64,000 nt of DNA, from positions 1,959,001 through 2,023,000 of the forward strand of contig NZ_JARXYR010000002.1 in NCBI RefSeq assembly GCF_029893635.1, read 5' to 3'. A program made the translations under genes and the position numbers. Each line of letters begins with the position of its first letter. Position 1 is the first letter of the stretch. The notes under the pieces were generated by a model that had not been told where the DNA came from, ran no database searches, and was given only the letters and a program-made list of their open reading frames with translations. This document shows positions 1 through 64,000 of this stretch, piece after piece. This stretch comes from Variovorax sp. TBS-050B (lineage in GTDB: Bacteria > Pseudomonadota > Gammaproteobacteria > Burkholderiales > Burkholderiaceae_C).

Positions 1-2
1 CC

Positions 3-2330
3 GTGCACGGGCAGGAGCTCGTGCGCGCGAGGTTCGGAGAGGCCGCGAATCGGGGCGCGCTGCTGCGTGTGCTGAACGATGCGAGGGTGCTCCCGATTCC
101 GCTGTGGCAGGCGCATTGCGAGAACCTGCAGTCCGTCGTGGTCCCCGCCCCGCCGGCGGATGTGCCGGTCGACGTCACGATCATCGTTCCCGCATTCAAC
201 CAGTGGGCGATGACGCGGGCCTGCATCGCCTCGATCGTCTGCGCCGGCGCAGGAACCGGTGTCCGCTACGAAGTCATCGTGGCCGACGACGGCTCGACGG
301 ACGAGACCCGGAGCGCAGAGACGCGCATTCCAGGCCTGCGGGTCGTCAGGACGCCGCGCAACCTCGGATTTCTCAAGAACTGCAACCATGCGGCAACGCA
401 TGCGCGCGGCAAGTACATCCTCTTGCTCAACAACGATGCCGTCGTCCTTCCGGGGTGGTTGGATGGCCTTCACGACACCTTGGAGAGCGATGCATCGATC
501 GCCATCGCGGGTTCCAAGCTGCTCAACCAGGATGGCAGCCTGCAGGAAGCGGGGGGTGGACTGTTGTCGGACGCGAGCGGCGTGAGCATCGGTCGATGGC
601 TCCGCACCGCAGATGGGTGGCGACGGGGTGCGCGAGACGAGGCCGTGTTCAATTTTCAACGCGAAACCGACTACGTCACCGGCGCATCCCTGATCGTTCG
701 CACCTCTTTCTGGCGGGCAGTGGGCGGGTTCGACGAAAGCTTCGAAATCGCCTACTGCGAAGACTCCGATCTGGCCATGCGGGCGCGCGCACTGGGCCAC
801 AAGGTCGTTTATCAGCCCAGGTCGGAGGCCGTGCACCTGGAGCATCAGAGCTATGCAGATGTCGATGAGGGTGCCGACGCCAAAGGGCGCGGAGAACTGC
901 AGCGCCACAACAAGGCCCTGATGGCAGAGAAATGGAAGCACGTGCTTGCCCGTGACCATCTTCCCCCGGGGAGTGAATGGGAGCGGGTCGCAGCCCACGG
1001 CGAGCGGGCCATTCCGCCTGTGATCCTCGAGCGCAGAAAAAAGTCGAAGGTCCTGCGCATTCTCTACTTCAGCCCGTTTCCTTCGCACCCGAGCAATCAC
1101 GGCAACCAAGCGACGATCCAGCAATTCGCCCGGCAGTTCCAGGCCATGGGCCACAAGGTGCATTTCGTCGTCCTGAGGAGCGGCCTCTTCGATGCCGACG
1201 CGGAGCGCGCCATGCGGGAGGCCTGGGACACCCTCGACGTCCTGCCGAACTCCCATGCCCTGGGCGCCAACGGGGCGCCCATTCCGTTCGATGGGTGGTA
1301 CGCGCAGGGCTTGGGCGAACGTATCCGCGTGCTGTGCGCACGCTATGGCATCGACGTGCTGCTTTGCTCTTATGTCTTCCAGTCGAAGATGCTGGACTAC
1401 ATCCCTTCCTACATTCTCAGAATCATCGATACCCACGACAAGATGGGTCACCGGTACGACATGCTGCGGCAGAAGGGCCTCCCGCTGGAGTTCTTCTCCT
1501 GCACGCCCGAAGAAGAAGGTGCATATCTGCGAAGGGCCGACGTGGTGCTGGCTCGACGTCGGGAAGAGGCGGACTATTTCGATTCGGTGTCCGGGAGGAA
1601 CTCATCGGTCGTCGTCCCTCATTTCGAGGCGCCGCACTTTGTCGACAAACGCTTCGAGAAACTCGAGCGCGTCGTGATCGTGGCCAGTGCCAATCAGGTC
1701 AATCTGGCCATCGTGCGTGACTTCCTGCAGACGCTGGATCGCCGGCTGGCGGGGAAGTCTTGCCCGTTCGTGGTGGTGATTGCGGGCCAGGTCAAGGACC
1801 TCGTTGCCCTGCTCCCGCTGCAAGAACAAAAGCTGTTCAAGAGATCCTGGATTCGAATGACTGGATTCATCGAGGACATCGGCGGGTTCTATGCCAAGGC
1901 TGATCTCGTGGTGTCGCCCGTGACCATGGGCACGGGCATCAATGTCAAGACGGTACAGGCCATGGCGTACGGCATGCCGCTGTTGACCACGGCCTGGGGA
2001 AGCAAGGGCATCGAGACCAGCGAGCCGCTGCACGGCCTTGCGAGCGTCGACGAACTTGTGGAGGCACTTTTTAAGCTGGCCGCATCGCCCGGCGAGCTCG
2101 AGCGACTGAAGACTTGCAGCCGCGAAGCCTATCAACGCTTCTTCGACGCGAGTCAGGCCGTGCTGCGGGACGTCCTCGATCGGGTACCGCGCGGCGATGA
2201 ACGCGAGCGTCCTGCGCGCGGGCTGCCGCAGGACATCGCTCTCGAGATCGCCGCAACGCCGGCCACGGCTTCGGCAAAGGGGCGCAGCCATGCCGCCCAT
2301 GAAGATCAAGAAGACAGGGAGAACCATTGA
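3..2330 (+). CDS. Two-domain glycosyltransferase (GT2 + GT4-like), 5' end outside window
   Basis: The protein joins two glycosyltransferase modules. Residues about 55-300 are a GT-A family 2 domain: the VTIIVPAFN strand, the VADDGSTD nucleotide-sugar motif, an LLNNDAV metal-binding region and a C-terminal YCEDSDLAMRARALG acid motif. From about residue 350 a GT-B/GT4-like domain begins (RILYFSPFPSHP), with the sugar-nucleotide signature MGTGINVKTVQAMAYGMPLL near residue 640. It probably adds two successive sugars to a surface polysaccharide in the cytoplasm. The frame is open to the window edge, and the GTG at position 3 is simply the first possible start, so the true N-terminus is probably upstream. 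It overlaps hddA by 4 bp, which implies co-transcription with the heptose genes. Substrates cannot be read from the sequence. Confidence 0.85.
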   Translation: MHGQELVRARFGEAANRGALLRVLNDARVLPIPLWQAHCENLQSVVVPAPPADVPVDVTIIVPAFNQWAMTRACIASIVCAGAGTGVRYEVIVADDGSTDETRSAETRIPGLRVVRTPRNLGFLKNCNHAATHARGKYILLLNNDAVVLPGWLDGLHDTLESDASIAIAGSKLLNQDGSLQEAGGGLLSDASGVSIGRWLRTADGWRRGARDEAVFNFQRETDYVTGASLIVRTSFWRAVGGFDESFEIAYCEDSDLAMRARALGHKVVYQPRSEAVHLEHQSYADVDEGADAKGRGELQRHNKALMAEKWKHVLARDHLPPGSEWERVAAHGERAIPPVILERRKKSKVLRILYFSPFPSHPSNHGNQATIQQFARQFQAMGHKVHFVVLRSGLFDADAERAMREAWDTLDVLPNSHALGANGAPIPFDGWYAQGLGERIRVLCARYGIDVLLCSYVFQSKMLDYIPSYILRIIDTHDKMGHRYDMLRQKGLPLEFFSCTPEEEGAYLRRADVVLARRREEADYFDSVSGRNSSVVVPHFEAPHFVDKRFEKLERVVIVASANQVNLAIVRDFLQTLDRRLAGKSCPFVVVIAGQVKDLVALLPLQEQKLFKRSWIRMTGFIEDIGGFYAKADLVVSPVTMGTGINVKTVQAMAYGMPLLTTAWGSKGIETSEPLHGLASVDELVEALFKLAASPGELERLKTCSREAYQRFFDASQAVLRDVLDRVPRGDERERPARGLPQDIALEIAATPATASAKGRSHAAHEDQEDRENH

Positions 2331-3355
2331 AGACAATACGCGCGAGGGCGCCACTGCGGCTGGGACTGGCCGGCGGAGGCACCGATATTTCAAGCTATTG
2401 CGACGTGCATGGTGGCTGCGTGCTCAATGCCACCATCGACCGCTATGCCTATGCAGTGATCCGCGAATCGCGCGATGGCCAGATCAAGTTCGAGGCCACC
2501 GACAAGCAGGCGGTGGAGAAATGGCGGCCGACATCCCGCATCGCCCTGGACGGGGGGCTCGATCTGCACAAGGCCGTCTACAACCACTTCGTGCAGAACC
2601 ATCTGGGCGGCGCTTCGTTGGCAATTGAGCTGAGCACGTTCTGCGATGCGCCGATCGGCTCGGGGCTGGGTTCCTCGTCGACGCTGGTCGTCGCCATGAT
2701 CCGCGCCTTCGTCGAGCTTCTGAACCTGCCCTTCGACGACTACATGATCGCGCAGCTGGCCTACCAGATCGAACGCGTCGACTGCGGTCTGCAGGGTGGG
2801 CGCCAGGACCAGTATTCCGCAACCTTCGGAGGCTTCAACTTCATGGAGTTCTTCGCCGCCGAAAGAACCCTCGTCAACCCGTTGAGGATTCGCAGTTCAG
2901 TGATCTGCGAACTGGAGGCTTCCCTGGTGTTGTTCTTCACCGGCGTTTCCCGGGAGTCGGCGCGGATCATCGCCGACCAGAGCGCGAACGTCGGTGCCGG
3001 AAAGCTCGACGCGATCGAAGCGATGCACGGCCTGAAGCGCGAGGCGCTGACGATGAAGGACTGCCTTCTGCGTGGCGACTTCGAAGGTTTGGTCGAGTCC
3101 ATGCGCAGCGGATGGGAGAACAAGAAGCGCTCTGCCAGAACCGTGAGCAATCCCGAGATCGACCGCATCTACGCCACGGCCACGAGTGCCGGCGCATTGG
3201 CCGGAAAGGTGTCCGGTGCGGGCGGCGGCGGCTTCATGCTGTTCTTCGCGCCCAACGAGCGGCGCCTCGATGTCATTCGCGCCTTGAACAATTTCGATGG
3301 CCAGGTCAGCAACTGTCATTTCACGAAGAATGGAGCTCAAACATGGAGGATCTGA
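2327..3355 (+). CDS. hddA: D-glycero-alpha-D-manno-heptose-7-phosphate kinase (GHMP kinase)
   Basis: GHMP-family sugar kinase of 342 aa, the usual length for HddA. The N-terminus carries APLRLGLAGGGTD, residues 100-115 hold the ATP-binding loop PIGSGLGSSSTL, and the C-terminal KVSGAGGGGFMLFF is the third GHMP motif. HddA phosphorylates D-glycero-D-manno-heptose 7-phosphate at C1 (alpha), committing it to the GDP-heptose branch. The start is a TTG at 2327 overlapping the stop of the glycosyltransferase (TTGA), with an AGGGAG ribosome site 7-12 bases upstream. The 3' end overlaps gmhA by 13 bp. Neighbouring gmhA, hddC and gmhB make the heptose assignment much firmer than homology to GHMP kinases alone. 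Confidence 0.9.
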   Translation: MKTIRARAPLRLGLAGGGTDISSYCDVHGGCVLNATIDRYAYAVIRESRDGQIKFEATDKQAVEKWRPTSRIALDGGLDLHKAVYNHFVQNHLGGASLAIELSTFCDAPIGSGLGSSSTLVVAMIRAFVELLNLPFDDYMIAQLAYQIERVDCGLQGGRQDQYSATFGGFNFMEFFAAERTLVNPLRIRSSVICELEASLVLFFTGVSRESARIIADQSANVGAGKLDAIEAMHGLKREALTMKDCLLRGDFEGLVESMRSGWENKKRSARTVSNPEIDRIYATATSAGALAGKVSGAGGGGFMLFFAPNERRLDVIRALNNFDGQVSNCHFTKNGAQTWRI

Positions 3356-3939
3356 CCACCGAGTACATCACTGCGCAGATCGATCAGGCCCGCCGCGTCA
3401 TGGCTGCAATGGGAAATGACGTGCAGCTGCAGCGCACGCTCGCCGAGGCCGCCGCCGCATGCACCTTGGCACTCAGAAACGGCCGCAAGCTCCTGATCGC
3501 GGGGAACGGCGGCAGCGCCGCCGACGCGCAACACATCGCAGGCGAGTTCGTGAGCCGTTTCGCCTTCGATCGACCGGGCTTGTCAGCCATCGCGCTGACG
3601 ACCGACACCTCCATCCTGACGGCGATCGGCAACGACTACGGCTACGAGAAGCTGTTTGCCCGGCAGGTGCAGGCGCTGGGTCAAAACGGCGACGTCTTCA
3701 TCGGGTACTCCACCTCCGGTGCTTCGCCCAATGTGCTGAGGGCCTTCGAAGAGGCGCGCAGCCGCGGCCTGGTCTGCATTGGCATGACGGGCAGCCGGGG
3801 AGGGCCGATGAGGCTGTTGTGCGATCACCTGCTCGAAGTTCCCGCGGGGGAGACGCCGAAGATCCAGGAAGGGCACCTCGTGCTGGGCCACATCCTGTGC
3901 GGGCTGGTCGAGAACGCCATGTTCGCTGCCGTACGCTGA
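3343..3939 (+). CDS. gmhA: Sedoheptulose-7-phosphate isomerase
   Basis: SIS-domain isomerase of 198 aa that converts sedoheptulose 7-phosphate to D-glycero-D-manno-heptose 7-phosphate, the first step of heptose activation. Visible motifs are NGGSAADAQHIAGEFVSRF (residues 51-69) and YSTSGASPNVLRAF (about 123-136), both typical of GmhA. I chose ATG 3343 because it has a GGAG ribosome site at 3332-3335 and gives the normal family length. A longer open frame from 3112 runs inside hddA and has no family support. It overlaps hddA upstream, and its stop TGA shares bases with the ATG of hddC, so the four genes should be translationally coupled. Confidence 0.93.
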   Translation: MEDLTTEYITAQIDQARRVMAAMGNDVQLQRTLAEAAAACTLALRNGRKLLIAGNGGSAADAQHIAGEFVSRFAFDRPGLSAIALTTDTSILTAIGNDYGYEKLFARQVQALGQNGDVFIGYSTSGASPNVLRAFEEARSRGLVCIGMTGSRGGPMRLLCDHLLEVPAGETPKIQEGHLVLGHILCGLVENAMFAAVR

Positions 3940-4625
3940 TGGAGGCGATCGTCCTCGCAGGCGGCCTGGGAACGCGCCTGCGCGCCGAGGTGCCGGATCT
4001 GCCCAAGCCCATGGCACCCGTGGGCGGCCAGCCTTTCCTGGGCTTGTTGCTGCATCGCCTGGCGCAGCAGCGTGTTTCGAGGGTGGTGCTGTCGCTGGGC
4101 TACAAGGCGCAGCAGATCATCGATCACTTCGGCAGCAGCTTCGCGGGCATGACGCTGGAGCACGTCGTCGAAAGCAGGCCGCTCGGGACGGGCGGTGCCA
4201 TTCGACGGGCCATGACGCGGGTCAAGGACGACCATGTCCATGTCTTCAACGGCGATACCTACCTCGACCTGGATCTCGCCGCCGTCGAAACGCTCTGGCA
4301 GATGCATCGAGAGCCGGTGATCGTCGCGCGGCCCGTGGCCGACGCGAGCCGGTATGGCTGCCTGCTCGCGGCAGACGGCCGATTGACCGGGTTCGCGGAA
4401 AAGAGTGCCGCCGGCGCCGGCATCATCAACGCGGGATGCTATGTCTTCAACGCCGGCCAGTTCGATGCCTTCGAGCTCGATCGGCCCTTCTCCCTGGAGC
4501 GGGATGTGCTTGCCGACCCGGACAGATGCCCCCCGATGCGGGTGTTCGTCTGCAACGGCCAGTTCATCGACATCGGCGTTCCCGAGGACTACCGCAGAGC
4601 GCAGAAGGAACTCGCGTCCCCATGA
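3939..4625 (+). CDS. hddC: D-glycero-alpha-D-manno-heptose 1-phosphate guanylyltransferase (nucleotidyltransferase)
   Basis: Sugar-phosphate nucleotidyltransferase of 228 aa. The N-terminal signature AIVLAGGLGTRLR and the following PKPMAPVGG lysine loop bind the nucleotide, and FNGDTYLDLDL supplies the metal-binding aspartate. In this context it should transfer GMP to D-glycero-alpha-D-manno-heptose 1-phosphate, giving GDP-heptose. Family members with other sugars (GlmU- or RfbA-like) look similar at this level, so the specificity is inferred from hddA, gmhA and gmhB next to it. ATG 3939 overlaps the gmhA stop (TGATG arrangement), and the gene's own stop overlaps the gmhB start (ATGA). Confidence 0.87.
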   Translation: MEAIVLAGGLGTRLRAEVPDLPKPMAPVGGQPFLGLLLHRLAQQRVSRVVLSLGYKAQQIIDHFGSSFAGMTLEHVVESRPLGTGGAIRRAMTRVKDDHVHVFNGDTYLDLDLAAVETLWQMHREPVIVARPVADASRYGCLLAADGRLTGFAEKSAAGAGIINAGCYVFNAGQFDAFELDRPFSLERDVLADPDRCPPMRVFVCNGQFIDIGVPEDYRRAQKELASP

Positions 4626-5179
4626 AGCGCTTGCCGGCCCTCTTCCTGGATCGCGACGGCGTCATCAACGAGGACCACGGGTACGTTCACAAGGCGGATG
4701 ACTTCCACTTCATCGACGGCGTCTTCGACCTCGTGCGACACGCGAATTCCTCGGGGTATGCGGTGGTGGTGGTCACGAACCAGGCCGGCATCGGGCGAGG
4801 CCTCTATACCGAAGCGCAGTTCCTCGAACTGTCGACATGGATGCGGGCGCAGTTCGCTGCACACTATGGGCGGATCGATGCCGTCTACCACTGCCCGCAC
4901 CATCCCGAGTTCGGTCTCGGGCGCTACCGCTGCGACTGCGGATCGCGAAAGCCGCGGCCGGGGATGTTCCTGCTGGCGGCGCGGGAGCTCGGGCTGGATC
5001 TGGAACGCTCCGTCATGGTCGGAGACCGTGTCAGCGATATGGCGGCGGCGGCGGCGGCCGGTGTTCCGACGCGGCTCCTGTTCCAGAGGGGCGAGGGCCG
5101 GCGGCCCGAGGTCGCCGGACTCGCGCAAAAGCGCATCTTCGCCTTGCGCGATGCCATCCCCTACATGCCGAAGCACTGA
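4622..5179 (+). CDS. gmhB: D-glycero-D-manno-heptose 1,7-bisphosphate phosphatase
   Basis: HAD-superfamily phosphatase of 185 aa, the usual GmhB length. The catalytic FLDRDGVINED motif lies at residues 8-18, followed by VVVVTNQAGIGRG. A Cys/His cluster (CPHHPEF...CDCGSRKPRPGM) matches the zinc loop of GmhB, and MVGDRVSDMAAA is HAD motif IV. It removes the C7 phosphate of heptose 1,7-bisphosphate, the step between HddA and HddC. ATG 4622 overlaps the hddC stop. It is the last gene of the cluster: a convergent sensor kinase gene ends 48 bp downstream. HisB-N is the closest alternative family, but no histidine genes are present. Confidence 0.92.
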   Translation: MKRLPALFLDRDGVINEDHGYVHKADDFHFIDGVFDLVRHANSSGYAVVVVTNQAGIGRGLYTEAQFLELSTWMRAQFAAHYGRIDAVYHCPHHPEFGLGRYRCDCGSRKPRPGMFLLAARELGLDLERSVMVGDRVSDMAAAAAAGVPTRLLFQRGEGRRPEVAGLAQKRIFALRDAIPYMPKH

Positions 5180-5227
5180 GCACCGAGGACCGAGCGGTGC
5201 TGCATCGGCCTATGTCCCATGGCGTAG

Positions 5228-7120
5228 CTACGCCCCCCCGTCCCGCATCACCACCACCCGCTGCGCCAGGATCGCCTGCCGGAGCACCCGCGGCGACACC
5301 GGCTTGTAGAGCACCGCGATGCCCGCATTCGCCACTTCGCGCAGGCGGTCGGGCTTGGTCTCGCCGGTCACCAGCAGGCGCGCGGTGGCGGCGCCGATGC
5401 CGCGGGGGTGGCGTTCGAGCGCGGCGATCACGTCCAGGCCGTTGTCGCCGCCCTGCAGCAGCAGGTCGCTCACGACCACGTCGGGCGGCTGGGCCCACCG
5501 GTCGGCGAGGGCCAGCGCCTCGGCGCGGGTCTGGGCCGCCATGACCTCGGCGCCCCAGTGGGTCAGCACCACCGACAGGCCCTCGAGGATGGTGCGCTCG
5601 TCGTCGATCACGAGGATGCGCAGGCCGTCGAGCCCGGCCTCGTCCTCGGCGGCGCTCGGGGCCGGCGCGGCCGCGGCGGGCGCGGGCAGGGCGGCGGGGG
5701 CCGCGCGCACGAGCACGCGCACGCAGGTGCCCTTGTGCGGCGTCGAGCTGAGCTCGACGCGCGTGTTGAGCAGCTCGGCCAGGCGCTGCACGGTGGCGAG
5801 GCCCAGGCCCATGCCGCGCTGGCCGCGCGGCGCGTTGCGGCCGTTCGACTCCACCTGGTAGAACTCCTCGAAGACGCGCGCCTGGTGCTGCTGCGCGATG
5901 CCGACGCCGGTATCGACCACGTCGATGCGCACGCCCTTGCCGCGCGCGCGGGCGCCGACCAGCACGCCGCCCTCGAGGGTGTGGCGCAGCGAGTTCGACA
6001 CCAGGTTGTTGAGGATGCGCGAGAGCATCACGTAGTCGCAGCGCACCCAGAGGTCGGTCTTGCGCACCACCAGGCGCAGGCCCTGCTGTTCGGCCACGGG
6101 GCGGAAGTTGCGGCTGATCTCGTCGAACAGCTGGTCGAGCGCGAAGTCGGCCCACTGCGGCTGCAGCACGCCGGCATCGAGCTGCGAGAGGTTGAGCAGC
6201 TCGGAGAACAGCCGGTCGAGCGAATCCACGCATTCGCGGATGTGGCCGATGCGCTGCAGCCGCACGGGGTCGGTCTCGCCGTTGGCGAGGCCGTCGGAGA
6301 ACAGCGTGAGCGCATGCAGCGGCTGGCGCAGGTCGTGGCTGGCAGCGGCCAGCAGGCGGGTCTTGGCCTGGCTCGCGACCTCCAGCTGCTGGTTCTTGCG
6401 CGCGAGCTCGGCCGTGGCCTCGCTGATGCGGCTCTGCAGCAGCCGGTGGCTCTCGGCCAGCGCGCGCGCCGCCTGGTTGAAGCCATGCTGCAGATGCCGC
6501 ACTTCCGAGGTGCCTTCGATCGCCACGCTCGCCGCCTCGCCCGCACCCAGCCGGTCGACCGCCTTGCCGAGTGCGCGGATCGGCTCGCTGATGCGGCGCG
6601 CGGCCCACCAGCCTGCCAGGCCCACGCCCACAAGGCTGGTGGCCAGCACCAGCACCACGTTGAGCCACACCGACCGGCGCGCCTGCTGCACCGCGTCGAG
6701 GCTCATCTCGACCATCACCTTGCCGTGGGGCTGCCCGTTGTCGCTCACGATCGGCACCACCACCTGCAGTCCCTCGTCGCGCGCGCGGTCCACGGTCTCG
6801 GAGTTGGCGACGATCTCCCCGTCCTCCGACCAGATCTGCACCTGCTGCACATGCGGCTGGTAGGTGCCCGACTGCGCCGTGCGCTGCAGCATGCGGCGGT
6901 CCATGCGCGCGAGCGGCGCCTGCGCCGCGGTGGCGACCTGCAGCGCCACCGTCTGCGCATTGGCACGCATCAGTTCGGTGAGGTTGTCGAGGTGCTGCCG
7001 CGTCAGCACCGCGATGGCCGCGAGGGTGGCGGCGGTCGCCGGCACCAGCGCCAGCAGGATCAGCTGCTGCGCGAAGGTGAGGCGCGCCAGGCCGCGCAGG
7101 ACGCGAAAGTTCCAGTTCAT
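5228..7120 (-). CDS. Membrane hybrid sensor histidine kinase with C-terminal receiver domain
   Basis: A 630-aa inner-membrane hybrid kinase. The order is a transmembrane helix (about 19-40), a periplasmic sensor of about 110 residues, a second helix (about 152-173), HAMP and coiled coil (to about 250), HisKA with AASHDLRQPLHAL (phospho-acceptor His262), HATPase_c with NLVSNSLRH and DTGVGIA, an Ala/Pro linker, and a receiver domain (about 500-625) with phospho-acceptor Asp in VVVSD near 552. Phosphate may therefore pass on within the protein or to a separate regulator. ATG 7120 was preferred over a TTG at 7144 because it leaves a conventional N-terminus. The gene diverges from two PhnD-like binding-protein genes across an AT-rich gap, and those proteins could be its periplasmic ligand-binding partners (inference). 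Confidence 0.9.
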   Translation of the reverse strand: MNWNFRVLRGLARLTFAQQLILLALVPATAATLAAIAVLTRQHLDNLTELMRANAQTVALQVATAAQAPLARMDRRMLQRTAQSGTYQPHVQQVQIWSEDGEIVANSETVDRARDEGLQVVVPIVSDNGQPHGKVMVEMSLDAVQQARRSVWLNVVLVLATSLVGVGLAGWWAARRISEPIRALGKAVDRLGAGEAASVAIEGTSEVRHLQHGFNQAARALAESHRLLQSRISEATAELARKNQQLEVASQAKTRLLAAASHDLRQPLHALTLFSDGLANGETDPVRLQRIGHIRECVDSLDRLFSELLNLSQLDAGVLQPQWADFALDQLFDEISRNFRPVAEQQGLRLVVRKTDLWVRCDYVMLSRILNNLVSNSLRHTLEGGVLVGARARGKGVRIDVVDTGVGIAQQHQARVFEEFYQVESNGRNAPRGQRGMGLGLATVQRLAELLNTRVELSSTPHKGTCVRVLVRAAPAALPAPAAAAPAPSAAEDEAGLDGLRILVIDDERTILEGLSVVLTHWGAEVMAAQTRAEALALADRWAQPPDVVVSDLLLQGGDNGLDVIAALERHPRGIGAATARLLVTGETKPDRLREVANAGIAVLYKPVSPRVLRQAILAQRVVVMRDGGA

Positions 7121-7144
7121 GGCGCGAGGCAGCTCAAAGCGCAA

Positions 7145-7241
7145 CTTGAACAGCGCGGCGACGGGGCGGAAATGAGGAAAAACATCACGAAAATGCGTCG
7201 TATTTTGTGTATTTGATATCTAATTGCGTCCGCGTTCGCCC
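7145..7241. promoter_or_regulatory. Divergent AT-rich promoter region between sensor kinase and PhnD-like genes
   Basis: In a very GC-rich window, 7176-7225 is conspicuously AT-rich and contains runs such as TATTTTGTGTATTTGATATC, typical of a shared promoter/operator region between divergent genes. No -35/-10 pair could be assigned with confidence on either strand. Confidence 0.4.
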
Positions 7242-8372
7242 ATGTTAGACCCGCTGACCCGCGCTGGCTCCATGTCTTGCTGCTCCAAAATGCAGGCTTT
7301 CCCCCATCGCCGCCCGCGCGCTGCCGGCGTTCCGTGCCGCCTTTGGCCGCATCGCGGGCGCGCCGCGGCGCTGTGGCTCCTGCTGTGGCTTGCGCTTCTT
7401 TGCGCCGGGCTGCCGTCGCAGGCCCGGGCCGAACCACCGCAGTCGCCCGACGCGCCGGTGCGCTTCGGCATCCTGCCGCTCGGCGGTGCCTTCGAATCGC
7501 GCAGCGACTGGGATCCGCTCCTGGCCGAACTGAGCCGCGCCATCGCGCGGCCGGTGAGCGTGCTCTCGGTCCATTCGTACGAAGCGCTCGAGAAGGCGAT
7601 CCAGAGCGACCAGGTCGACATGGCCTTCCTGTCCGGCAAGATGGCGCTCGACGCGGTGACGCAGCGGCGCATGAAGGTGGTGGCGCAGGTGGTGCGCCAC
7701 GACGGCCTGCCCGGCTACCGGGCGCTGCTGCTGGCGCGCAGGAACCCGCCCTTCAACAGCTTGAAGAGCCTGCTCGCCGAGCCTGAGCGCTGGCGCCTCG
7801 CGCGCGGCGAGCGGCAGTCGGTGTCGGGCTTCATCGTGCCGCAGCTGCAGTTCTTCCAGCCCAACCACATCGCGATGGAGACGCGCTTCCTGAGCGAGAT
7901 CGTGGGCACGCACCAGGCCACGGCGCTGGCCGTGGCGAACAACGAGGCCGACGTGGCCACCAACAACACGGCCGACTTCGAGCGCTTCAAGCAGCGCTTC
8001 CCGGCCGAGGCGAAGCGCCTGCAGGTGCTGTGGGAGTCGGACCTGATTCCGCATGCGCAGATCGTGGTGCGGCGCGAGTATTCGCCCGAACTGCGCAGCC
8101 GCGTGCAGGCCTTCCTCGTCAACTACGGCCGCGCGAAAGGGCCGCAGGGCGAGGCGGAGCGCGCGGTGCTCAAGTCGCTGCACGACCTCGCTGGCTTCGT
8201 GGCCGCCGACAACAGTTCGCTGCAGCCCGCGGCCAAGCTCGCCTACCAGCTTGCGAAGCAGAACGCGATGACCGCGCAGTGGGTCAACGAGGCCGCGCGG
8301 CAGGCGCGCCTCTCGCGCGTCGAAAGCGCCTACGCGGAGCAGGCCGCGGTGCTGCGCGATATCTCGCCCTGA
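7242..8372 (+). CDS. PhnD-like phosphate/phosphonate-type periplasmic binding protein (copy 1)
   Basis: An exported substrate-binding protein of about 376 aa in the PhnD family. A long hydrophobic signal segment (AALWLLLWLALLCAGLPSQARA) is followed by the mature protein beginning near VRFGILPLGGAFESR. Family features are a conserved VDMAFLSGKMAL segment and GTHQATALAVANNEADVATNN, which lines the ligand cleft in PhnD-type proteins. No ABC permease or ATPase genes are adjacent. The next gene is a paralogue, and the divergent neighbour is a membrane histidine kinase, so a role as sensor component is more likely than uptake (inference). The start is uncertain: ATG 7242, ATG 7272 and TTG 7224 are all in frame and none has a strong ribosome site. 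Confidence 0.8.
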   Translation: MLDPLTRAGSMSCCSKMQAFPHRRPRAAGVPCRLWPHRGRAAALWLLLWLALLCAGLPSQARAEPPQSPDAPVRFGILPLGGAFESRSDWDPLLAELSRAIARPVSVLSVHSYEALEKAIQSDQVDMAFLSGKMALDAVTQRRMKVVAQVVRHDGLPGYRALLLARRNPPFNSLKSLLAEPERWRLARGERQSVSGFIVPQLQFFQPNHIAMETRFLSEIVGTHQATALAVANNEADVATNNTADFERFKQRFPAEAKRLQVLWESDLIPHAQIVVRREYSPELRSRVQAFLVNYGRAKGPQGEAERAVLKSLHDLAGFVAADNSSLQPAAKLAYQLAKQNAMTAQWVNEAARQARLSRVESAYAEQAAVLRDISP

Positions 8373-8375
8373 GCG

Positions 8376-9437
8376 ATGCCGGCGGCGGCCTTCTTCTTCT
8401 TCTTTCTCTGCCGGGCCGCGCGCCTGCTGGCCGCGGGCCTGGCACTGGCGGCGGCCGTCGCCACCGGCGCGCTGGCGCAGGGCGGCGCGCGCGCGGACGC
8501 GCCGGCTGGCCCGGTGCGCTTCGGCGTGCTGCCGCTCGGCGGCGCGGTCGAGTCGCGCGCATTGTGGATGCCGCTGCTCGACGACATGAGCCGCGCCCTC
8601 GGCGTGCCGGTCAGCGTGCACTCCGCGGCCTCCTACGAGGAGCTCGACCGTGCGATCCAGCGCGACGAGATCGACATGGCCTTCCTGTCGGCCAGGATCG
8701 CGCTCGAGGCGGTGATGCAGCGCCGCATGCGGGTGGTGGCGCAGATCGCGCGCCGGCCCGGCATGCCCACCCACCGCGCGGTGCTGCTGACGCGCCGCAC
8801 CGGCACGCCGAGCACGCTCGAGGCAGTGCTGGCCGAGCCCGAGCGCTGGCGCCTCGCGCGCGGCGACAACCGTTCGGTCACGGGCTTCCTGATTCCGCAG
8901 AGCCAGCTCTTCCTGCCGCGCGGCATCGCGATGGAAACGCGCTTCCGCGGCGAGGTCATCGGCACCCACCAGGCCACGGCGCTCGCGGTGGCCAACGGCG
9001 ATGCCGACGCGGCGACCAACAACACCACCGACTTCGAGCGCTTCAGGGAACAGTTCCCGGTCGAGGCCGCGCGCCTGCACATCGTCTGGGAGTCCGAGCC
9101 GCCGCCCGGTGCGCAGATGGTGCTGCGGCGCGACTATCCGCCCGCGTTCCAGGCCCGGGTGCAGGCCTTCCTGGCGGGCTACGGCCAGGGCAAGGGCCCG
9201 CGCGCCGACGCCGAGCGCGAGGTGCTCAAGACCTTGCGCGCGGCCCACGGCTATGCCGCGGCCGACGACAGCGCGCTCCTGCCGGAGGCGCAGCTGGAAT
9301 ACCAGCTCGGCAGGCAGAACGCCATGGCCGCATCCTGGGTCAACGAGGCGGCGCGCGCCCGGCGCCTGCAGCGCATCGAGCAGACCTACAAGGACCAGGT
9401 CGAGCTGCTGCGCGCCGCCGCCCCCGCCGCGCGCTGA
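8376..9437 (+). CDS. PhnD-like phosphate/phosphonate-type periplasmic binding protein (copy 2)
   Basis: Tandem paralogue of the preceding gene, 353 aa, starting 3 bp after its stop. The N-terminus has an odd run of phenylalanines followed by a hydrophobic stretch ending in ALAQGG, consistent with a signal peptide cleaved after Ala-Gln-like residues. The mature part (VRFGVLPLGGAVESR, IDMAFLSARIAL, GTHQATALAVANGDADAATNN) aligns with copy 1 over its whole length at roughly half identical residues by eye. Retention of two diverged copies points to two ligands or a heteromeric sensor. About 190 bp without a gene separates it from tssK. Confidence 0.8.
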   Translation: MPAAAFFFFFLCRAARLLAAGLALAAAVATGALAQGGARADAPAGPVRFGVLPLGGAVESRALWMPLLDDMSRALGVPVSVHSAASYEELDRAIQRDEIDMAFLSARIALEAVMQRRMRVVAQIARRPGMPTHRAVLLTRRTGTPSTLEAVLAEPERWRLARGDNRSVTGFLIPQSQLFLPRGIAMETRFRGEVIGTHQATALAVANGDADAATNNTTDFERFREQFPVEAARLHIVWESEPPPGAQMVLRRDYPPAFQARVQAFLAGYGQGKGPRADAEREVLKTLRAAHGYAAADDSALLPEAQLEYQLGRQNAMAASWVNEAARARRLQRIEQTYKDQVELLRAAAPAAR

Positions 9438-9628
9438 CCGGGCGCCGGGCGCGCCCGTCTACTCCCTTCGCCGTAGCTCCAAAAGCCCGCCTCTAGGCCG
9501 TTAGGCGGATTTGCCCGCCGTGCCGCGCGCCGGAAACTCCCGGCTTCCTCGGGCGAATGTGGCTCTTCCACCTGGCCCGATCCCCTTCGGGGGCCATTCG
9601 GGCAGCCCTTGCCTTTGACGGAGTGCGG

Positions 9629-10960
9629 ATGAGTTGGCGAACAAAAGTGGTCTGGAGCGAGGGGATGCTGCTGCAGCCCCAGCACCTGCAGCAGAGCGAG
9701 CGTCATGGTGACCATGCGCGGCACGTGCTGCTGCGCTCGACCACGCCCTACGCCTGGGGCTTCGCGGAGATCGAGGTCGATGCCGCCGCGCTCACGCTCG
9801 GCAAGCTCGCGCTCGTGCGCGCGGTGGGCGTCTTCGGCGACGGCACCGTGTTCGACATGCCGGCGGTCGATCCGCTGCCGGACCCGATCGACATTCCGCC
9901 CGCGATGCGCGACGAGGCCGTGGTGCTCGCGCTGCCGCTGCGCCGTGCCGGCGCGCGCGAGGCCGATGCAGAGGAATACGAGGAACTGGTGCGCCACCGC
10001 GTGCTCGAGTCGGAGGTGCCGGACTCCAACACCGCCGGCGAGCGCACCGCCATGCTGCAGCTCGGCCAGCTCCACACCCGCCTGATGCGCGCGAGCGAAG
10101 CCACCGACGCCTGGACCACGCTCGGCGTGGCGCGCGTGGTCGAGCGCCGCGTCGACAACCAGGTGCAGCTCGACCGCGCGATGCTGCCGCCGCTGCTCGA
10201 CGTGGCGGCCCATGCGGTGATCCGGTCCTGGCTCGACGAACTGCTGGGCCTGCTGCGCCAGCGCGGCGAGGCGCTGGCCGGCCGCATGACGCAGGGCGGC
10301 ACCGGCGGCGTTGCCGAGATCGCCGACTTCATGCTGCTGCAGGCCGTGAACCGCAACGAGGCGGTGTTCGCGCACCTTGCGAAGAGCGCGATGCTGCACC
10401 CGCAGCATTTCTTCGAACATGCGCTCGCGCTCGCGGGCGACCTCGCGAGCTTCCGCGATTCGCGCCGGGTCGCGCGCTTCGGCCCCTACATCCACGACGA
10501 CCTCGCGGCCAGCTTCCGCCCCGTGATGGACGACCTGCGCCGCAGCCTCTCGATGGTGCTCGAGCAGTCGGCGATCCGCATCGACCTGCACGACCGCAAG
10601 CACGGCGTGCGCGTGGCGGTGGTGAGCGACGTGGAGCTGCAGCGCAATGCCACCTTCGTGCTGGCCGTGAACGCCCACATGCCGAGCGAGGCGCTGCGCG
10701 CGCGCTTCCCCACGCAGGTCAAGATCGGCCCGGTCGAGCGCATCCGCGACCTCGTCAACCTCGCGCTGCCGGGCGTCACGCTCACGCCGCTGCCGGTGGC
10801 GCCGCGGCAGATCCCGTTCCATGCGGGCGCCAACTACTTCGAGCTCGAAACCCGCAACAGCGACCTGTGGCGCCAGCTCGAGCAGTCGGGCGGCGTGGCG
10901 ATGCACATCGCGGGCGACTTCCCGGGCCTCGACCTGCAGTTCTGGGCGATCAGATCATGA
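9629..10960 (+). CDS. tssK: T6SS baseplate protein TssK
   Basis: TssK is the trimeric baseplate subunit that links the T6SS baseplate to the TssJLM membrane complex in the cytoplasm. The protein is 443 aa, normal for the family, and opens with the diagnostic VVWSEGMLLQPQHLQQSERH. I chose ATG 9629 because it has a GGAG ribosome site 5 bases upstream and gives the canonical MSWRTKV start. An upstream in-frame ATG at 9557 would add 24 atypical residues. The stop overlaps the start of tssL (ATGA), so tssK-tssL-tssM-tagF form a coupled run. This is the first gene of the plus-strand T6SS arm, and the 190 bp before it should hold the promoter, which I could not define. Confidence 0.95.
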   Translation: MSWRTKVVWSEGMLLQPQHLQQSERHGDHARHVLLRSTTPYAWGFAEIEVDAAALTLGKLALVRAVGVFGDGTVFDMPAVDPLPDPIDIPPAMRDEAVVLALPLRRAGAREADAEEYEELVRHRVLESEVPDSNTAGERTAMLQLGQLHTRLMRASEATDAWTTLGVARVVERRVDNQVQLDRAMLPPLLDVAAHAVIRSWLDELLGLLRQRGEALAGRMTQGGTGGVAEIADFMLLQAVNRNEAVFAHLAKSAMLHPQHFFEHALALAGDLASFRDSRRVARFGPYIHDDLAASFRPVMDDLRRSLSMVLEQSAIRIDLHDRKHGVRVAVVSDVELQRNATFVLAVNAHMPSEALRARFPTQVKIGPVERIRDLVNLALPGVTLTPLPVAPRQIPFHAGANYFELETRNSDLWRQLEQSGGVAMHIAGDFPGLDLQFWAIRS

Positions 10961-12288
10961 GCACACCTCCCGACCCCTTCGCGGCGTTCGAGTCCGAGCG
11001 CACGGTCATCAAGCCCAAGCCGCGCACGCCGGCCGGCAGCGCACCGGCCGCGCCCGCGCCCGCACCTTTCGTGCCGGCCACCGACCCGGCGCCGGCCGAG
11101 ATCGGCGAGCTCGGGCTGCTCAATCCGCTGGTGTCGGCCGCGGGCAAGCTGCTGGTGCTGACGGCCAAGCTGCGCAGCCTGGCGCAGCCGCCGAACGTGC
11201 CGGCGCTGCGCGCCTCGACCGCCGAGGCCGTGAACCAGTTCGACCAGAACGCGCGCCGCGCGGGCGTGAGCAACGAATCGGTGCTGGCCGCGCGCTACGT
11301 GCTGTGCACCGCGCTCGACGAGGCCGTGGCCAACACGCCCTGGGGCGTGCAGGCGGGCTGGAACAAGCAGAGCCTGCTGGTGCAGTTCCACAACGAGACC
11401 TGGGGCGGCGAGAAGGTGTTCCAGCTGCTCGCCAAGCTCGCGCAGGACGTGCCCACGCACCGCCAGCTGCTGGAGCTGATCTACAGCGTGCTCGCGCTCG
11501 GCTTCGAAGGGCGCTACCGCGTGGTGGACAACGGCCGCGCGCAGCTCGACGCGGTGCGCCAGCGCCTGGCCGACCTGATCGCCAAGGACCGCCCGCCGGT
11601 CGAGGCCGAGCTCTCGCCGCACTGGCGCGGGCAGGGCGCGGGCACGGTGCGGCTGCGCGAGTCGCTGCCGCTGTGGGTGTTCGCGGCCGGCTTCGCGCTG
11701 CTGCTCGCGCTCGCCTGGTTCGGACTGCGGCTCGCGCTCAACCACCGCTCCGACACCACCTACGCCGCGGTCTCGAGCCTGCGCGTGCCCAACATCCAGA
11801 TCGCGCCGCCAGCCGCGCCCGCCAAGGCGCCGCGGCTCGCGCGCTTCCTCGAGCCCGAGATCAGGCAGGGCCTGGTCACCGTCACCGACGAGGCCGACCG
11901 CAGCGTGGTGCGCCTGCGCGGCGATTCCTTCTTCGGCTCCGGCAGCGCCGAGCCCATGGCGGCCTCGCTGCCGGTGCTGCGCCGCATCGGCCAGGCGCTG
12001 GCCGAGGTCAAGGGCGAAGTGCTGATCACCGGCCATTCCGACAACCAGCCGATCCGCTCGCTGCGCTACCCCTCGAACTGGCACCTCTCGGCCGCGCGCG
12101 CCGATGCGGTGAAGGGCGCACTCACCACGCTGGTCGAGCCCGCGCGCATGCGCGCCGACGGCAAGGCCGACGCCGAGCCCGTGGCGCCCAACGACACGCC
12201 GGCGAACCGCGCGCGCAACCGGCGCGTCGAGGTCGTGCTGCTGGCCGCGCCTGACGCGGCTTCTGCGGCGGCGGGAGTGACGAAATGA
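10957..12288 (+). CDS. tssL: T6SS membrane protein TssL (DotU family) with OmpA-like peptidoglycan-binding domain
   Basis: A 443-aa inner-membrane component of the TssJLM complex. After a Pro/Ala-rich cytoplasmic leader, residues about 45-220 form the DotU domain (ARYVLCTALDEAVANTPWG, LALGFEGRYRV). A single membrane helix follows at about 237-260 (LWVFAAGFALLLALAWFGL), then a periplasmic OmpA-like domain at about 310-440 with the peptidoglycan-binding pattern TGHSDNQPIRSLRYPSNWHL and NRRVEVVLL. This is an evolved TssL that can anchor the complex to the cell wall itself. ATG 10957 overlaps the tssK stop, and the stop at 12288 overlaps the tssM ATG. A second, divergent DotU-like protein is encoded at 49210-50529. 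Confidence 0.95.
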   Translation: MSTPPDPFAAFESERTVIKPKPRTPAGSAPAAPAPAPFVPATDPAPAEIGELGLLNPLVSAAGKLLVLTAKLRSLAQPPNVPALRASTAEAVNQFDQNARRAGVSNESVLAARYVLCTALDEAVANTPWGVQAGWNKQSLLVQFHNETWGGEKVFQLLAKLAQDVPTHRQLLELIYSVLALGFEGRYRVVDNGRAQLDAVRQRLADLIAKDRPPVEAELSPHWRGQGAGTVRLRESLPLWVFAAGFALLLALAWFGLRLALNHRSDTTYAAVSSLRVPNIQIAPPAAPAKAPRLARFLEPEIRQGLVTVTDEADRSVVRLRGDSFFGSGSAEPMAASLPVLRRIGQALAEVKGEVLITGHSDNQPIRSLRYPSNWHLSAARADAVKGALTTLVEPARMRADGKADAEPVAPNDTPANRARNRRVEVVLLAAPDAASAAAGVTK

Positions 12289-15200
12289 TCAAGAAGATAT
12301 TCGGCTTTCTGTTCAGCCCGCTGCTGCTGACCGTCCTCGCGCTCGTCGTCGTCTCGCTGCTGATCTGGTGGATCGGGCCGCTGGTGAAGATCGGCGCGCT
12401 CGCGCCGCTGGAGACCGAGCTCGCGCGCGGCGTGCTGATCGGCGTGCTCGTGCTCCTCGTGGTGCTGCGCGCGCTGTGGCGCCGCTGGCGCCGCGCGCCG
12501 TGCGAGCCAGCACCTGACCGACGGCCTGATGAAGGCGCCCGCACCGAAGGCCGGCGCGCCGGTCGACGGCGAGCAGAAGATCCTCGACACCCGCTTCAAC
12601 GAAGCCGTGGCCACGCTCCGGCAGATGAAGCTGCATGCCGCGGGCAAGAAGCCCGGCTGGCGCGACTGGCTTTCGATCTCGGGCGGCAGCTACCTCTACG
12701 ACCTGCCGTGGTACGTGTTCATCGGCGCGCCGGGCGCGGGCAAGACCACGGCGCTGGTCAACTCGGGGCTCTCGTTTCCGCTGGCCGAGAAGTTCGGACC
12801 GGGCGCGATCCGCGGCGTCGGCGGCACGCGCAACTGCGACTGGTGGTTCACCGACGAGGCGGTGCTGATCGACACCGCGGGCCGCTACACCACGCAGGAC
12901 AGTCACCAGGCCGAGGACAAGAGCGCCTGGGAAGGCTTTCTCGGCCTGCTGCGCAAGGTGCGTCCGCGGCGTCCGCTCAACGGCGTGTTCCTCACCGTCA
13001 GCGTGGCGGACCTGCTGAGCCAGGGGCCCGAGCAGCGCACCCAGCTCGCGGCCTCGATCCGCGCGCGGCTGCTCGAACTCGACGAGAAGCTCACCACGCG
13101 GCTGCCGGTGTACGTGCTTGTCACCAAGAGCGACCTGCTCTATGGCTTCACCGACTACTTCGACGACCTGGGCAAGGAGCAGCGCGCACAGGTGCTGGGC
13201 TTCACGCTGCCGCCCGAAGAGGGCGCGCAGGTGGACGAGAAGGGACTGTCGGCGTCGTTCCAGCGCGAGTTCGCGCTGTTGCACAACCGCCTCAACGACG
13301 GCCTGATCGCACGCATGCAGCGCGAGACCGACGGCACGCGGCGCGCCGCGATCTTCGGCTTTCCGGCGCAGTTCGGCGCGATCGGCGCCACGCTGTCGGA
13401 CCTGCTCGACCAGGTCTTCACCGGCTCGCGCTTCGCGCAGCCGCCGTGGGTGCGCGGCGTGTACTTCACCAGCGGCACGCAGGAGGGCAGCCCCATCGAC
13501 CGCGTGATGGGCAGCCTCGCGCGCAGCTTCGGCATCGAGCGCGCGATGCTCGCGCCGCAGAAGTCGAGCGGCCGCAGCTACTTCCTCACCGCGCTGCTGC
13601 GCGAGGTGGTGTTCCCGGAGCAGCGCCTGGCCGGTGCGAACGTGAAGCTCGAGCGCCGCCGCCACGCACTGCGCGTGGCGGGCGTGGCCGCGATGACGCT
13701 GCTCACGCTCGGGCTGCTCGCGGGCTGGGGCTGGAGCGCCATGCGCAACGTCGAGTACCTGAAGTCGGTCGAGGCCCGCGTCGAGCCCGCGCGCCAGAAC
13801 CTCGCCGCGCTGCCCGCGCGGGTGCAGAACCTGGTCGAGGTGGCGCCGGTGCTGCAGGGCCTGCGCGACATCTGGAAGACGCCCGAGAACCGCCAGGGCG
13901 ACGAGCCGCTCGCGATGACGCTCGGCCTCTACCAGGGCGACAAGCTCGACGCCGCCGCGATGCTCACGCACCAGCGCGCGCTCAATGACGCCTTCCTGCC
14001 GCAGATCGCCAAGCGCATCGAGGACCAGCTGCGCACCGCGCAGCGCGACAACCTCGAATTCACCTACGAGGCGCTCAAGAGCTACCTGATGCTCTACCAG
14101 CCCGAGCATTTCGACGCCGAGGCGCTCAAGGCCTGGATCACGCTCGACTGGGCGCGCAGCCTCGACCGCGGCATTCCCGAGGACCAGCGCCAGGCGCTCG
14201 AGGACCAGCTCGACGTGCTGATCGCGCAGGGGCCCCCGCGCTCGCCGCTCAAGATGGACGAGAACCTGGTGCGCAGCGTGCGCGCCGTGCTCGCGAGCTA
14301 TCCGCTGGAGCAGCGCGTGTTCAGTCGCCTCAAGCGCCAGCGCGCCACCAAGGACATCCCGGCCTTCAGCATCGCCACCGCCGCCGGCCCCTCGGCGCCG
14401 CTGGTGTTCGAGCGCATCAGCGGCAAGCCGCTGACCGAGGGCGTGCCGGGCATGTTCACCTACGACGGCTACCACAAGCGCTTCCAGAACGAGGTGGTGG
14501 TGCTCACCGGCCTGCTCGCCGCCGAGGACCCGTGGGTGCTGGGCCAGGACCGCAGCGCCACCGACCGCCTGCGCGACGCCGCCGCGATCGGCGCGCTGAC
14601 CGACCGCGTGCGCCGGCTGTATCTCGCCGAGTACGTCAAGCAGTGGGAAGCGCTGCTGGCCGACGTGCGGCTGATCCGCGCCTCGGGCCTGGAGAAGAAC
14701 ATCGAGGCCGCGCGCATCCTCTCGGGCGTGGGCTCGCCGCTCGCGAACTTCCTGCGCGCGGTGGTGAAGGAGACCACGCTGATCCCGGCCGACCAGCCGA
14801 AGGACGTGGTGAGCAAGGCCAGCGCCACCGTCGCGAACACGCGCAAGGGGCTGGAGGAGCTGTTCGGCGGCGATCCGAACAAGCCGGTGGCGAGCGGCAA
14901 GCGCATCGAGAGCATCGTCGACGACCGCTTCGAACCGCTGCGCCGCCTGGTCACGCCCGCCGCGCCGGGCCAGCCCGCGCCGATCGACGATGCGCTCAAG
15001 CTCTTCAACGAGGTCTACGTCTACCTCAACGCGGTCGACACCGCGGTGAAGGGCCGCACCTCGCCGCCGCCCGGCGACGTGGCGGGCAAGCTCAAGTCCG
15101 ATGCCGGCCGCCTGCCCGAGCCGGTGCGCACCATGGTCGAGAACCTGAGCCAGACCGGCGCCGCGCAGGCGCAGGTGGCCGAGCGCGGCAACCTGAGCCA

Positions 15201-15885
15201 GGACCTGCGCCCGGTGACCGAGTTCTGCAACCGCGCGATCGCGGGCCGCTATCCCTTCGTGGGCAGCAGCAAGCGCGACGTGCTGCCCGAGGACTTCGGC
15301 CAGATGTTCGGCGCCGGCGGGCTGATGGACGAGTTCTTCCAGAAGCGGCTCGCGTCGCTGGTCGACACCAGCACGCGCCCGTGGCGCTACAAGCCCGTGG
15401 CCGAGCGCGGCGCCGTCACCACGCAGGCGCTCGCGCAGTTCGAGCGTGCCGCGCGCATCAAGGACATCTTCTTCCGCGCCGGCGGCCGCGGCCCCTCGAT
15501 GCGGCTGGACTTCAAGCCGGTGGAGATGGACGCGGGCATCACCCAGTTCATCCTCGACGTGGACGGCCAGCTCGTGAAGTACGCGCACGGCCCCGTGGTG
15601 CCGATGGCGGTGCAGTGGCCCGGCCCCAAGGGCAGCAATCAGGTGCGCATCCAGGTCAGCCCGCCCTCGGCCACCGGCAGTTCGGGCGCCGCGGTCGACG
15701 GACCCTGGGCGCTGTTCCGCGCGCTCGACGACGGCCAGCTCGAAGCCGGCGACGCGCCCGAGAAGTTCTTCATCACCTTCCAGATCGGCGCGCGCAAGAC
15801 CCGCTTCGAGGTGACGACCAACAGCGTGCAGCATCCGATCCGCCTCAAGGAGCTGCGCGAGTTCTCCTGTCCGGAGGGCTTGTGA
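12285..15885 (+). CDS. tssM: T6SS inner-membrane protein TssM (IcmF), apparent single-base frameshift near 12490
   Basis: TssM is the large membrane-complex protein that binds TssL and TssJ across the periplasm. ATG 12285, overlapping the tssL stop, opens a frame with two membrane helices (about residues 8-27 and 45-62) that reads naturally as far as LRALWRRWRR near 12490. The rest of the family sequence lies in the next frame, where ASQHLTDGLMKAP leads into the 1118-residue body: the Walker A motif GAPGAGKT, a third helix near 13675-13735, and the periplasmic IcmF domain. The two halves add up to about 1199 aa, the normal TssM length, so one extra base in the GC-rich run 12481-12505 would explain everything. 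It may be a real inactivating mutation, but other similar breaks in this window suggest a sequencing error. Confidence 0.9.
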
Positions 15886-16442
15886 GCGCGCATGCATTGC
15901 CCGGCTGGTTCGGCAAGCTGCCCGGCATGGGCGACTTCGCGCACCGGCGGCTGCCCGACTCCTTCCGTTCGGTGTGGGACGCCTGGCTGCAGCGCGGCAT
16001 GGCGCGGCTGCGCGACCGGCATGCGGACTGGACCGCGCACTACCTGGAGGCGCCGGTGTGGTGCTTCGCGCTCGGGCCTGGTGTGGCCGGCGACGCGGCG
16101 TGGATCGGCGTGATGATGCCTTCGGTCGACGGGGTGGGGCGGTACTTTCCGTTCACGCTGGCGGGGGCGGCTTGGGGGGATGCGGTCCAGTGGTGGGGGC
16201 TTGCGACGCGGGCGGCGCTGGAGGGGCTGGAGGATGACCTCGATCCGGAGCGGTTCGATGCGGTGCTGGGGCGGGAGTTTGCTTCTGCGGCTGCGGAGAC
16301 CGGCGCTCCGGTCGTGCTGCCTGGGCACGGGGAGTCGGTTTGGATGACAGATCCGGGGGATGGGCCATCGGCTCGGATGGTGGTTCGGGGCTTGCCTTCT
16401 GGGGAGCAGTTCGAGGCGCTGTTTCTGGGGGGTGGGGAATGA
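15882..16442 (+). CDS. tagF: T6SS-associated protein TagF
   Basis: A small cytoplasmic accessory protein of 186 aa with the N-terminal TagF signature PGWFGKLPGMGDFAHRRLP and WLQRGM. TagF proteins act as post-translational repressors of T6SS assembly in systems that also carry a kinase, phosphatase and FHA protein, all of which occur in this locus. The start is a GTG at 15882 overlapping the tssM stop (GTGA). Downstream comes a 560-bp palindromic repeat rather than a gene, so transcription of the next block may be partly separate. The protein is short, with only the TagF domain and no fused phosphatase domain. Confidence 0.88.
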   Translation: MSAHALPGWFGKLPGMGDFAHRRLPDSFRSVWDAWLQRGMARLRDRHADWTAHYLEAPVWCFALGPGVAGDAAWIGVMMPSVDGVGRYFPFTLAGAAWGDAVQWWGLATRAALEGLEDDLDPERFDAVLGREFASAAAETGAPVVLPGHGESVWMTDPGDGPSARMVVRGLPSGEQFEALFLGGGE

Positions 16443-16461
16443 GGAGCGCTGGTGGGTTTTT

Positions 16462-17021
16462 GTTCCGGGGCCGGGTCTCGCCCCGGCGGGCGACTTACTT
16501 TCTTTGCTTCGCCAAAGAAAGTAAGCAAAGAAAGGCGACCCCCACTGTCTGCGACCCCTTCGCTGCGCTACGGGGCAACCTGCGGTGCTCGCGTTTCGCG
16601 GGGTCTCGCAGAACTCGCTTCGCTCAAACAGCTGCGAGCCCTGATCCGCGAAACGCTCCGCTCCTCGGCGCAGCCAGAGGGGGAGCGAAACCGACGGGCC
16701 ATCGCTTCGCTCGGCCAGCAACGCGCGCACGCGGAGCGTGCACGCTTGTGTTTGGGGCCGAGCGAAGCGACGGCCCGGCTGGGCTCCCACTCCCTTCTGG
16801 CTGTGCCGAGGAGCGGAGACGGAGGCGGGATCAGGGCCGCAGCTGTCTGAGCGCAGCGCAGCGGAGCGAGTTCTGCGGACCCCCGCCGGAGTCGAGCACC
16901 GCAGGTTGCCCGCAGCGAAGCGGAGGGACACAGACAGTAGGGTCGCCTTTCTTTGCTTACTTTCTTTGGCGAAGCAAAGAAAGTGAGTCGCCCGCCGGGG
17001 CGAGACCCGGCCCCGGCAAAC
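16462..17021. repeat. 560-bp giant imperfect palindrome between tagF and the kinase gene
   Basis: The gap 16443-17055 holds no gene that I can support but is almost wholly occupied by an inverted repeat. The outer arms (about 16462-16552 and 16931-17021) match nearly base for base, each beginning with CCGGGGCCGGGTCTCGCCCC. Each arm contains its own smaller hairpin, CTTTCTTTGCTT facing AAGCAAAGAAAG. Matching continues imperfectly inward, and the centre of symmetry falls at 16740/16741 on AGCGTG|CACGCT, exactly midway between the outer ends. Open frames on both strands here are consequences of the symmetry. It may be a non-autonomous mobile or repetitive element, and transcripts from either side would fold into a very long hairpin. 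Confidence 0.85.
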
Positions 17022-17055
17022 AAACCCACACGCAAGCCAATCAAGGAGCCAGTCA

Positions 17056-18981
17056 ATGACCGACTCCGACCAAGACCGCACCCGCGTCGTCCCACGCGCG
17101 CCCGAACCGCCGCCGACGACGACCACCACCACCGAAGGCGACACCACCGCCACCGTCATCACCGCCGGCAGCACCAGCCTGTCGCCCCATCCCGTCACCA
17201 CCCCCGCCACCGGCGCGCACGAAGCCGGCCTGCTTCCGGTCGGCAGCCGCCTCGCGGAGTTCGAGATCACGCGCGTCATCGGTCAGGGCGGCTTCGGCGT
17301 GGTGTACGAGGCCTGGGACCACACGCTCGAGCGCGTGGTCGCGATCAAGGAATACCTGCCGACCTCGCTCTCGACGCGGCAGCAGGACGGCACGGTGGTG
17401 CCGCTGTCGGAGCGGCACCGCGAAACCTTCGACCTCGGCATGCGCAGCTTCATCAACGAGGCCCGGCTGCTCGCGCAGTTCGACCATCCCTCGCTGCTCA
17501 AGGTCTACCGCTTCTGGCAGGAGAAGGGCACCACCTACATGGTGATGCCGTTCTACCGCGGCGACACGCTGCGCCAGGCGCTGGTGTCCATTCCCGCGGG
17601 CGTGGACGAAGCCTGGCTGATCCGCATCATGGACGGCGTGACGCAGGCGCTCGCGGTGATGCACGGCGCCAACTGCTACCACCGCGACATCGCGCCCGAC
17701 AACATCATCCTGCTCGAAGGCTCGGGCCGGCCGGTGGTGCTCGACTTCGGCGCCGCGCGGCGCGTGATCACCGACAAGACGCAGGCGATCACCGTCATCC
17801 TCAAGCCCGGCTACGCGCCGATCGAGCAGTACGCCGAGATGCCCGACATGTCGCAGGGCGCCTGGACCGACGTGTATGCGCTCGCGGCCGTGATGCACGT
17901 GGCGGTCTGCGGGCGCGCGCCGCCGCCGTCGGTGGCGCGGCTGCTGTCCGACAGCTACGTGCCGCTCGCGGGCAACGAGATCCTGCGCCAGCGCTACAGC
18001 CTGCGGCTCCTGCAGGCGATCGACGCGGGCCTGGGCGTGCGGCCCGAATCGCGGCCGCAGTCGATGGCCGAACTGCGCGCGGCGCTCGACCTCGAGGCCA
18101 CGCACAGCATCGCGCCGACGCCGCGCACCTCGCCGCCGGCGGCGGGCCATGCGCGCGCCGACCTGCCGACCACCATCGGCCGCGGCAAGGCGATGCCCGC
18201 ACCCCCGCCGCCCGGCGGCGCGGGCCGGGACATCAAGGACGGCAGCAGCAGCAACAACAACAGCAGCAGCAAGGCCGTGGCCGCGATCGCCTCGGTCGCG
18301 GTGCTGGCCGCGGTGGCGGGCGGCGGCTGGTGGTGGTTCCAGGGCCGCGGCGCGGACACCGGCGCCTCGGCCGGCAGCGGCACCCAGGTGGTCGCCACGG
18401 CGCCGCCGCCACCGCCCGAGACGCGGCCGGCCGAGGCCCCGCCGCCGCCGCCGCCACCACCCCCCAAGCCGCGCACGCCGCTCGAATCGCTGCAGTCGCT
18501 CGCGGCCGGCGCCGCGCCGGACTTCGAGGTGACGGCCGCGCCGAAGAAGGCCGAGGTCGCGATCGGCAAGGACAGGCTCGGCTTCGACGTCCGGAGCAAG
18601 CGCGACGGCTTCGTCTACGTGTTCCTGCTGTCGAGCGGCGGCGAGATGTTCCTGCTGTTCCCGAACCTGCTCGACAAGCACAACAGGATCGCCGCGGGCG
18701 GCTCGCTCTCGCTGCCGCGCGCCTCCTGGCCGATGGATGCCGGCGGTCCGGCCGGCACCAACCAGTTCGCGGTGCTCGTGAGCGAGCACGAGCGCGACTT
18801 CGGCGATGCGGGCGTCCGCAGCGACGGCGTGTTCCCGCAGTTCCCGCTGCCCGTGCTGGCTGCGCTCGAGGCCAGCCGCGGCACCGGTCCGTCGCCGCTG
18901 CTGGGCAAGCCGGTGTGCGCGCCCGGCGCGCCGTGCAAGGACGCCTATGGCGTCGCGAATTTCAAAATCGTCGAGAAGTAA
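17056..18981 (+). CDS. T6SS-associated Ser/Thr protein kinase with single membrane helix and DUF4384-like periplasmic domain
   Basis: A PpkA-like kinase of 641 aa. After a Thr/Pro-rich leader, the kinase domain (about 68-350) has the glycine loop GQGGFG (76-81), catalytic Lys98 in VAIKEY, HRD with Asp211, Asn216 and DFG (230-232), so it looks active. A Pro-rich linker and a Ser/Asn run precede one transmembrane helix (about 406-425). Another proline run leads to a periplasmic domain (about 505-600) resembling DUF4384 (DGFVYVFLLSSGGEMFLLFPN). The likely role is threonine phosphorylation of T6SS partners such as the FHA protein TagH, opposed by the PP2C phosphatase at 42116. ATG 17056 has an AAGGAG site 7-12 bases upstream. 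Expression starts just beyond a 560-bp palindrome. Confidence 0.9.
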   Translation: MTDSDQDRTRVVPRAPEPPPTTTTTTEGDTTATVITAGSTSLSPHPVTTPATGAHEAGLLPVGSRLAEFEITRVIGQGGFGVVYEAWDHTLERVVAIKEYLPTSLSTRQQDGTVVPLSERHRETFDLGMRSFINEARLLAQFDHPSLLKVYRFWQEKGTTYMVMPFYRGDTLRQALVSIPAGVDEAWLIRIMDGVTQALAVMHGANCYHRDIAPDNIILLEGSGRPVVLDFGAARRVITDKTQAITVILKPGYAPIEQYAEMPDMSQGAWTDVYALAAVMHVAVCGRAPPPSVARLLSDSYVPLAGNEILRQRYSLRLLQAIDAGLGVRPESRPQSMAELRAALDLEATHSIAPTPRTSPPAAGHARADLPTTIGRGKAMPAPPPPGGAGRDIKDGSSSNNNSSSKAVAAIASVAVLAAVAGGGWWWFQGRGADTGASAGSGTQVVATAPPPPPETRPAEAPPPPPPPPPKPRTPLESLQSLAAGAAPDFEVTAAPKKAEVAIGKDRLGFDVRSKRDGFVYVFLLSSGGEMFLLFPNLLDKHNRIAAGGSLSLPRASWPMDAGGPAGTNQFAVLVSEHERDFGDAGVRSDGVFPQFPLPVLAALEASRGTGPSPLLGKPVCAPGAPCKDAYGVANFKIVEK

Positions 18982-19039
18982 TCGTCTGCAGAGCGTGGGC
19001 CCCGGGGGCCCGTCCGTCTTTCACGACCAGGAGGCTTTC

Positions 19040-20620
19040 ATGAACACACGGTTGCCGATCTTCCATGCCGCGCTGCGCTGGGCCGCCGCCGCGGCGGCCA
19101 TGCTCGCCGCGGGCTGCGCCAACACGCCGCCGGCCGCCGACACCGCCGCGGCGCCCACCGCCGCCACCACGGCCGCGCCGGACACGTCCGCATCGCGCCC
19201 CGCGCCCGGCGCCAGCGTGGCGGGCCAGGCGCGCACCTTCTCGACCCAGCTCGCCACCTACACCGCGGTGAGCTTCGATGCCGTGCCCGGCTGGCGGCGC
19301 GACGACTTCTCCGAGAGCTGGCCCGCCTTCCTCACGAGCTGCAAGGTGCTCACCGGCCGCGGCGCCGAGTGGCGGGAGGTGTGCGCGCGCGCGCTCAAGG
19401 TCGACAGCCGCAACGACACCGCGATCCGCGCCTTCTTCGAGCAGGAGTTCTCGGCCTACCAGATCCGCGACGACGACCGCCGCCCCGACGGCGTGGTCAC
19501 CGGCTACTTCGAACCCGAGATCCCGGGCAGCCGGCAGTACGCGCCGCCCTACATCTACCCCGTCTACGGCCAGCCCGAGGACATGCTGTTCGCCGACGCG
19601 CGCAAGCTGCCGGCCGGCAGCGGCACCGTGGCCGCGCGCGTGGAGGGCCGCAACGTGGTGGTGCAGACCGGCCTGAGCACGCGCGACATGGGCGCGCCGG
19701 GGCTCTACGCGCTTGACCTCTCCGGCATCACGCGCGACACGCTCGACCGCAAGGTGCGCCTGCGCATCGAGGGCAAGCAGCTGCTGCCGTACTACACGCG
19801 CGAGGAGATCGAGACCAAGGGCGCGCCCAACGCCAAGGTGCTGGCCTTCGTCTCCAGCGCCACGGCGCTCTACGAGATGCAGATCCAGGGCTCGGGCCGC
19901 ATCAAGCTCGCCAACGGCGACATCATCCGCGTCGCCTATGCCGAGCAGAACGGCCAGCCCTTCCGTCCCACGCTCGCGCAGGCGCCCAACGGCAAGCCGC
20001 GCAGTCCGGTGAAGGTGCGCGGCGCATCGATCGAACTCGAACTCGACGACGGCGACGAGGACGATGCGGCGACCGACACCGGCACCATCCGCACGCGCGG
20101 CTTCACGCTCGCGCGGCCCGCCACCAGCGGGGCCGTGGTGGTGCCGGGGCGCCGCACCACCGGCGCCGTGAGCGGTTCCGGCATCAAGGATCCGAGCTAC
20201 GTGTTCTTCAAGGAGTCGCCGTCGCCCTCGGGCGGACCGGTGGGCGCGTTCGGCGTGCCGCTGTCGGCGGGCCGCTCGATCGCCGTCGATCCGCGCAGCA
20301 CGCCGCTGGGCTACCCGGTGTTCGTCTCCACGCGCGCGCCCGGCACCGGCGCGCCGATGCAGCGCCTGACCATCGCGCAGGACACCGGCGGCGCGATCCG
20401 CGGCGCGGTGCGGGCCGACTATTTCTTCGGCAACGGCCAGCAGGCCGCGAACAACGCGCGCCGCATGAAGGAGCGCGGCCAGCTCTGGATCCTGCTGCCG
20501 CGCGGGCTTGCGGTGGCGCAGGCGGCGGTGTCCTCGGCCATCCGCACGCGCGGCGCCGCCGTGGGCGCCGGCCTGCCCCAGTGCCTGGTGCCGACCGAGG
20601 GCGTCTGCGTCGACGACTAG
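19040..20620 (+). CDS. mltA: Membrane-bound lytic murein transglycosylase A (MltA-type lipoprotein)
   Basis: An outer-membrane lipoprotein of 526 aa that cleaves peptidoglycan glycan strands. The signal peptide ends in the lipobox LAAGC with Cys26. The MltA domain includes DGVVTGYFEPEIPGS, and the C-terminal 3D domain has AQDTGGAIRGAVRADYFFG with the expected catalytic Asp448. An acidic insertion (ELELDDGDEDDAATDTG, about 331-347) interrupts the domain relative to E. coli MltA. I chose ATG 19040, 9 bases after GGAGG, because it gives the lipoprotein signal; a longer upstream frame lies in the kinase gene. Its place between the T6SS kinase and the sigma-like gene suggests it opens the cell wall locally for assembly of the secretion apparatus rather than being a housekeeping copy. 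Confidence 0.9.
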   Translation: MNTRLPIFHAALRWAAAAAAMLAAGCANTPPAADTAAAPTAATTAAPDTSASRPAPGASVAGQARTFSTQLATYTAVSFDAVPGWRRDDFSESWPAFLTSCKVLTGRGAEWREVCARALKVDSRNDTAIRAFFEQEFSAYQIRDDDRRPDGVVTGYFEPEIPGSRQYAPPYIYPVYGQPEDMLFADARKLPAGSGTVAARVEGRNVVVQTGLSTRDMGAPGLYALDLSGITRDTLDRKVRLRIEGKQLLPYYTREEIETKGAPNAKVLAFVSSATALYEMQIQGSGRIKLANGDIIRVAYAEQNGQPFRPTLAQAPNGKPRSPVKVRGASIELELDDGDEDDAATDTGTIRTRGFTLARPATSGAVVVPGRRTTGAVSGSGIKDPSYVFFKESPSPSGGPVGAFGVPLSAGRSIAVDPRSTPLGYPVFVSTRAPGTGAPMQRLTIAQDTGGAIRGAVRADYFFGNGQQAANNARRMKERGQLWILLPRGLAVAQAAVSSAIRTRGAAVGAGLPQCLVPTEGVCVDD

Positions 20621-20624
20621 GCCC

Positions 20625-21374
20625 ATGCAGGAGACGCTGTCGCCGTTGGAAAGTGCGGAGCTCGTGCGCCTCTGGCGCCGGCGCCAGACGCTGTCGCCCG
20701 GCGACATGGGCACGATGTACCGCATCGTCGGCGACGCGCTCGTGGCCTGCAATCCGCCGGAGCTGCAGGTGCTCGGCGAAGGGCGGCAGGAGCTGGTGGC
20801 GCAGTTCATCTACGTGAAGGTGCTGCGCCTCGATGCCGACCCCGACGAGGCCGACGAGCGCGCAAGCCACAGCGCGCCGTCGAGCGCCTTCGCGCTGTGC
20901 GCGTACTTCCGCCGCTACCTGATCGACTGCACCCGCGCCAGCGCATTCCGCCGCAAGCTCTCGATCGGCGACCAGGTGACCGAGGCGCAGCTCGAAGAGG
21001 CGCTCGGCGCCGATGAGGACATGGACGCCTGCCTGGCCGAGCACGGCCTGAGCGCGGCGCGCGTGCAGCAGGCGGCGCGCGACTTCATCGCCGGGCTGGA
21101 CGAGCCCGAGCGCCTGCTGCTGTGCGAAGGCTTCGGCAAGGAGGCCGAGGGCGGGCTCTCGGGCATCGCCTCGCGGCATGCGATCGCCTCCTACCACTAC
21201 CGCGCCGGCCGGCTGGGCCTGGTGCACAAGCGCGAGGCGCTCACGGCCGACTACGCCCGCACGCGCCTCGGCGGCTGGATCGCGCAGACGCTGGGCATCG
21301 CGATCGAGCGCGAGAACATGGCCGCGATCCTGCAGGTTTTCAAAATCCTCGGCGCTGAAGCGTCTTATGCCTGA
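20625..21374 (+). CDS. Sigma-70-like (ECF-type) protein of unknown function in T6SS locus
   Basis: A 249-aa protein not assignable to a named family by eye, but with an overall ECF sigma-factor plan. The segment AQFIYVKVLRLDAD...FALCAYFRRYLIDCTRASAFRRK (about 60-115) resembles sigma region 2, with its helix and downstream Arg-rich end. LDEPERLLLCEGFGKE followed by GLSGIASRHAIASYHYRAGR (about 160-195) resembles region 4, with a helix-turn-helix. A glycine-poor, acidic spacer separates the two. It could be a diverged sigma factor or a protein that reuses the fold. ATG 20625 lies 4 bp after mltA. The next gene overlaps its end by 8 bp and encodes a single-pass membrane protein with the topology of an anti-sigma factor, which is why I favour a regulatory pair (inference). 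Confidence 0.6.
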   Translation: MQETLSPLESAELVRLWRRRQTLSPGDMGTMYRIVGDALVACNPPELQVLGEGRQELVAQFIYVKVLRLDADPDEADERASHSAPSSAFALCAYFRRYLIDCTRASAFRRKLSIGDQVTEAQLEEALGADEDMDACLAEHGLSAARVQQAARDFIAGLDEPERLLLCEGFGKEAEGGLSGIASRHAIASYHYRAGRLGLVHKREALTADYARTRLGGWIAQTLGIAIERENMAAILQVFKILGAEASYA

Positions 21375-22545
21375 AGACATAGCCATTCAGGAACAGAAGA
21401 CCGCCATGCACACCGAACTCTGGCCCCCCCTCAGCGTGATCCGCAGCGCCTTCGAGGCGCCGGGCGCCGCGCCCGCCCCGGCGCCCGCGCACGATGCGCC
21501 CGCCGTCGTCGCGATGCCGGGCGCTGCCGCGGCAGCCGCAGCCGCGCCCCGGGCCGTGCTCGACCTGCTGCTGCCCCTGCACGAACTCGCGGTGCGGCGC
21601 GAGGCCGTGGCGCGCCGCGGCTTTCCCGCGCGCTGGGCGCCGGGACGGCTCGTGAGCGTGGTGCACGAGGGGCGCCTGCTCGGCGTGCTGCTCGACCGCT
21701 GCGTCCACGGCCAGTCGTGGCAAGGCTGGATGGCCGCGGGCGAGGCCGACTGGGCCGGCGCCCACGACGTGCTGCTCGAACCCGAGGACGAGCCTTTCGA
21801 GCCGGCGTTCGGACTGATCCAGGCCTGGAACGTGGTCACGCTCGAGCCCGGCCCGCAGCTCTGCGCGCGCGTGCTCGGCGAGGTCTCGGCCACGCGGCTC
21901 GCCGCGATCCGCGCGGTGCATGACGAATGGGCGGCGCAGGTGCCGCTTTCGATCGCGCCCGAGCCCGGCCACATCGCCCTGCGCACCGTCGGCGGCGTGT
22001 TCCCGGTGCTGTGCGGCACGCCGCTCGGGCCCGAGGACCCGCGCGCCGACTACCAGCAGCTCTATCGCACCGCCGCCTCGCAGCTGGGTGCGGCCCTGCG
22101 GCCTGCGCAGGCCGGCGGCGCATCGGCGGCCGCGCCGCGCGCGCAGCCGCAGCCGCGCCCGTTCGACGGCTGGTGGGGCAGCATCCGCCGCTGGTTCGGC
22201 GCCGACGGCTGGATGCGGCCCGCGCTCGGCGTGCTCGCGCTGGTCGTGGTGGTGCAGAACGCGGGCCTGCTGGCCGGGCGCGGCGCCGAGGACGACGCGG
22301 TGCGCTTCCGCGCCGTGCCCACCGCACCCGCCGCGCCCGCCGCCGACATCGTCGTGCGCTGGAAGGACGGCGTGCGCATGGACGAGGCCGACCGGCTGCT
22401 GCAGTCGGTGGCGGCCGAGGTGGTGGGCGGCCCGGGCAGCAACGGCGTGTGGCGCCTGCGCGTGCCCGATGCGCAGAAGGGCCTCGAGGTGCTGGCCGCA
22501 TCGCCGCTGGTCGAGACCGCCGCGCGGGCGCCGGAGCGGCCATGA
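21367..22545 (+). CDS. Single-pass membrane protein of unknown function, anti-sigma-like topology
   Basis: Unrecognised 392-aa protein. A long N-terminal domain rich in Ala/Pro, then charged and aromatic (about 1-280), contains LLLPLHELAVRREAVARRGF and IQAWNVVTLEPGPQLCARVL. One membrane helix lies at about 285-303 (ALGVLALVVVVQNAGLLAG). A short C-terminal domain (about 320-385), DIVVRWKDGVRMDEADRLLQ, resembles the small alpha/beta fold of subtilisin propeptide-type inhibitors. With positive-inside reasoning the N-terminus is cytoplasmic and the C-terminus periplasmic. ATG 21367 overlaps the sigma-like gene by 8 bp; ATG 21406 is an alternative. The stop overlaps the caspase-like start. The arrangement fits a membrane regulator of the sigma-like protein, with the propeptide-like tail facing the exported caspase-like protease. 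Both ideas are inference. Confidence 0.6.
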   Translation: MPEDIAIQEQKTAMHTELWPPLSVIRSAFEAPGAAPAPAPAHDAPAVVAMPGAAAAAAAAPRAVLDLLLPLHELAVRREAVARRGFPARWAPGRLVSVVHEGRLLGVLLDRCVHGQSWQGWMAAGEADWAGAHDVLLEPEDEPFEPAFGLIQAWNVVTLEPGPQLCARVLGEVSATRLAAIRAVHDEWAAQVPLSIAPEPGHIALRTVGGVFPVLCGTPLGPEDPRADYQQLYRTAASQLGAALRPAQAGGASAAAPRAQPQPRPFDGWWGSIRRWFGADGWMRPALGVLALVVVVQNAGLLAGRGAEDDAVRFRAVPTAPAAPAADIVVRWKDGVRMDEADRLLQSVAAEVVGGPGSNGVWRLRVPDAQKGLEVLAASPLVETAARAPERP

Positions 22546-24677
22546 ACCATGGCGCGCGGCTCCCCGTCTTGCTCCCTCCCCCCCCGGGGGAGGGCGGGGG
22601 TGGGGGCACGCGGCGCTCGCTGGTGGCGCCGCGGCCCCCATCCCTGCCTTCCCCCAGGGGGGGAAGGAGTCTCGGGCTGCATGTCCTCCTGCTCGCCACG
22701 CTGTTCGTCCTCGCCGTGCCCGCCTTCGCCGCTCAGCGCGCGCTGCTCGTCGGCGTCTCCGAGCTGGTCAACCAGCCGCAGTCGCTCTGGCTGCAGGCGC
22801 CGCGCAACGACGTGATGCTGATGCGCGACGCGCTGCGGAAGCAGGGCTTCGCGCCCGAGGACATCGTGCTGCTGGCCGACGGGGTGGCCGGCGCGGCGCT
22901 GCCCGAGGCGCGTGCGATCCACGACGCCTTCGGCCGCCTGCTCGCGCGGTCGAAGAGCGGCGACTTCGTGCTGCTCTACTTCTCGGGCCACGGCACGCGT
23001 TGGCGCGATGCCGCCAAGCGCTACCAGGAGCCCGACGGCCTGGCCGAGAACTTTCTCGCGCGCGACGTGCGCGGCACGCTCGGTGCGGACAGTGCGCTCG
23101 CGGGCGGCGTGCGCGACGTCGATTTCGACGCCTGGGTGCAGGCCTTCCTCGCGCGCGGCGTGTTCGTGTGGTCGGTGTTCGACACCTGCGCCGCCACCTC
23201 GATGACGCGCAGCAGCGGCAGCGTCGCTGCGGCGACCGTGGCCGACGGACCGCCCGACGACGAGGTGCGCTGGCGCGGCCTGCGCGCGGTGCAGCTGCGC
23301 GCCACGGCCGAGGCGGCGCAGGCCGTGTCGCCGCCGCCGCCGGCCGAGCGCGTCGCGCGCGCACGCTACGTCGCGTTCTTCGCGTCCGAGAGCCACCAGA
23401 TCACGCCCGAGCTGCGCCTGCCGCGCAAGGCCCGCGGTGCGCAGCCGCAGGGCCTGCTCACCTGGGCTTTGGCCAGCGCGCTCGAACGGCGGCCCGCCAC
23501 CTGGCGCGCGCTGTTCGACGGCGTGCTGTCCTTCTATCCACCCGTCATCGACGAACTGGCGCAGCGCTTTCCCACGCGCGAACTGCCTTCGCCGGTGGCC
23601 GAAGGCAACCTCGATGCGCCGCTGTTCGCCAACGCGCCCGGCGCCGCATCCACCCGCCCGTCGTGGCGCGCGCAGCGCAGCGGTGACCAGCTGATGCTGC
23701 AGGCCGGGCTGGTCGACGGCCTGCAGCCGCAGCAGGAAGTGCGCCTGCAAGCGACGCTCGACGACGGCACCGTGCGCAGCGCGCAGGCCCGGCTGCGCGA
23801 GGTCGATCTCGACGCCGCCCGCGTCGGCGTGCCCGCGGCGCTGCGCGAGCTGCCGGGTGCGGCGCTCTGGAGCGCCTCGCCGCTCGCCGCCCCGGCCGCA
23901 TTCGCACTGCGCGTGCGCGGCGGCGAACGCGGGCTGCTGCCGCAGCAGCGCTTCAACCTCGACTATCCGGCGTCGGTCGTGCCGGCGGGCGGCGCCGGCG
24001 ACGGCGCGCCGCCCGACGTGCAGTGGAGCGACCTCGGCGCCGCGGGCCAGCGCATCGACGTCCTCTCGCCCGCGCTCGGTGCAGGCACGGTGCTGCTGCC
24101 CGATGCGGCCGCCGCGCGCCGCCGCATCGAAACGCTCGCGCGCCTCAAGTGGTGGAACCAGCTGCTCGCCGTCGGCCACGCCGCCGGCGCGCCGGTCGAT
24201 GGGTTCGAGGCCGTGCTCGAAGTGTGGCGCGGCGACCGCCTGCAGCGCAGCGAGCCCGCACAGCGCGCCGGCGCCGGCCAATTGCTGCCGCTGCGCGAGG
24301 GCGAACGCGCGGCGCTGCACGTGCGCAACGCGAGCGGCCATTCGATCGACATGGTGGTGGTCGGCATCGACGGCGAGGGCCGGCTGCGTGCCGTGTACCC
24401 CGACGATCCGGGCGAGACCAACCGCTTCGAGCGCGGCACGCGCGAGGCGCCGGCGGCCAAGCGCTTCGAGCTGCCGTGGCTCGCGGCGCCGGACGGCCGC
24501 CTGCTCGTGCTCGCCACCGTGGCCGGCGCGTACACCACGCCGCGGCTCTTCGGCGCCGCGCCGCCGGAGCCCGCGGCGGCCGAGCTGCGGCTGCGCGGCC
24601 AACCCCATTCCGACAAGACGCGGCAGACCTATGCCGCGATGGTGCGCTGGCCGGGCGAACGTCCGGCCGCGCGATGA
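22542..24677 (+). CDS. Exported caspase-like (peptidase C14) protein
   Basis: A 711-aa protein with a caspase-fold catalytic domain at about 64-290. AALLVG-type strand RALLVGVSELVN, FVLLYFSGHGT with catalytic His150 and VWSVFDTCAATS with catalytic Cys216 form an intact His/Cys dyad. Residues about 44-63 (LGLHVLLLATLFVLAVPAFA) form a signal peptide, so it should act in the periplasm or be membrane-anchored. The C-terminal 100 residues (LHVRNASGHSIDMVVVGI) resemble DUF4384, also found in the T6SS kinase. ATG 22542 overlaps the preceding stop (ATGA). Residues about 8-42 are encoded by a 98-bp palindromic repeat inserted in frame, which places the signal peptide unusually far from the start. A later start is possible, but no good ribosome site was seen. 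Confidence 0.8.
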   Translation: MNHGARLPVLLPPPPGEGGGGGTRRSLVAPRPPSLPSPRGGRSLGLHVLLLATLFVLAVPAFAAQRALLVGVSELVNQPQSLWLQAPRNDVMLMRDALRKQGFAPEDIVLLADGVAGAALPEARAIHDAFGRLLARSKSGDFVLLYFSGHGTRWRDAAKRYQEPDGLAENFLARDVRGTLGADSALAGGVRDVDFDAWVQAFLARGVFVWSVFDTCAATSMTRSSGSVAAATVADGPPDDEVRWRGLRAVQLRATAEAAQAVSPPPPAERVARARYVAFFASESHQITPELRLPRKARGAQPQGLLTWALASALERRPATWRALFDGVLSFYPPVIDELAQRFPTRELPSPVAEGNLDAPLFANAPGAASTRPSWRAQRSGDQLMLQAGLVDGLQPQQEVRLQATLDDGTVRSAQARLREVDLDAARVGVPAALRELPGAALWSASPLAAPAAFALRVRGGERGLLPQQRFNLDYPASVVPAGGAGDGAPPDVQWSDLGAAGQRIDVLSPALGAGTVLLPDAAAARRRIETLARLKWWNQLLAVGHAAGAPVDGFEAVLEVWRGDRLQRSEPAQRAGAGQLLPLREGERAALHVRNASGHSIDMVVVGIDGEGRLRAVYPDDPGETNRFERGTREAPAAKRFELPWLAAPDGRLLVLATVAGAYTTPRLFGAAPPEPAAAELRLRGQPHSDKTRQTYAAMVRWPGERPAAR
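22572..22669. repeat. 98-bp GC-rich palindromic element inside the caspase-like gene
   Basis: The arms CTCCCTCCCCCCCC...GGGGGAGGGCGGGGGTGGGGGC and the approximate reverse complement (GCCCCCATCCCTGCCTTCCCCC...GGAAGGAG) flank a short core. It is read through in frame as a Pro/Gly/Arg-rich peptide. The same type of element occurs in tssH at 31228-31340, so this is a dispersed repeat that tolerates coding regions. Confidence 0.8.
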
Positions 24678-24705
24678 CTGCTGTTTTTGTTCTCAGGAGA
24701 TCGAC

Positions 24706-25263
24706 ATGAGCTGGACTTACGACGGAAAACTGGACCCCGATGAGGCCCTGCGCCTGCTCGATCACCTCTCGGGCGAATCGGGCAACGACTTCGCGATGAT
24801 GATCGAGAGCAAGGGCTCGCCGATCGAGGGCGAATCGAAGCGCACTTACGAAGACGGCAAGCAGCGCATGGACATCGGCGGCTATTCGTACAAGACCGAC
24901 GTGGTCACGCCGCCGGGCGCCACCAAGGGCAAGCTGCGCAACTACCCCTTCATCGTGATCCGCGACTGCGATGCCGCGACCGCGTCGATCGCGAGCCTGC
25001 TGAAGAACCAGGATGCCGACCTCAAGGTCACGGTCTCGGTCTTCAAGGCCGGCGGCGACAGTTCGAAGGACCTGCAGTCGCACCTGGAGTTCGTGATGGA
25101 AGGCGCGCGCGTGCAGTGCCATGCCATCGTCACCGGCGGCCAGCCCAAGCGGCCCTGCGACATCATCTTCTTCAGCTACCGCAAGCTCGAGGTGCGTTCG
25201 GCGCCGCAGCAGCAGACCGGCGCGAGAGGCGCGGTCCGCACCTGCACCTTCGTCGAGGCATGA
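24706..25263 (+). CDS. Hcp-like protein (T6SS tube family homologue)
   Basis: A 185-aa protein that resembles Hcp over most of its length but is clearly diverged from the canonical Hcp at 43626. The pattern IESKGSPIEGES near residues 29-40 recalls the Hcp start (LKLEGVDGES). Later segments ITASLL-like FIVIRDCDAATASIASLL, LKVTVSVFKAG and IIFFSYRKLEV follow the Hcp order. It has an N-terminal extension of about 25 residues. It may be an alternative tube protein, a tube-loaded effector or adaptor, or a baseplate-proximal cap; the sequence does not decide. An AGGAGA ribosome site precedes ATG 24706. It lies between the caspase-like gene and tagJ, separated from tagJ by 1 bp. Confidence 0.65.
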   Translation: MSWTYDGKLDPDEALRLLDHLSGESGNDFAMMIESKGSPIEGESKRTYEDGKQRMDIGGYSYKTDVVTPPGATKGKLRNYPFIVIRDCDAATASIASLLKNQDADLKVTVSVFKAGGDSSKDLQSHLEFVMEGARVQCHAIVTGGQPKRPCDIIFFSYRKLEVRSAPQQQTGARGAVRTCTFVEA

Positions 25264-25264
25264 G

Positions 25265-26095
25265 ATGAGCACCGCCGCCGAACTCCTCAAGTCCGCCGAC
25301 CCCGCCGGCGCCCTCAAGGCATTGAGCGACGACGTGCGCGCCAGGCCTGCCGACAGCAAGCCGCGCGTGTTCATGGCGCAGCTCCTGTGCGTGCTCGGCC
25401 AGTGGGAGCGCGCGCTCAACCAGCTCACGGTCGCGGCCGAGCTCGATGCGCTCGCCGTGCCGATGAAGCAGGTGTACGGCGAGGCCGTGCGCTGCGAGGG
25501 GCTGCGTGCCGAGGTGTTCGCCGGCACGCGCACGCCGATGATCTTCGGCCAGCCGGACGAATGGCTGGCGCTGCTGATCGAGTCGCTGCTGCGCCAGGGG
25601 CGCGGCGAAGCGGCGCTGGCCGAAGACCTGCGCCAGCGCGCCTTCGACGCGGCCCCGGCCATCGGCGGCACGATCGACGGCCAGCCCTTCGAATGGCTGG
25701 CCGATGCCGACATGCGGCTGGGCCCGGTGCTCGAAGCCTTCGTCAACGGCAAGTACTACTGGGTTCCCTACGCGCGGCTCTCGCGCATCCGCATCGAGCC
25801 GCCCGAGGACCTGCGCGACTGCGTGTGGATGCCCGCGCACCTCGAATTCGAGAACGGCGGCGAGACGCTCGCGCTGATCCCCACGCGCTACGAGGGCACC
25901 GAGCGTTGCGAGGACGGCGAGCTGCGGCTCGCGCGCAAGACCGAATGGCGCGAGCTGCGGCCCGAGGTCTGGGCCGGCCATGGCCAGCGGGTGCTCGGCA
26001 GCGACCAGGGCGAGTACGCGATCATGGACGTGCGCGAGATCGTCTTCACCCCCGCACCGGCTGCAGTGGCCGCGGAGGGCGGCGACGGTGGCTGA
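25265..26095 (+). CDS. tagJ: T6SS accessory protein TagJ (ImpE/SciE family)
   Basis: A 276-aa cytoplasmic protein of the ImpE/SciE family, known as TagJ, which binds the N-terminus of the sheath protein TssB and modulates sheath handling by ClpV in systems that carry it. The N-terminal half is helical and TPR-like (DPAGALKALSDDVRARPADSKPR). The C-terminal half includes FEWLADADMRLGPVLEAFVNGKYYWVPY, which is typical of the family. ATG 25265 follows the Hcp-like gene by 1 bp. Its end overlaps the GTG of tssE by 8 bp, in keeping with the usual tagJ-tssE-tssF-tssG order. Length is normal. Confidence 0.9.
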   Translation: MSTAAELLKSADPAGALKALSDDVRARPADSKPRVFMAQLLCVLGQWERALNQLTVAAELDALAVPMKQVYGEAVRCEGLRAEVFAGTRTPMIFGQPDEWLALLIESLLRQGRGEAALAEDLRQRAFDAAPAIGGTIDGQPFEWLADADMRLGPVLEAFVNGKYYWVPYARLSRIRIEPPEDLRDCVWMPAHLEFENGGETLALIPTRYEGTERCEDGELRLARKTEWRELRPEVWAGHGQRVLGSDQGEYAIMDVREIVFTPAPAAVAAEGGDGG

Positions 26096-26597
26096 GCTCG
26101 GCGCGCAGGAGCGGCTGCAGCCCTCGCTGCTCGACCGCCTCGTCGACCATGCGCCGGAAGAGAAGCGCGAGGGCGACGACAAGCGCACCCTCACCAAGCA
26201 GGCGCTGCGCGCGGCCGTGCTGCGCGACCTGAGCTGGCTGTTCAATGCCACCGGCTACGGCCTGGCGATGGACGACAAGACCTATCCGAATGCAGCGCGC
26301 TCGGTCATCAACTACGGATTGCCTATGCTGTCTGGCCAGTTCACCTCGTCGGTGCAGCGTGTCAGCATGGAGCAGGCTCTGAAGAACGCGATCCTGCAGT
26401 TCGAGCCTCGCATCCTGTCACGCACCCTCGAAGTGGAACTCGTCATGGAAGGCCCCGCGCTCGATTCGCACAACAGCATCGGACTGCAGATCCGCGGCAT
26501 GCTGTGGGCGCAGCCCGTGCCCGTCGAGTTCCTGATGCGCAGCCGCGTCGACCTGGAAGAGGGACGCATCGAGATCGAGGACATGTCAAAACCATGA
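26088..26597 (+). CDS. tssE: T6SS baseplate wedge protein TssE
   Basis: A 169-aa gp25-like baseplate subunit. Family features are LQPSLLDRLVDHAPEEKRE near the N-terminus, a central NYGLPMLSG, and AILQFEPRILSRTLEVEL in the C-terminal half, matching the lysozyme-like gp25 fold that helps start sheath polymerisation. The start is a GTG at 26088, giving MAELGAQERLQPSLLDR; it overlaps the tagJ stop. It is followed 32 bp later by tssF. Confidence 0.93.
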   Translation: MAELGAQERLQPSLLDRLVDHAPEEKREGDDKRTLTKQALRAAVLRDLSWLFNATGYGLAMDDKTYPNAARSVINYGLPMLSGQFTSSVQRVSMEQALKNAILQFEPRILSRTLEVELVMEGPALDSHNSIGLQIRGMLWAQPVPVEFLMRSRVDLEEGRIEIEDMSKP

Positions 26598-26629
26598 GCC
26601 CCTCGGCCGCATCACGGTAGCGCGACGAC

Positions 26630-28522
26630 ATGGACCCCCGGCTGCTGAGCCTGTACGAGCAGGAGCTCCGCTACTTCCGCGAGAGTTCGTCGGAGTTCGC
26701 GCGGGCCTTTCCGAAGATCGCGAACCGCCTCGGCATCGAGGGCCAGGAGGTCGCCGATCCCTACGTGGAGCGGCTGATCGAGGCCACGGCCTTCCTCTCG
26801 GCGCGCGTGAATCTCAAGCTCGATGCCGAGTACCCGCGCTTCACCGGCCATCTGCTCGACATCGTCTACCCGCACTTCCTCGCGCCCACGCCCGCGATGG
26901 CGGTGGTCTCGTTCGCGCACGATCCGGACGACGCCAACCTCGCCACCGGCCCCACGCTGCCGCGCGGCGCGGGCCTGCGCGCGCGCCAGGCCGTGGGCCA
27001 GAACACCTACTGCGAATTCCGCACCTCGGCCGCGATGCGGCTCTGGCCGCTGGAGGTGCAGCGCGCGCAGTACTTCACCTACGCGCCCGACCTGCCGCTC
27101 GCGAACCATCCGCAGTCGCGCGCGATCCGCGGCGGCCTGCGCATGGTGCTGCGCACCACCGCGGGCCTGAACTTCAGCCAGATCGCGCTCGACGAACTGG
27201 TGCTGCACCTCGGCGGCGCCGAGGACGTGGCCTGGCAGCTGCACGAATGCGCGCTCGGCCAGCCGGTGGGCGTGCTGGTGCGTCCGCTGGGCGCCGGCGG
27301 CGCACTGCAGGGCGAGGCGCGCAGCCTGCCAGCCAGCGCCATCGGCGCGGTGGGCTTCGAGGACGAGGAGGCGCTGCTGCCGGTCACGGCCACCGGCTTC
27401 TCGGGCTTCCGGCTGCTGCAGGAGTACTTCGCGTTCCCGCAGCGCTTCCAGTTCCTGCGGATCGGCGGGCTGCAGTCGGTGCTGCCTTCGATGCCCGTGA
27501 CGCAGGTCGAGATCGTGCTGCTGTTCTCGCGCGGCGATCCGGCGCTCGAGAAGCTCGTGAGCGCCGACAACGTGCAGCTGCATTGCGTGCCCGCGGTCAA
27601 CCTGTTCAACAAGCGGCTCGACCGCGTGCCGCTGAACGAAGGCGTGAGCCAATTCCATCTGGTGCCCGACCGCACCCGGCCGCAGGACTTCGAGGTGCAC
27701 ACCGTGACCGAGGTCGTCGGCCATGGCGCGCCGGGCGCGAACGCGGCGGCGGCCGAACAGGTGTTCCGGCCCTTCTATTCGGCCTTCCACGGTACGCGCC
27801 ACAGCCATCCCGCCTACTACACGACCACGCGCGAGCCGCGCATGCTGTCGGTGCGCCAGCGCACCGAAGGGCACCGCAGCAGCCACATCGGCTCCGAGGT
27901 CTACATGCAGATCGTCGATCCGCAGCATGCGCCGTATGCGGGCACGCTGCGCCAGCTCGCGGTGTCGGCGCTGTGCACCAACCGCGACCTGCCGCTCCTG
28001 CTGCCGATGGGCCGCGACAACGACTTCGACTGCGTGGACTCCTTTCCCGCGCAGCGCGTGCGCATGGTGCGCGGGCCCTCGCGGCCGGTGTCGCCGGTGG
28101 TGAGCCAGGGCCTGGGCTGGCGCGTGCTCGACCACCTCGCGCTCAACTACCTGTCGATCTCCGACAGCACGCCGCAGCAGGGCGCCGCCGCGCTGCGCGA
28201 AACGCTGATGCTCTATGCCGTGCATGCCGACGAGATGCGCCAGGGCCAGGTGCGGGGGCTGCTCTCGGTGAAGAGCCGGCCGGTCGCGCGCCGCCTGCCG
28301 ATGAAGGGGCCGATCGCCTTCGGGCGCGGGCTCGAGGTCACGCTGGAGGTCGACAAGGACGCCTTCCACGGCCATAGCGTGTTCCTGTTCGGCGCGGTGC
28401 TGGCGCGCTACCTCGCGCGCCATGTCGAGGTCAACCATTTCGTCGAGACCGTGGTGCGCATCGCGGGCAAGGGCGAGAACATGCGCTGGAGGCCGCTGTG
28501 CGGGACGCGCCAGATCCTCTAG
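26630..28522 (+). CDS. tssF: T6SS baseplate protein TssF
   Basis: A 630-aa baseplate wedge protein, normal for the family, opening with MDPRLLSLYEQELRYFRESS and continuing EFARAFPKIANRLG, the diagnostic TssF N-terminus. TssF forms a complex with TssG, TssE and TssK in the cytoplasmic baseplate around the VgrG hub. The C-terminal third contains the conserved VNHFVETVVRIAGKGENMRW. The last 25 bp overlap tssG, so translation of the two is likely coupled. Confidence 0.95.
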   Translation: MDPRLLSLYEQELRYFRESSSEFARAFPKIANRLGIEGQEVADPYVERLIEATAFLSARVNLKLDAEYPRFTGHLLDIVYPHFLAPTPAMAVVSFAHDPDDANLATGPTLPRGAGLRARQAVGQNTYCEFRTSAAMRLWPLEVQRAQYFTYAPDLPLANHPQSRAIRGGLRMVLRTTAGLNFSQIALDELVLHLGGAEDVAWQLHECALGQPVGVLVRPLGAGGALQGEARSLPASAIGAVGFEDEEALLPVTATGFSGFRLLQEYFAFPQRFQFLRIGGLQSVLPSMPVTQVEIVLLFSRGDPALEKLVSADNVQLHCVPAVNLFNKRLDRVPLNEGVSQFHLVPDRTRPQDFEVHTVTEVVGHGAPGANAAAAEQVFRPFYSAFHGTRHSHPAYYTTTREPRMLSVRQRTEGHRSSHIGSEVYMQIVDPQHAPYAGTLRQLAVSALCTNRDLPLLLPMGRDNDFDCVDSFPAQRVRMVRGPSRPVSPVVSQGLGWRVLDHLALNYLSISDSTPQQGAAALRETLMLYAVHADEMRQGQVRGLLSVKSRPVARRLPMKGPIAFGRGLEVTLEVDKDAFHGHSVFLFGAVLARYLARHVEVNHFVETVVRIAGKGENMRWRPLCGTRQIL

Positions 28523-29619
28523 CCGCGGGCACCGCCCCCGGCACGGTGGCCGCGCGCGTCGACGCGGCGCTCGCCGGCTGGTCGGCCGAGCCCTGGGCCT
28601 ACGACTACTTCGCGGTGCTGCGGCGGCTCGAATCGGCCGCCGCCACCACGCCGCGCTGGGGCCGCGCGCTGCTGCCGAGCGCCGAGCCGGTGCGGGTGGG
28701 CCAGGAGCCTTCGCTCTCGTTCGCGCCGGCCGCCTTCAGCCGCTTCGAGCCCGCCGGCCCGCATTCGCCGCCGCGGCTGCGCCAGCACTTCTTCGCCTAC
28801 ATCGGCCCCAACGGGCCGCTGCCGGTGCACCTGAGCGACTTCATCCGCGAGCGCAGCCTGAACCACGGCGACCCGACCTGGCTCGCCTTCCTCGACAGCT
28901 TCCTGCACCGCTTCTCGCTGCACTTCTACCGCGCCTGGGCGCAGGCCCGGCCCGCGGTCGCGCTCGACCGGCCGAACGAAGACCGCTTCCGGCTGCAGGT
29001 CGGGGCGCTCGTGGGCATCGGCACGCCGGGGCGCATCGACCGCGACGAGATCCATGACGACGCGCGGCTGCACTTCTCGGGCTGGCTCGCGCGCCGCGTG
29101 CACAACGCGGAGAGCGTGGAGGCGGTGCTTTGCAGCTACTTCGGCGTGCCGGTGAAGCTCGAGCGCTGGGTCGGCCACTGGATGCAGCTGCCCGCGGGCG
29201 AGCTCACACGGCTCGGGCAGGGCGAGAGTTCGCGCGCGATGGGCATGGGCGCGATGCTCGGCACCCGCGCCTGGGACCGCCAGCACCGCGTGCGGCTGCA
29301 CATCGGCCCGCTCGACTTGGCGCAGTACCGCATGTTCCTGCCGATCGGCGATGCGCAGCCGGTGCTCGCGCGCTGGATGTCGCAGCTGCTCGGCGACGCG
29401 CTCGAATGGGATGCCGAGCTCGTGCTGCAGAAGGCGCAGGTGCCGGCCGCGCGGCTCGGCAGCGCCAAGGGCAACGCCCCGCGGCTCGGCTGGATCGCCT
29501 GGCTCGGCGAGCGCACGCGTGCGCACGACGCGAGCGACGTGCGCGTCGACGGCCGCCGCGCCGGCCGCGCCGCCCCCGCCGCCGGTGAAGCGATTTCCGC
29601 ACCGCTGGCCTTTCAATGA
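28498..29619 (+). CDS. tssG: T6SS baseplate protein TssG
   Basis: A 373-aa baseplate protein. The characteristic segments AYDYFAVLRRLES, LRQHFFAYIGPNGPLPVHLS and LAFLDSFLHRFSLHFYRAWA are all present. TssG pairs with TssF (usually as two TssF to one TssG) to build the wedge. The start is a GTG at 28498 inside the end of tssF; no later start preserves the conserved N-terminus. The C-terminus ends in an Arg/Ala-rich tail that looks disordered. tssH begins 39 bp downstream with its own GGAG site. Confidence 0.93.
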   Translation: MRDAPDPLAAGTAPGTVAARVDAALAGWSAEPWAYDYFAVLRRLESAAATTPRWGRALLPSAEPVRVGQEPSLSFAPAAFSRFEPAGPHSPPRLRQHFFAYIGPNGPLPVHLSDFIRERSLNHGDPTWLAFLDSFLHRFSLHFYRAWAQARPAVALDRPNEDRFRLQVGALVGIGTPGRIDRDEIHDDARLHFSGWLARRVHNAESVEAVLCSYFGVPVKLERWVGHWMQLPAGELTRLGQGESSRAMGMGAMLGTRAWDRQHRVRLHIGPLDLAQYRMFLPIGDAQPVLARWMSQLLGDALEWDAELVLQKAQVPAARLGSAKGNAPRLGWIAWLGERTRAHDASDVRVDGRRAGRAAPAAGEAISAPLAFQ

Positions 29620-29658
29620 AACACCCCTCGTTCGTCTTGAAGAGATACGGAGTCCTCC

Positions 29659-32436
29659 ATGAGTGAAATCAGCCGCACGGCCCTTTTCGGCAAGCTCAAT
29701 TCGCTGGCGTACAAGGCCATCGAAGGTGCCACCGTGTTCTGCAAGATGCGCGGCAACCCGTACGTCGAGCTGGAGCACTGGTTCGCCCAGCTGCTGCAGG
29801 CGCAGGACTCCGACCTGCACCGCGTGATCCAGCACTACGGGCTCGACGTCTCGGTGATCGCCAAGGACATGACGGCCGCGCTCGACCGCCTGCCGCGCGG
29901 CGCCACCGCGATCAGCGACTTCTCGCCGCACATCGAGAACGCGATCGAGCGCGCATGGACCTACGCCACCCTGCAGTTCGGCGAGGCCCAGGTGCGCACC
30001 GGCTACCTGATCGTCGGCATGCTCAAGACGCAGAGCCTGCGCAACCCGCTGTTCGGCCTGTCGAAGCAGTTCGAGAAGGTCAAGCTCGAGGACCTGTGCG
30101 ACAACTTCGCGAAGATCTGCGATGCCTCGCCCGAGGCGCAGATGCGCGCGCAGGACGGCACCGGGATGGGCAGCGGCGCACCGGGCGAGGATTCGGGCGC
30201 GATGGCGCCGGCCGCCATGGGCAAGGGCGATGCGCTCAAGAAGTTCGCGGTCGACCTGACCGAGAAGGCGAAGAAGGGCGAGATGGACCCGGTCACGGGC
30301 CGCGACGAGGAGATCCGCCAGATCGTCGACATCCTGATGCGCCGGCGCCAGAACAACCCGCTGCTCACGGGCGAGGCCGGCGTCGGCAAGACGGCCGTGG
30401 TCGAGGGCTTCGCGCAGCGCCTCGCGCGCGGCGACGTGCCGCCGCAGCTCAAGGACGTGAAGCTGCTCACGCTCGACATCGGCCTGCTGCAGGCCGGCGC
30501 GAGCATGAAGGGCGAGTTCGAGCAGCGGCTGCGCCAGGTGATCGATGAGGTGCAGAGCTCGCCGACGCCGATCATCCTGTTCATCGACGAGATCCACACG
30601 CTGGTGGGCGCGGGCGGCGCGGCCGGCACCGGCGATGCGGCCAACCTGCTCAAGCCCGCGCTCGCGCGCGGCAACCTGCGCACCATCGGCGCCACCACCT
30701 GGGCCGAGTACAAGAAGTACATCGAGAAGGACCCGGCGCTCACGCGGCGCTTCCAGGTGGTGCAGGTGCCCGAGCCCGATGAGACCAAGGCGATCCTGAT
30801 GCTGCGCGGGGTGGCCAGCGTGCTCGAGAAGCACCACCGCGTGCAGCTGCTCGACGAGGCGATCGAGGCCGCCGTCAAGCTGAGCCACCGCTACATTCCG
30901 GCGCGGCAATTGCCCGACAAGGCCGTGAGCCTGCTCGACACCGCCTGCGCGCGCGTGGCCGTGAGCCAGCATGCGACCCCGCCCGAGGTCGAGGACTGCA
31001 TGCGCCGCATCGAGGGCCTCACGGTCGAGCAGGAGATCATCGGCCGCGAGGAAGCGATCGGCATCGACGTGACCAGGCGCGCTGCACAGGTGGCGGCGCT
31101 GCTCGACGAATCGAAGACGCAGCTCGAAGCGCTCAATGCGCGCTGGCAGGAGGAGAAGGCACTGGTCGACCGGCTGCTGGAGCTGCGCGGCAAGCTGCGC
31201 GCAGGCAACAAGCCCGTCGACACTGCACTCCCTCCCCCGCTGGGGGAGGGCAGGGGTGGGGGCGCGACGGCCTCGCAATCACCGTCGGCCAGTGATGCGC
31301 CGCCGCCCCCACCCCAACCCTCCCCCAGCGGGGGAGGGAGCGAAGACCGGGCGGCACTGCTCGAGGAGCTGCATGCGCTGCAGGCCAAGATCCACGCGGT
31401 GCAGGGCGAGTCGCCGCTGATCCTGCCCTCGGTCGACGAGCAGGCCGTGGCCTCGGTCGTTGCCGACTGGACCGGCATCCCCGTCGGCCGCATGGTCAAG
31501 AACGAGGTCGAGGCGGTGCTCAAGCTCGCCGACACGCTCAACCAGCGCGTCATCGGCCAGAAGCACGGCCTCGAGATGATCGCGCGCCGCATCCAGACCA
31601 GCCGCGCGCGGCTCGACAACCCGCAGAAGCCGATCGGCGTGTTCATGCTCTGCGGCACCTCGGGCGTGGGCAAGACCGAGACCGCCCTTGCGCTGGCCGA
31701 GGCGCTCTACGGCGGCGAACAGAACATCATCACCATCAACATGAGCGAGTTCCAGGAGGCGCACACCGTCTCCACGCTCAAGGGCGCGCCCCCGGGCTAC
31801 GTGGGCTACGGCGAGGGCGGCATCCTGACCGAGGCCGTGCGGCGGCGCCCCTACAGCGTGGTGCTGCTCGACGAGGTCGAGAAGGCGCACCCCGACGTGC
31901 ACGAGATCTTCTTCCAGGTCTTCGACAAGGGCTGGATGGAGGACGGCGAGGGCCGCATGATCGACTTCAAGAACACGATCATCCTGCTCACCACCAACGC
32001 CGGCAGCGAGCTCGTGATGAGCATGTGCCGCGACCCCGAGCTGCTGCCCGATCCGAACGCGCTCGCCGATGCGCTCAAGGCGCCGCTGATGAAGGTGTTC
32101 CCGCCCGCGCTGCTGGGCCGCATCGTCACGATCCCGTACTACCCGCTCTCGCCCGAGATGATGAAGAAGATCGTGCGGCTGCAGCTGGGCCGCATCAAGA
32201 AGCGCGTCGAGACCAACCACGGCGTGCCCTTCGAGTACAGCGACGCGGTGGTCGAGCAGGTTGTCGCGCGCTGCCAGGACCCGGAGTCGGGCGGCCGCGT
32301 GATCGACGCGATCCTGACCAACACCGTGCTGCCGACCATCTCCGTCGAGTACCTGCAACGCCTCGCGTCGGGCGGCGAGATCCGCCGCGTGGCGCTGGAC
32401 GTGAAGGATGCCGACTTCACCTACGCCTTCGATTGA
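29659..32436 (+). CDS. tssH: T6SS AAA+ ATPase TssH (ClpV) carrying an in-frame repeat insertion
   Basis: A 925-aa ClpV ATPase that unfolds and recycles the contracted TssBC sheath. The N-terminal domain (about 1-160) has the ClpV-type AIEGATVFCKMRGNPYVELEH. AAA1 has Walker A GEAGVGKT (238-245) and FIDEIHTLVGAG. AAA2 has CGTSGVGKT (about 665-673) and VVLLDEVEKAHPDV. The coiled-coil middle domain (about 470-600) is interrupted at about 523-561 by a Pro/Gly/Ser-rich stretch encoded by a 113-bp palindromic repeat; both ATPase modules remain in frame. Such an insertion into the middle domain may alter arm length or hexamer regulation. The protein is about 35-40 residues longer than usual for this reason. 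Confidence 0.95.
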   Translation: MSEISRTALFGKLNSLAYKAIEGATVFCKMRGNPYVELEHWFAQLLQAQDSDLHRVIQHYGLDVSVIAKDMTAALDRLPRGATAISDFSPHIENAIERAWTYATLQFGEAQVRTGYLIVGMLKTQSLRNPLFGLSKQFEKVKLEDLCDNFAKICDASPEAQMRAQDGTGMGSGAPGEDSGAMAPAAMGKGDALKKFAVDLTEKAKKGEMDPVTGRDEEIRQIVDILMRRRQNNPLLTGEAGVGKTAVVEGFAQRLARGDVPPQLKDVKLLTLDIGLLQAGASMKGEFEQRLRQVIDEVQSSPTPIILFIDEIHTLVGAGGAAGTGDAANLLKPALARGNLRTIGATTWAEYKKYIEKDPALTRRFQVVQVPEPDETKAILMLRGVASVLEKHHRVQLLDEAIEAAVKLSHRYIPARQLPDKAVSLLDTACARVAVSQHATPPEVEDCMRRIEGLTVEQEIIGREEAIGIDVTRRAAQVAALLDESKTQLEALNARWQEEKALVDRLLELRGKLRAGNKPVDTALPPPLGEGRGGGATASQSPSASDAPPPPPQPSPSGGGSEDRAALLEELHALQAKIHAVQGESPLILPSVDEQAVASVVADWTGIPVGRMVKNEVEAVLKLADTLNQRVIGQKHGLEMIARRIQTSRARLDNPQKPIGVFMLCGTSGVGKTETALALAEALYGGEQNIITINMSEFQEAHTVSTLKGAPPGYVGYGEGGILTEAVRRRPYSVVLLDEVEKAHPDVHEIFFQVFDKGWMEDGEGRMIDFKNTIILLTTNAGSELVMSMCRDPELLPDPNALADALKAPLMKVFPPALLGRIVTIPYYPLSPEMMKKIVRLQLGRIKKRVETNHGVPFEYSDAVVEQVVARCQDPESGGRVIDAILTNTVLPTISVEYLQRLASGGEIRRVALDVKDADFTYAFD
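31228..31340. repeat. 113-bp palindromic element inserted in frame in tssH
   Basis: Terminal inverted repeats of 37 bp (starting CTCCCTCCCCCGCTGGGGGA and ending with its reverse complement) differ at only two positions. They flank a core of about 39 bp. The insert is translated as LPPPLGEGRGGG...PPPPPQPSPSGGG within the ClpV middle domain. It is related to the element at 22572-22669 in the caspase-like gene, indicating a dispersed family. Confidence 0.9.
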
Positions 32437-32478
32437 GCTTCCAACCGATCGGACGCATGCCCCCGAAGAGAACCACAC

Positions 32479-35334
32479 ATGGCTGACCACGAATTCCGCA
32501 TCGAGAGCGATTCGCCTGCGAAGGACGATCTGATGTTCTGGACCATCGCGGGCCACGAGGCCCTCGCACGGCCATCGACCTACGAGCTCACGGTGCTTTC
32601 GGAGAACGCCTACATCAAGGCGAACGACATCCTCGGCCACGCCTTCGACGTGGTGATCGGGTTTCTCGACGTCGACGGTAACAAGCACGAGCGGCACTGC
32701 CAGGGGCATGCGGTGCGCTTCACGCGCGGGCGGCAGGTGGGGCGCTACTTCCGCTACCAGATCTGCCTGCGCTCGTGGTTCTGGCTGCTCACCAAGCGCG
32801 CCAACTCGCGCATCCTGCAGGACAAGCCGGTGCTCGAGATCGTCAACGCGGTGCTCGAGGACAGCCCGATCAAGCGCGTGAAGAAGCTCCGCAGCGACAA
32901 CGTGGTGGGCACGCACCCGCCGCGGCGCTACTGCGTGCAGTTCCAGGAGAGCGACTACAACTACCTCTCGCGCCTGATGGAGGCCGAGGGCATCTACTAC
33001 TGGTTCGACGCGCATGACGCGCCGGGCACGATGCACCTGTCGGACGCCAGTGGCATCGCGCACGAGAAGCTCGCGGTCGATTCCAAGCTGCGCTTCGTGC
33101 CCTCGAACGTGAGCGAGGCCCGCTTCAACGAGATCAGCGAGTGGATCGACGTGCATCGGCTCGACAGCGGCAAGTACGCGTCGCGCGACGTGGACTACAA
33201 GGCGATCAAGAAGCTCCTGAGCGTGGAAGTCGACGTGTCGGAAAGCCATGAGCTCTCCGACCTGGAGGTGTTCGAATACCCGGGCAACTACTTCAAGGGC
33301 GAGGAGGCCGACGCATCGGCCAAGCTGCACCTCGAGGAGTTCGACGGACGCCGCGAACGCCACTGGGGCTTCACCCGCTGGCCCGACGTCGCGGCGGGCC
33401 GCAGCTTCAAGTTCGAGGGCGACCGCGACGGCCTGCGCGACGGCGAGTACGTGATCGGCGGCTGCGTCTTCGTGGTCAGCCACACGGGCTACGAGGGCAC
33501 CGACGAATCCGAGCCGCCGCAGTCGCTCAATGCGCTCTTGCACGAAGCCATCCGCGACGACGCGGTCAACGCCGACGCCATGGCCGCCTTCGTCGAGCTG
33601 ATCGAGCAGCATCCGGCGCTGCGCACCGGCCTGCGAGGCAACAGCGCCTTCCTCGTCACCGCACTGCCGATGGAGAGCACCTTCCATCCGCCGCGCCTCA
33701 CGCCGCGCGTGACGATGCCTGGACCGCAGAGCGCGATCGTCTGCGGCCCCGAGGGCAAGGAGCTCCACGTGGACGAGGGCCGCGTGATGGTCCATTTCCA
33801 CTGGGACCGCTACAACGACGGCGACGAGAAGGCCACCTGCTGGATCCGCTGCTCGCAGCCCTGGGCCGGCAAGAACTGGGGCGCCTACTTCGTGCCGCGC
33901 ATCGGCCAGGAGGTGATCGTCGAGTTCATGAATGGCGACCCCGATCGCCCGATCATCACCGGACGGGTCTACAACGACGACCAGCCGATCCCGTACAAGT
34001 CGCCAACGCAGAGCGGCTTCAAGACGCGCTCCACGCCGGGCGGTGGTCCCGCGAACTACAACGAGATCATGTTCGAGGACAAGAAGGGGGAGGAGCTGGT
34101 CAATATCCACGCCGAGAAGGACATGTCGCGCTCGGTGGAGAACGATGATTCGACCTCCGTCGGCCATGACCAGAACATCACGGTCAAGAACCACCAATGG
34201 ACTTCGGTGGGGAAGTACCGATCGGTGGTCGTGGAGGACGGCAACGAAGACTACGTCGTCAACGGCCACCGCTCGACCTATGTCCAGCTCGACGACGGCC
34301 TGACGGTCGACGGGCACCGCACCAAGCTGGTCTCGAACGGCGAGGAAACGGAGATCACCAAGGGCGAGCACAAGCTGGTGGTGAAAGCCGGGGACAAGAA
34401 CAGCTTCGTCACGGGCAACCAGCTCGTGTGGGTGAGTGACGGCTACACGCTGTCGGCGATGACGGTCACGATGAATATCGGTGGGGCCCTGACGGTGGCC
34501 GCCGGCACGATGGCCCTGGGGAGCCAGGGGGACTACACGCTGTCGGTGGGAGGAAAGAGCGGCACGCACTCCAGGGGGCCGATGACGGTCTCGAGCGACT
34601 CGAACATCCTGGTGGGAACGATGTCCGGCAACATCGACCTGATCGCGCAGACGGTCAAGTCCACCTCTCTGACCAAGGCCGACGAGGTGTCGTTCTCGAC
34701 CAAGAGCTCCTTCACGGCGGGTTTCTTCACGAAGACCGTCGCCGGGCTCTATGGCGAGACTTTCATCGGCGGCCAGTCGAAGACCACGATATCGGTGACC
34801 ATCGACAACAAGATCGGGTTGCAGCTCAATTCCGTCGTGGGACCGAAGATCGAGCGGCTCACCGCCAAGGCACATCAGTCGACGATCACTTCATTCATGC
34901 CCGGCGCGGGAGCGGGGGCCGGCGCACCCACAACGGCTGGCTCGCTGGCTGGGTTCGCCAAGTCCATGGGCCCGGACCTCATCATGCTGCTCGGCGCGGT
35001 GGGGTCGCTGGGCGTGGGTGTCTATCAAGCCAGCCAGCAGAGCTTCTTCGGGCCTTCGGAGGCCGACAAGAACAAGGCCAAGGAAGACCTGAAGAAGCGC
35101 CTGGAGAAATCCTCGCAGGAAACTCGCAACGCGGTGCGCAATCAGCTGACCGAGCTCATCGGGCAGGCCGAGCGTGCCGGCAAGCCGGAGATCGCGAAGC
35201 GGCTCGAAATGATCCGGTTTGCCGCCTCGCCCCATCCGTTGGCGCCGCAGGGACCCGTGACCCGCTCGACCGGCGGCAGCTTCGGCGACGAGGGCGCGGG
35301 ACCGAAGAATCCCTCCGGCAACCTGTCCTACTGA
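32479..35334 (+). CDS. vgrG: T6SS spike protein VgrG (TssI) with C-terminal extension
   Basis: A 951-aa VgrG. Residues about 1-390 are the gp27-like hub (FQESDYNYLSRLMEAEGIYYWF), and about 410-500 the gp5-like OB fold with EGRVMVHFHWDR and GQEVIVEFMNGDPDRPIITG. About 500-810 form a long beta-helix needle. The final 140 residues are unusual: a Gly/Ala linker, a hydrophobic segment (DLIMLLGAVGSLGVGVY, about 835-851) and a charged helix (about 863-915) ending in a low-complexity tail. The extension is not a toxin domain I recognise; it may dock the downstream DUF2169 or PAAR-like proteins. The insert between hub and OB fold (about 350-385) is also helical. It starts the spike/cargo island, 42 bp after tssH. 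Confidence 0.92.
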   Translation: MADHEFRIESDSPAKDDLMFWTIAGHEALARPSTYELTVLSENAYIKANDILGHAFDVVIGFLDVDGNKHERHCQGHAVRFTRGRQVGRYFRYQICLRSWFWLLTKRANSRILQDKPVLEIVNAVLEDSPIKRVKKLRSDNVVGTHPPRRYCVQFQESDYNYLSRLMEAEGIYYWFDAHDAPGTMHLSDASGIAHEKLAVDSKLRFVPSNVSEARFNEISEWIDVHRLDSGKYASRDVDYKAIKKLLSVEVDVSESHELSDLEVFEYPGNYFKGEEADASAKLHLEEFDGRRERHWGFTRWPDVAAGRSFKFEGDRDGLRDGEYVIGGCVFVVSHTGYEGTDESEPPQSLNALLHEAIRDDAVNADAMAAFVELIEQHPALRTGLRGNSAFLVTALPMESTFHPPRLTPRVTMPGPQSAIVCGPEGKELHVDEGRVMVHFHWDRYNDGDEKATCWIRCSQPWAGKNWGAYFVPRIGQEVIVEFMNGDPDRPIITGRVYNDDQPIPYKSPTQSGFKTRSTPGGGPANYNEIMFEDKKGEELVNIHAEKDMSRSVENDDSTSVGHDQNITVKNHQWTSVGKYRSVVVEDGNEDYVVNGHRSTYVQLDDGLTVDGHRTKLVSNGEETEITKGEHKLVVKAGDKNSFVTGNQLVWVSDGYTLSAMTVTMNIGGALTVAAGTMALGSQGDYTLSVGGKSGTHSRGPMTVSSDSNILVGTMSGNIDLIAQTVKSTSLTKADEVSFSTKSSFTAGFFTKTVAGLYGETFIGGQSKTTISVTIDNKIGLQLNSVVGPKIERLTAKAHQSTITSFMPGAGAGAGAPTTAGSLAGFAKSMGPDLIMLLGAVGSLGVGVYQASQQSFFGPSEADKNKAKEDLKKRLEKSSQETRNAVRNQLTELIGQAERAGKPEIAKRLEMIRFAASPHPLAPQGPVTRSTGGSFGDEGAGPKNPSGNLSY

Positions 35335-35367
35335 GTTCCCCCGCCAGCGAGTTCGTCACGCCGCACC

Positions 35368-37980
35368 ATGCAAATACACAAGCCCGCTCAGCTGGGACTG
35401 TCCTTTCGAGCGATAGAGTTCCGCAAGCGCTTCGGCCTGTGCGTCTCCGGCTACCTGCACGTTCCCTTCGCGCGGGCGGACGCGGGTTCCCTCTGGGGCG
35501 AGCAGTCGATGTGGAAGTTCCTGGCGCAGGAAATGGCATCCCCGCTGATCGACGAAGGCGTGGCGAAGGTCACGCCGGAGTTCCTGGTGCATGGCAGCGC
35601 CTATCCACCGGGGGGGGCGTCGACGGGCTGCGCCGTTCGCGCGCGGCTGGGAACGGTCGAGAAGACCTTGCTCGTGATCGGGGACCGACATTGGCACGAC
35701 GCGACCACGCCCAGCGCGCCGGCGCCCTTTGAACGCATGCCGCTCGACTGGTCGCGGGCCTATGGTGGTGCCGACTTCGCAGCGAACCCCGCCGGCCGCG
35801 GCCGGGCCAAGGTCGACGACCTCCTGTTTCTGCCCAATCTGGAGCTTCCCGGACAACGTCTGCTGTGTGCCGACCAGGCTGCGGCGCCCGCCGGCTTCGG
35901 CGCGCTCGATGTGCTGCATCCACAACGGCGTGCACTCCAGGGAAGCTACGACGGCGACTATCTGAAACTTCACTCCCCGGGATTTCCCCCGGACATGGAC
36001 TGGAACTGCTTCAATCTCGCACCCCGTGACCAGTGGCTCCCGGGCCCGCTCGCGGGGGACGAGGCGTTCGTGCTCGAACACATGCATCCGCAACAGCCTC
36101 GCATCGAAGGCCAGCTTCCCGGTCTCAGGGTGCGCGTATTTGCCGACTACGGCACAGGGCCGGAGCCGGTCGGCGGGCCGTCCGAGCCTGGCCTCTTGCG
36201 TGAGGTGCCGATGCGCCTCACCACGGTGTGGTTCTTTCCGCATGCCGAGCGCATGGTTCTCGTGTTCCATGGACTGGCCGAAGTCCAGGAAGACGACGCT
36301 TCCGATATCGCTGGGTTGCTGGGCGCGGTCGAGCGCAGCGGCGAAGTTCGCGCGGACGAGCACTACATCGAAGTGTTGCGTCGCCGGCGCGACGTGGAGT
36401 ACGGCGCAGTGGAAAGCCTCAACGACGCAGACCTGCTGCCCGCCGGCATCGATACGGCGGACCCCGACCAGCAGAGCGCCGAGGCGGCTTTCGTGATCGA
36501 GGGGCTGCAGGCAGAGGCGCAACGCCGACGTGCCGAAGTGGAGGTCCTCGCGATGCGGCAGAAGATCGTGCAGCAGGGGGGCGATCCCGACGCGCTCGGC
36601 GTGGTCATGCCCGCGAGGGAGACGCCCCCCTCTCCGGCCGAACTGCCGGCCTATCTGAAGGCACGAAAGAAGCAGATGGACGAGCAGCAGTGGCAAGAGG
36701 TCAGTGACCTGCTCGATCACCTGGACCGCGCGGTCGCCCTGGTGCGCGACGGCGCCGTGACGCCGCAGCAGCTGGAGGAGCAAGTGCATCGCGGGCCACC
36801 GACGTACCGGGCCGACCAGCACTTGCGCGACCTGCAGGCGGCCGGCCACGCGCTCGACGTGAACCAGGCTTTTCCCCAGCTCAAAATGAAGGAAACGATC
36901 GAACGGATCAACTATCTTCAGTCGGCGCATCTGCAACCGCCGGCGCTCGCGCAGGAGCACGAACGCAGCCGCCGCGAACGCGAGGAGCTGCGCTGGATGC
37001 TGGCGCATGGCCTGCGTTACTTCGCCGGCATGGACTTCACCGGCGCGGATCTGTCCGGACTGGATCTGCGCGGCGCCGACCTGACAGGCGCCTGGCTCGA
37101 GAGCGCCAACTTGGCGGGCTCGAACCTATCGGCCTGCAAGCTGATGGGCGCCGTGCTTGCGCACGCCAATCTGCGGGGTGTGATCGGTGTCGAAGCGGAT
37201 CTGTCGATGGCCAATCTGGGGGGGGCGCAACTGGCGGGCGCGACCTTCGACCGCGCCTCGCTGCGCGGTGCAACGCTCGACGGATCGGCCCTCGCCGAGA
37301 CCCAGATGCGCGGCGCAGACCTCACCGATGCCAGGTGGCTGGAAAGCACCTGGGGCGTGTCCGACTGGAGCGGCATCGTTTCACCGAATGCCTTGTTTCA
37401 CAAGCTCGATCTGAGCGGCGTCGTGTTGACGGAGGCGCAGCTGGCCGGGGCGGTCTTCAACGAGTGCAAGCTGAAGGATGTGGATCTGCGCGCAGCGATG
37501 CTGCAAGGTGCCAATTTCCTGGGCTGCGATCTCGATGGCGTGCGGATGGACGCAGCCCGGCTGGATGGGGCGGTCTTCTCGCCGGAATGCACGCTGCGCC
37601 AGGCCTCCTTCGCGCAGGCCAGCCTCGCATCAGCCAATCTGCAGGGCGCGAATCTCGAAGGGGCCAGCCTCGTGCGCGCGCGTCTCGACGGCGCCTGTCT
37701 GGTGCGAACCAACCTTGAAGCGGCGGATGTGCGCCTTGCCAGCCTGCGGGGCGCCTTGATGCGCCGGACGCGGTTGTGCAAGGCCCGGCTGGCGGGAGCG
37801 AATCTCAAGGACGCGATCCTCCAGCATGCCGACCTCCGAGGCAGCGACCTGCGAGATGCGAATCTCTTCGCGGCCGATCTTTCGCGCGCCAGGCTCGATG
37901 GCGATGTCCGCCTGGAGCGGGCGCTTCTTCAGCGCGCGCGCACCTGGCCGCGCCTCACGCCAGAGGAGGCCGCTCAGTGA
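35368..37980 (+). CDS. DUF2169 domain protein fused to pentapeptide repeats (T6SS spike accessory)
   Basis: An 870-aa cytoplasmic protein. Residues about 1-310 match DUF2169 (SAYPPGG, DWSRAYGGADFAANPAGRG), a family found beside vgrG and PAAR-like genes and thought to act in loading T6SS spikes or effectors. A charged helical linker follows at about 370-540. Residues about 550-850 are pentapeptide repeats of the A(D/N)LXX type (LSGLDLRGADLTGAWLES) forming a right-handed quadrilateral helix. The fusion is common in such islands, but its biochemical role is unknown. Its stop overlaps the GTG of the next pentapeptide gene. The ribosome site before ATG 35368 is weak. Base composition in this island is somewhat less GC-biased than in the tss core, consistent with modular exchange. 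Confidence 0.85.
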   Translation: MQIHKPAQLGLSFRAIEFRKRFGLCVSGYLHVPFARADAGSLWGEQSMWKFLAQEMASPLIDEGVAKVTPEFLVHGSAYPPGGASTGCAVRARLGTVEKTLLVIGDRHWHDATTPSAPAPFERMPLDWSRAYGGADFAANPAGRGRAKVDDLLFLPNLELPGQRLLCADQAAAPAGFGALDVLHPQRRALQGSYDGDYLKLHSPGFPPDMDWNCFNLAPRDQWLPGPLAGDEAFVLEHMHPQQPRIEGQLPGLRVRVFADYGTGPEPVGGPSEPGLLREVPMRLTTVWFFPHAERMVLVFHGLAEVQEDDASDIAGLLGAVERSGEVRADEHYIEVLRRRRDVEYGAVESLNDADLLPAGIDTADPDQQSAEAAFVIEGLQAEAQRRRAEVEVLAMRQKIVQQGGDPDALGVVMPARETPPSPAELPAYLKARKKQMDEQQWQEVSDLLDHLDRAVALVRDGAVTPQQLEEQVHRGPPTYRADQHLRDLQAAGHALDVNQAFPQLKMKETIERINYLQSAHLQPPALAQEHERSRREREELRWMLAHGLRYFAGMDFTGADLSGLDLRGADLTGAWLESANLAGSNLSACKLMGAVLAHANLRGVIGVEADLSMANLGGAQLAGATFDRASLRGATLDGSALAETQMRGADLTDARWLESTWGVSDWSGIVSPNALFHKLDLSGVVLTEAQLAGAVFNECKLKDVDLRAAMLQGANFLGCDLDGVRMDAARLDGAVFSPECTLRQASFAQASLASANLQGANLEGASLVRARLDGACLVRTNLEAADVRLASLRGALMRRTRLCKARLAGANLKDAILQHADLRGSDLRDANLFAADLSRARLDGDVRLERALLQRARTWPRLTPEEAAQ

Positions 37981-39029
37981 GCCCTGAACTGCTGTGTACC
38001 GCGGTGCTGCTCGGCGAGCCCATCGCAGGCGATGATCTCGCGCAGAAGGCCTACAGCGGTCTCTGTCTGGGCGGGGGGGTCTTCGTCAATGCCTGTCTGG
38101 CGGGCTGCGATTTTCGAGGCTCGGACCTGCGCGAGACGACCTTCGACAACTGCGACCTTCGCGGCGCGCTTTTCGACAGCGCCGCGCTTCGCAGCGCCGT
38201 CTTCAATCGCTGCAATCTGGACCACGTCAATTTCCGGAAAGCCAACCTGCACGGTGCCACCTTTTCGGAGTGCGTTCTGTCCCATGCACAGCTGGGCGAA
38301 ACGCTGCTTTCGATGGTGACCTTCTTTCAATGCGGGCTGGATCATGCGAGTCTGGCCGGCGCAGAACTCGATTCGGCGGTCATCAGCGAATCCTCGCTGC
38401 GCGACGTCAATGCGGACGACACGCGTTGGCTGCATGCGATCGTCGACGGCTGCGACATGGCCCAATCGACCTGGGCCAGGGCGCGAATGACGCGCACGGT
38501 GTTCCAGAAGGTTGTGCTGGCGCGCATGTCGTTCGCCGGCCTGTCGCTCGACGCTTGCCTCTTCAGCGGCACGGACCTGACGGGGGCGCGCTTCGCCGGT
38601 GCAGCGCTTGCCCGCTGCAATTTCCAGGACGCGCTGCTCGACGATGCGGATTTCTCGAAGATCCGGGCGCCGCAGGCGCTGTTCTGCTCGGCCAGGGGCG
38701 CACGCGTGAACTTCTCCGGTGCCGAACTTCGACAGGCGCTGTTCACGGGTGCGCAGCTGCCCGGCGCGCTGTTCCGCGGCGCGGATCTTCATCAGGCGCA
38801 CTTCGGGCAAGCGATGCTGGCGAACGCCCATCTCGGGGACTGCGAGTTGAGCTATGCGGATTTCCGGCACGCCGATCTTCGACGAGTCGATGCGAGTGGC
38901 GCCCGGATGTTTCGCACCTGCCTGCATGCGACCCGCACGGAAGGGGCGGAATTCACCGACCGCGGCAGCGCGCTCGAAACCGATGCCGATCTGCAGGCCG
39001 CCGAGCAGTGGGCACCGCAGGTCCAGTGA
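37977..39029 (+). CDS. Pentapeptide-repeat protein
   Basis: A 350-aa protein almost entirely of pentapeptide repeats (FRGSDLRETTFDNCDLRGAL, then ANLHGATFSE and so on), with no signal peptide or membrane helix. It is predicted to form a long right-handed beta-helix in the cytoplasm. GTG 37977 overlaps the stop of the DUF2169 fusion by 4 bp. The association vgrG / DUF2169 / pentapeptide / DUF3540 / PAAR-like is a recurring T6SS accessory set, where the pentapeptide proteins may act as scaffolds or as effector-related structural parts. No catalytic residues can be assigned. Many repeat positions carry Cys, which is unusual for a cytoplasmic scaffold but common in this subfamily. Confidence 0.8.
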   Translation: MSPELLCTAVLLGEPIAGDDLAQKAYSGLCLGGGVFVNACLAGCDFRGSDLRETTFDNCDLRGALFDSAALRSAVFNRCNLDHVNFRKANLHGATFSECVLSHAQLGETLLSMVTFFQCGLDHASLAGAELDSAVISESSLRDVNADDTRWLHAIVDGCDMAQSTWARARMTRTVFQKVVLARMSFAGLSLDACLFSGTDLTGARFAGAALARCNFQDALLDDADFSKIRAPQALFCSARGARVNFSGAELRQALFTGAQLPGALFRGADLHQAHFGQAMLANAHLGDCELSYADFRHADLRRVDASGARMFRTCLHATRTEGAEFTDRGSALETDADLQAAEQWAPQVQ

Positions 39030-39055
39030 TTGAACAGCCAGCCAAAGGAGCAGGA

Positions 39056-39784
39056 ATGAATACCGTCGAAAGAAAGCGCACGCCCAAGGCCGCGGCGCAC
39101 ACTGGCTTCCACCTCGCGCGGCCCGGGCGACCGACGCAGGCCGAGACCGTGTCGCCCACCGACGCCTTGGCCGCGCAGTATTGCGTAGGCATCGTCATCG
39201 CACTTGACGAGTCCCCGTCGGGCCGTGGCGATCGGCCGCTCGTCGAACTGCAGAGCGGCCGCCTGCGCACCTTCGCGCGCATTGCCTCGAGCTGCCTGTT
39301 GCAACCCGCAGCGGGCGATACGGTCGCATGCTTGCGCGTGGCGCCGGACGAGATGTGGGTCACCTCGGTACTGGCGCGGGAGCCTGGCGCACCGCAGTTG
39401 CTTCGCTCCGAGGGACCCACCCGGTGGCAGGTGCACGGGGGCGATCTGCAGATCGAAGCCGACGCGCTCGGCATGCGCACGGGCAGGCTCAGGATCGATG
39501 CCCGCGCCGCAAGCCTGATGGTCGACGAAGGCGACCTCGCTGCCAGGCAGTTGCGGCTTGCGGCATCTGCACTGAAGGTGGTCGGCACGACCTTGTCGAG
39601 CGTGTTCGAGCGCGTGCAGCATTTCAGCCACCAGTATCTGCGCACCACCCGGGGCATCGATCGCGTGGCGGCGGACAACCTGGAGCGCGAGGCGAAGCAA
39701 CTGATGCGTCTTTCTGGTGAACATGTGATCGCCAACGGGCGCAAGCTGGTCAAGGCGCGCGGTGGGCAGATCCATCTGGGTTGA
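39056..39784 (+). CDS. DUF3540 domain protein (T6SS spike island)
   Basis: A 242-aa protein matching the DUF3540 pattern: a small N-terminal beta barrel-like part (VELQSGRLRTFARIASSCLL, GDTVACLRVAPDEMWVTSVL) and a C-terminal helical region rich in repeated polar residues (NLEREAKQLMRLSGEHVIAN). DUF3540 genes accompany DUF2169 and DUF4150 genes next to vgrG and may form part of the spike or its loading complex; no enzymatic motif is visible. An AAGGAG ribosome site precedes ATG 39056. It ends 9 bp before the PAAR-like gene. Confidence 0.8.
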   Translation: MNTVERKRTPKAAAHTGFHLARPGRPTQAETVSPTDALAAQYCVGIVIALDESPSGRGDRPLVELQSGRLRTFARIASSCLLQPAAGDTVACLRVAPDEMWVTSVLAREPGAPQLLRSEGPTRWQVHGGDLQIEADALGMRTGRLRIDARAASLMVDEGDLAARQLRLAASALKVVGTTLSSVFERVQHFSHQYLRTTRGIDRVAADNLEREAKQLMRLSGEHVIANGRKLVKARGGQIHLG

Positions 39785-39793
39785 GAGCGCGTC

Positions 39794-40189
39794 ATGTTTG
39801 CCAATTGCCAGATGATGGGCACCGACATGGGATTCCCCGATGTCTGCCTCACGCCCACACCTGCGGGACCGGTGCCGATTCCGTATCCCAACATCGCAAT
39901 GGGGCCAACGGCGGTGCCGAACTGCACCTGTGTCCTCATCATGGGTACGCCTGCGCACAACCTGGGAACCACCATTCCCATGACCAATGGCGACAACGCG
40001 GGCGTGAACCTGGGCGTGGCTTCCGGCACGGTCATGGGACCGAGCCGCCACGTCACCGGATCGTTCACGGTCCTGTTCCAGGGCCTGCCCGCGTCACGCC
40101 TGACGAGCATGACGATGCAGAACAGCACCAACTGCCCAGGCGTGCGCATGGTTCCGAGCCAGGCGAACGTCGTGCTGCTCGCTCCGTAG
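39794..40189 (+). CDS. PAAR-like protein (DUF4150)
   Basis: A 131-aa PAAR-like protein of the DUF4150 type. It starts MFANCQMMGTDMGFPDVCLT and contains the family hallmarks TPTPAGPVPIPYPN and conserved Cys residues. Such proteins are thought to cap the VgrG trimer like canonical PAAR proteins. It lacks any fused toxin domain. It closes the spike island and is followed by 167 bp without a gene, then tagH. No immunity-like gene follows it, which is unusual for an island of this kind. Confidence 0.85.
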   Translation: MFANCQMMGTDMGFPDVCLTPTPAGPVPIPYPNIAMGPTAVPNCTCVLIMGTPAHNLGTTIPMTNGDNAGVNLGVASGTVMGPSRHVTGSFTVLFQGLPASRLTSMTMQNSTNCPGVRMVPSQANVVLLAP

Positions 40190-40356
40190 CCGACGCCCCG
40201 GCGGCACACGGGGGGCGCCATGAGGCATGGCATACCGGCATACCTCTTCCGGTGAGATTGCCAACACGCCCCCCGGAATGAATACTCCTTGCGAGTTTTT
40301 CGCCCGCCTGCAAGCGGGCCGTCGTGTTCGGGCGTAGCAGCCTTGGAGGCCGATTC

Positions 40357-42072
40357 ATGATCCACATCGCTGTCGTCACCCGGCAGGGCGCCCCGGCGGG
40401 GCAGGCCATCGCGGCCGACTTCGGCCCCAACGGCGGCACCATCGGCCGCGCCGACACCAACACGCTCGTGCTCGTCGATCCCGACCGTACCGTTTCGCGC
40501 GTGCATGCCCAGGTGCTGTGCCGCGACGGCCAGTACTTCGTGATCGACCGCGGGAGCAACCCGATGCAGTGCAACGGCGTCTCGCTGGGCGCGGGCAAGG
40601 AGGCGCCGCTCACGGACGGCGCGCGCCTCGTGATCGGCAGCTTCGAGCTCGCGGTGCGCGCGACGGCCGCGGCACCGCCCGCGCTCGCCATTCCCAACAC
40701 CGTGATGTCGGCACCGGCAGCCGCGGCGGCACCGCTCCCGGCGAGCAGCAGCGACGACCCTTTCGCCGACCTGCTCGCGGGGTTGGCGCCGCCGCCGGCG
40801 CCCGCCGCGGCAGCGGCGCCTGCGAAGGCTGCGCCGGCCGACCCGCTGCTCTTTCCCGATCCGATGGCCACGGGCTCGCGCAACGCGCAGGCGGCGCAGA
40901 TCGATCCGTTCGCGAACCTGCTCGGCCCCGATCCCGTCTCCGCACCGGCCACCGGCCTCGGTGCGCTCGACGATTTCTCCGACCTGGGCGCGCCGCCCGC
41001 GCATGGCAAGGCGGCGAGCATCGACGAGCTCTTCGGTGGCGCGACGGGCGGCGGCGGCATCGGCGGCGATCCGCTGGCGCTCTCGCCGCTGGCCGACCCG
41101 CTGCTGCAGCCCAACACCGCTTCGGCCGCCGATCCGCTCGCGGCGCTGCAGAGCGCGGCACCGCCGACACCCACGCCGCGCGCGGACCACCTGCCGATCG
41201 ACCAGTTCGGCTTCACGCCGCCCAGGGCCGTGACACCGCCGCCGGCGCCGGCCGTCGATGTTGTTGCTGCTGCTGCGCCCGCGGAGCTGCTGCCGCAGTT
41301 CGACGACATCACGGGGCAGCCGATCCGCATCAGCGGGCCCGACACCGCGGGCCGCGAACTGCCGCCGCTGCCGGCCCCGCCGCCACCGGCGGCCTTCGCA
41401 CCGGCGCCCGCACCCGCGCCCGTGCAACGCCCCGCCGCCGCGCCGGTCGATCCGGCGCGCACCGCCACCGACGACGAGCTGCTCGCCGCGCTGCTGCGCG
41501 GCCTCGGCAACCTGCACCAGCCGCCCGCGATGCTCACGCCGGGCCTGATGGAGCGCATCGGCACCATGCTGCGCAGCGCCACCGAAGGCACGCTGCAGCT
41601 GCTGCTCACGCGCCAGGAGTTCAAGCGCGAGGTGCGCGCCGAGGTCACCATGATCGCGGCCCAGGCCAACAACCCGCTGAAGTTCTCGCCCACGGTGGAG
41701 GTCGCGCTCGCGCATCTGCTCGGGCCCGGCGTGCGCGGCTTCATGCCCGCGGAAGCGGCGATGCGCGACGCCTTCGACGACCTGCGCGCGCACCAGTTCG
41801 GCGTGATGGTGGGCATGCGCGCGGCGCTCGCGCATGTGATCGCGCGTTTCGAGCCCGGCGCGCTCGAGCAGAAGATCAGCGCGAAGTCGGCGCTCGACGC
41901 GCTGTTCGCGGCCAACCGCAAGGCCAAGCTCTGGGACCAGTTCGTCGCGCTCTACGGCGGCATCGCGAGCGAGGCGGAGGACGATTTCCACAATCTCTTC
42001 GGCAAGGCCTTCCTCGAAGCCTACGAAGAACAGATGGCGCGCCTGAAGGGCGAGCAGCCGTCCGGCCACTGA
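40357..42072 (+). CDS. tagH: T6SS FHA-domain protein TagH
   Basis: A 571-aa Fha-type protein. The N-terminal FHA domain (about 15-90: GTIGRADTNTLVLVDPD, TVSRVHAQVLCRDG) binds phosphothreonine. A long Ala/Pro-rich disordered linker (about 100-400) contains several Asp-Pro repeats. The C-terminal conserved domain (about 430-560: NNPLKFSPTVEVALAHLLG, AFLEAYEEQMARLKG) is diagnostic of TagH. It should be switched by the kinase at 17056 and the phosphatase at 42116. I chose ATG 40357 (MIHIAVVTRQG), which has a TTGGAGG site at the right distance, over an in-frame ATG at 40324. Confidence 0.92.
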   Translation: MIHIAVVTRQGAPAGQAIAADFGPNGGTIGRADTNTLVLVDPDRTVSRVHAQVLCRDGQYFVIDRGSNPMQCNGVSLGAGKEAPLTDGARLVIGSFELAVRATAAAPPALAIPNTVMSAPAAAAAPLPASSSDDPFADLLAGLAPPPAPAAAAAPAKAAPADPLLFPDPMATGSRNAQAAQIDPFANLLGPDPVSAPATGLGALDDFSDLGAPPAHGKAASIDELFGGATGGGGIGGDPLALSPLADPLLQPNTASAADPLAALQSAAPPTPTPRADHLPIDQFGFTPPRAVTPPPAPAVDVVAAAAPAELLPQFDDITGQPIRISGPDTAGRELPPLPAPPPPAAFAPAPAPAPVQRPAAAPVDPARTATDDELLAALLRGLGNLHQPPAMLTPGLMERIGTMLRSATEGTLQLLLTRQEFKREVRAEVTMIAAQANNPLKFSPTVEVALAHLLGPGVRGFMPAEAAMRDAFDDLRAHQFGVMVGMRAALAHVIARFEPGALEQKISAKSALDALFAANRKAKLWDQFVALYGGIASEAEDDFHNLFGKAFLEAYEEQMARLKGEQPSGH

Positions 42073-42115
42073 CCGCATCCCCAAGACCGCAGCAAGAGAA
42101 GCAAAAGGCATCCGC

Positions 42116-42925
42116 TTGGAAATCGAAATCGTCACGCTGTCCCGGCAGGGCGGCCGCAGCTACAACGAAGACGTGCATGGCCACTGGCACGACGAGCGCT
42201 ATGTCGCCTGCCTCGTGGCCGACGGCGCGGGCGGCCACGGCGGCGGCGACGTGGCGGCGGCCACGGTGCGCGCGAGCGTGCTCGGCGCCTTCTCGGCCGG
42301 GCCCAGCCTCGACGCGGGCGTGCTGCGCATCCTGGTCGAGCAGGCCAACCGCGACGTGGTGGCGCGCCAGGCCGAGGGCGGCAAGCTCGCGGGCATGCGC
42401 TCGACCATCGTGTTCGCCGCCATCGACCTCGAGGACCATGCGCTCGCCTGGGTGCACAGCGGCGACAGCCGCGCCTACCTGTTCCGCGGCGGCGCGATCG
42501 TCGCGCGCACCACCGACCACAGCCTGGTGCAGCAGATGGTGGCCGGCGGCATGCTCGACGAAGAGGGCGCACGGCTGCATCCGCAGCGCAACATGCTGCT
42601 GTCGGCGCTGGGCTCGGTCGAGGAAGCGCCCGACATCACGGTATCCGACCGCATGCGCCTGCTGCCGGGCGACGTGCTGCTGCTGTGCAGCGACGGCGTC
42701 TGGGAGCCGCTCGGCGACGAATGCCTGGTCGACACGCTGCATGCCTCGCGCACGCCCAGCCAGTGGACCGAGCAGCTCGACGTGCAGATCAGGGCGCGCG
42801 CCAAGCCCGGCCATGACAACTACACGGCGCTCACGCTGTGGGTGATTCCCGATGCGGAAGACGAGGACGCGACGCGGCTGATGGCGGCACTGGAGCCGGC
42901 CGCGGGCGGCGATCAGAACCCGTAG
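42116..42925 (+). CDS. T6SS-associated PP2C-type protein phosphatase
   Basis: A 269-aa metal-dependent Ser/Thr phosphatase (PppA/Stp type). The PP2C motifs are in order: RSYNEDVHG, VADGAGGHGGGDVAA with metal-binding Asp, HSGDSRAYLFR, LLLCSDGVWEPL and GHDNYTALTL. It should dephosphorylate targets of the locus's Ser/Thr kinase, such as TagH. The start is a TTG at 42116; no ATG preserves the conserved N-terminus. It is the last plus-strand gene of the arm and its final 13 bp overlap the convergent lysozyme-like gene. Confidence 0.9.
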   Translation: MEIEIVTLSRQGGRSYNEDVHGHWHDERYVACLVADGAGGHGGGDVAAATVRASVLGAFSAGPSLDAGVLRILVEQANRDVVARQAEGGKLAGMRSTIVFAAIDLEDHALAWVHSGDSRAYLFRGGAIVARTTDHSLVQQMVAGGMLDEEGARLHPQRNMLLSALGSVEEAPDITVSDRMRLLPGDVLLLCSDGVWEPLGDECLVDTLHASRTPSQWTEQLDVQIRARAKPGHDNYTALTLWVIPDAEDEDATRLMAALEPAAGGDQNP

Positions 42926-43510
42926 TCGAACCAGCTCTGCGGCAGGATGAATGCCCAGTAGTCCTTGAACAGGCTCTCGGGGACGCCGTTCTTTCTTGGG
43001 GCTGTTGCTGCGCGCATGGTTGAGCGCACGGATGTAGGCCGCGCGGTCGTTGGCATTGAAGGCATCCTCGAGCATCGCGGCGCCCTGCTTGAACAGCGGG
43101 ATGTACTGCACGTGCCGGCCGACCTGGGCGGCCAGGCAGCCGTCGAGGCGCAGGCCGCGCACCTCGGTGAGGTACTGGAAGAACTGGCAGTGCACGCCGA
43201 GCGAGAACTCGCGGTCGCCGAGCATCTCCTTGGCGAGCCGGCGGTAGTCGGTCTCGATGCCGGCCCATTCGTAGAAGGCCTTCTTCTCGGGGTTCTTCAC
43301 CTCGAGCTGGCCGAAGCCCACGCCCAGGCCCGTGGGCGTCTCGGCCTGCTGGATGTTGCAGAAGCCGGTCTCCTCGAAGCAGATCACGGCCAGCATGAAG
43401 TACGAGACCGGGTGCTCCCACGGGTGCACGCGCTGCAGCGTGCTCCAGAAGGCGGGGAAGTCGTAGGCGGCGGTCTGGTTCCAGGCGAAGGGCGGCTTGG
43501 AGACGTGCAT
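42913..43510 (-). CDS. Putative lysozyme/transglycosylase-like T6SS-associated protein, apparent frameshift near its 3' end
   Basis: About 198 aa, not assigned to a named family. Residues 43-71 (ICFEETGFCNIQQ...GLGVGFGQLEV) recall the catalytic Glu region and following glycine-rich loop of SLT-type lytic transglycosylases, so Glu46/47 could be catalytic (inference). There is no signal peptide. The body reads in one frame to LNHARSNSPKK near 42995. The expected ending NGVPESLFKDYWAFILPQSW-FDYGF then lies in another frame ending at TGA 42915-42913; one extra base in the AAGAAAGAA run would explain it. Unshifted, the frame runs on far into the phosphatase gene. It follows hcp in the minus-strand arm, a position where accessory or effector genes are often found. 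Confidence 0.6.
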
Positions 43511-43625
43511 GGCGCTGCTCGCTTTCTCTCTCTTCGTTCGTCGATCGAAAAGACAACGGCGGCCGGGATGTCGAATCCGTGGCCGCCGTTCTCCGGGGAG
43601 GAAGGTCGCGCGAAGCGCTTCTTCT

Positions 43626-44108
43626 TCAGACCTTCTTGTTGGCCGCGATGTCCCAGCCGGTTTCCTTGGTGCCGTCGCCGGAACCGTCGGCCTTCTGGGG
43701 CGTGTACTCGTACTTGAACTTCGAGAAGTTCAGCGTGATGGTCTCGGTCAGGCGGTCTTCGCCGCCGCTGCCGCCGGTGCTGATGTGCGTCACGAGGATG
43801 TCTTCCATCGTGAGCTTGATGTATTCGAGCGGCGTGGCGCCGGCCTTGCGCACGGTGAGCACGCCCTTCTTGATGTGCTGGCCGTTGCAGCAGTCGAGCA
43901 GCAGCAGGTGCGAGGACGAATCGACGTACTTGGTGACCGAGAGGTCCTGCACGCTCACCTTGCCGGCGCCCGAGCCGCCGCCGACGTGGCCGGTGCCCGA
44001 CTGGCTGGCGCCCCAGCTCCACGAGAGCACGTCGATCTCCTTCTTGTGCCCGTCGTCCTTGGATTCGCCGTCGACGCCTTCGAGCTTCAAAAACATGTCT
44101 GCAGCCAT
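43626..44108 (-). CDS. hcp: T6SS tube protein Hcp (TssD)
   Basis: A 160-aa canonical Hcp: MAADMFLKLEGVDGESKDD at the N-terminus, then HKKEIDVLSWSWGASQSGTG. It forms the stacked hexameric rings of the inner tube, and is secreted. The sequence is the standard length, unlike the diverged Hcp-like protein at 24706. It lies in the minus-strand operon tssA-tssB-tssC-hcp, 151 bp after tssC. That gap is long enough to carry an additional promoter or processing site, which would fit the high Hcp amounts needed. Confidence 0.96.
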   Translation of the reverse strand: MAADMFLKLEGVDGESKDDGHKKEIDVLSWSWGASQSGTGHVGGGSGAGKVSVQDLSVTKYVDSSSHLLLLDCCNGQHIKKGVLTVRKAGATPLEYIKLTMEDILVTHISTGGSGGEDRLTETITLNFSKFKYEYTPQKADGSGDGTKETGWDIAANKKV

Positions 44109-44259
44109 GATGCTTGCCTTTCAGTGGTGTGTGAGTGAGTCAGTTGGAAAAAATGGGCTTCCGTGCGGTGCTTCTTGTTCAGCGTGGTGCCCGGGAGCTG
44201 TCCTGATAACGAGCGAGCGGCGCCTTTTTCAAAACACCGCGCCGCCCGTTCTTCATTTC

Positions 44260-45753
44260 TTATTTGCCGCCCTTGGCCGAGGGCAGCTTGGAGACCAGCC
44301 GCAGCGAGACCGTGAGGCCTTCGAGCTGGTAGTGCGGGCGCAGGAAGAACTTGGAGCTGTAGTAGCCGGGGTTGCCCTCGACCTCTTCCACCACCACCTC
44401 GGCGGCCGCGAGCGGCTTGCGCGCCTTGGTCTCCTCGGAGGAGTTGACCGGGTCGCCGTCGACGTAGTTCATGATCCATTTGTTGAGCCAGCGCTCCATG
44501 TCGCTCTTCTCCTTGAAGCTGCCGACCTTGTCGCGCACGATGCACTTGAGGTAGTGCGCGAAGCGGTTGCAGGCGAACAGGTAGGGCAGGCGCGCGGCCA
44601 GGTTGGCGTTGGCGGTGGCGTCGGGATCGTCGTACTCGGCGGGCTTGTGCAGCGACTGGGCGCCGATGAAGGCCGCGAAGTCCGAGTTCTTGCGGTGGAT
44701 CAGCGAGAGCAGGCCGGCCTTCGAGAGCTCGGCTTCGCGCCGGTCGCTGATGGCGATCTCGGTCGGGCACTTCTGGTCCACGCCGCCGTCGTCGCTCGGG
44801 AAGGTGTGCAGCGGCAGGTTCTCGACCGCGCCGCCCGACTCGATGCCGCGGATGCGCGAGCCCCAGCCGTAGAGCTTGTAGGAGCGGTTGATGTTGGTGG
44901 CCATTGCATAGGCGGCATTGGCCCAGGCGTACTTGCTGTGGTCGGCGCCGGCCACGTCTTCCTCGAAGTCGAACTCCTCCACCGGGTTGGTGTTGGCACC
45001 GTAGGGCGTGCGCGCCAGGAAGCGCGGCATGCAAAGGCCCAGGTACTTCGAGTCGTCCGATTCGCGCAGCGTGCGCCAGCCGGCGTACTCGGGCGTCTGG
45101 AAGATCTTGGTCAGGTCGCGCGGGTTGGCGAGTTCCTGCCACGACTCCATCTGCATCAGGTTCGGGCTCGCGCCGGTGATGAAGGGCGCGTGCGCCGAGG
45201 CGGCGATCTTCGCCATCTCGCCGAGCAGCTCGACGTCGGGCGGGCTCTGGTCGAAGTGGTAGTCGCCCACGATCGCGCCGAAGGGCTCGCCGCCGAACTG
45301 GCCGTACTCCTGCTCGTAGATCTTCTTGAACATCGGGCTCTGGTCCCAGGCCGCGCCCTTGAACTTCTTCAGCGTCTTGGCCAGCTCCTGCTTGGAGATG
45401 TCCATCACGCGGATCTTCAGGTGCTCGTCGGTCTCGGTGTTGTTCACCATGTAGTGCAGGCCGCGCCATGCGCTCTCGAGCTTCTGGAACTCGGGATGGT
45501 GGATGACCTTGTTGACCTGCTCGGTGAGCTTGGCGTCGATCGCGGCGATCATGGCCTGGATCGACTTCGTCACGTCCTTGCCGATGACGGTGGTGTTGGC
45601 CAGCGCCTGCTGGGCCAGCGTGAGCACGGCGGCTTCGACCGCGCTCTTGGCTTCGTCGCTGCGCGGCTTGAATTCCTTCTGCAGCAGCGACGAAAAGTCG
45701 CTGCCGGCATATGCGACGTCTTTCAACGCGCTCTGTTCGAGTGCTTCGGCCAT
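44260..45753 (-). CDS. tssC: T6SS large sheath protein TssC
   Basis: A 497-aa sheath subunit (VipB/EvpB family). Diagnostic segments are FQKLESAWRGLHYMVNNTET, IYEQEYGQFGGEPFGAIVGDY (part), and FLARTPYGANTNPVEEFDFE. It co-polymerises with TssB into the contractile sheath around Hcp in the cytoplasm. The C-terminal RLVSKLPSAKGGK is typical. ATG 45753 has a GAGGAG site upstream, and tssB ends 54 bp before it. Confidence 0.96.
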   Translation of the reverse strand: MAEALEQSALKDVAYAGSDFSSLLQKEFKPRSDEAKSAVEAAVLTLAQQALANTTVIGKDVTKSIQAMIAAIDAKLTEQVNKVIHHPEFQKLESAWRGLHYMVNNTETDEHLKIRVMDISKQELAKTLKKFKGAAWDQSPMFKKIYEQEYGQFGGEPFGAIVGDYHFDQSPPDVELLGEMAKIAASAHAPFITGASPNLMQMESWQELANPRDLTKIFQTPEYAGWRTLRESDDSKYLGLCMPRFLARTPYGANTNPVEEFDFEEDVAGADHSKYAWANAAYAMATNINRSYKLYGWGSRIRGIESGGAVENLPLHTFPSDDGGVDQKCPTEIAISDRREAELSKAGLLSLIHRKNSDFAAFIGAQSLHKPAEYDDPDATANANLAARLPYLFACNRFAHYLKCIVRDKVGSFKEKSDMERWLNKWIMNYVDGDPVNSSEETKARKPLAAAEVVVEEVEGNPGYYSSKFFLRPHYQLEGLTVSLRLVSKLPSAKGGK

Positions 45754-45807
45754 GGTGGGTTACTCCTCGTGAACCGGAATGTGGAAGGCGGAATGTCGGG
45801 ACAAGGC

Positions 45808-46326
45808 TCAGGCGGCCGGCGGCGCGGCGGCGTCGTCGGGCTTCTTGGTGGCCGCGAGCGACTGCAGCAGCGCGGGGTCCTCCAGCACCTTGGCCAGCAG
45901 TTCCTCGGCGCCGTTCTTGCCGTCCATGTAGGTGACGAGGTTCGACAGCTGGGTGCGCGCCTCGAGCAGCTTGTTCAGCGCGCCGATCTTCCGGGCCACC
46001 GCGGCGGGCGAGAAATCCTCCATGTTCTCGAAGGTCAGCTCGACCTTGAGTTCGCCCTCGCCGGTGAGCGAGTTCTCGACCGCGAAGGCTGCGCGCGGCT
46101 TCATGGCCTTCATGCGCGAGTCGAAGTTGTCGACGTCGAACTCGAGGAACTTGCGGTCCGCCACGGGTGCGAGCGGATCGGCCGGCTTGCCGGAAAGATC
46201 CGCCAGCACGCCCATCACGAAGGGCAGCTGGATCTTCTTCTCGGCGCCGTAGAGTTCGACGTCGTACTCGATCTGCACGCGGGGCGCGCGGTTTCTGGCA
46301 ATGAATTTCTGACTGCTCTTGGCCAT
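45808..46326 (-). CDS. tssB: T6SS small sheath protein TssB
   Basis: A 172-aa VipA-type sheath subunit. It has the family start SSQKFIARNRAPRVQIEYDV and the central LPFVMGVLADLSGKP. The C-terminal tail is Ala/Pro/Asp-rich. Systems with TagJ often have a TssB N-terminus recognised by TagJ. AAGGAG precedes ATG 46326. It lies 79 bp after tssA and 54 bp before tssC. Confidence 0.96.
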   Translation of the reverse strand: MAKSSQKFIARNRAPRVQIEYDVELYGAEKKIQLPFVMGVLADLSGKPADPLAPVADRKFLEFDVDNFDSRMKAMKPRAAFAVENSLTGEGELKVELTFENMEDFSPAAVARKIGALNKLLEARTQLSNLVTYMDGKNGAEELLAKVLEDPALLQSLAATKKPDDAAAPPAA

Positions 46327-46405
46327 GGAGATGCTCCTTGCGGATGTGGGAGGGGCGGGTCGGTGAAACGAAAGAAAAGGAACGGAACGGGAACGACGGA
46401 AGGGC

Positions 46406-47449
46406 CTACTCGGACGCGCGCTTGCCGGTCACGGTCTCGATGGTGTCCAGCGCGTTGGGCGCGAGGTTGGCCATGATCTCGAGGAAGCTCACGCCGATGA
46501 GCTTCTTGGCGCGCTCGATCAGGAGCGGCGCGGGGTTGCCGGGCTCGGTCTGCTCGAGGTAGCGGATCACGCGGTCGAGCATCTGCAGTGCGTCCTGCCG
46601 GCTCTGGATCTCGCCGCGCATCGCGCCTGCGCGCGGCGCGCCGCCCGCGGCCTGCGCCGCTGCATCGCCAGCGGCGGCGGCGTCGTCCGCATCGGCCGCT
46701 GCGTCGGGCGTGCCGGTCGCGAAGCTGCATGCCTTCTGCAGCATGCGTGCGATGCCGCGCAATGCACTCAGATCGATCGCGTCGCCGCGGCCGGTGCGCT
46801 CGACCAGCAGCGCCTGCAGCTGGTCGACCAGCGCGGGCGTGCCCATGGCGGCCTGCAGCAGTTCGGGCCGCTCGGCCTGGATCGCTTCCAGGCCGCCCTG
46901 GATCTGCGACATCGAGTAGGTGGGCTCGCCGCCGACGGCGGTCAGCGCGTTGCTCGCGATCGCGACGTCGCGCACGCGGATCGGGCCGACGCCGGGCGCC
47001 ACGCCGACCTGCGCGTCGTACAGGTCGCGCAGCACCATGGCCTCGTCGGCGAGCGGTGCCAGCGCGTTGAGGCGCATGGTGGGGTCGTTGTCGTCGTCGG
47101 CATCGAGCATTGGATGTATGCCGTCCCAGAAGCGGTCGAGCAGGCCGATCAGCAACTGGAGCCCCGCGGCGAAGCCGGGCACGCCCTGCTGCCGCGTCGC
47201 GGCGCGCAGCAGCAGCACGGCGGCGCGCACGTCCTTGCTGCGGCGCAGGATCGCGTCGGCCTGTTCGGCCACTTCGCGCCACTCCGGCTCCACCGCGGGA
47301 ATCACGGTGTCGCCGAACTGCTGCTCGGGCTTGCCCTGCGATGCCGCCGCGAGCGCGGTGAAGGCCGCGTCGTATTCGAGATCGTCGCCGCACGGCGATG
47401 CCTCGCCGATGGGCGTGAGCAGGGCTTCGACAAGTTCGTTGGTCAGCAT
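46406..47449 (-). CDS. tssA: T6SS assembly protein TssA
   Basis: A 347-aa ImpA-type TssA that caps the growing sheath and recruits tube and sheath subunits. The ImpA_N domain opens with LLTPIGEASPCGDDLEYDAA, and residues about 60-130 include the helical VLLLRAATRQQGVPGFAAGL. The centre (about 245-275) is an Ala/Asp-rich linker, and the C-terminal domain (about 285-345) is RQDALQMLDRVIRYLEQTEP. ATG 47449 was chosen because it gives the family N-terminus; the long upstream open frame on this strand overlaps tssJ and has no support. It is the first gene of the minus-strand arm. Confidence 0.94.
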   Translation of the reverse strand: MLTNELVEALLTPIGEASPCGDDLEYDAAFTALAAASQGKPEQQFGDTVIPAVEPEWREVAEQADAILRRSKDVRAAVLLLRAATRQQGVPGFAAGLQLLIGLLDRFWDGIHPMLDADDDNDPTMRLNALAPLADEAMVLRDLYDAQVGVAPGVGPIRVRDVAIASNALTAVGGEPTYSMSQIQGGLEAIQAERPELLQAAMGTPALVDQLQALLVERTGRGDAIDLSALRGIARMLQKACSFATGTPDAAADADDAAAAGDAAAQAAGGAPRAGAMRGEIQSRQDALQMLDRVIRYLEQTEPGNPAPLLIERAKKLIGVSFLEIMANLAPNALDTIETVTGKRASE

Positions 47450-47450
47450 G

Positions 47451-47478
47451 TTGCCTGTTCGAGTTGGCTGGTGATAAT
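47451..47478 (+). promoter_or_regulatory. Candidate sigma-70 promoter for tssJ
   Basis: TTGCCT (47451-47456) and GATAAT (47473-47478) are separated by 16 bp, 44 bp upstream of the tssJ ATG. The -10 element overlaps the -10 of the opposing tssA promoter, so the two would compete for polymerase. Confidence 0.4.
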
Positions 47479-47503
47479 CAAAGATGCCTCCAAAACCGGT
47501 CAA
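47474..47503 (-). promoter_or_regulatory. Candidate sigma-70 promoter for tssA-tssB-tssC-hcp
   Basis: On the minus strand, TTGACC (47503-47498) and GATTAT (47479-47474) are separated by 18 bp, close to the sigma-70 consensus. They lie 25-54 bp upstream of the tssA start. Confidence 0.45.
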
Positions 47504-47521
47504 TGCAACGAAGGGAATAGC

Positions 47522-48034
47522 ATGCGCACGCTCGGTACACGCCATTCGTCCTATGGACGCTCTCCTGCTGCAGGTTCGCGGCGCTTCGCGCTGGCCTGCG
47601 GCCTTGCGTGTGCCGGGGTGCTGATGGCCGGTTGCGCGAGCAAGCCCGTGGTCACGCCGGTGTCGATCACGCTCATGGCCGGTGCCGATGCCAACCCCGA
47701 TGCGCGCGGCCGTGCCTCGCCGCTCACGGTGCGCGTCTATGCGCTGAAGTCGCCCGGCCCGTTCGAGGGCGCGGACTTCTTCTCGCTGTTCGAGAAGGAC
47801 CAGGCCACGCTCGGCGCCGAGCTCGTGCAGCGCGAGGAGATGCTGCTGCGCCCCGGCGAAAGCCGGAAGCTCGAGCTCACGCTGCCCGCCGATGCCAAGG
47901 CCATCGGCGTGATGGCGGCCTTCCGCGACCTCGACCGTGCGCGCTGGCGCGAAGTGCGTGCGGTGCAGCCCGGCAAGGCGCAGACGCTGACCGTGAACTT
48001 CGGCGCGCGCCAGATCCGCATCGACGGCAAGTAG
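47522..48034 (+). CDS. tssJ: T6SS outer-membrane lipoprotein TssJ
   Basis: A 170-aa lipoprotein of the TssJLM complex. A long n-region precedes the lipobox LMAGC with Cys38. The mature domain begins VTPVSITLMAGADANPD and has SPLTVRVYALKSPGPFEGAD and EMLLRPGESRKLELTLPADA, the transthyretin-like TssJ pattern. It anchors to the outer membrane and contacts the periplasmic end of TssM. Unusually, it is not in the tssK-tssL-tssM arm but stands alone, divergent from tssA and convergent with the IcmF-like gene. An AAGGGA ribosome site precedes ATG 47522. Confidence 0.93.
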   Translation: MRTLGTRHSSYGRSPAAGSRRFALACGLACAGVLMAGCASKPVVTPVSITLMAGADANPDARGRASPLTVRVYALKSPGPFEGADFFSLFEKDQATLGAELVQREEMLLRPGESRKLELTLPADAKAIGVMAAFRDLDRARWREVRAVQPGKAQTLTVNFGARQIRIDGK

Positions 48035-48053
48035 GCCGACCGGCGATTCTTCT

Positions 48054-49178
48054 TCAAGGGGCCGGGTTCGGTGACGACGATGCGCGCCCGGGCCGCGCGA
48101 GCGGCTGGTCGGCGGGCAGGAAGCGCTCGAACAGGTCGTTCGCGAAGGCGGCCCCGGCGCGCTCCGATGCGGCCGCCGTGAAGTAGAGGCCGCGCCAGCG
48201 CGGCGGCCGCGCACCGCGTCCCTGCGACGCGAACAGCGCTTCGGCCACGTGGCGCAGCGGCGCCTGCAGCGCGCGCACCGCTTCGATGAATTCATGCACC
48301 GCCAGCCGTCCCGAGGGACCGGGCTGTTCGCGCAGCAGCGCCATGCGCAGCGCGCGCAATTGCTGCGCGAGCGGGTCGAACACCGCATCGAGCCGCGCGG
48401 CGGCCGATTCACCCGCGGCAAGCGGCTCGCGCATGCGGTGGCCGATGGCCTGGGCCAGCACCTCGGGCGGCAGCGCGCGGCGCAGCGTGGCATAGCCGGG
48501 CAGCTGCTCGAGCCCGGTCACGACGAGGTAGACGGGCAGCTGCAGGCGCAGCGTGTCGCTCGCCTCGTCGAGCAGCCGCCGGAGCCTTGCCGCGTGCAGC
48601 GGCTTCGCGCCCGCGCCGCCGGCCTGCTGCGGCAGCTCGCCGGCGGCGAGGCACACCACCAGCCCGTGGAGCGGCACGCGTTCGCGGCGCTCCGCGAGCG
48701 CGAGCAGCGCATGCAGCCACAGCATGCGCGCGTGCGGCGTGCCGGCCGTTTCGCCGACGGCGGTGGGATGGAGTTCGATGGCCACCATCGAACGGCCGAG
48801 CCACCAGCGCCAGTAGGGCACGCCGAGGGCGGCGCCGGCCGCAGGCGGCGCCACGGCGTCGGCCCGCGCGGCGGACAGCAGGCCGGGCAGGTTGGCGGCC
48901 GCGTCGCCGAAGAACAGGAACCAAGGCACTGTCGCATCGCGCGGCCGCGGCGGCTGCCGCAGCGCCTGGCGCGCCTGCGCCATGGTCTCCCGGAGCATGT
49001 CGACGGCGGCTTCGTCGTCGTCGGCCGCGGGCGGGCCGAGCGCCGCGATGCGCCGCCGCAGCGCACGTCTGCGCGCCCCGCGGCCGGCATCGCGCACCGT
49101 GGCGTAGAGCAGCGCGAAGCCGGCCAGGCACAGCGCGAGCAGCAGCCAGAAGAGGTGGACGGGGGACAGTGCGCTCAT
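48054..49178 (-). CDS. Degenerate IcmF-like (short TssM-related) membrane protein
   Basis: A 374-aa protein with an N-terminal membrane helix (about 8-27, HLFWLLLALCLAGFALLYAT) and a cytoplasmic region that follows the IcmF GTPase-like domain order. WFLFFGDAAANLPGLL occupies the place of the P-loop but lacks the GKT residues. HGLVVCLAAGEL and LPVYLVVTGLEQLPGY match the later LTVSVADLL and LPVYVLVTKSDLL segments of true TssM, but with the NKXD-type Lys-Ser-Asp replaced. The periplasmic half of TssM is absent. It probably cannot bind nucleotide and may be a regulatory or structural partner. It follows the DotU-like gene by 31 bp in the same direction, so the two form a small paralogous membrane pair. 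Confidence 0.75.
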   Translation of the reverse strand: MSALSPVHLFWLLLALCLAGFALLYATVRDAGRGARRRALRRRIAALGPPAADDDEAAVDMLRETMAQARQALRQPPRPRDATVPWFLFFGDAAANLPGLLSAARADAVAPPAAGAALGVPYWRWWLGRSMVAIELHPTAVGETAGTPHARMLWLHALLALAERRERVPLHGLVVCLAAGELPQQAGGAGAKPLHAARLRRLLDEASDTLRLQLPVYLVVTGLEQLPGYATLRRALPPEVLAQAIGHRMREPLAAGESAAARLDAVFDPLAQQLRALRMALLREQPGPSGRLAVHEFIEAVRALQAPLRHVAEALFASQGRGARPPRWRGLYFTAAASERAGAAFANDLFERFLPADQPLARPGRASSSPNPAP

Positions 49179-49209
49179 GGGATCGGCAGGGCTCGGCGTG
49201 GGTGGCGGT

Positions 49210-50529
49210 TCAGCGCGCGACGGTTTCGAGCGCGACGAAGTCCGCGATCAGCCGCTCGCCGCCGCGGTTGGCCGCGAGCGCTTCGCGCAGGCGCAGCAGG
49301 TAGGCCGATGCCAGTTCGAACGGCGGCCGGTCAGCGGTCTCGGGAAAGGGCAGGGGCGACGAGAGCACGGTGACGAGCACGCTGCCGAAGGGCGGGCCCA
49401 CGAGCCAGCTCGACGGGATGTCGCGGCCCAGCTCCAGCCGCTCGCCCGCGCGCAGCCGCGTCGGCGCGCGGCCGGCGTTCAGGTGCATCACGGCGCCGTC
49501 GGCGGTGTAGTAGTCCACCCATACATAGCTGTCGTGGCCGGGCGCGGTCACTTCCACGCGCACGCTGTCGCCTTCGCGCAGCCGCGCATCGTGCGCGGTG
49601 GGCGACTGCACGTCGAGCGCGTAGGCCTTGTCGCGGTTGCGCTGCTGGTAGGGCTTGAGGATCGCGAACACCTCGCAGTGCGGCCACGCGCGCAGCGCGA
49701 CGTCGAAGCTGGCCGACTGCACCCCGGGCATGGCCGCCACCTCGCTTTCGATGCGCGCCAGGTCTGCCGGCAGCGAGACGAAGCCGCTCACGCGCACGCG
49801 GCCGTCGCGGTCCGCGGCGGCGGCCAGGTCGGCGCAGGCATAGCCCTGCAGGTGCTGCTCGATGCGGTGGCCGAGCCCGGGCTCGCGCACGCTCGGGCCG
49901 GGAAGCCACATCCACCACAGCAGGTAGGCCAGCGGCAGCAGCAGCGCGAGCGCGCCGCTGGCGCGCAGCAGCGCACGGTCGCGGCCGCGCGTGTCGTGCG
50001 GGCCGGGCGGGTCCGGCACGCCGTAGGGCTGCGGCGTGATGCGGTCCTGCGCCAGGCTGCCGAGCGCCAGCGGACGCAGCCGCAGCTGGCGGCCATGCAG
50101 CTCCTTGAGCTTGCCGAGCTCGCCCTGGTCCCCGCTCTCGAAGTAGTACTGGCCCTTGAAGCCGAGCACCATCGCATGCCAGTAGACCTCGCGCAGTTCG
50201 TCGTCATTCGGCCCGAGTGCCGAGAGGTGGTGGAAGAACTCGCTGGCCGCGTTGTTGGAGTTGAAGAGTTCCACCTGGAGCGGCACCGCGCCCATGCCGG
50301 CGGGATGGCGCGCGAGGATCTCGTCGATCCACGCCACCATCGCGAAGGCCGCGGATTCGATCTGCGCCTGCGGCTTGTCCGCCGCGCAGGCGCGTGCCGC
50401 ATCGAGCAGCCGGTGGGCCTCCTGCCGTGCGCTGCCGCGCGACGGTTCGGCGCGGCCGGCGGCGATCGATGCGTCGAGGGCGAGGCCGAAGGAAACGAAG
50501 GCGGAGAAGCAGTCGAGCAACCGGGCCAT
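49210..50529 (-). CDS. Second DotU-like membrane protein with BON-like and DUF4384-like C-terminal regions
   Basis: A 439-aa protein. Residues about 35-150 follow the DotU/TssL domain (SAAFAMVAWIDEILARHPAG, AMVLGFKGQYYF) but are diverged from the locus's main TssL. A membrane helix lies at about 189-209 (SGALALLLPLAYLLWWMWL). In place of an OmpA domain the periplasmic part has a BON-like segment (about 225-300: VRVSGFVSLPADLARIESEV) and a DUF4384-like domain (about 335-425: VDYYTADGAVMHLNAGRAPT). ATG 50529 (MARLLDCFSAF) gives the natural DotU start; longer frames upstream are Arg/Pro-rich and unsupported. It is the first gene of a two-gene unit with the degenerate IcmF-like gene. Confidence 0.75.
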   Translation of the reverse strand: MARLLDCFSAFVSFGLALDASIAAGRAEPSRGSARQEAHRLLDAARACAADKPQAQIESAAFAMVAWIDEILARHPAGMGAVPLQVELFNSNNAASEFFHHLSALGPNDDELREVYWHAMVLGFKGQYYFESGDQGELGKLKELHGRQLRLRPLALGSLAQDRITPQPYGVPDPPGPHDTRGRDRALLRASGALALLLPLAYLLWWMWLPGPSVREPGLGHRIEQHLQGYACADLAAAADRDGRVRVSGFVSLPADLARIESEVAAMPGVQSASFDVALRAWPHCEVFAILKPYQQRNRDKAYALDVQSPTAHDARLREGDSVRVEVTAPGHDSYVWVDYYTADGAVMHLNAGRAPTRLRAGERLELGRDIPSSWLVGPPFGSVLVTVLSSPLPFPETADRPPFELASAYLLRLREALAANRGGERLIADFVALETVAR

Positions 50530-50768
50530 GGACCGCGCCCGCTCAACGCGCCCGCAGTGCGAAGGATGCCCTGCACCGGTCTCTGCTGCGTTGGCACATG
50601 CCCATGTCCCCGGCCCCTTCGAGTGAGCGCCCATTCTTCCAAACGCGCCGCGGCCGGCGCCATACCGCTTGGGGTCTATGCCGTTCGTGGGGCGGGGCGG
50701 CCTTGCTGCGCGCGGCATTCGCCGGTATCTTCGGCATCCGCTGAATTCAACCCACGCTGGGACATGCC

Positions 50769-51452
50769 ATGAAAATCCTGATCGCCGACGACCACCGGCT
50801 CGTCATCGAGGCGGTCAAAGCCAAGTTGTCGGAGCTGGAGCCCGGCATCGAGTTCGTGCTGGCGATGAGCGTCGACGAACTGCTGGCGGGCGCGACCGAC
50901 GAGCTCGACCTGGCCCTGATCGACCTCAACATGCCCGGCGCCGACGGCCAGGCCCACATCGACGAGATCCGGCGCCGCCATCCGGCGGTGCCCGTGATCG
51001 TGCTCTCGGGCTACGAAGACCCCGCGATCATGCGCAGCGCGCTCGAACGCGGCGTGCTCGGCTTCATTCCCAAGGCCTATTCGCCCGAGGTGATGCTCTC
51101 GGCCGTGCGGCTGGTGCTCGCGGGCGGCGTCTACGTGCCGCCGATGATGCTCACCGCGCTGCCGCCCGGCATCGTGGCCGGCGTGGCACCGGGCCCCACG
51201 GGCGAGCCGCGCGCGGCGGCAACGCCGCCCTCGCAGACGCTCGAACACCTGCGCAGCGTGCTGACCGAGCGGCAGGTCGAAGTGCTGCAGCTGCTCTCGC
51301 AGGGCAAGCCCAACAAGCTCATCGGCCGCAGCCTGGGCATCAGCGAAGGCACGGTCAAGATCCACCTCGCGGCGATCTTCCGCGCGCTCAATGTGCGCAA
51401 CCGCACCGAGGCGGTCGTGGCCGCGCAGGCGCTGACCGAGGCGCAGGCCTGA
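50769..51452 (+). CDS. NarL/FixJ-type response regulator
   Basis: A 227-aa two-component regulator. The receiver domain (about 1-120) starts MKILIADDHR and has phospho-acceptor Asp52 in LALIDLNMPGADG, Ser/Thr at VIVLSGYED and Lys in FIPKAY. The LuxR-type helix-turn-helix (about 155-220) has LTERQVEVLQLLSQGKPNKL and GTVKIHLAAIFRALN. It binds DNA when phosphorylated. No histidine kinase is adjacent; the hybrid kinase at 5228 is a possible but unproven partner. It diverges from the DotU-like/IcmF-like pair, so control of that pair or of the T6SS is plausible. Confidence 0.93.
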   Translation: MKILIADDHRLVIEAVKAKLSELEPGIEFVLAMSVDELLAGATDELDLALIDLNMPGADGQAHIDEIRRRHPAVPVIVLSGYEDPAIMRSALERGVLGFIPKAYSPEVMLSAVRLVLAGGVYVPPMMLTALPPGIVAGVAPGPTGEPRAAATPPSQTLEHLRSVLTERQVEVLQLLSQGKPNKLIGRSLGISEGTVKIHLAAIFRALNVRNRTEAVVAAQALTEAQA

Positions 51453-51494
51453 CGGCAGCGGCCACCGGGCCGCGCGCCGTCGCCGGTCCGATGC

Positions 51495-51950
51495 TCAGGA
51501 GCAGCTGAGCTTCATCGCCTCGATGCGTCCGCCGAAGCCGAGCTTGCGCATCAGGCCGCCTTCGCGGCTGTTGGCCGGAAATTCCACCGTGCGGTCGCGG
51601 AACATCGCGTGCTCGAACACCTGCAGCCGCGCGCGCGGGCCGACGCTCACGCTGTCGACGTCGCGCTTGAGCTGGCGCGCCGTGCCGCGGTCCATGCTCT
51701 GCACTTCGGCCGGGCCGACCAGCGTGAGCATGTCGCCCTGGAAGTTGCGCCCGGTGTAGAACTGCGCCCAGCAGCCCGAGGCCAGCGCCGGGTCCTCGAT
51801 GCGCACGGGCACCAGCAGGATCGTCGGATCGGGGCGGTTGTCGGCCGAGGCCGCCGCGCCGCCGCCCGGCGCCGTCGAGGTGTTGGTGTTGGCGCAGGCG
51901 CCCAGCGCGAGCGCGCCGGCGAGCAGGAGATAGCGGTAGTGGTTCTTCAT
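51495..51950 (-). CDS. Lipoprotein with beta/gamma-crystallin-like domain
   Basis: A 151-aa lipoprotein with lipobox LGACA around Cys19. The mature part resembles a beta/gamma-crystallin-type Greek-key domain: CWAQFYTGRNFQGDMLTLVG and ARLQVFEHAMFRDRTVEFPA each have the Y/F-X-G-X-D/N flavour of such motifs. Its function is unknown; related domains bind calcium or stabilise envelopes. ATG 51950 was chosen over a GTG two codons upstream. A TTCCTACG sequence lies 33-40 bases upstream on its strand, shared with neighbouring genes. Confidence 0.65.
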   Translation of the reverse strand: MKNHYRYLLLAGALALGACANTNTSTAPGGGAAASADNRPDPTILLVPVRIEDPALASGCWAQFYTGRNFQGDMLTLVGPAEVQSMDRGTARQLKRDVDSVSVGPRARLQVFEHAMFRDRTVEFPANSREGGLMRKLGFGGRIEAMKLSCS

Positions 51951-51982
51951 GCGCACAGGCTAGCGGTCGGCCCCGGCCGGCG

Positions 51983-51990
51983 CGTAGGAA
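51983..51990 (-). promoter_or_regulatory. TTCCTACG motif upstream of the crystallin-like lipoprotein gene
   Basis: One of four CCTACG-type motifs that recur in the intergenic regions of this gene group (others at 52083-52090, 53747-53754 and 54818-54825 on the plus strand). It may be part of a shared promoter or operator; the function is not established. Confidence 0.3.
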
Positions 51991-52082
51991 GAGCGCCCAT
52001 GCGGCCGTCGCCGCATCGCGGTTCGCTCCGCCTGCGCCGCACGCGGAATCTCCGTGAATGACTGCTGCCCGTATGCGCGCAA

Positions 52083-52090
52083 TTCCTACG
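52083..52090 (+). promoter_or_regulatory. TTCCTACG motif upstream of the acidic small-protein gene
   Basis: Identical to the motif at 51983-51990 on the other strand, about 65 bp upstream of the ATG at 52155. See the finding on recurring CCTACG motifs. Confidence 0.3.
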
Positions 52091-52154
52091 CAGGGCCCGG
52101 TGGCGAGTGCGCAGCCTGAAGCCTTCTGCAACGAACAACGGAATGAAGGAAGCC

Positions 52155-52490
52155 ATGGCCACGAGCAGCATCCTGGGCGGCGAACGGCCGCCGGTGGAAC
52201 CCGCGGGTACCGACGTCGACAGCCTGGGACCGAGCGACAGCAGCGACAGCGGGAGCGACGTGCGCACCGCGCATGAACGCAGCGCCATTCCCGACGATGC
52301 GGCGGAGGGCGCGATCCCGATCGCGCACGACAGCAGCACCGATGCCGCCGGCACCGGCGAACGCGCCTCCGCCGACGCGCCGCCCACGCAGCCCGACGCG
52401 GACATCCTGCCCGACAGCATGGGCATCGTGGACGCGCTGGCCGACAGCGACGAGGGCGACCCCGAGGACGCCGAAGCCGACCGCGACTGA
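52155..52490 (+). CDS. Acidic, probably disordered hypothetical protein
   Basis: A 111-aa protein rich in Asp, Ala, Ser and Pro, with no helix-forming hydrophobic core, signal peptide or membrane segment. It begins MATSSILGGERPPVEPAGTD and ends in an acidic tail (DEGDPEDAEADRD). No family was recognised. ATG 52155 has an AAGGAAG-type ribosome site just upstream; an in-frame ATG at 52143 is possible. It sits among genes that look like a stress-response group. Confidence 0.55.
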   Translation: MATSSILGGERPPVEPAGTDVDSLGPSDSSDSGSDVRTAHERSAIPDDAAEGAIPIAHDSSTDAAGTGERASADAPPTQPDADILPDSMGIVDALADSDEGDPEDAEADRD

Positions 52491-52532
52491 GGCCGGGTGG
52501 CGAGAAAACCGGGCCCGAGACGGAAACACGCC

Positions 52533-52973
52533 ATGCCGACCCATCTCGATTGCGTTCTCCAGAGCCTCCAGCAGCTCGCCCACGCACGCATCGCGCGCGA
52601 GTTCCAGCGCGTCTGGAATGCGCGGGCGAATCCGGCAGCGGAAGGCAGCAGCGAGGCGGACCACCGCGTGCTGCGTTGCGAGCAGGCGCTCGCCGAGCTG
52701 CGCCTGCGCATCGACGATCCGCGCCAGATCGCGCAGCTCAAGGTGGGACGCGCGCTCTACCTGCGCATGCTGCTCGAGAGCGCGCCCGCGCGGCTGCAGT
52801 CGTGGAGCGACAGCGACACGCTCGAGGACATGCCGAAGTCGCATCTGTTCGAGTGGATCTCGTACGACTTCGAGCGGCTCGAACTGGCCGAGCTCGAAGG
52901 CGCGATGACGCCCGAGGAAGCGGCCACGTACGCGCATGCGCTCGATGCGCGCGCGAGCCTGCGCGAGGAATGA
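52533..52973 (+). CDS. Hypothetical helical protein
   Basis: A 146-aa protein of unknown function, predicted mostly helical (LQSLQQLAHARIAREFQRVW; QAIAELRLRIDDP-like heptads in the middle). There are no signal peptide, membrane helix or catalytic motifs. The end, MTPEEAATYAHALDARASLR, looks like an amphipathic helix. ATG 52533 is preferred for its normal N-terminus (MPTHLDCVLQSLQ); a GTG at 52497 would add 12 basic residues. It follows the acidic protein by 42 bp and could share its transcript. Confidence 0.55.
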   Translation: MPTHLDCVLQSLQQLAHARIAREFQRVWNARANPAAEGSSEADHRVLRCEQALAELRLRIDDPRQIAQLKVGRALYLRMLLESAPARLQSWSDSDTLEDMPKSHLFEWISYDFERLELAELEGAMTPEEAATYAHALDARASLREE

Positions 52974-52995
52974 CGGTCCCGCGCGGCGCGCCGCC

Positions 52996-53226
52996 TCAGG
53001 GCCGGCCCAGCACGATCGCGCCGCTCTGCAGGTAGCGGTCGAACTCGATCTTCGGAATGGCGGCGGTCAGCGACTGGCCGTCCTCGGTCCACGTCAGGAC
53101 CACGCTGTCGTCGGCCATCATCGCCTGGCAGTCGCCTTCGGGAATCTTCAGCTGCGGCCCGTCGCCGGCGCGGAACTCGACCGGGCCCACGATGCGGGCG
53201 TCCATCTGCGTAGGGGTGGATGTCAT
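52996..53226 (-). CDS. Small hypothetical protein
   Basis: A 76-aa protein with alternating hydrophobic strands (ARIVGPVEFRAGDGPQLKIP; DDSVVLTWTEDGQSLTAAIP), suggesting a small all-beta domain. There is no signal peptide. It is of unknown function. It converges with the helical hypothetical gene, whose stop is 22 bp away. It may be transcribed with the exported protein gene at 53248-53610, which lies 21 bp upstream in the same direction. Confidence 0.6.
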   Translation of the reverse strand: MTSTPTQMDARIVGPVEFRAGDGPQLKIPEGDCQAMMADDSVVLTWTEDGQSLTAAIPKIEFDRYLQSGAIVLGRP

Positions 53227-53247
53227 GGCGTGCGTTCCTGGCGCCTG

Positions 53248-53610
53248 TTACTGGGGCGCGGGGCGTGCATGGCGCTTGCTGCCGTCGTCGCGCTGCTGCT
53301 GGGCGGGGTCGCCGTCGCGCGAGGGCGCGAGGCCGCCGGGGGTGCCCGCCGAGGGCGGCCGCGAGGTCTGCGTTCGCGCGCTGGCCGGTCCCTTGTCCGC
53401 ACCGAGCGGGCCCTGGTCCATCGTGCCCGAGGGTCTCTCCGCCGGCCGGGTGGCCGGCGCCTTCTGTGCGTCGCTGCCGGGCGGCGTCACGGTGCCCTTG
53501 GGATTGCCCGCGGGCTGGGCTGCTGCGGCCAGCGCGATCAGGGAAGCCGCTGCCGCGAGGCCGCCATGGATGAGTCGGCGGGCATGGGAGCGCATGAAAT
53601 CTTGGGGCAT
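53248..53610 (-). CDS. Small exported hypothetical protein, low complexity
   Basis: A 120-aa protein with an N-terminal signal peptide (RRLIHGGLAAAASLIALAAA, cleaved near AAAQPAG). The mature part is low-complexity, rich in Pro, Gly, Ala, Gln and charged residues. No family was recognised. ATG 53610 was chosen because it directly precedes the signal peptide; upstream in-frame extension is basic and unlikely. It is likely periplasmic. The 200 bp between it and the next gene holds promoter elements for both directions. Confidence 0.6.
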   Translation of the reverse strand: MPQDFMRSHARRLIHGGLAAAASLIALAAAAQPAGNPKGTVTPPGSDAQKAPATRPAERPSGTMDQGPLGADKGPASARTQTSRPPSAGTPGGLAPSRDGDPAQQQRDDGSKRHARPAPQ

Positions 53611-53746
53611 GGGGAGTCCTCGGAAAAAGAAGAATGCTCTGCAGCCTTCTTTCTCGCGCATGCGCGGCGCGCGCTTGTAGGCAGGAACAGCATTCCCGCG
53701 ACGGTGCGCGCCTGCCTGCGCGGATGGGCGCCGAAGACGCGCCGCT

Positions 53747-53754
53747 TTCCTACG
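53747..53754 (+). promoter_or_regulatory. TTCCTACG motif upstream of the 53811 gene
   Basis: Third copy of the recurring motif, 57 bp upstream of the GTG at 53811, followed by a run of six T. A related CCTGCCTACAAG occurs on the minus strand near 53674-53685, upstream of the exported protein gene. Confidence 0.3.
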
Positions 53755-53810
53755 TCCGGGTTTTTTCAGCGCGTGCACGGTGGGTGTTTCGAAGCACGAA
53801 GGAGTCCCGC

Positions 53811-54097
53811 GTGAACAGTCCCTCCAACCCGCCGGCGCGCAGCCCGGCGGACGATCCGCAGGCGAAGACCGCCGCCACCTATGGCCAGCCGATGCCCGCG
53901 CAGCGCAGCATGAAGCGCGAAGCGAAGACGGCGGCAGAAAACGGCGAACCCGTGGGTCCGAACGACGGCCCCGCGATCACCGATCGCAAGAAGCCGCGCC
54001 ACGTCCCGGCGACGCCGGCGTGGGCGAAACCGACAACCACGGCAGCTCGCCCTACAGCCAGCGCGGCCTGCCCGAAAAGCCGGTGCGCGAGGAATGA
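53811..54097 (+). CDS. Small hydrophilic hypothetical protein, apparent frameshift near 54008
   Basis: About 95 residues if one base is restored. GTG 53811, after AAGGAG, starts a hydrophilic protein (NSPSNPPARSPADDPQAKTA, then GQPMPAQRSMKREAKTAAEN and PAITDRKKPRHVP). The natural ending, GDAGVGETDNHGSSPYSQRG followed by LPEKPVREE and a stop at 54097, lies in another frame. Restoring one G in the CCGG at 54006-54009 joins them. No family function is known; it looks like a disordered, stress-associated protein. Without correction the frame continues to 54314 into the next gene with atypical residues. Confidence 0.5.
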
Positions 54098-54253
54098 GCC
54101 GCCCGGGCGCGGCAGCCCGAAGAAGGCTTACAGCCGACGTCAGGCGATGCCGACACGGTCACCGATCGGCGCACCCACCATGCGTGATGAACCGGTGAAT
54201 TTTTTCTTTTCCAACCCGCCTCGGACCCCGAGGCACACGAAGGAGTCTTTGAC

Positions 54254-54736
54254 ATGGCCAACTACACGAACACCGCCGACACCGCGAACGCCGAGGATGT
54301 CGTCGAGGTGCTGAACGACCTGCTCGAGAACGCGCGCGATGGCGAGTACGGCTTCCGCGCCTGCGCCGAAGAGGTCGAGTCGCCGCAGCTCAAGCAGGTC
54401 TTCCAGAACCGCTCGGCCGAATGCGCGCGCGCCGCGGGCGAGCTGGTGCAGCTCATCCGTCGCTTCGGCGGCTCGCCCGATGACGGCGGCTCGGTGAGCG
54501 GCGCCATGCACCGCGGCTGGGTGCACGTGAAGGGCACGCTCGGCGCCGACAGCGCGCTGTCGATGCTCGAGGAATGCGAGCGCGGCGAAGACGCGGCGGT
54601 GGCGCGCTACCGCAAGGCGCTGAAGGAAGACCTGCCCGCCGACGTGCGCGCGCTGATCCAGCAGCAGGCCGACGGTGCCCAGCGCAACCACGACGAGATC
54701 AGGCGCCTGCGCGACGAACTGCGCGCCAGCAAGTAA
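54254..54736 (+). CDS. PA2169 family four-helix-bundle protein (DUF2383)
   Basis: A 160-aa ferritin-like four-helix protein of the DUF2383/PA2169 family. Visible helices include AEDVVEVLNDLLENARDGEY, SPQLKQVFQNRSAECARAAG and LSMLEECERGEDAAVARYRK, with Glu and His spaced as in ferritin-like folds (NHDEIRRLRDEL). Members are often found in envelope or general stress gene groups; the molecular role is not established. An AAGGAG ribosome site precedes ATG 54254. It is probably cytoplasmic, since no signal is seen. Confidence 0.88.
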   Translation: MANYTNTADTANAEDVVEVLNDLLENARDGEYGFRACAEEVESPQLKQVFQNRSAECARAAGELVQLIRRFGGSPDDGGSVSGAMHRGWVHVKGTLGADSALSMLEECERGEDAAVARYRKALKEDLPADVRALIQQQADGAQRNHDEIRRLRDELRASK

Positions 54737-54817
54737 GCAAGCAAGCCGGGCGGCCCGCGGAATGGGCGCCCGGCATCGCTCTTTCGTTAGCTGCCGGCTG
54801 ACGCGCGCATAGGTACA

Positions 54818-54825
54818 AACCTACG
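54818..54825 (+). promoter_or_regulatory. CCTACG motif upstream of the phosphatase gene
   Basis: AACCTACG lies about 94 bp before the likely phoD start at 54919. It is the fourth occurrence of the CCTACG core in this gene group, here with AA replacing TT in front of it. Confidence 0.25.
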
Positions 54826-54850
54826 CTGAAAACCAAAGTCTCCAACTTCA

Positions 54851-56701
54851 ATGGCGCCGACGTCGAAAGGGATTGAGGCGTGCGGTGCGTCTCGCCTTCG
54901 GCGGATCAGGAGACAGCCATGCGCAGCGACAACGACAAGAAGAACGACGAGGCAAGCCAGACCGCCGACGACGGCGGCGCCACGGATCCCCAGTCAAACC
55001 CTGACCGGCACCACGCGACGCGCGCTGATACGCAGCGCGGTGCTGTTCGCGATGTTCTCGGCCAGCGGGGTCAGCCTGACGGCCTGCGGAGGCGGTGGTG
55101 GAGGCGGGGGCGGCGGCGGAGGGATCGGCGGAGGCGGCGGCATTCCGCCCGAGAGCACCGGACCTCTGTTCAAGCATGGCGTCGCGAGCGGCGACCCCTT
55201 GTCGGACCGGGTGATCCTCTGGACCCGCGTGACGGCGCCTGCGCCGGGCACCCTCAACGTCGAATGGCAAGTGGCGAGCGACGAGCGTTTCGGCGTCATC
55301 GTCGGCCGCGGCACGGTGAGCACCGGCCCGGAGCGCGACTACACGGTCAAGGTGGACGCCACCGGGCTCCAGCCGGCCAGCACCTACTTCTATCGCTTCC
55401 TGGTGGGCGACGAGAGTTCGCCCATCGGCCGCACCCGCACGCTGCCGGTGGGCGGCGTCTCGCAGGCGCGGCTGGCGGTGGTGTCGTGCTCCAACTTTCC
55501 CAGCGGCTACTTCAACGTCTATGCCGACATCGCCAAGCGCACCGACATCGACGTGGTGCTGCATCTGGGCGACTACATCTACGAGTACGGCCGCGTGGGC
55601 TATGCCTCGCAGCTCGCCATTGCCATCGACCGCGAATCGACCCCCGACCATGAGATCCTGACGCTGGCGGACTACCGCCAGCGCCACGCGCAATACCGCA
55701 CCGACGGCGACCTGCGCGCCCTGCATGCGCGCTTTCCCATGATCGCCGTGTGGGACGACCACGACCTGGCCGACAACGCATGGTCGGGCGGCGCGGCCAA
55801 CCACGACGAAGCGAGCGAGGGCAGCTTTGCGGCACGGCGCGCGGCTGCCGTGCAGGCCTATAACGAATGGCTGCCCACGCGCCTGCCTGACGCGGCCAAC
55901 CCGCTGCTGATCTATCGCTCGTTCGACTTCGGCACGCTGGCTTCCCTGCACATGCTCGACACGCGGCTCGTCGGCCGCGAGCGGCAGCTCACGCTCGACC
56001 AATACCTGGCCGGCGAAGCGGCCGCGCCCACGCGCCAGCTGCTGGGCCAGCCGCAGGTGGACTGGCTCTCCGCGCGCATGGCCGCCTCGGCCGCGACCTG
56101 GCAGGTGCTGGGCCAGCAGGTGCTCATGATGCGCATGACCATCCCGCTGAGCATTGCCAACGACTTCAACGCCGAGACGCTGGCCGCCTACGTGGCCGCG
56201 CAGGCGCTGCCGGAGGCTTCCCGCAGCGACAGCCAGCGCGCCCTGCTCGCCCAGCAGAAGGTGCCCTACAACCTGGACGCATGGGACGGCTACCCGGCCG
56301 CGCGCGACACCGTGCTCGCCATGGCGCGAAACCAGGGCAAGAACCTGGTCTCGCTCGCAGGCGACACGCACAACGCCTGGGCCGGCAACCTGACCGATGC
56401 GTCGGGGCAGCGGGTGGGCGTGGAATTCGGAACCTCGTCGGTATCGTCGCCCGGCTTCGAGCGGGCCTTGCCGCTGATCGCCGCCGACCTGCTGCCCGAC
56501 GCCTTCCTGCGCATGATCGACGACCTGCGCTACGCCCAGACCAGCAAGCGCGGGTATGCCGTGCTGACCCTGACGCCGGGCGAGGCGCGCTGCGAGTACG
56601 TCGAGGTCAGCACGGTGCTGAGCCGTGACTATTCGGCGAGAACGGCCGCCACGCTGCGCGCGCTGCCGGGCAGCGGCAACCTGCAGGTGCTGGCCGCCTG
56701 A
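54851..56701 (+). CDS. phoD: PhoD-type alkaline phosphatase / phosphodiesterase
   Basis: An exported metallophosphatase of the PhoD family. The N-terminal PhoD domain contains KHGVASGDPLSDRVILWTRV. The catalytic domain has LGDYIYEYGR, AVWDDHDLADNAW and LAGDTHNAW, which supply the metal ligands. A twin-arginine-like signal (TTRRALIRSAVLFAMF) is followed by a lipobox-like LTACG and then a run of glycines. Coordinates follow the open frame from ATG 54851, which has no ribosome site. A far better start, ATG 54919 with CAGGAGA, is in another frame (MRSDNDKKNDEASQTADDGG) that joins the signal peptide if one C is removed from the CCCC at about 54987-54990. It probably scavenges phosphate from esters in the periplasm. 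Confidence 0.88.
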   Translation: MAPTSKGIEACGASRLRRIRRQPCAATTTRRTTRQARPPTTAAPRIPSQTLTGTTRRALIRSAVLFAMFSASGVSLTACGGGGGGGGGGGGIGGGGGIPPESTGPLFKHGVASGDPLSDRVILWTRVTAPAPGTLNVEWQVASDERFGVIVGRGTVSTGPERDYTVKVDATGLQPASTYFYRFLVGDESSPIGRTRTLPVGGVSQARLAVVSCSNFPSGYFNVYADIAKRTDIDVVLHLGDYIYEYGRVGYASQLAIAIDRESTPDHEILTLADYRQRHAQYRTDGDLRALHARFPMIAVWDDHDLADNAWSGGAANHDEASEGSFAARRAAAVQAYNEWLPTRLPDAANPLLIYRSFDFGTLASLHMLDTRLVGRERQLTLDQYLAGEAAAPTRQLLGQPQVDWLSARMAASAATWQVLGQQVLMMRMTIPLSIANDFNAETLAAYVAAQALPEASRSDSQRALLAQQKVPYNLDAWDGYPAARDTVLAMARNQGKNLVSLAGDTHNAWAGNLTDASGQRVGVEFGTSSVSSPGFERALPLIAADLLPDAFLRMIDDLRYAQTSKRGYAVLTLTPGEARCEYVEVSTVLSRDYSARTAATLRALPGSGNLQVLAA

Positions 56702-56747
56702 GGGGTGGATAAAGTAGAGCCCGATTTCTGAACTCTGCTGGCTCCTC

Positions 56748-57476
56748 TTGAACGCTCCTCGCCTCGACCTCTCCCGCTTCGACGCGGCCATCGTCGACCT
56801 CGACGGGACGATGGTCGACACGCTCGGCGACTTCGCCGTGTCGCTCAACCAGATGCTCGGCGATCTCTCGCTGCCGCCGATTCCATCGGCGGCCATCGAG
56901 CGCATGGTCGGCAAGGGCTCGGAGCACCTGATCCTTTCGGCGCTCGCGCATGTGCTGGCCTCGCCGGCGAGCGCGTTCGCGCACGAGGGCGCCGACGCGC
57001 TGCAGGCGCGCGCGCAGGCGCTGTTCGATCGCGCCTGGGACCGCTACCAGCACCACTACCTCGCGATCAACGGCCAGCATTCGGCGCTCTACCCGGGCGT
57101 GCTCGAAGGGCTGGCCGCGCTGCGGGCGCGGGGCCTGCGCCTCGCATGCCTCACGAACAAGCCCGGCGCGTTCGCCAGGCCGCTGCTGGCCGCGAAGGGG
57201 CTCGAGGGCTTCTTCGACTTCGCCTTCGGCGGCGATGCCTTCGAGCGCAAGAAGCCCGATCCGCTGCCGCTGCGGCGCGCCTGCGAGGCGCTCGGCACCG
57301 CGCCGGAACGCACGCTGATGATCGGCGATTCGAGCAACGACGCCAGGGCCGCACGCGCCGCGGGCTGCCCCGTGGTGCTCGTGACCTACGGCTACAACCA
57401 TGGCGAGCCGATCCGCGCGGTGGATGCGGACGGCTTCGTCGATTCGCTGGCCGAACTCGGCGCCGCGCCCGGCTGA
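56748..57476 (+). CDS. gph: Phosphoglycolate phosphatase
   Basis: A 242-aa HAD-family phosphatase that removes phosphate from 2-phosphoglycolate. HAD motif I is AIVDLDGTMVDTLGDF, motif II CLTNKPG, and motif III/IV MIGDSSNDARAARAAGCPVV. A typical GYNHGEPI follows. The start is TTG 56748; it gives the common MNAPRLDLSRFDAAIVDLDG beginning. A TAAAGT (56710-56715) about 33 bp upstream may be a -10 element. gph commonly precedes trpE in Burkholderiales, here separated by a convergent chalcone-isomerase-like gene. Confidence 0.9.
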   Translation: MNAPRLDLSRFDAAIVDLDGTMVDTLGDFAVSLNQMLGDLSLPPIPSAAIERMVGKGSEHLILSALAHVLASPASAFAHEGADALQARAQALFDRAWDRYQHHYLAINGQHSALYPGVLEGLAALRARGLRLACLTNKPGAFARPLLAAKGLEGFFDFAFGGDAFERKKPDPLPLRRACEALGTAPERTLMIGDSSNDARAARAAGCPVVLVTYGYNHGEPIRAVDADGFVDSLAELGAAPG

Positions 57477-57497
57477 CGAAGACGGAAGGGAAGACGG

Positions 57498-58100
57498 CTA
57501 CGGCTGCCGGCCGAGCAGCGCGTCCTTGAGCTTCCAGTCGGCCGGCGCCGGGCCGAGCCAGATGCGCAGCAGCGCGTTGTAGAAGGCCGGCTCCTTGACC
57601 GGATCGGGCTGCGGCACGCCGCGCACCGTGATCAGCGTGCCCGTGCCGGGCAGCCAGTCGATGGTGAAGGTGTCGCCCGCCTTGAGCTGCTTCTGGTCGG
57701 CGAACATCTGGCCCATGCGCAGCAGGCCCGGGATCAGGTTGACCATCTCGGCCTTGGGCGAGTTCTCTTCCACGCCCTTGGTGAACAGCTTGCCGAGCTC
57801 GTTCGCATCGATGTCGCGCAGCATCGTGATGGCCATGCGCTTGGGGCCGGGCGCCGCCAGCACCTCCTCGGGCGTGGCCGCCTTCTTGCCCAGGTAGAGC
57901 CCGGCCGTGTACACCTTGAAGACCGCCTTGTAGCGCACGCCCGCGCCGTTGAGGCGCAGCGCGCTGCCGCGCAGTTCGAGTGCGTCGTCGAGCTTCACGC
58001 CCGCCACCTCGACCTGCGCGGCGGAGGCGCCGATGGCGGCGGCCGCTGCGCAGGCGAGCAGGGCCGGGCGGAAGAACAGGATGCAGGAAAGAGCGGACAA
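57498..58100 (-). CDS. Exported chalcone-isomerase-like domain protein
   Basis: A 200-aa protein with a signal peptide (ILFFRPALLACAAAAAIGAS, cleaved near ASAAQ) and a chalcone-isomerase-like fold: VAGVKLDDALELRGSALRLN, FKVYTAGLYLGKK and LPGTGTLITVRG. Bacterial members are periplasmic and usually not enzymatic; they may bind fatty acids or other ligands. The start is a TTG at 58100 preceded by AAGGAG on the minus strand; no ATG gives a signal peptide. It is convergent with gph (21 bp) and divergent from the trp leader. A palindrome CGAACGATCGTTCG lies 21-34 bp upstream of its start. Confidence 0.85.
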   Translation of the reverse strand: MSALSCILFFRPALLACAAAAAIGASAAQVEVAGVKLDDALELRGSALRLNGAGVRYKAVFKVYTAGLYLGKKAATPEEVLAAPGPKRMAITMLRDIDANELGKLFTKGVEENSPKAEMVNLIPGLLRMGQMFADQKQLKAGDTFTIDWLPGTGTLITVRGVPQPDPVKEPAFYNALLRIWLGPAPADWKLKDALLGRQP

Positions 58101-58120
58101 GCGAGCCTCCTTGGAATTTG

Positions 58121-58134
58121 CGAACGATCGTTCG
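58121..58134. promoter_or_regulatory. 14-bp palindrome, candidate repressor operator
   Basis: CGAACGATCGTTCG is a perfect palindrome close to the start of the chalcone-isomerase-like gene and about 100 bp before the trp leader. TetR-type repressors bind palindromes of this general form (family knowledge); which protein binds here is unknown. It is nearer to the minus-strand gene, which is the likelier target. The region 58101-58436 otherwise holds only the features listed for the trp leader. Confidence 0.4.
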
Positions 58135-58217
58135 AATGTATCTATTCGTTCTATATGCCGGGTCCGGGCGAACCCTGAAAAGCCGGGCCTTCGATGCCAG
58201 CTGTCTTTTTCGTGGGC

Positions 58218-58232
58218 TAAACTCCGCCTTCC
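58218..58232 (+). promoter_or_regulatory. Candidate -10 element for a leaderless trp transcript
   Basis: TAAACT at 58218-58223 ends 9 bases before the ATG of the candidate trpL, which would put transcription start at or within a few bases of that codon. A convincing -35 was not found. Leaderless trpL is known in alphaproteobacteria; extension to this organism is inference. Confidence 0.35.
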
Positions 58233-58316
58233 ATGTTCGTTCATCACATCCATCAAACAGGTGAAGGCAGCCGGGGAGCCTGGCCCTGGCGTCGCCATAC
58301 ATCGCTGCCTGTTTGA
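58233..58316 (+). CDS. trpL: Candidate trp operon leader peptide with tandem Trp codons
   Basis: A 27-codon open frame from ATG 58233 to TGA 58314-58316, about 120 bp before trpE. The peptide begins MFVHHIHQTGEG and contains Trp-Pro-Trp encoded by TGG at 58281-58283 and 58287-58289, then RRHTSLPV and stop. Two Trp codons in so short a frame, placed right before trpE and inside a stem-forming region, are what ribosome-mediated attenuation requires. There is no obvious ribosome site, but a -10-like TAAACT just upstream suggests a leaderless start. The chance of a false positive remains since frames are easily open in GC-rich DNA. Confidence 0.5.
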   Translation: MFVHHIHQTGEGSRGAWPWRRHTSLPV

Positions 58317-58340
58317 TTGGCACGGCGCACGCCGTGCGCC
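58252..58340 (+). promoter_or_regulatory. Candidate trp attenuator: alternative stem-loops across trpL
   Basis: ATCAAACAGG (58252-58261) pairs with CCTGTTTGAT (58308-58317), enclosing the two Trp codons. Just downstream, two mutually exclusive hairpins share bases: GCACGGCG/CGCCGTGC (58320-58337) and GGCGCAC/GTGCGCC (58324-58340). A ribosome stalled at the Trp codons would open the first stem. No U-run follows the downstream hairpins, so classical intrinsic termination is doubtful; Rho-dependent or translational control is possible. Confidence 0.4.
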
Positions 58341-58436
58341 CGCGGTTCCGGCATGCCCCCATGTCGCCGGACCATCCCGTGAATGACCTTGCCCCCGGCC
58401 GCCAAGACGCGCCGCAGGCAACTGGAGAACGCACCC

Positions 58437-59939
58437 GTGATCACCGAACTTGAATTCAAGAGCCTCAGCGCCCAGGGCTACAACCGCATTCCGCTGATGG
58501 CCGAGGCCTTTGCCGACCTCGAGACCCCGCTGTCCCTGTATCTGAAACTCGCCCACGCGCAGGGCGGCGGCAAGCACAGCTTCCTGCTCGAATCCGTGGT
58601 CGGGGGCGAGCGCTTCGGGCGCTACAGCTTCATCGGCCTGCCCGCGCGCACCCTGCTGCGCGCCAGCGGCTTCGGCGCCGATGCCGTGACCGAGGTCGTG
58701 ACCGACGGCCGCGTGGTCGAGACCGCCGCGGGCAATCCGCTGGACTTCATCGCGCAGTACCAGCAGCGCTTCAAGGTGGCGCTGCGCCCGGGGCTGCCGC
58801 GCTTCTGCGGCGGGCTCGCAGGCTACTTCGGCTACGACACCGTGCGCCACATCGAGCGCAAGCTCGAGAAGAGCTGCCCGCCCGACGCCCTGGGCTGCCC
58901 CGACATCCTGCTGCTGCAGTGCGAGGAACTCGCCGTCATCGACAACCTCTCGGGCAAGCTCTACCTGATCGTCTATGCCGATCCGAAGCAGCCCGAGGCC
59001 TATGCCGCCGCCAAGCGCCGCCTGCGCGAACTGAAGGAGAAGCTCAAGTACTCCGTCAGCGCGCCGATCGTGAAGCCCACGCAGCCGCATCCGCCGGAGC
59101 GCAGCTTCGCCAAGGCCGACTACCTCGCGGCCGTGGAGCGCGCGAAGGAGATGATCGCCGCGGGCGACTTCATGCAGGTGCAGGTGGGCCAGCGCATCAG
59201 CAAGCGCTACACCGAGTCGCCGCTGTCGCTGTACCGCGCGCTGCGCTCGCTGAACCCGTCGCCCTACATGTACTACTACGACCTCGGCGACTTCCACGTG
59301 GTCGGTGCCTCGCCCGAGATCCTGGTGCGGCAGGAGAACACCGGCGACGGCGAACAGAAGATCACCATCCGGCCGCTCGCGGGCACGCGACCGCGCGGCG
59401 CCTCGCTCGAGCTCGACAAGGCCGCCGAGGAAGAACTCATCAACGACCCGAAGGAACGCGCCGAGCACGTGATGCTGATCGACCTCGCGCGCAACGACAT
59501 CGGCCGCATCGCGAAGACCGGCACGGTCAAGGTGACCGAAGCCTTCGCGGTCGAGCGCTACAGCCACGTGATGCACATCGTGAGCAACGTCGAAGGCACG
59601 CTGAAGGACGGCATGACCGCGATCGACGTGCTCAAGGCCACCTTCCCGGCCGGCACCCTGACCGGCGCGCCCAAGGTGCATGCGATGGAACTCATCGACC
59701 AGCTCGAACCCACCAAGCGCGGCCTCTACGGCGGCGCCTGCGGCTACATCAGCTACGCCGGCGACATGGACGTCGCCATCGCGATCCGCACCGGCATCGT
59801 GAAGGACCAGATGCTGCACGTGCAGGCGGCGGCGGGGGTGGTGGCCGATTCGGTGCCCGAACTGGAATGGAAGGAAACCGAAGCCAAGGCGCGCGCGCTG
59901 CTGCGGGCGGCGGAGCTGGTGGAGGAGGGATTGGAATGA
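58437..59939 (+). CDS. trpE: Anthranilate synthase component I
   Basis: A 500-aa TrpE that, with TrpG, converts chorismate and glutamine to anthranilate, the first step of tryptophan synthesis. The N-terminal half has the Trp-feedback region with LLESVVGGERFGRYSFIG. The C-terminal chorismate-binding domain has GDFMQVQVGQRIS, IRPLAGTRPRG, ELINDPKERAEHVMLIDLAR and GGACGYISYAGDMD. The start is GTG 58437 (ITELEFKSLSAQGYNRIPLM), preceded by TGGAGA. An in-frame ATG at 58383 adds a basic tail with no family support. Its stop overlaps the next gene's ATG. Expression is probably controlled by the leader region upstream. Confidence 0.96.
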   Translation: MITELEFKSLSAQGYNRIPLMAEAFADLETPLSLYLKLAHAQGGGKHSFLLESVVGGERFGRYSFIGLPARTLLRASGFGADAVTEVVTDGRVVETAAGNPLDFIAQYQQRFKVALRPGLPRFCGGLAGYFGYDTVRHIERKLEKSCPPDALGCPDILLLQCEELAVIDNLSGKLYLIVYADPKQPEAYAAAKRRLRELKEKLKYSVSAPIVKPTQPHPPERSFAKADYLAAVERAKEMIAAGDFMQVQVGQRISKRYTESPLSLYRALRSLNPSPYMYYYDLGDFHVVGASPEILVRQENTGDGEQKITIRPLAGTRPRGASLELDKAAEEELINDPKERAEHVMLIDLARNDIGRIAKTGTVKVTEAFAVERYSHVMHIVSNVEGTLKDGMTAIDVLKATFPAGTLTGAPKVHAMELIDQLEPTKRGLYGGACGYISYAGDMDVAIAIRTGIVKDQMLHVQAAAGVVADSVPELEWKETEAKARALLRAAELVEEGLE

Positions 59940-60388
59940 GTGCTGCTGAATACGGGCTTCCGGACGCAGAGGACGCGAAGGATTCGCGAAGGACGCAAAA
60001 GGAAGACAAAAATTTTGAAGACGACTTCTCGCACGACATCATCGGCGCGGCGGTGGAAGTGCAGCGGGTGCTCGGCGTCGGCCTGCTCGAGAGTGCCTAT
60101 GCGGCAGCGCTGGCCGTCGAGCTGAACGAGCGGGAGCTGCGCTTCGAGCGCGAGGTGCCGGTCTCCGCGTTCTACAAAGGCCGCAACGTGGGCATTGCCT
60201 ATCGGGCCGACTTCGTGGTCGAGGGCTCCGTGATCCTGGAGCTCAAGGCGATCGACGCAGTGGCCGACCTGCACCGTGCCCAACTGCTCTCCTACCTGCG
60301 CCTTTCGGGCCTGAAGCTCGGCCTGTTGATCAACTTCCATGCCTTCCCCGTCGTCAAGGGCATCCAGAGAATGGTGAACAAGCTATGA
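59936..60388 (+). CDS. GxxExxY protein, in an inverted-repeat-flanked insertion in the trp operon
   Basis: A 150-aa member of the GxxExxY family, named for GVGLLESAY here (residues about 50-58). The fold is PD-(D/E)XK nuclease-like: [17 protein letters not shown] provides D...E-L-K in the order of the catalytic core. Function is unproven. ATG 59936 overlaps the trpE stop (ATGA), which would couple translation, but residues about 8-23 are encoded by the left member of a 48-bp inverted repeat whose partner lies just after the stop. The original start of the inserted gene may therefore be different, and the current N-terminus may be a product of the insertion. Neighbouring trpE and trpG are intact. 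Confidence 0.85.
59957..60004 (+). repeat. Left inverted repeat of the GxxExxY unit
   Basis: 48 bp, overlapping codons 8-23 of the GxxExxY gene; its reverse complement with two or three mismatches is at 60426-60473. Confidence 0.85.
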
Positions 60389-60425
60389 GTGCCTCGCCCG
60401 CGTTTCCCTTTCAGTCCTTCCTGTA

Positions 60426-60473
60426 TTCCTTTCGCGTCCTTCGCGAAACCTTCGCGTCCTCTGCGTCCGGAAG
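60426..60473 (-). repeat. Right inverted repeat of the GxxExxY unit
   Basis: 48 bp, mirror of the repeat at 59957-60004. It lies between the GxxExxY stop and trpG, ending 22 bases before the trpG ATG. Confidence 0.85.
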
Positions 60474-60494
60474 TCCGTTTTCGAAAGGTTCGAA

Positions 60495-61079
60495 ATGAAG
60501 CTCCTGATGATCGACAACTACGACAGCTTCACCTACAACATCGTCCAGTACTTCGGTGAACTGGGCGCCGACGTGCAGGTGCATCGCAACGACGAGATCA
60601 CCGTCGCGCAGATCGGCGAGCTGATCGCCTCGGGCGTCACGCGGCTCGTGGTCTCGCCGGGACCGTGCTCGCCCGCGGAAGCGGGCGTGTCGGTGGCGGC
60701 CATCGAGGCCTTTGCCGGCAAGCTGCCGATCCTCGGCGTGTGCCTGGGGCATCAGGCGATCGGCGCGGCCTTCGGCGGCAGGATCGTGCGCGCGCAGCAG
60801 CTGATGCACGGCAAGACCAGCGAGATCACGACCACGCAGGAAGGCGTGTTCGCGGGGCTGCCCGAGAAGTTCGTGGTCAACCGCTACCACTCGCTGTCGA
60901 TCGAGCGCGAGAGCTGCCCCGAGGCGCTGGCGATCACCGCGTGGACCGACGACGGCGAGATCATGGGCGTGCGGCACACCGGCTTCGCGCACGACGTGCG
61001 CATCGAAGGCGTGCAGTTCCATCCCGAATCGATACTCACCGAGCATGGCCATGCGATGCTCCGGAACTTCCTGAACTGA
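60495..61079 (+). CDS. trpG: Anthranilate synthase component II (glutamine amidotransferase)
   Basis: A 194-aa class I glutamine amidotransferase, the ammonia-supplying partner of TrpE. It has [20 protein letters not shown] at the N-terminus, [10 protein letters not shown], the nucleophile Cys in [11 protein letters not shown], and the His/Glu pair in [14 protein letters not shown]. It could also serve aminodeoxychorismate synthase (PabA role), as in other bacteria with a single copy. ATG 60495 follows GAAAGG. It is separated from trpE by the inserted GxxExxY unit. Confidence 0.96.
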
Positions 61080-61092
61080 ACGACCGACGCCC

Positions 61093-62154
61093 ATGACCGA
61101 CCGCACCGCCATCGTCGACCTGCGCAGCGACACCGTCACGCAACCCACGTCCGCGATGCGCGAGGCCATGATGGCCGCCCCGCTCGGCGACGACGTGTTC
61201 GGCACCGATCCGACCGTCAATGCGCTGCAGGAGAAGATCGCCGCGCTGCTCGGCTTCGAGGCGGCGCTGTTCGTGCCCACGGGCACGCAGAGCAACCTCT
61301 GCGCGATCCTCGCGCATTGCGGTCGCGGCGACGAGTACATCGTCGGCCAGCAGGCGCACTGCTACCGCTGGGAAGGCGGCGGCGCGGCGGTGTTCGGCAG
61401 CGTTCAGCCGCAGCCGCTCGACCATGCGTCCGACGGCACGCTGCCGCTCGCGCAGATCGAGGCCGCCATCAAGCCCGACGACGCCCACTTCGCGCGCACC
61501 CGCCTGCTCGCGCTCGAGAACACGCTCGGCGGCAAGCTGCTGCCCTTCCACTACGTGCAGGCGGCGACCGAGCTCGCGAAGCGCAGGGGGCTGCAGCGGC
61601 ACCTCGACGGCGCGCGGCTTTTCAATGCGGCCACCGCACAGGCGGCGGCTGCCGGCGGCGGCGACGTGCGGGCCGAGGCGCGCCGCATCGCGCAGTGCTT
61701 CGACAGCGTCTCGGTCTGCTTCAGCAAGGGCCTGGGTGCGCCGGTCGGCTCGGCGCTGCTCGGCTCGCGCGAGTTCATCGCGCGGGCGCACCGCATCCGC
61801 AAGATGGCCGGCGGTGGCATGCGTCAGGCGGGCCTGCTCGCCGCGGCGGCCGCGCATGCGCTCGACCATCACGTCGATCGCCTCGCCGACGACCATGCGC
61901 TCGCGCGGCGCCTGGCCGCGGGGCTCGAAGGCATCGAGGGGCTCACGGTCGAGGCGCCGCACACCAACATCGTGTTCGTCGACCTCGAAGGCGCGGCCAA
62001 GGCGCGCTCGGCCGAGCTGCTCCAGAGCCTGAACCGGCAGGGCATCCTCGCGACCGGCCTCTACCGGCTGCGCTTCGTGACGCATCTCGACGTCGATGCG
62101 CCCGGCGTCGACCGCGCCATCGCCGCGATCCGCGCCTTCTTTCTCCAGCACTGA
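61093..62154 (+). CDS. ltaE: Low-specificity L-threonine aldolase
   Basis: A 353-aa PLP-dependent enzyme that splits L-threonine or L-allo-threonine into glycine and acetaldehyde. It has DLRSDTVTQPTSAMREAM at the start, LFVPTGTQSNL, HLDGARLFNAA with the PLP-binding Asp, and SVCFSKGLGAPVGS with the Schiff-base Lys. ATG 61093 follows trpG by 13 bp, so it is co-transcribed with the trp genes. Its biochemical link to tryptophan synthesis is indirect (glycine and one-carbon supply), and the placement may be just operon accretion. Confidence 0.93.
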   Translation: MTDRTAIVDLRSDTVTQPTSAMREAMMAAPLGDDVFGTDPTVNALQEKIAALLGFEAALFVPTGTQSNLCAILAHCGRGDEYIVGQQAHCYRWEGGGAAVFGSVQPQPLDHASDGTLPLAQIEAAIKPDDAHFARTRLLALENTLGGKLLPFHYVQAATELAKRRGLQRHLDGARLFNAATAQAAAAGGGDVRAEARRIAQCFDSVSVCFSKGLGAPVGSALLGSREFIARAHRIRKMAGGGMRQAGLLAAAAAHALDHHVDRLADDHALARRLAAGLEGIEGLTVEAPHTNIVFVDLEGAAKARSAELLQSLNRQGILATGLYRLRFVTHLDVDAPGVDRAIAAIRAFFLQH

Positions 62155-62169
62155 ACGGGAGCGCCGCCC

Positions 62170-62826
62170 ATGCCCGACCTGCCGCATCTGCTGGCCTTCA
62201 TCGCCGCCGGCTGGCTGCTGAACCTCACGCCGGGCCCCGACGTGCTCTACATCGTGACGAACTCGCTGCGTGCGGGCGTGCGCGCCGGCATCGTCGGCGG
62301 GCTGGGCATTCTCTCGGGCTGCTTCGTGCACGTGTTCGCGGCGGCGGTGGGCGTGGGCACGCTGCTCGCCACCTCGGCGGCGGCCTTCACGGTGCTCAAG
62401 TACGCGGGTGCGGCCTACCTGGTCTACATCGGCCTGCGCATGCTGCTGTCGCGCGCGCAGCCGTCCGCCGACATGGGCCTCGCGGCCGCGGCCGAAGGCG
62501 CCGCGGAGCGCAGCCTGCGCCAGATCTTCCTCGGCGGCTTCTGGACCAATGTGCTGAACCCGAAGGTCGCGCTGTTCTTCCTGGCCTTCGTGCCGCAGTT
62601 CATCGCGCCCGATGCCGAGCACAAGAGCCTGTACTTCGCGCTGCTCGGCGTGCTGTTCATCTTCAACTCGGCCCCCGTGGTGATGGGCTGGGCCGCCGCC
62701 GCGGGCTGGATGGCGCGCCGCGGCGCGGTGCGAAAGGGCATGCACTGGCTCGACCGCACCGCGGGCGTGCTGTTCATCGGCTTCGGCCTCAGGCTCGCAT
62801 TCACCGACGCGCCGGGCCGCCACTGA
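62170..62826 (+). CDS. LysE/RhtB family amino-acid exporter
   Basis: A 218-aa inner-membrane protein with about six hydrophobic helices and the LysE/RhtB signature [20 protein letters not shown] near the N-terminus, plus [20 protein letters not shown]. It probably exports an amino acid; Thr or Trp are guesses from the neighbours. ATG 62170 has a GGGAG site upstream. It sits 15 bp after the threonine aldolase and 22 bp before trpD, so it belongs to the operon. Exporter placement within the trp operon could act as an overflow valve. Confidence 0.9.
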
Positions 62827-62848
62827 AAAACCACCGAGGAGAGTCACC

Positions 62849-63871
62849 ATGATCACCCCCCAGGAAGCGCTCCAGCGCACCATCGAGCACCGCGAGGTGT
62901 TCCACGACGAGATGCTGCACATCGTGCGGCTCATCATGAGCGGCGAATGCTCGCCGGTGATGATGGCGGCGCTGATCACGGGCCTGCGCGTGAAGAAGGA
63001 AACCATCGGCGAGATCACCGCGGCCGCGCAGGTCATGCGCGAGGTCTCGACCAAGGTGCCGGTCAAGGACCTCACGCATCTGGTCGACATCGTCGGCACC
63101 GGCGGCGACGGCTCGCACACCTTCAACATCTCGACCTGCTCGATGTTCGTCGCGGCCGCGGCCGGCGCCAAGGTCAGCAAGCACGGCGGGCGCAGCGTGT
63201 CGAGCAAGTCGGGCAGCGCCGACGTGCTGGAGTCGCTCGGCGTCAACATCAACCTCAAGCCCGAGCAGATCGCGCGCTCGATCGAGGCCTGCGGCATCGG
63301 CTTCATGTTCGCGCCCAACCATCACCCGGCCATGAAGAACGTCGCGCCGGTGCGCAAGGAGCTCGGCATCAAGACGATCTTCAACATCCTCGGACCGCTG
63401 ACCAATCCGGCGGGCGCGCCGAACATCCTGATGGGCGTGTTCCATCCCGACCTCGTGGGCATCCAGGTGCGCGCGCTGCAGCGCCTGGGCACCGAGCATG
63501 CGGTGGTGGTGTACGGCCGCGACGGCATGGACGAAATCTCGCTCGGTGCCGCCACGATGGTGGGCGAGCTCAAGGACGGCGAGATCCGCGAGTACGAGCT
63601 GCATCCGGAAGACTTCGGCTTCCAGATGTCGAGCAACCGCGCGCTGCGCGTGGAGACGCCCGAGCAGTCGAAGGCCATGCTGATCGGCGTGCTCGAGAAC
63701 CAGGCCGGGCCCGCGCTCGACATCGTGCTGCTCAACGCCGGCGCGGCACTGTACGCGGCCGGCGTGGCCGATTCGATGGCGGCGGGCATCGAACGGGCGC
63801 GCGCGGCCGTGGCGTCCGGCGCGGCGCGCGCCAAGCTCGACGAGCTGGTCCGCATCTCTGCCACCGTCTGA
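62849..63871 (+). CDS. trpD: Anthranilate phosphoribosyltransferase
   Basis: A 340-aa enzyme that joins anthranilate to PRPP. The PRPP/anthranilate sites are [35 protein letters not shown] and [20 protein letters not shown], followed by [12 protein letters not shown]. Length is normal. A GAGGAGAG ribosome site precedes ATG 62849. trpC follows 32 bp downstream, continuing the operon. Confidence 0.96.
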
Positions 63872-63903
63872 CCCCTGCAGCAGCAACGGAGAAAGCACAG
63901 AAC

Positions 63904-64000
63904 ATGTCCGACATCCTCGACAAGATCGTCGCGGTCAAGCACCAGGAAGTGGCCGCGGCGAAGAAGCGAAGCCCGATCGAAGCGGTGCGCTTCGACGCCG
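63904..64000 (+). CDS. trpC: Indole-3-glycerol phosphate synthase, truncated by window end
   Basis: Only the first 32 codons are in the window. MSDILDKIVAVKHQEVAAAK followed by KRSPIEAVRFDA is the usual TrpC N-terminus in Burkholderiales, and the position after trpD supports it. GGAGAAAG lies upstream of ATG 63904. The enzyme closes the indole ring of tryptophan. Confidence 0.85.
   Translation, partial: MSDILDKIVAVKHQEVAAAKKRSPIEAVRFDA

What the first reader, a model, noticed from the sequence alone, without database searches (positions are those of the whole stretch)
17056..25263. Kinase / sigma-like / single-pass membrane / caspase-like module embedded in the T6SS locus
Seen: between tagF and tagJ lie a Ser/Thr kinase, MltA, a protein with ECF sigma-like regions 2 and 4, a single-helix membrane protein overlapping it by 8 bp, an exported caspase-like protein (His150/Cys216 intact) overlapping that by 4 bp, and a diverged Hcp-like protein. 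Known: sigma factors are often paired with single-pass anti-sigma factors released by proteolysis. Inference: this could be an envelope-sensing circuit in which a periplasmic caspase-like protease acts on the membrane partner to free the sigma-like protein, linking T6SS activity or cell-wall opening to transcription. I know of no described system of this exact form.
Basis: partly seen in the sequence, partly recalled or inferred. Interest (0 to 1): 0.75.

Follow-up and report, generated by a model that had tools for sequence, protein, structure and literature searches.

The report
Sigma, membrane-partner, caspase set in T6SS
Inside a Variovorax cluster for a bacterial injection weapon sits a gene set that looks like a gene switch, a membrane protein that could hold the switch, and an exported caspase-type protease that could release it, a layout seen elsewhere with other proteases but not, in the papers we searched, with these parts.

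Summary
Between tagF and tagJ lie a Ser/Thr kinase, MltA, a diverged sigma-like protein (SIGL), a single-pass membrane protein (TMP), a caspase with a signal-like N-terminus and intact His150/Cys216, and a weak Hcp relative. SIGL passes no Pfam cut-off, but an ECF-sigma profile scores 12 non-redundant SIGLs above background (AUC 0.95; nine control families 0.22-0.70). Distant SIGLs keep an acidic region-2.2 motif (DRED/DREE/DKEE); Variovorax mostly has GRQE. Strongest result: TMP's membrane/periplasmic half (subtilisin-propeptide/I9-like fold) is homologous to that of anti-sigma-like proteins in 16 other genomes. There a canonical ECF sigma gene lies directly upstream in 15 of 16, a subtilase downstream in 9 and a caspase in 1. 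So this is a variant of a sigma/anti-sigma/protease module with a new cytoplasmic domain and a caspase. Against a strict caspase switch: three related T6SS loci keep SIGL and TMP without the caspase, and two of those TMPs lack the membrane helix. A kinase switch (EcfK/PknS model) is less likely but not excluded: no conserved Ser/Thr in the 2.2 motif, though some elsewhere. Binding, cleavage and transcription are untested; SIGL's model is low-confidence. New variant of a known kind.

The parts
15882..16442 (+). TagF (left flank of the set)
   Evidence: Pfam TagF_N E 2.2e-37
17056..18981 (+). Ser/Thr kinase, kinase domain residues 69-290, hydrophobic segment from residue 407, DUF4384 domain 503-578; probably not the main sigma regulator
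19040..20620 (+). MltA-type murein transglycosylase
   Evidence: Pfam MltA 3.9e-29, 3D 4e-21
20625..21374 (+). SIGL: diverged ECF-like sigma (region 2 about residues 3-117, region 4 about residues 130-226)
21367..22545 (+). TMP: membrane-anchored partner of SIGL
21544..22071 (+). TMP cytoplasmic domain (about residues 60-235), preceded by the conserved LWPPL motif; no Pfam match
22222..22278 (+). TMP membrane helix (about residues 286-304)
   Evidence: hydropathy; aligned with the membrane segment of anti-sigma-like proteins
22330..22542 (+). TMP periplasmic I9/subtilisin-propeptide-like domain (residues 322-392)
22542..24677 (+). Caspase-family protein with signal-like N-terminus, catalytic domain match residues 66-315, His150/Cys216
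   Evidence: Pfam Peptidase_C14 8.2e-9; metacaspase matches; dyad
22572..22669 (.). Palindromic dispersed repeat inside the caspase leader
   Evidence: self-match on the opposite strand, 82% over 100 bases
24706..25263 (+). Diverged Hcp-like protein
   Evidence: T6SS_HCP 23.9 bits; weakest of 5 Hcp matches in the genome
25265..26095 (+). TagJ (right flank)
   Evidence: Pfam ImpE 1.7e-45

Best explanation
SIGL is a diverged ECF-type sigma factor. TMP is its membrane-anchored anti-sigma-type partner: a new cytoplasmic domain that holds SIGL, one membrane helix, and a periplasmic domain with the fold of a subtilisin propeptide (I9). In most relatives of that membrane half the protease gene next door is a subtilase; here it is a caspase with a signal-like N-terminus. 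The most likely working is that the exported caspase engages the I9-like domain in the periplasm. When the envelope is disturbed (by T6SS assembly, MltA cutting of the wall, or incoming hits), the caspase cuts TMP, further cleavage follows in the membrane, and SIGL is freed to raise transcription, probably of its own T6SS operon. Shown: genes, order, catalytic dyad residues, hydrophobic helix, homology of TMP's membrane half to anti-sigma-like proteins beside canonical sigma genes. Supported but not proven: sigma fold of SIGL. Inferred: export, binding, cleavage, signal, target genes.
Confidence: 0.47

Rival explanations
1. Core pair only: SIGL and the cytoplasmic domain of TMP form a sigma/regulator pair that senses a cytoplasmic state; membrane helix, I9 domain and caspase are optional add-ons. 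The caspase does some other envelope job.
For: L051 (237 aa) and L053 (234 aa) carry only the cytoplasmic domain beside SIGL; L048 has no helix; L049 keeps the I9 domain and an aligned helix (of lower hydropathy) without caspase; L098 keeps helix and I9 domain by alignment, with no caspase among the genes seen. The cytoplasmic domain is the best-conserved TMP part measured among 27 loci (mean distance 0.13 against 0.29 for the I9 domain).
Against: The membrane half is shared with anti-sigma-like proteins that sit next to protease genes in 10 of 16 loci; the caspase dyad is kept in 35 of 35 loci.
Confidence: 0.26
2. EcfK/PknS-like: the kinase at 17056 phosphorylates SIGL and so switches on the T6SS; TMP and caspase are accessory.
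For: Kinase with kinase domain, hydrophobic segment and DUF4384 in the same locus. In Paraburkholderia L055 SIGL is followed by a PP2C phosphatase and in L056 lies near a kinase/cyclase. X. citri EcfK/PknS precedent (PMC13147305 abstract; PMC8999054 section 3.4). EcfK is also phosphorylated in its linker (abstract), and SIGL has invariant or nearly invariant Ser/Thr outside the 2.2 motif (S83, S86, T103, S113 in 20 aligned sequences).
Against: No conserved Ser/Thr at the 2.2 motif: Ser in 22 of 127, Thr in 0 of 127 listed homologues that fit the pattern. No kinase hit in the stretches held for L052 (19,961 bp, with T6SS genes) or L053 (15,000 bp). MltA lies between kinase and SIGL.
Confidence: 0.15
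3. SIGL is no longer a transcription factor; the set is a T6SS-linked envelope protease with its membrane anchor/inhibitor and a helper protein.
For: Loss of most acidic 2.2 residues in Variovorax; no Pfam sigma match over cut-off.
Against: SIGL is among the better conserved proteins of the locus (mean distance 0.10), with near-invariant region-4-like SYHYRA and region-2.4-like CAYFRRYLIDC stretches; acidic motif kept in distant members.
Confidence: 0.12

Closest known systems
   Same: Gene order sigma, membrane partner, protease; homologous membrane helix and periplasmic I9-like half
   Different: Here no zinc-finger domain is found and a different LWPPL domain stands in its place, the sigma is diverged, the protease is a caspase, and the set lies in a T6SS operon
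   Same: Sigma, membrane partner and caspase in the same order
   Different: Canonical sigma (Sigma70_r2 1.5e-15), different cytoplasmic domain, different caspase tail (Sel1 repeats); no T6SS gene was noticed in its 10.6 kb, which was not scanned for them
Xanthomonas citri EcfK/PknS (ECF43)
   Same: Sigma factor and transmembrane Ser/Thr kinase encoded in a T6SS locus
   Different: EcfK is activated by phosphorylation, at Thr51 of sigma2 and Thr106 of the linker; SIGL has no conserved Ser/Thr at the 2.2 motif (its other Ser/Thr are untested), and it has an anti-sigma-type partner and a caspase
CRISPR Craspase (Csx29/Csx30/CASP-sigma)
   Same: A caspase-clan protease cuts an inhibitor of an ECF-like sigma factor
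   Different: RNA-triggered and part of CRISPR loci; membrane partner and export are not part of it (recalled)
E. coli DegS/RseA/sigma-E
   Same: Envelope-stress protease acting on a membrane anti-sigma factor (as described in PMC10028731)
   Different: DegS is a serine protease (recalled); no I9-like domain or caspase (recalled)

Membership tests
ECF sigma factors | Match to Sigma70_r2 / r4 profiles over the curated cut-off | tested here: not met
   P0002 no sigma match in Pfam; best relative L053 Sigma70_r2 E 1.2, 9.4 bits against 24
ECF sigma factors | Sigma2-sigma4 fold | tested here: inconclusive
ECF sigma factors | Profile-level similarity above controls | tested here: met
   AUC 0.949 for 12 non-redundant SIGLs, nine controls 0.217-0.700 with 3 to 15 members each
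ECF sigma factors | Acidic DAED-type motif in region 2.2 | tested here: not met
   Window protein GRQE; distant relatives DRED, DREE, DKEE
Membrane anti-sigma factors (zf-HC2 type) | Gene directly downstream of a sigma gene | tested here: met
   TMP directly follows SIGL, itself only sigma-like
Membrane anti-sigma factors (zf-HC2 type) | Zinc-finger anti-sigma domain in the cytoplasmic part | tested here: not met
   No Pfam match at all in 11 of 11 and 18 of 18 TMPs at E 10
Membrane anti-sigma factors (zf-HC2 type) | One membrane helix and a periplasmic half homologous to theirs | tested here: met
   of the two matched proteins scanned, L124 has zf-HC2 and L126 has not
Membrane anti-sigma factors (zf-HC2 type) | Binds and inhibits the sigma factor | not testable with these tools
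Caspase family (Peptidase_C14) | Profile over cut-off and His/Cys dyad | tested here: met
   35.9 bits against 21.4; dyad in 35 of 35 loci
Caspase family (Peptidase_C14) | Proteolytic activity | not testable with these tools
   Needs assay
ECF43 / EcfK-PknS | Phosphorylatable Thr in place of the DAED motif | tested here: not met
   0 Thr and 22 Ser in 127 listed homologues that fit the pattern
ECF43 / EcfK-PknS | Ser/Thr kinase encoded next to the sigma gene | tested here: inconclusive
   Kinase two genes upstream here; no kinase hit in the stretches held for L052 and L053
CRISPR Craspase | Type III-E CRISPR effector and array in the locus | not tested
   T6SS genes surround the set; no CRISPR search was run

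The most novel reading that the evidence does not exclude
A T6SS operon carries its own caspase-triggered sigma switch: an exported caspase reads its state through an I9-like bait domain on a membrane anti-sigma, whose cytoplasmic domain is a new sigma-binding fold, so that envelope damage or T6SS firing is turned into T6SS transcription. It would be a periplasmic, membrane counterpart of the CRISPR Craspase switch.
Probability: 0.3. Interest if true: 0.82.

Novelty: new variant of a known kind. Interest (0 to 1): 0.62.

Why it matters
How T6SS producers sense the state of their own envelope or an attack, and what exported bacterial caspases do, are open questions (my judgement). This set offers a testable answer to both, with a clear prediction (cleavage of a named membrane protein) in a soil bacterium. 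It also points to a wider group that none of my six paper searches brought up: anti-sigma-like proteins with a subtilisin-propeptide-like periplasmic domain next to a protease gene, seen here in genomes of several families.

Tried and rejected
Sequence identity for SIGL and TMP by Pfam, NCBIfam, PHROGs, PADLOC and PDB sequence search: no usable match. Profile-profile alignment SIGL against ECFs: collinear over 185 columns but probability 3%.

Covariation between the I9 domain and the caspase: a first partial Mantel test gave r 0.56, p 0.0005 on 27 loci. With non-linear terms, the caspase domain split in two and adjacent-gene controls on 23 loci, it was 0.08 (p 0.17) and 0.22 (p 0.0075), while unrelated neighbours such as MltA/SIGL gave 0.34. 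I do not use it.

Shared DUF4384-like domain in kinase and caspase tail: weak hhalign match (P 0.005, probability 7%), not found by Pfam in the window or L052 caspase; left open. CHAT gene next to SIGL/partner in L137: Pfam CHAT E 0.003, below cut-off, no PADLOC match; only a lead. Two of the four hits (G943, G1019; E 1.4e-4 and 3.1e-4) showed no SIGL-like gene and are probably chance. Caspase relatives on alphaproteobacterial plasmids (H6, H7): their upstream small genes show no sigma or TMP likeness by eye, and the two of H6 have no Pfam match. Frame errors of mine: and protein 7, were read in a wrong frame (MltA, TagJ); redone (MltA; TagJ). The first ECF extraction used wrong strands; redone. 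The regex tally at the end is uninformative; only its L028 line and positions are used. Literature: (capped listings, titles and abstract starts) showed no description of this set.

Changed on checking: kinase rival raised from 0.13 to 0.15 and the best reading and core-pair rival lowered by 0.01 each, because SIGL has conserved Ser/Thr outside the 2.2 motif and EcfK is also phosphorylated in its linker.

Full report
What is there. The window lies in a genome close to Variovorax: all 34 loci are titled Variovorax, at up to 92% identity for SIGL (genome handle G000). I call the 20625 product SIGL and the 21367 product TMP. The caspase has a Peptidase_C14 domain, a hydrophobic segment near its N-terminus, and His150/Cys216; its nearest solved relatives by sequence are metacaspases 4 and 9. 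Export is inferred from the N-terminus.

Distribution. SIGL was found in 12 of 299 family genomes and 5 of 399 order genomes, own genome counted; the searches score only part of their first-look candidates, so misses are possible. A distant member used as query hit 4 of 369 class genomes: G000, G883 and two that are probably chance. Of 12 non-redundant SIGL groups, 7 have a TMP-type partner directly downstream (representatives L087, L041, L044, L045, L046, L091, L093) and in 5 none was found (L054, L055, L056, L089, L090). In loci L002-L035 the caspase was found in 32 of 34; the contig of L017 ends before it and that of L026 breaks off inside TMP. L047, L050 and L052 also have it. In these 35 the dyad is intact and TMP has helix and I9-like tail, read by eye. 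Without caspase: L048 (I9-like end but no helix), L049 (I9-like end and an aligned helix of lower hydropathy), L051 (neither) in T6SS loci; L098 (both, by alignment; no caspase among the genes seen in 7.7 kb) and L053 (neither). The genomes of L049, L051, L053, L098 and L137 have no match to the caspase at E 0.001; that of L048 has a weak 34% match over residues 45-159 elsewhere.

Mechanism. The anatomy best fits a sigma factor held by a membrane partner whose periplasmic propeptide-like domain is a docking or bait domain for the neighbouring protease. A propeptide fold makes sense beside a subtilase; that the same half is kept beside a caspase, here and in L126, suggests the domain is a general protease-contact or cut site, not only a subtilase inhibitor (inference). 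Cleavage by the caspase, later intramembrane cleavage and release of SIGL are inferred by analogy with DegS/RseA and with Craspase, where Csx29 cuts Csx30, an inhibitor of an ECF-like sigma (PMC10028731, passages seen). Loci without caspase or without a membrane part show that SIGL and the cytoplasmic domain form the core and that the periplasmic input can be absent.

Comparison. X. citri EcfK/PknS shows that a T6SS locus can carry its own sigma circuit (PMC13147305, abstract and outline seen; PMC8999054 section 3.4 read). There phosphorylation of a Thr in sigma2 and of a linker Thr is needed. SIGL has no conserved Ser/Thr at the 2.2 motif, and two relatives have no kinase hit in the stretch held; but Ser83, Ser86, Thr103 and Ser113 are invariant or nearly so in 20 aligned SIGLs, so control by phosphorylation elsewhere is not excluded. 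PMC8999054 section 3.3 (read) says that for group ECF54 control by proteolysis without an anti-sigma factor has been proposed, because carboxypeptidase, subtilase and CHAT proteins lie in its genetic context; this is the nearest published idea that I saw. Six searches (capped listings) showed no paper on this set; the main ECF reclassification paper was not read.

Verdict. New variant of a known kind; interest 0.62.

Noticed in passing
window 22572-22669 and 31227-31351: A palindromic dispersed repeat lies in frame inside the caspase leader and inside clpV; the caspase query also gave 12 further short matches in the genome, nearly all to this leader stretch.
   Followed up: partly
window 24706-25263: The Hcp-like gene is unusually variable among Variovorax loci (42% to 91% identity to the window) while TagJ beside it stays at 77-92%, as if exchanged between strains.
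   Followed up: no
L056 15001-15720; L054 15001-15720; L055 15001-15711: SIGL relatives without TMP on Burkholderiaceae megaplasmids: next to a TOMM bacteriocin kinase/cyclase cluster (L056), near VgrG/PAAR genes and a cyclase (L054), and in a T6SS locus followed by a PP2C phosphatase (L055).
   Followed up: partly
L137 8325-10562: SIGL fragment at a contig end and a TMP-type partner followed by a gene with a weak CHAT match (E 0.003, below cut-off), a possible second caspase-clan association.
   Followed up: partly
window 18562-18789 and 24303-24524: The caspase tail and the kinase's DUF4384 region align weakly (hhalign P 0.005, probability 7%), so kinase and caspase may share a periplasmic domain; Pfam does not see it in the caspase.
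   Followed up: partly
window 43704-44093, - strand: The strongest Hcp match of the genome lies in this window (E 4.6e-41), so the 24706 gene is not the main Hcp.
   Followed up: no
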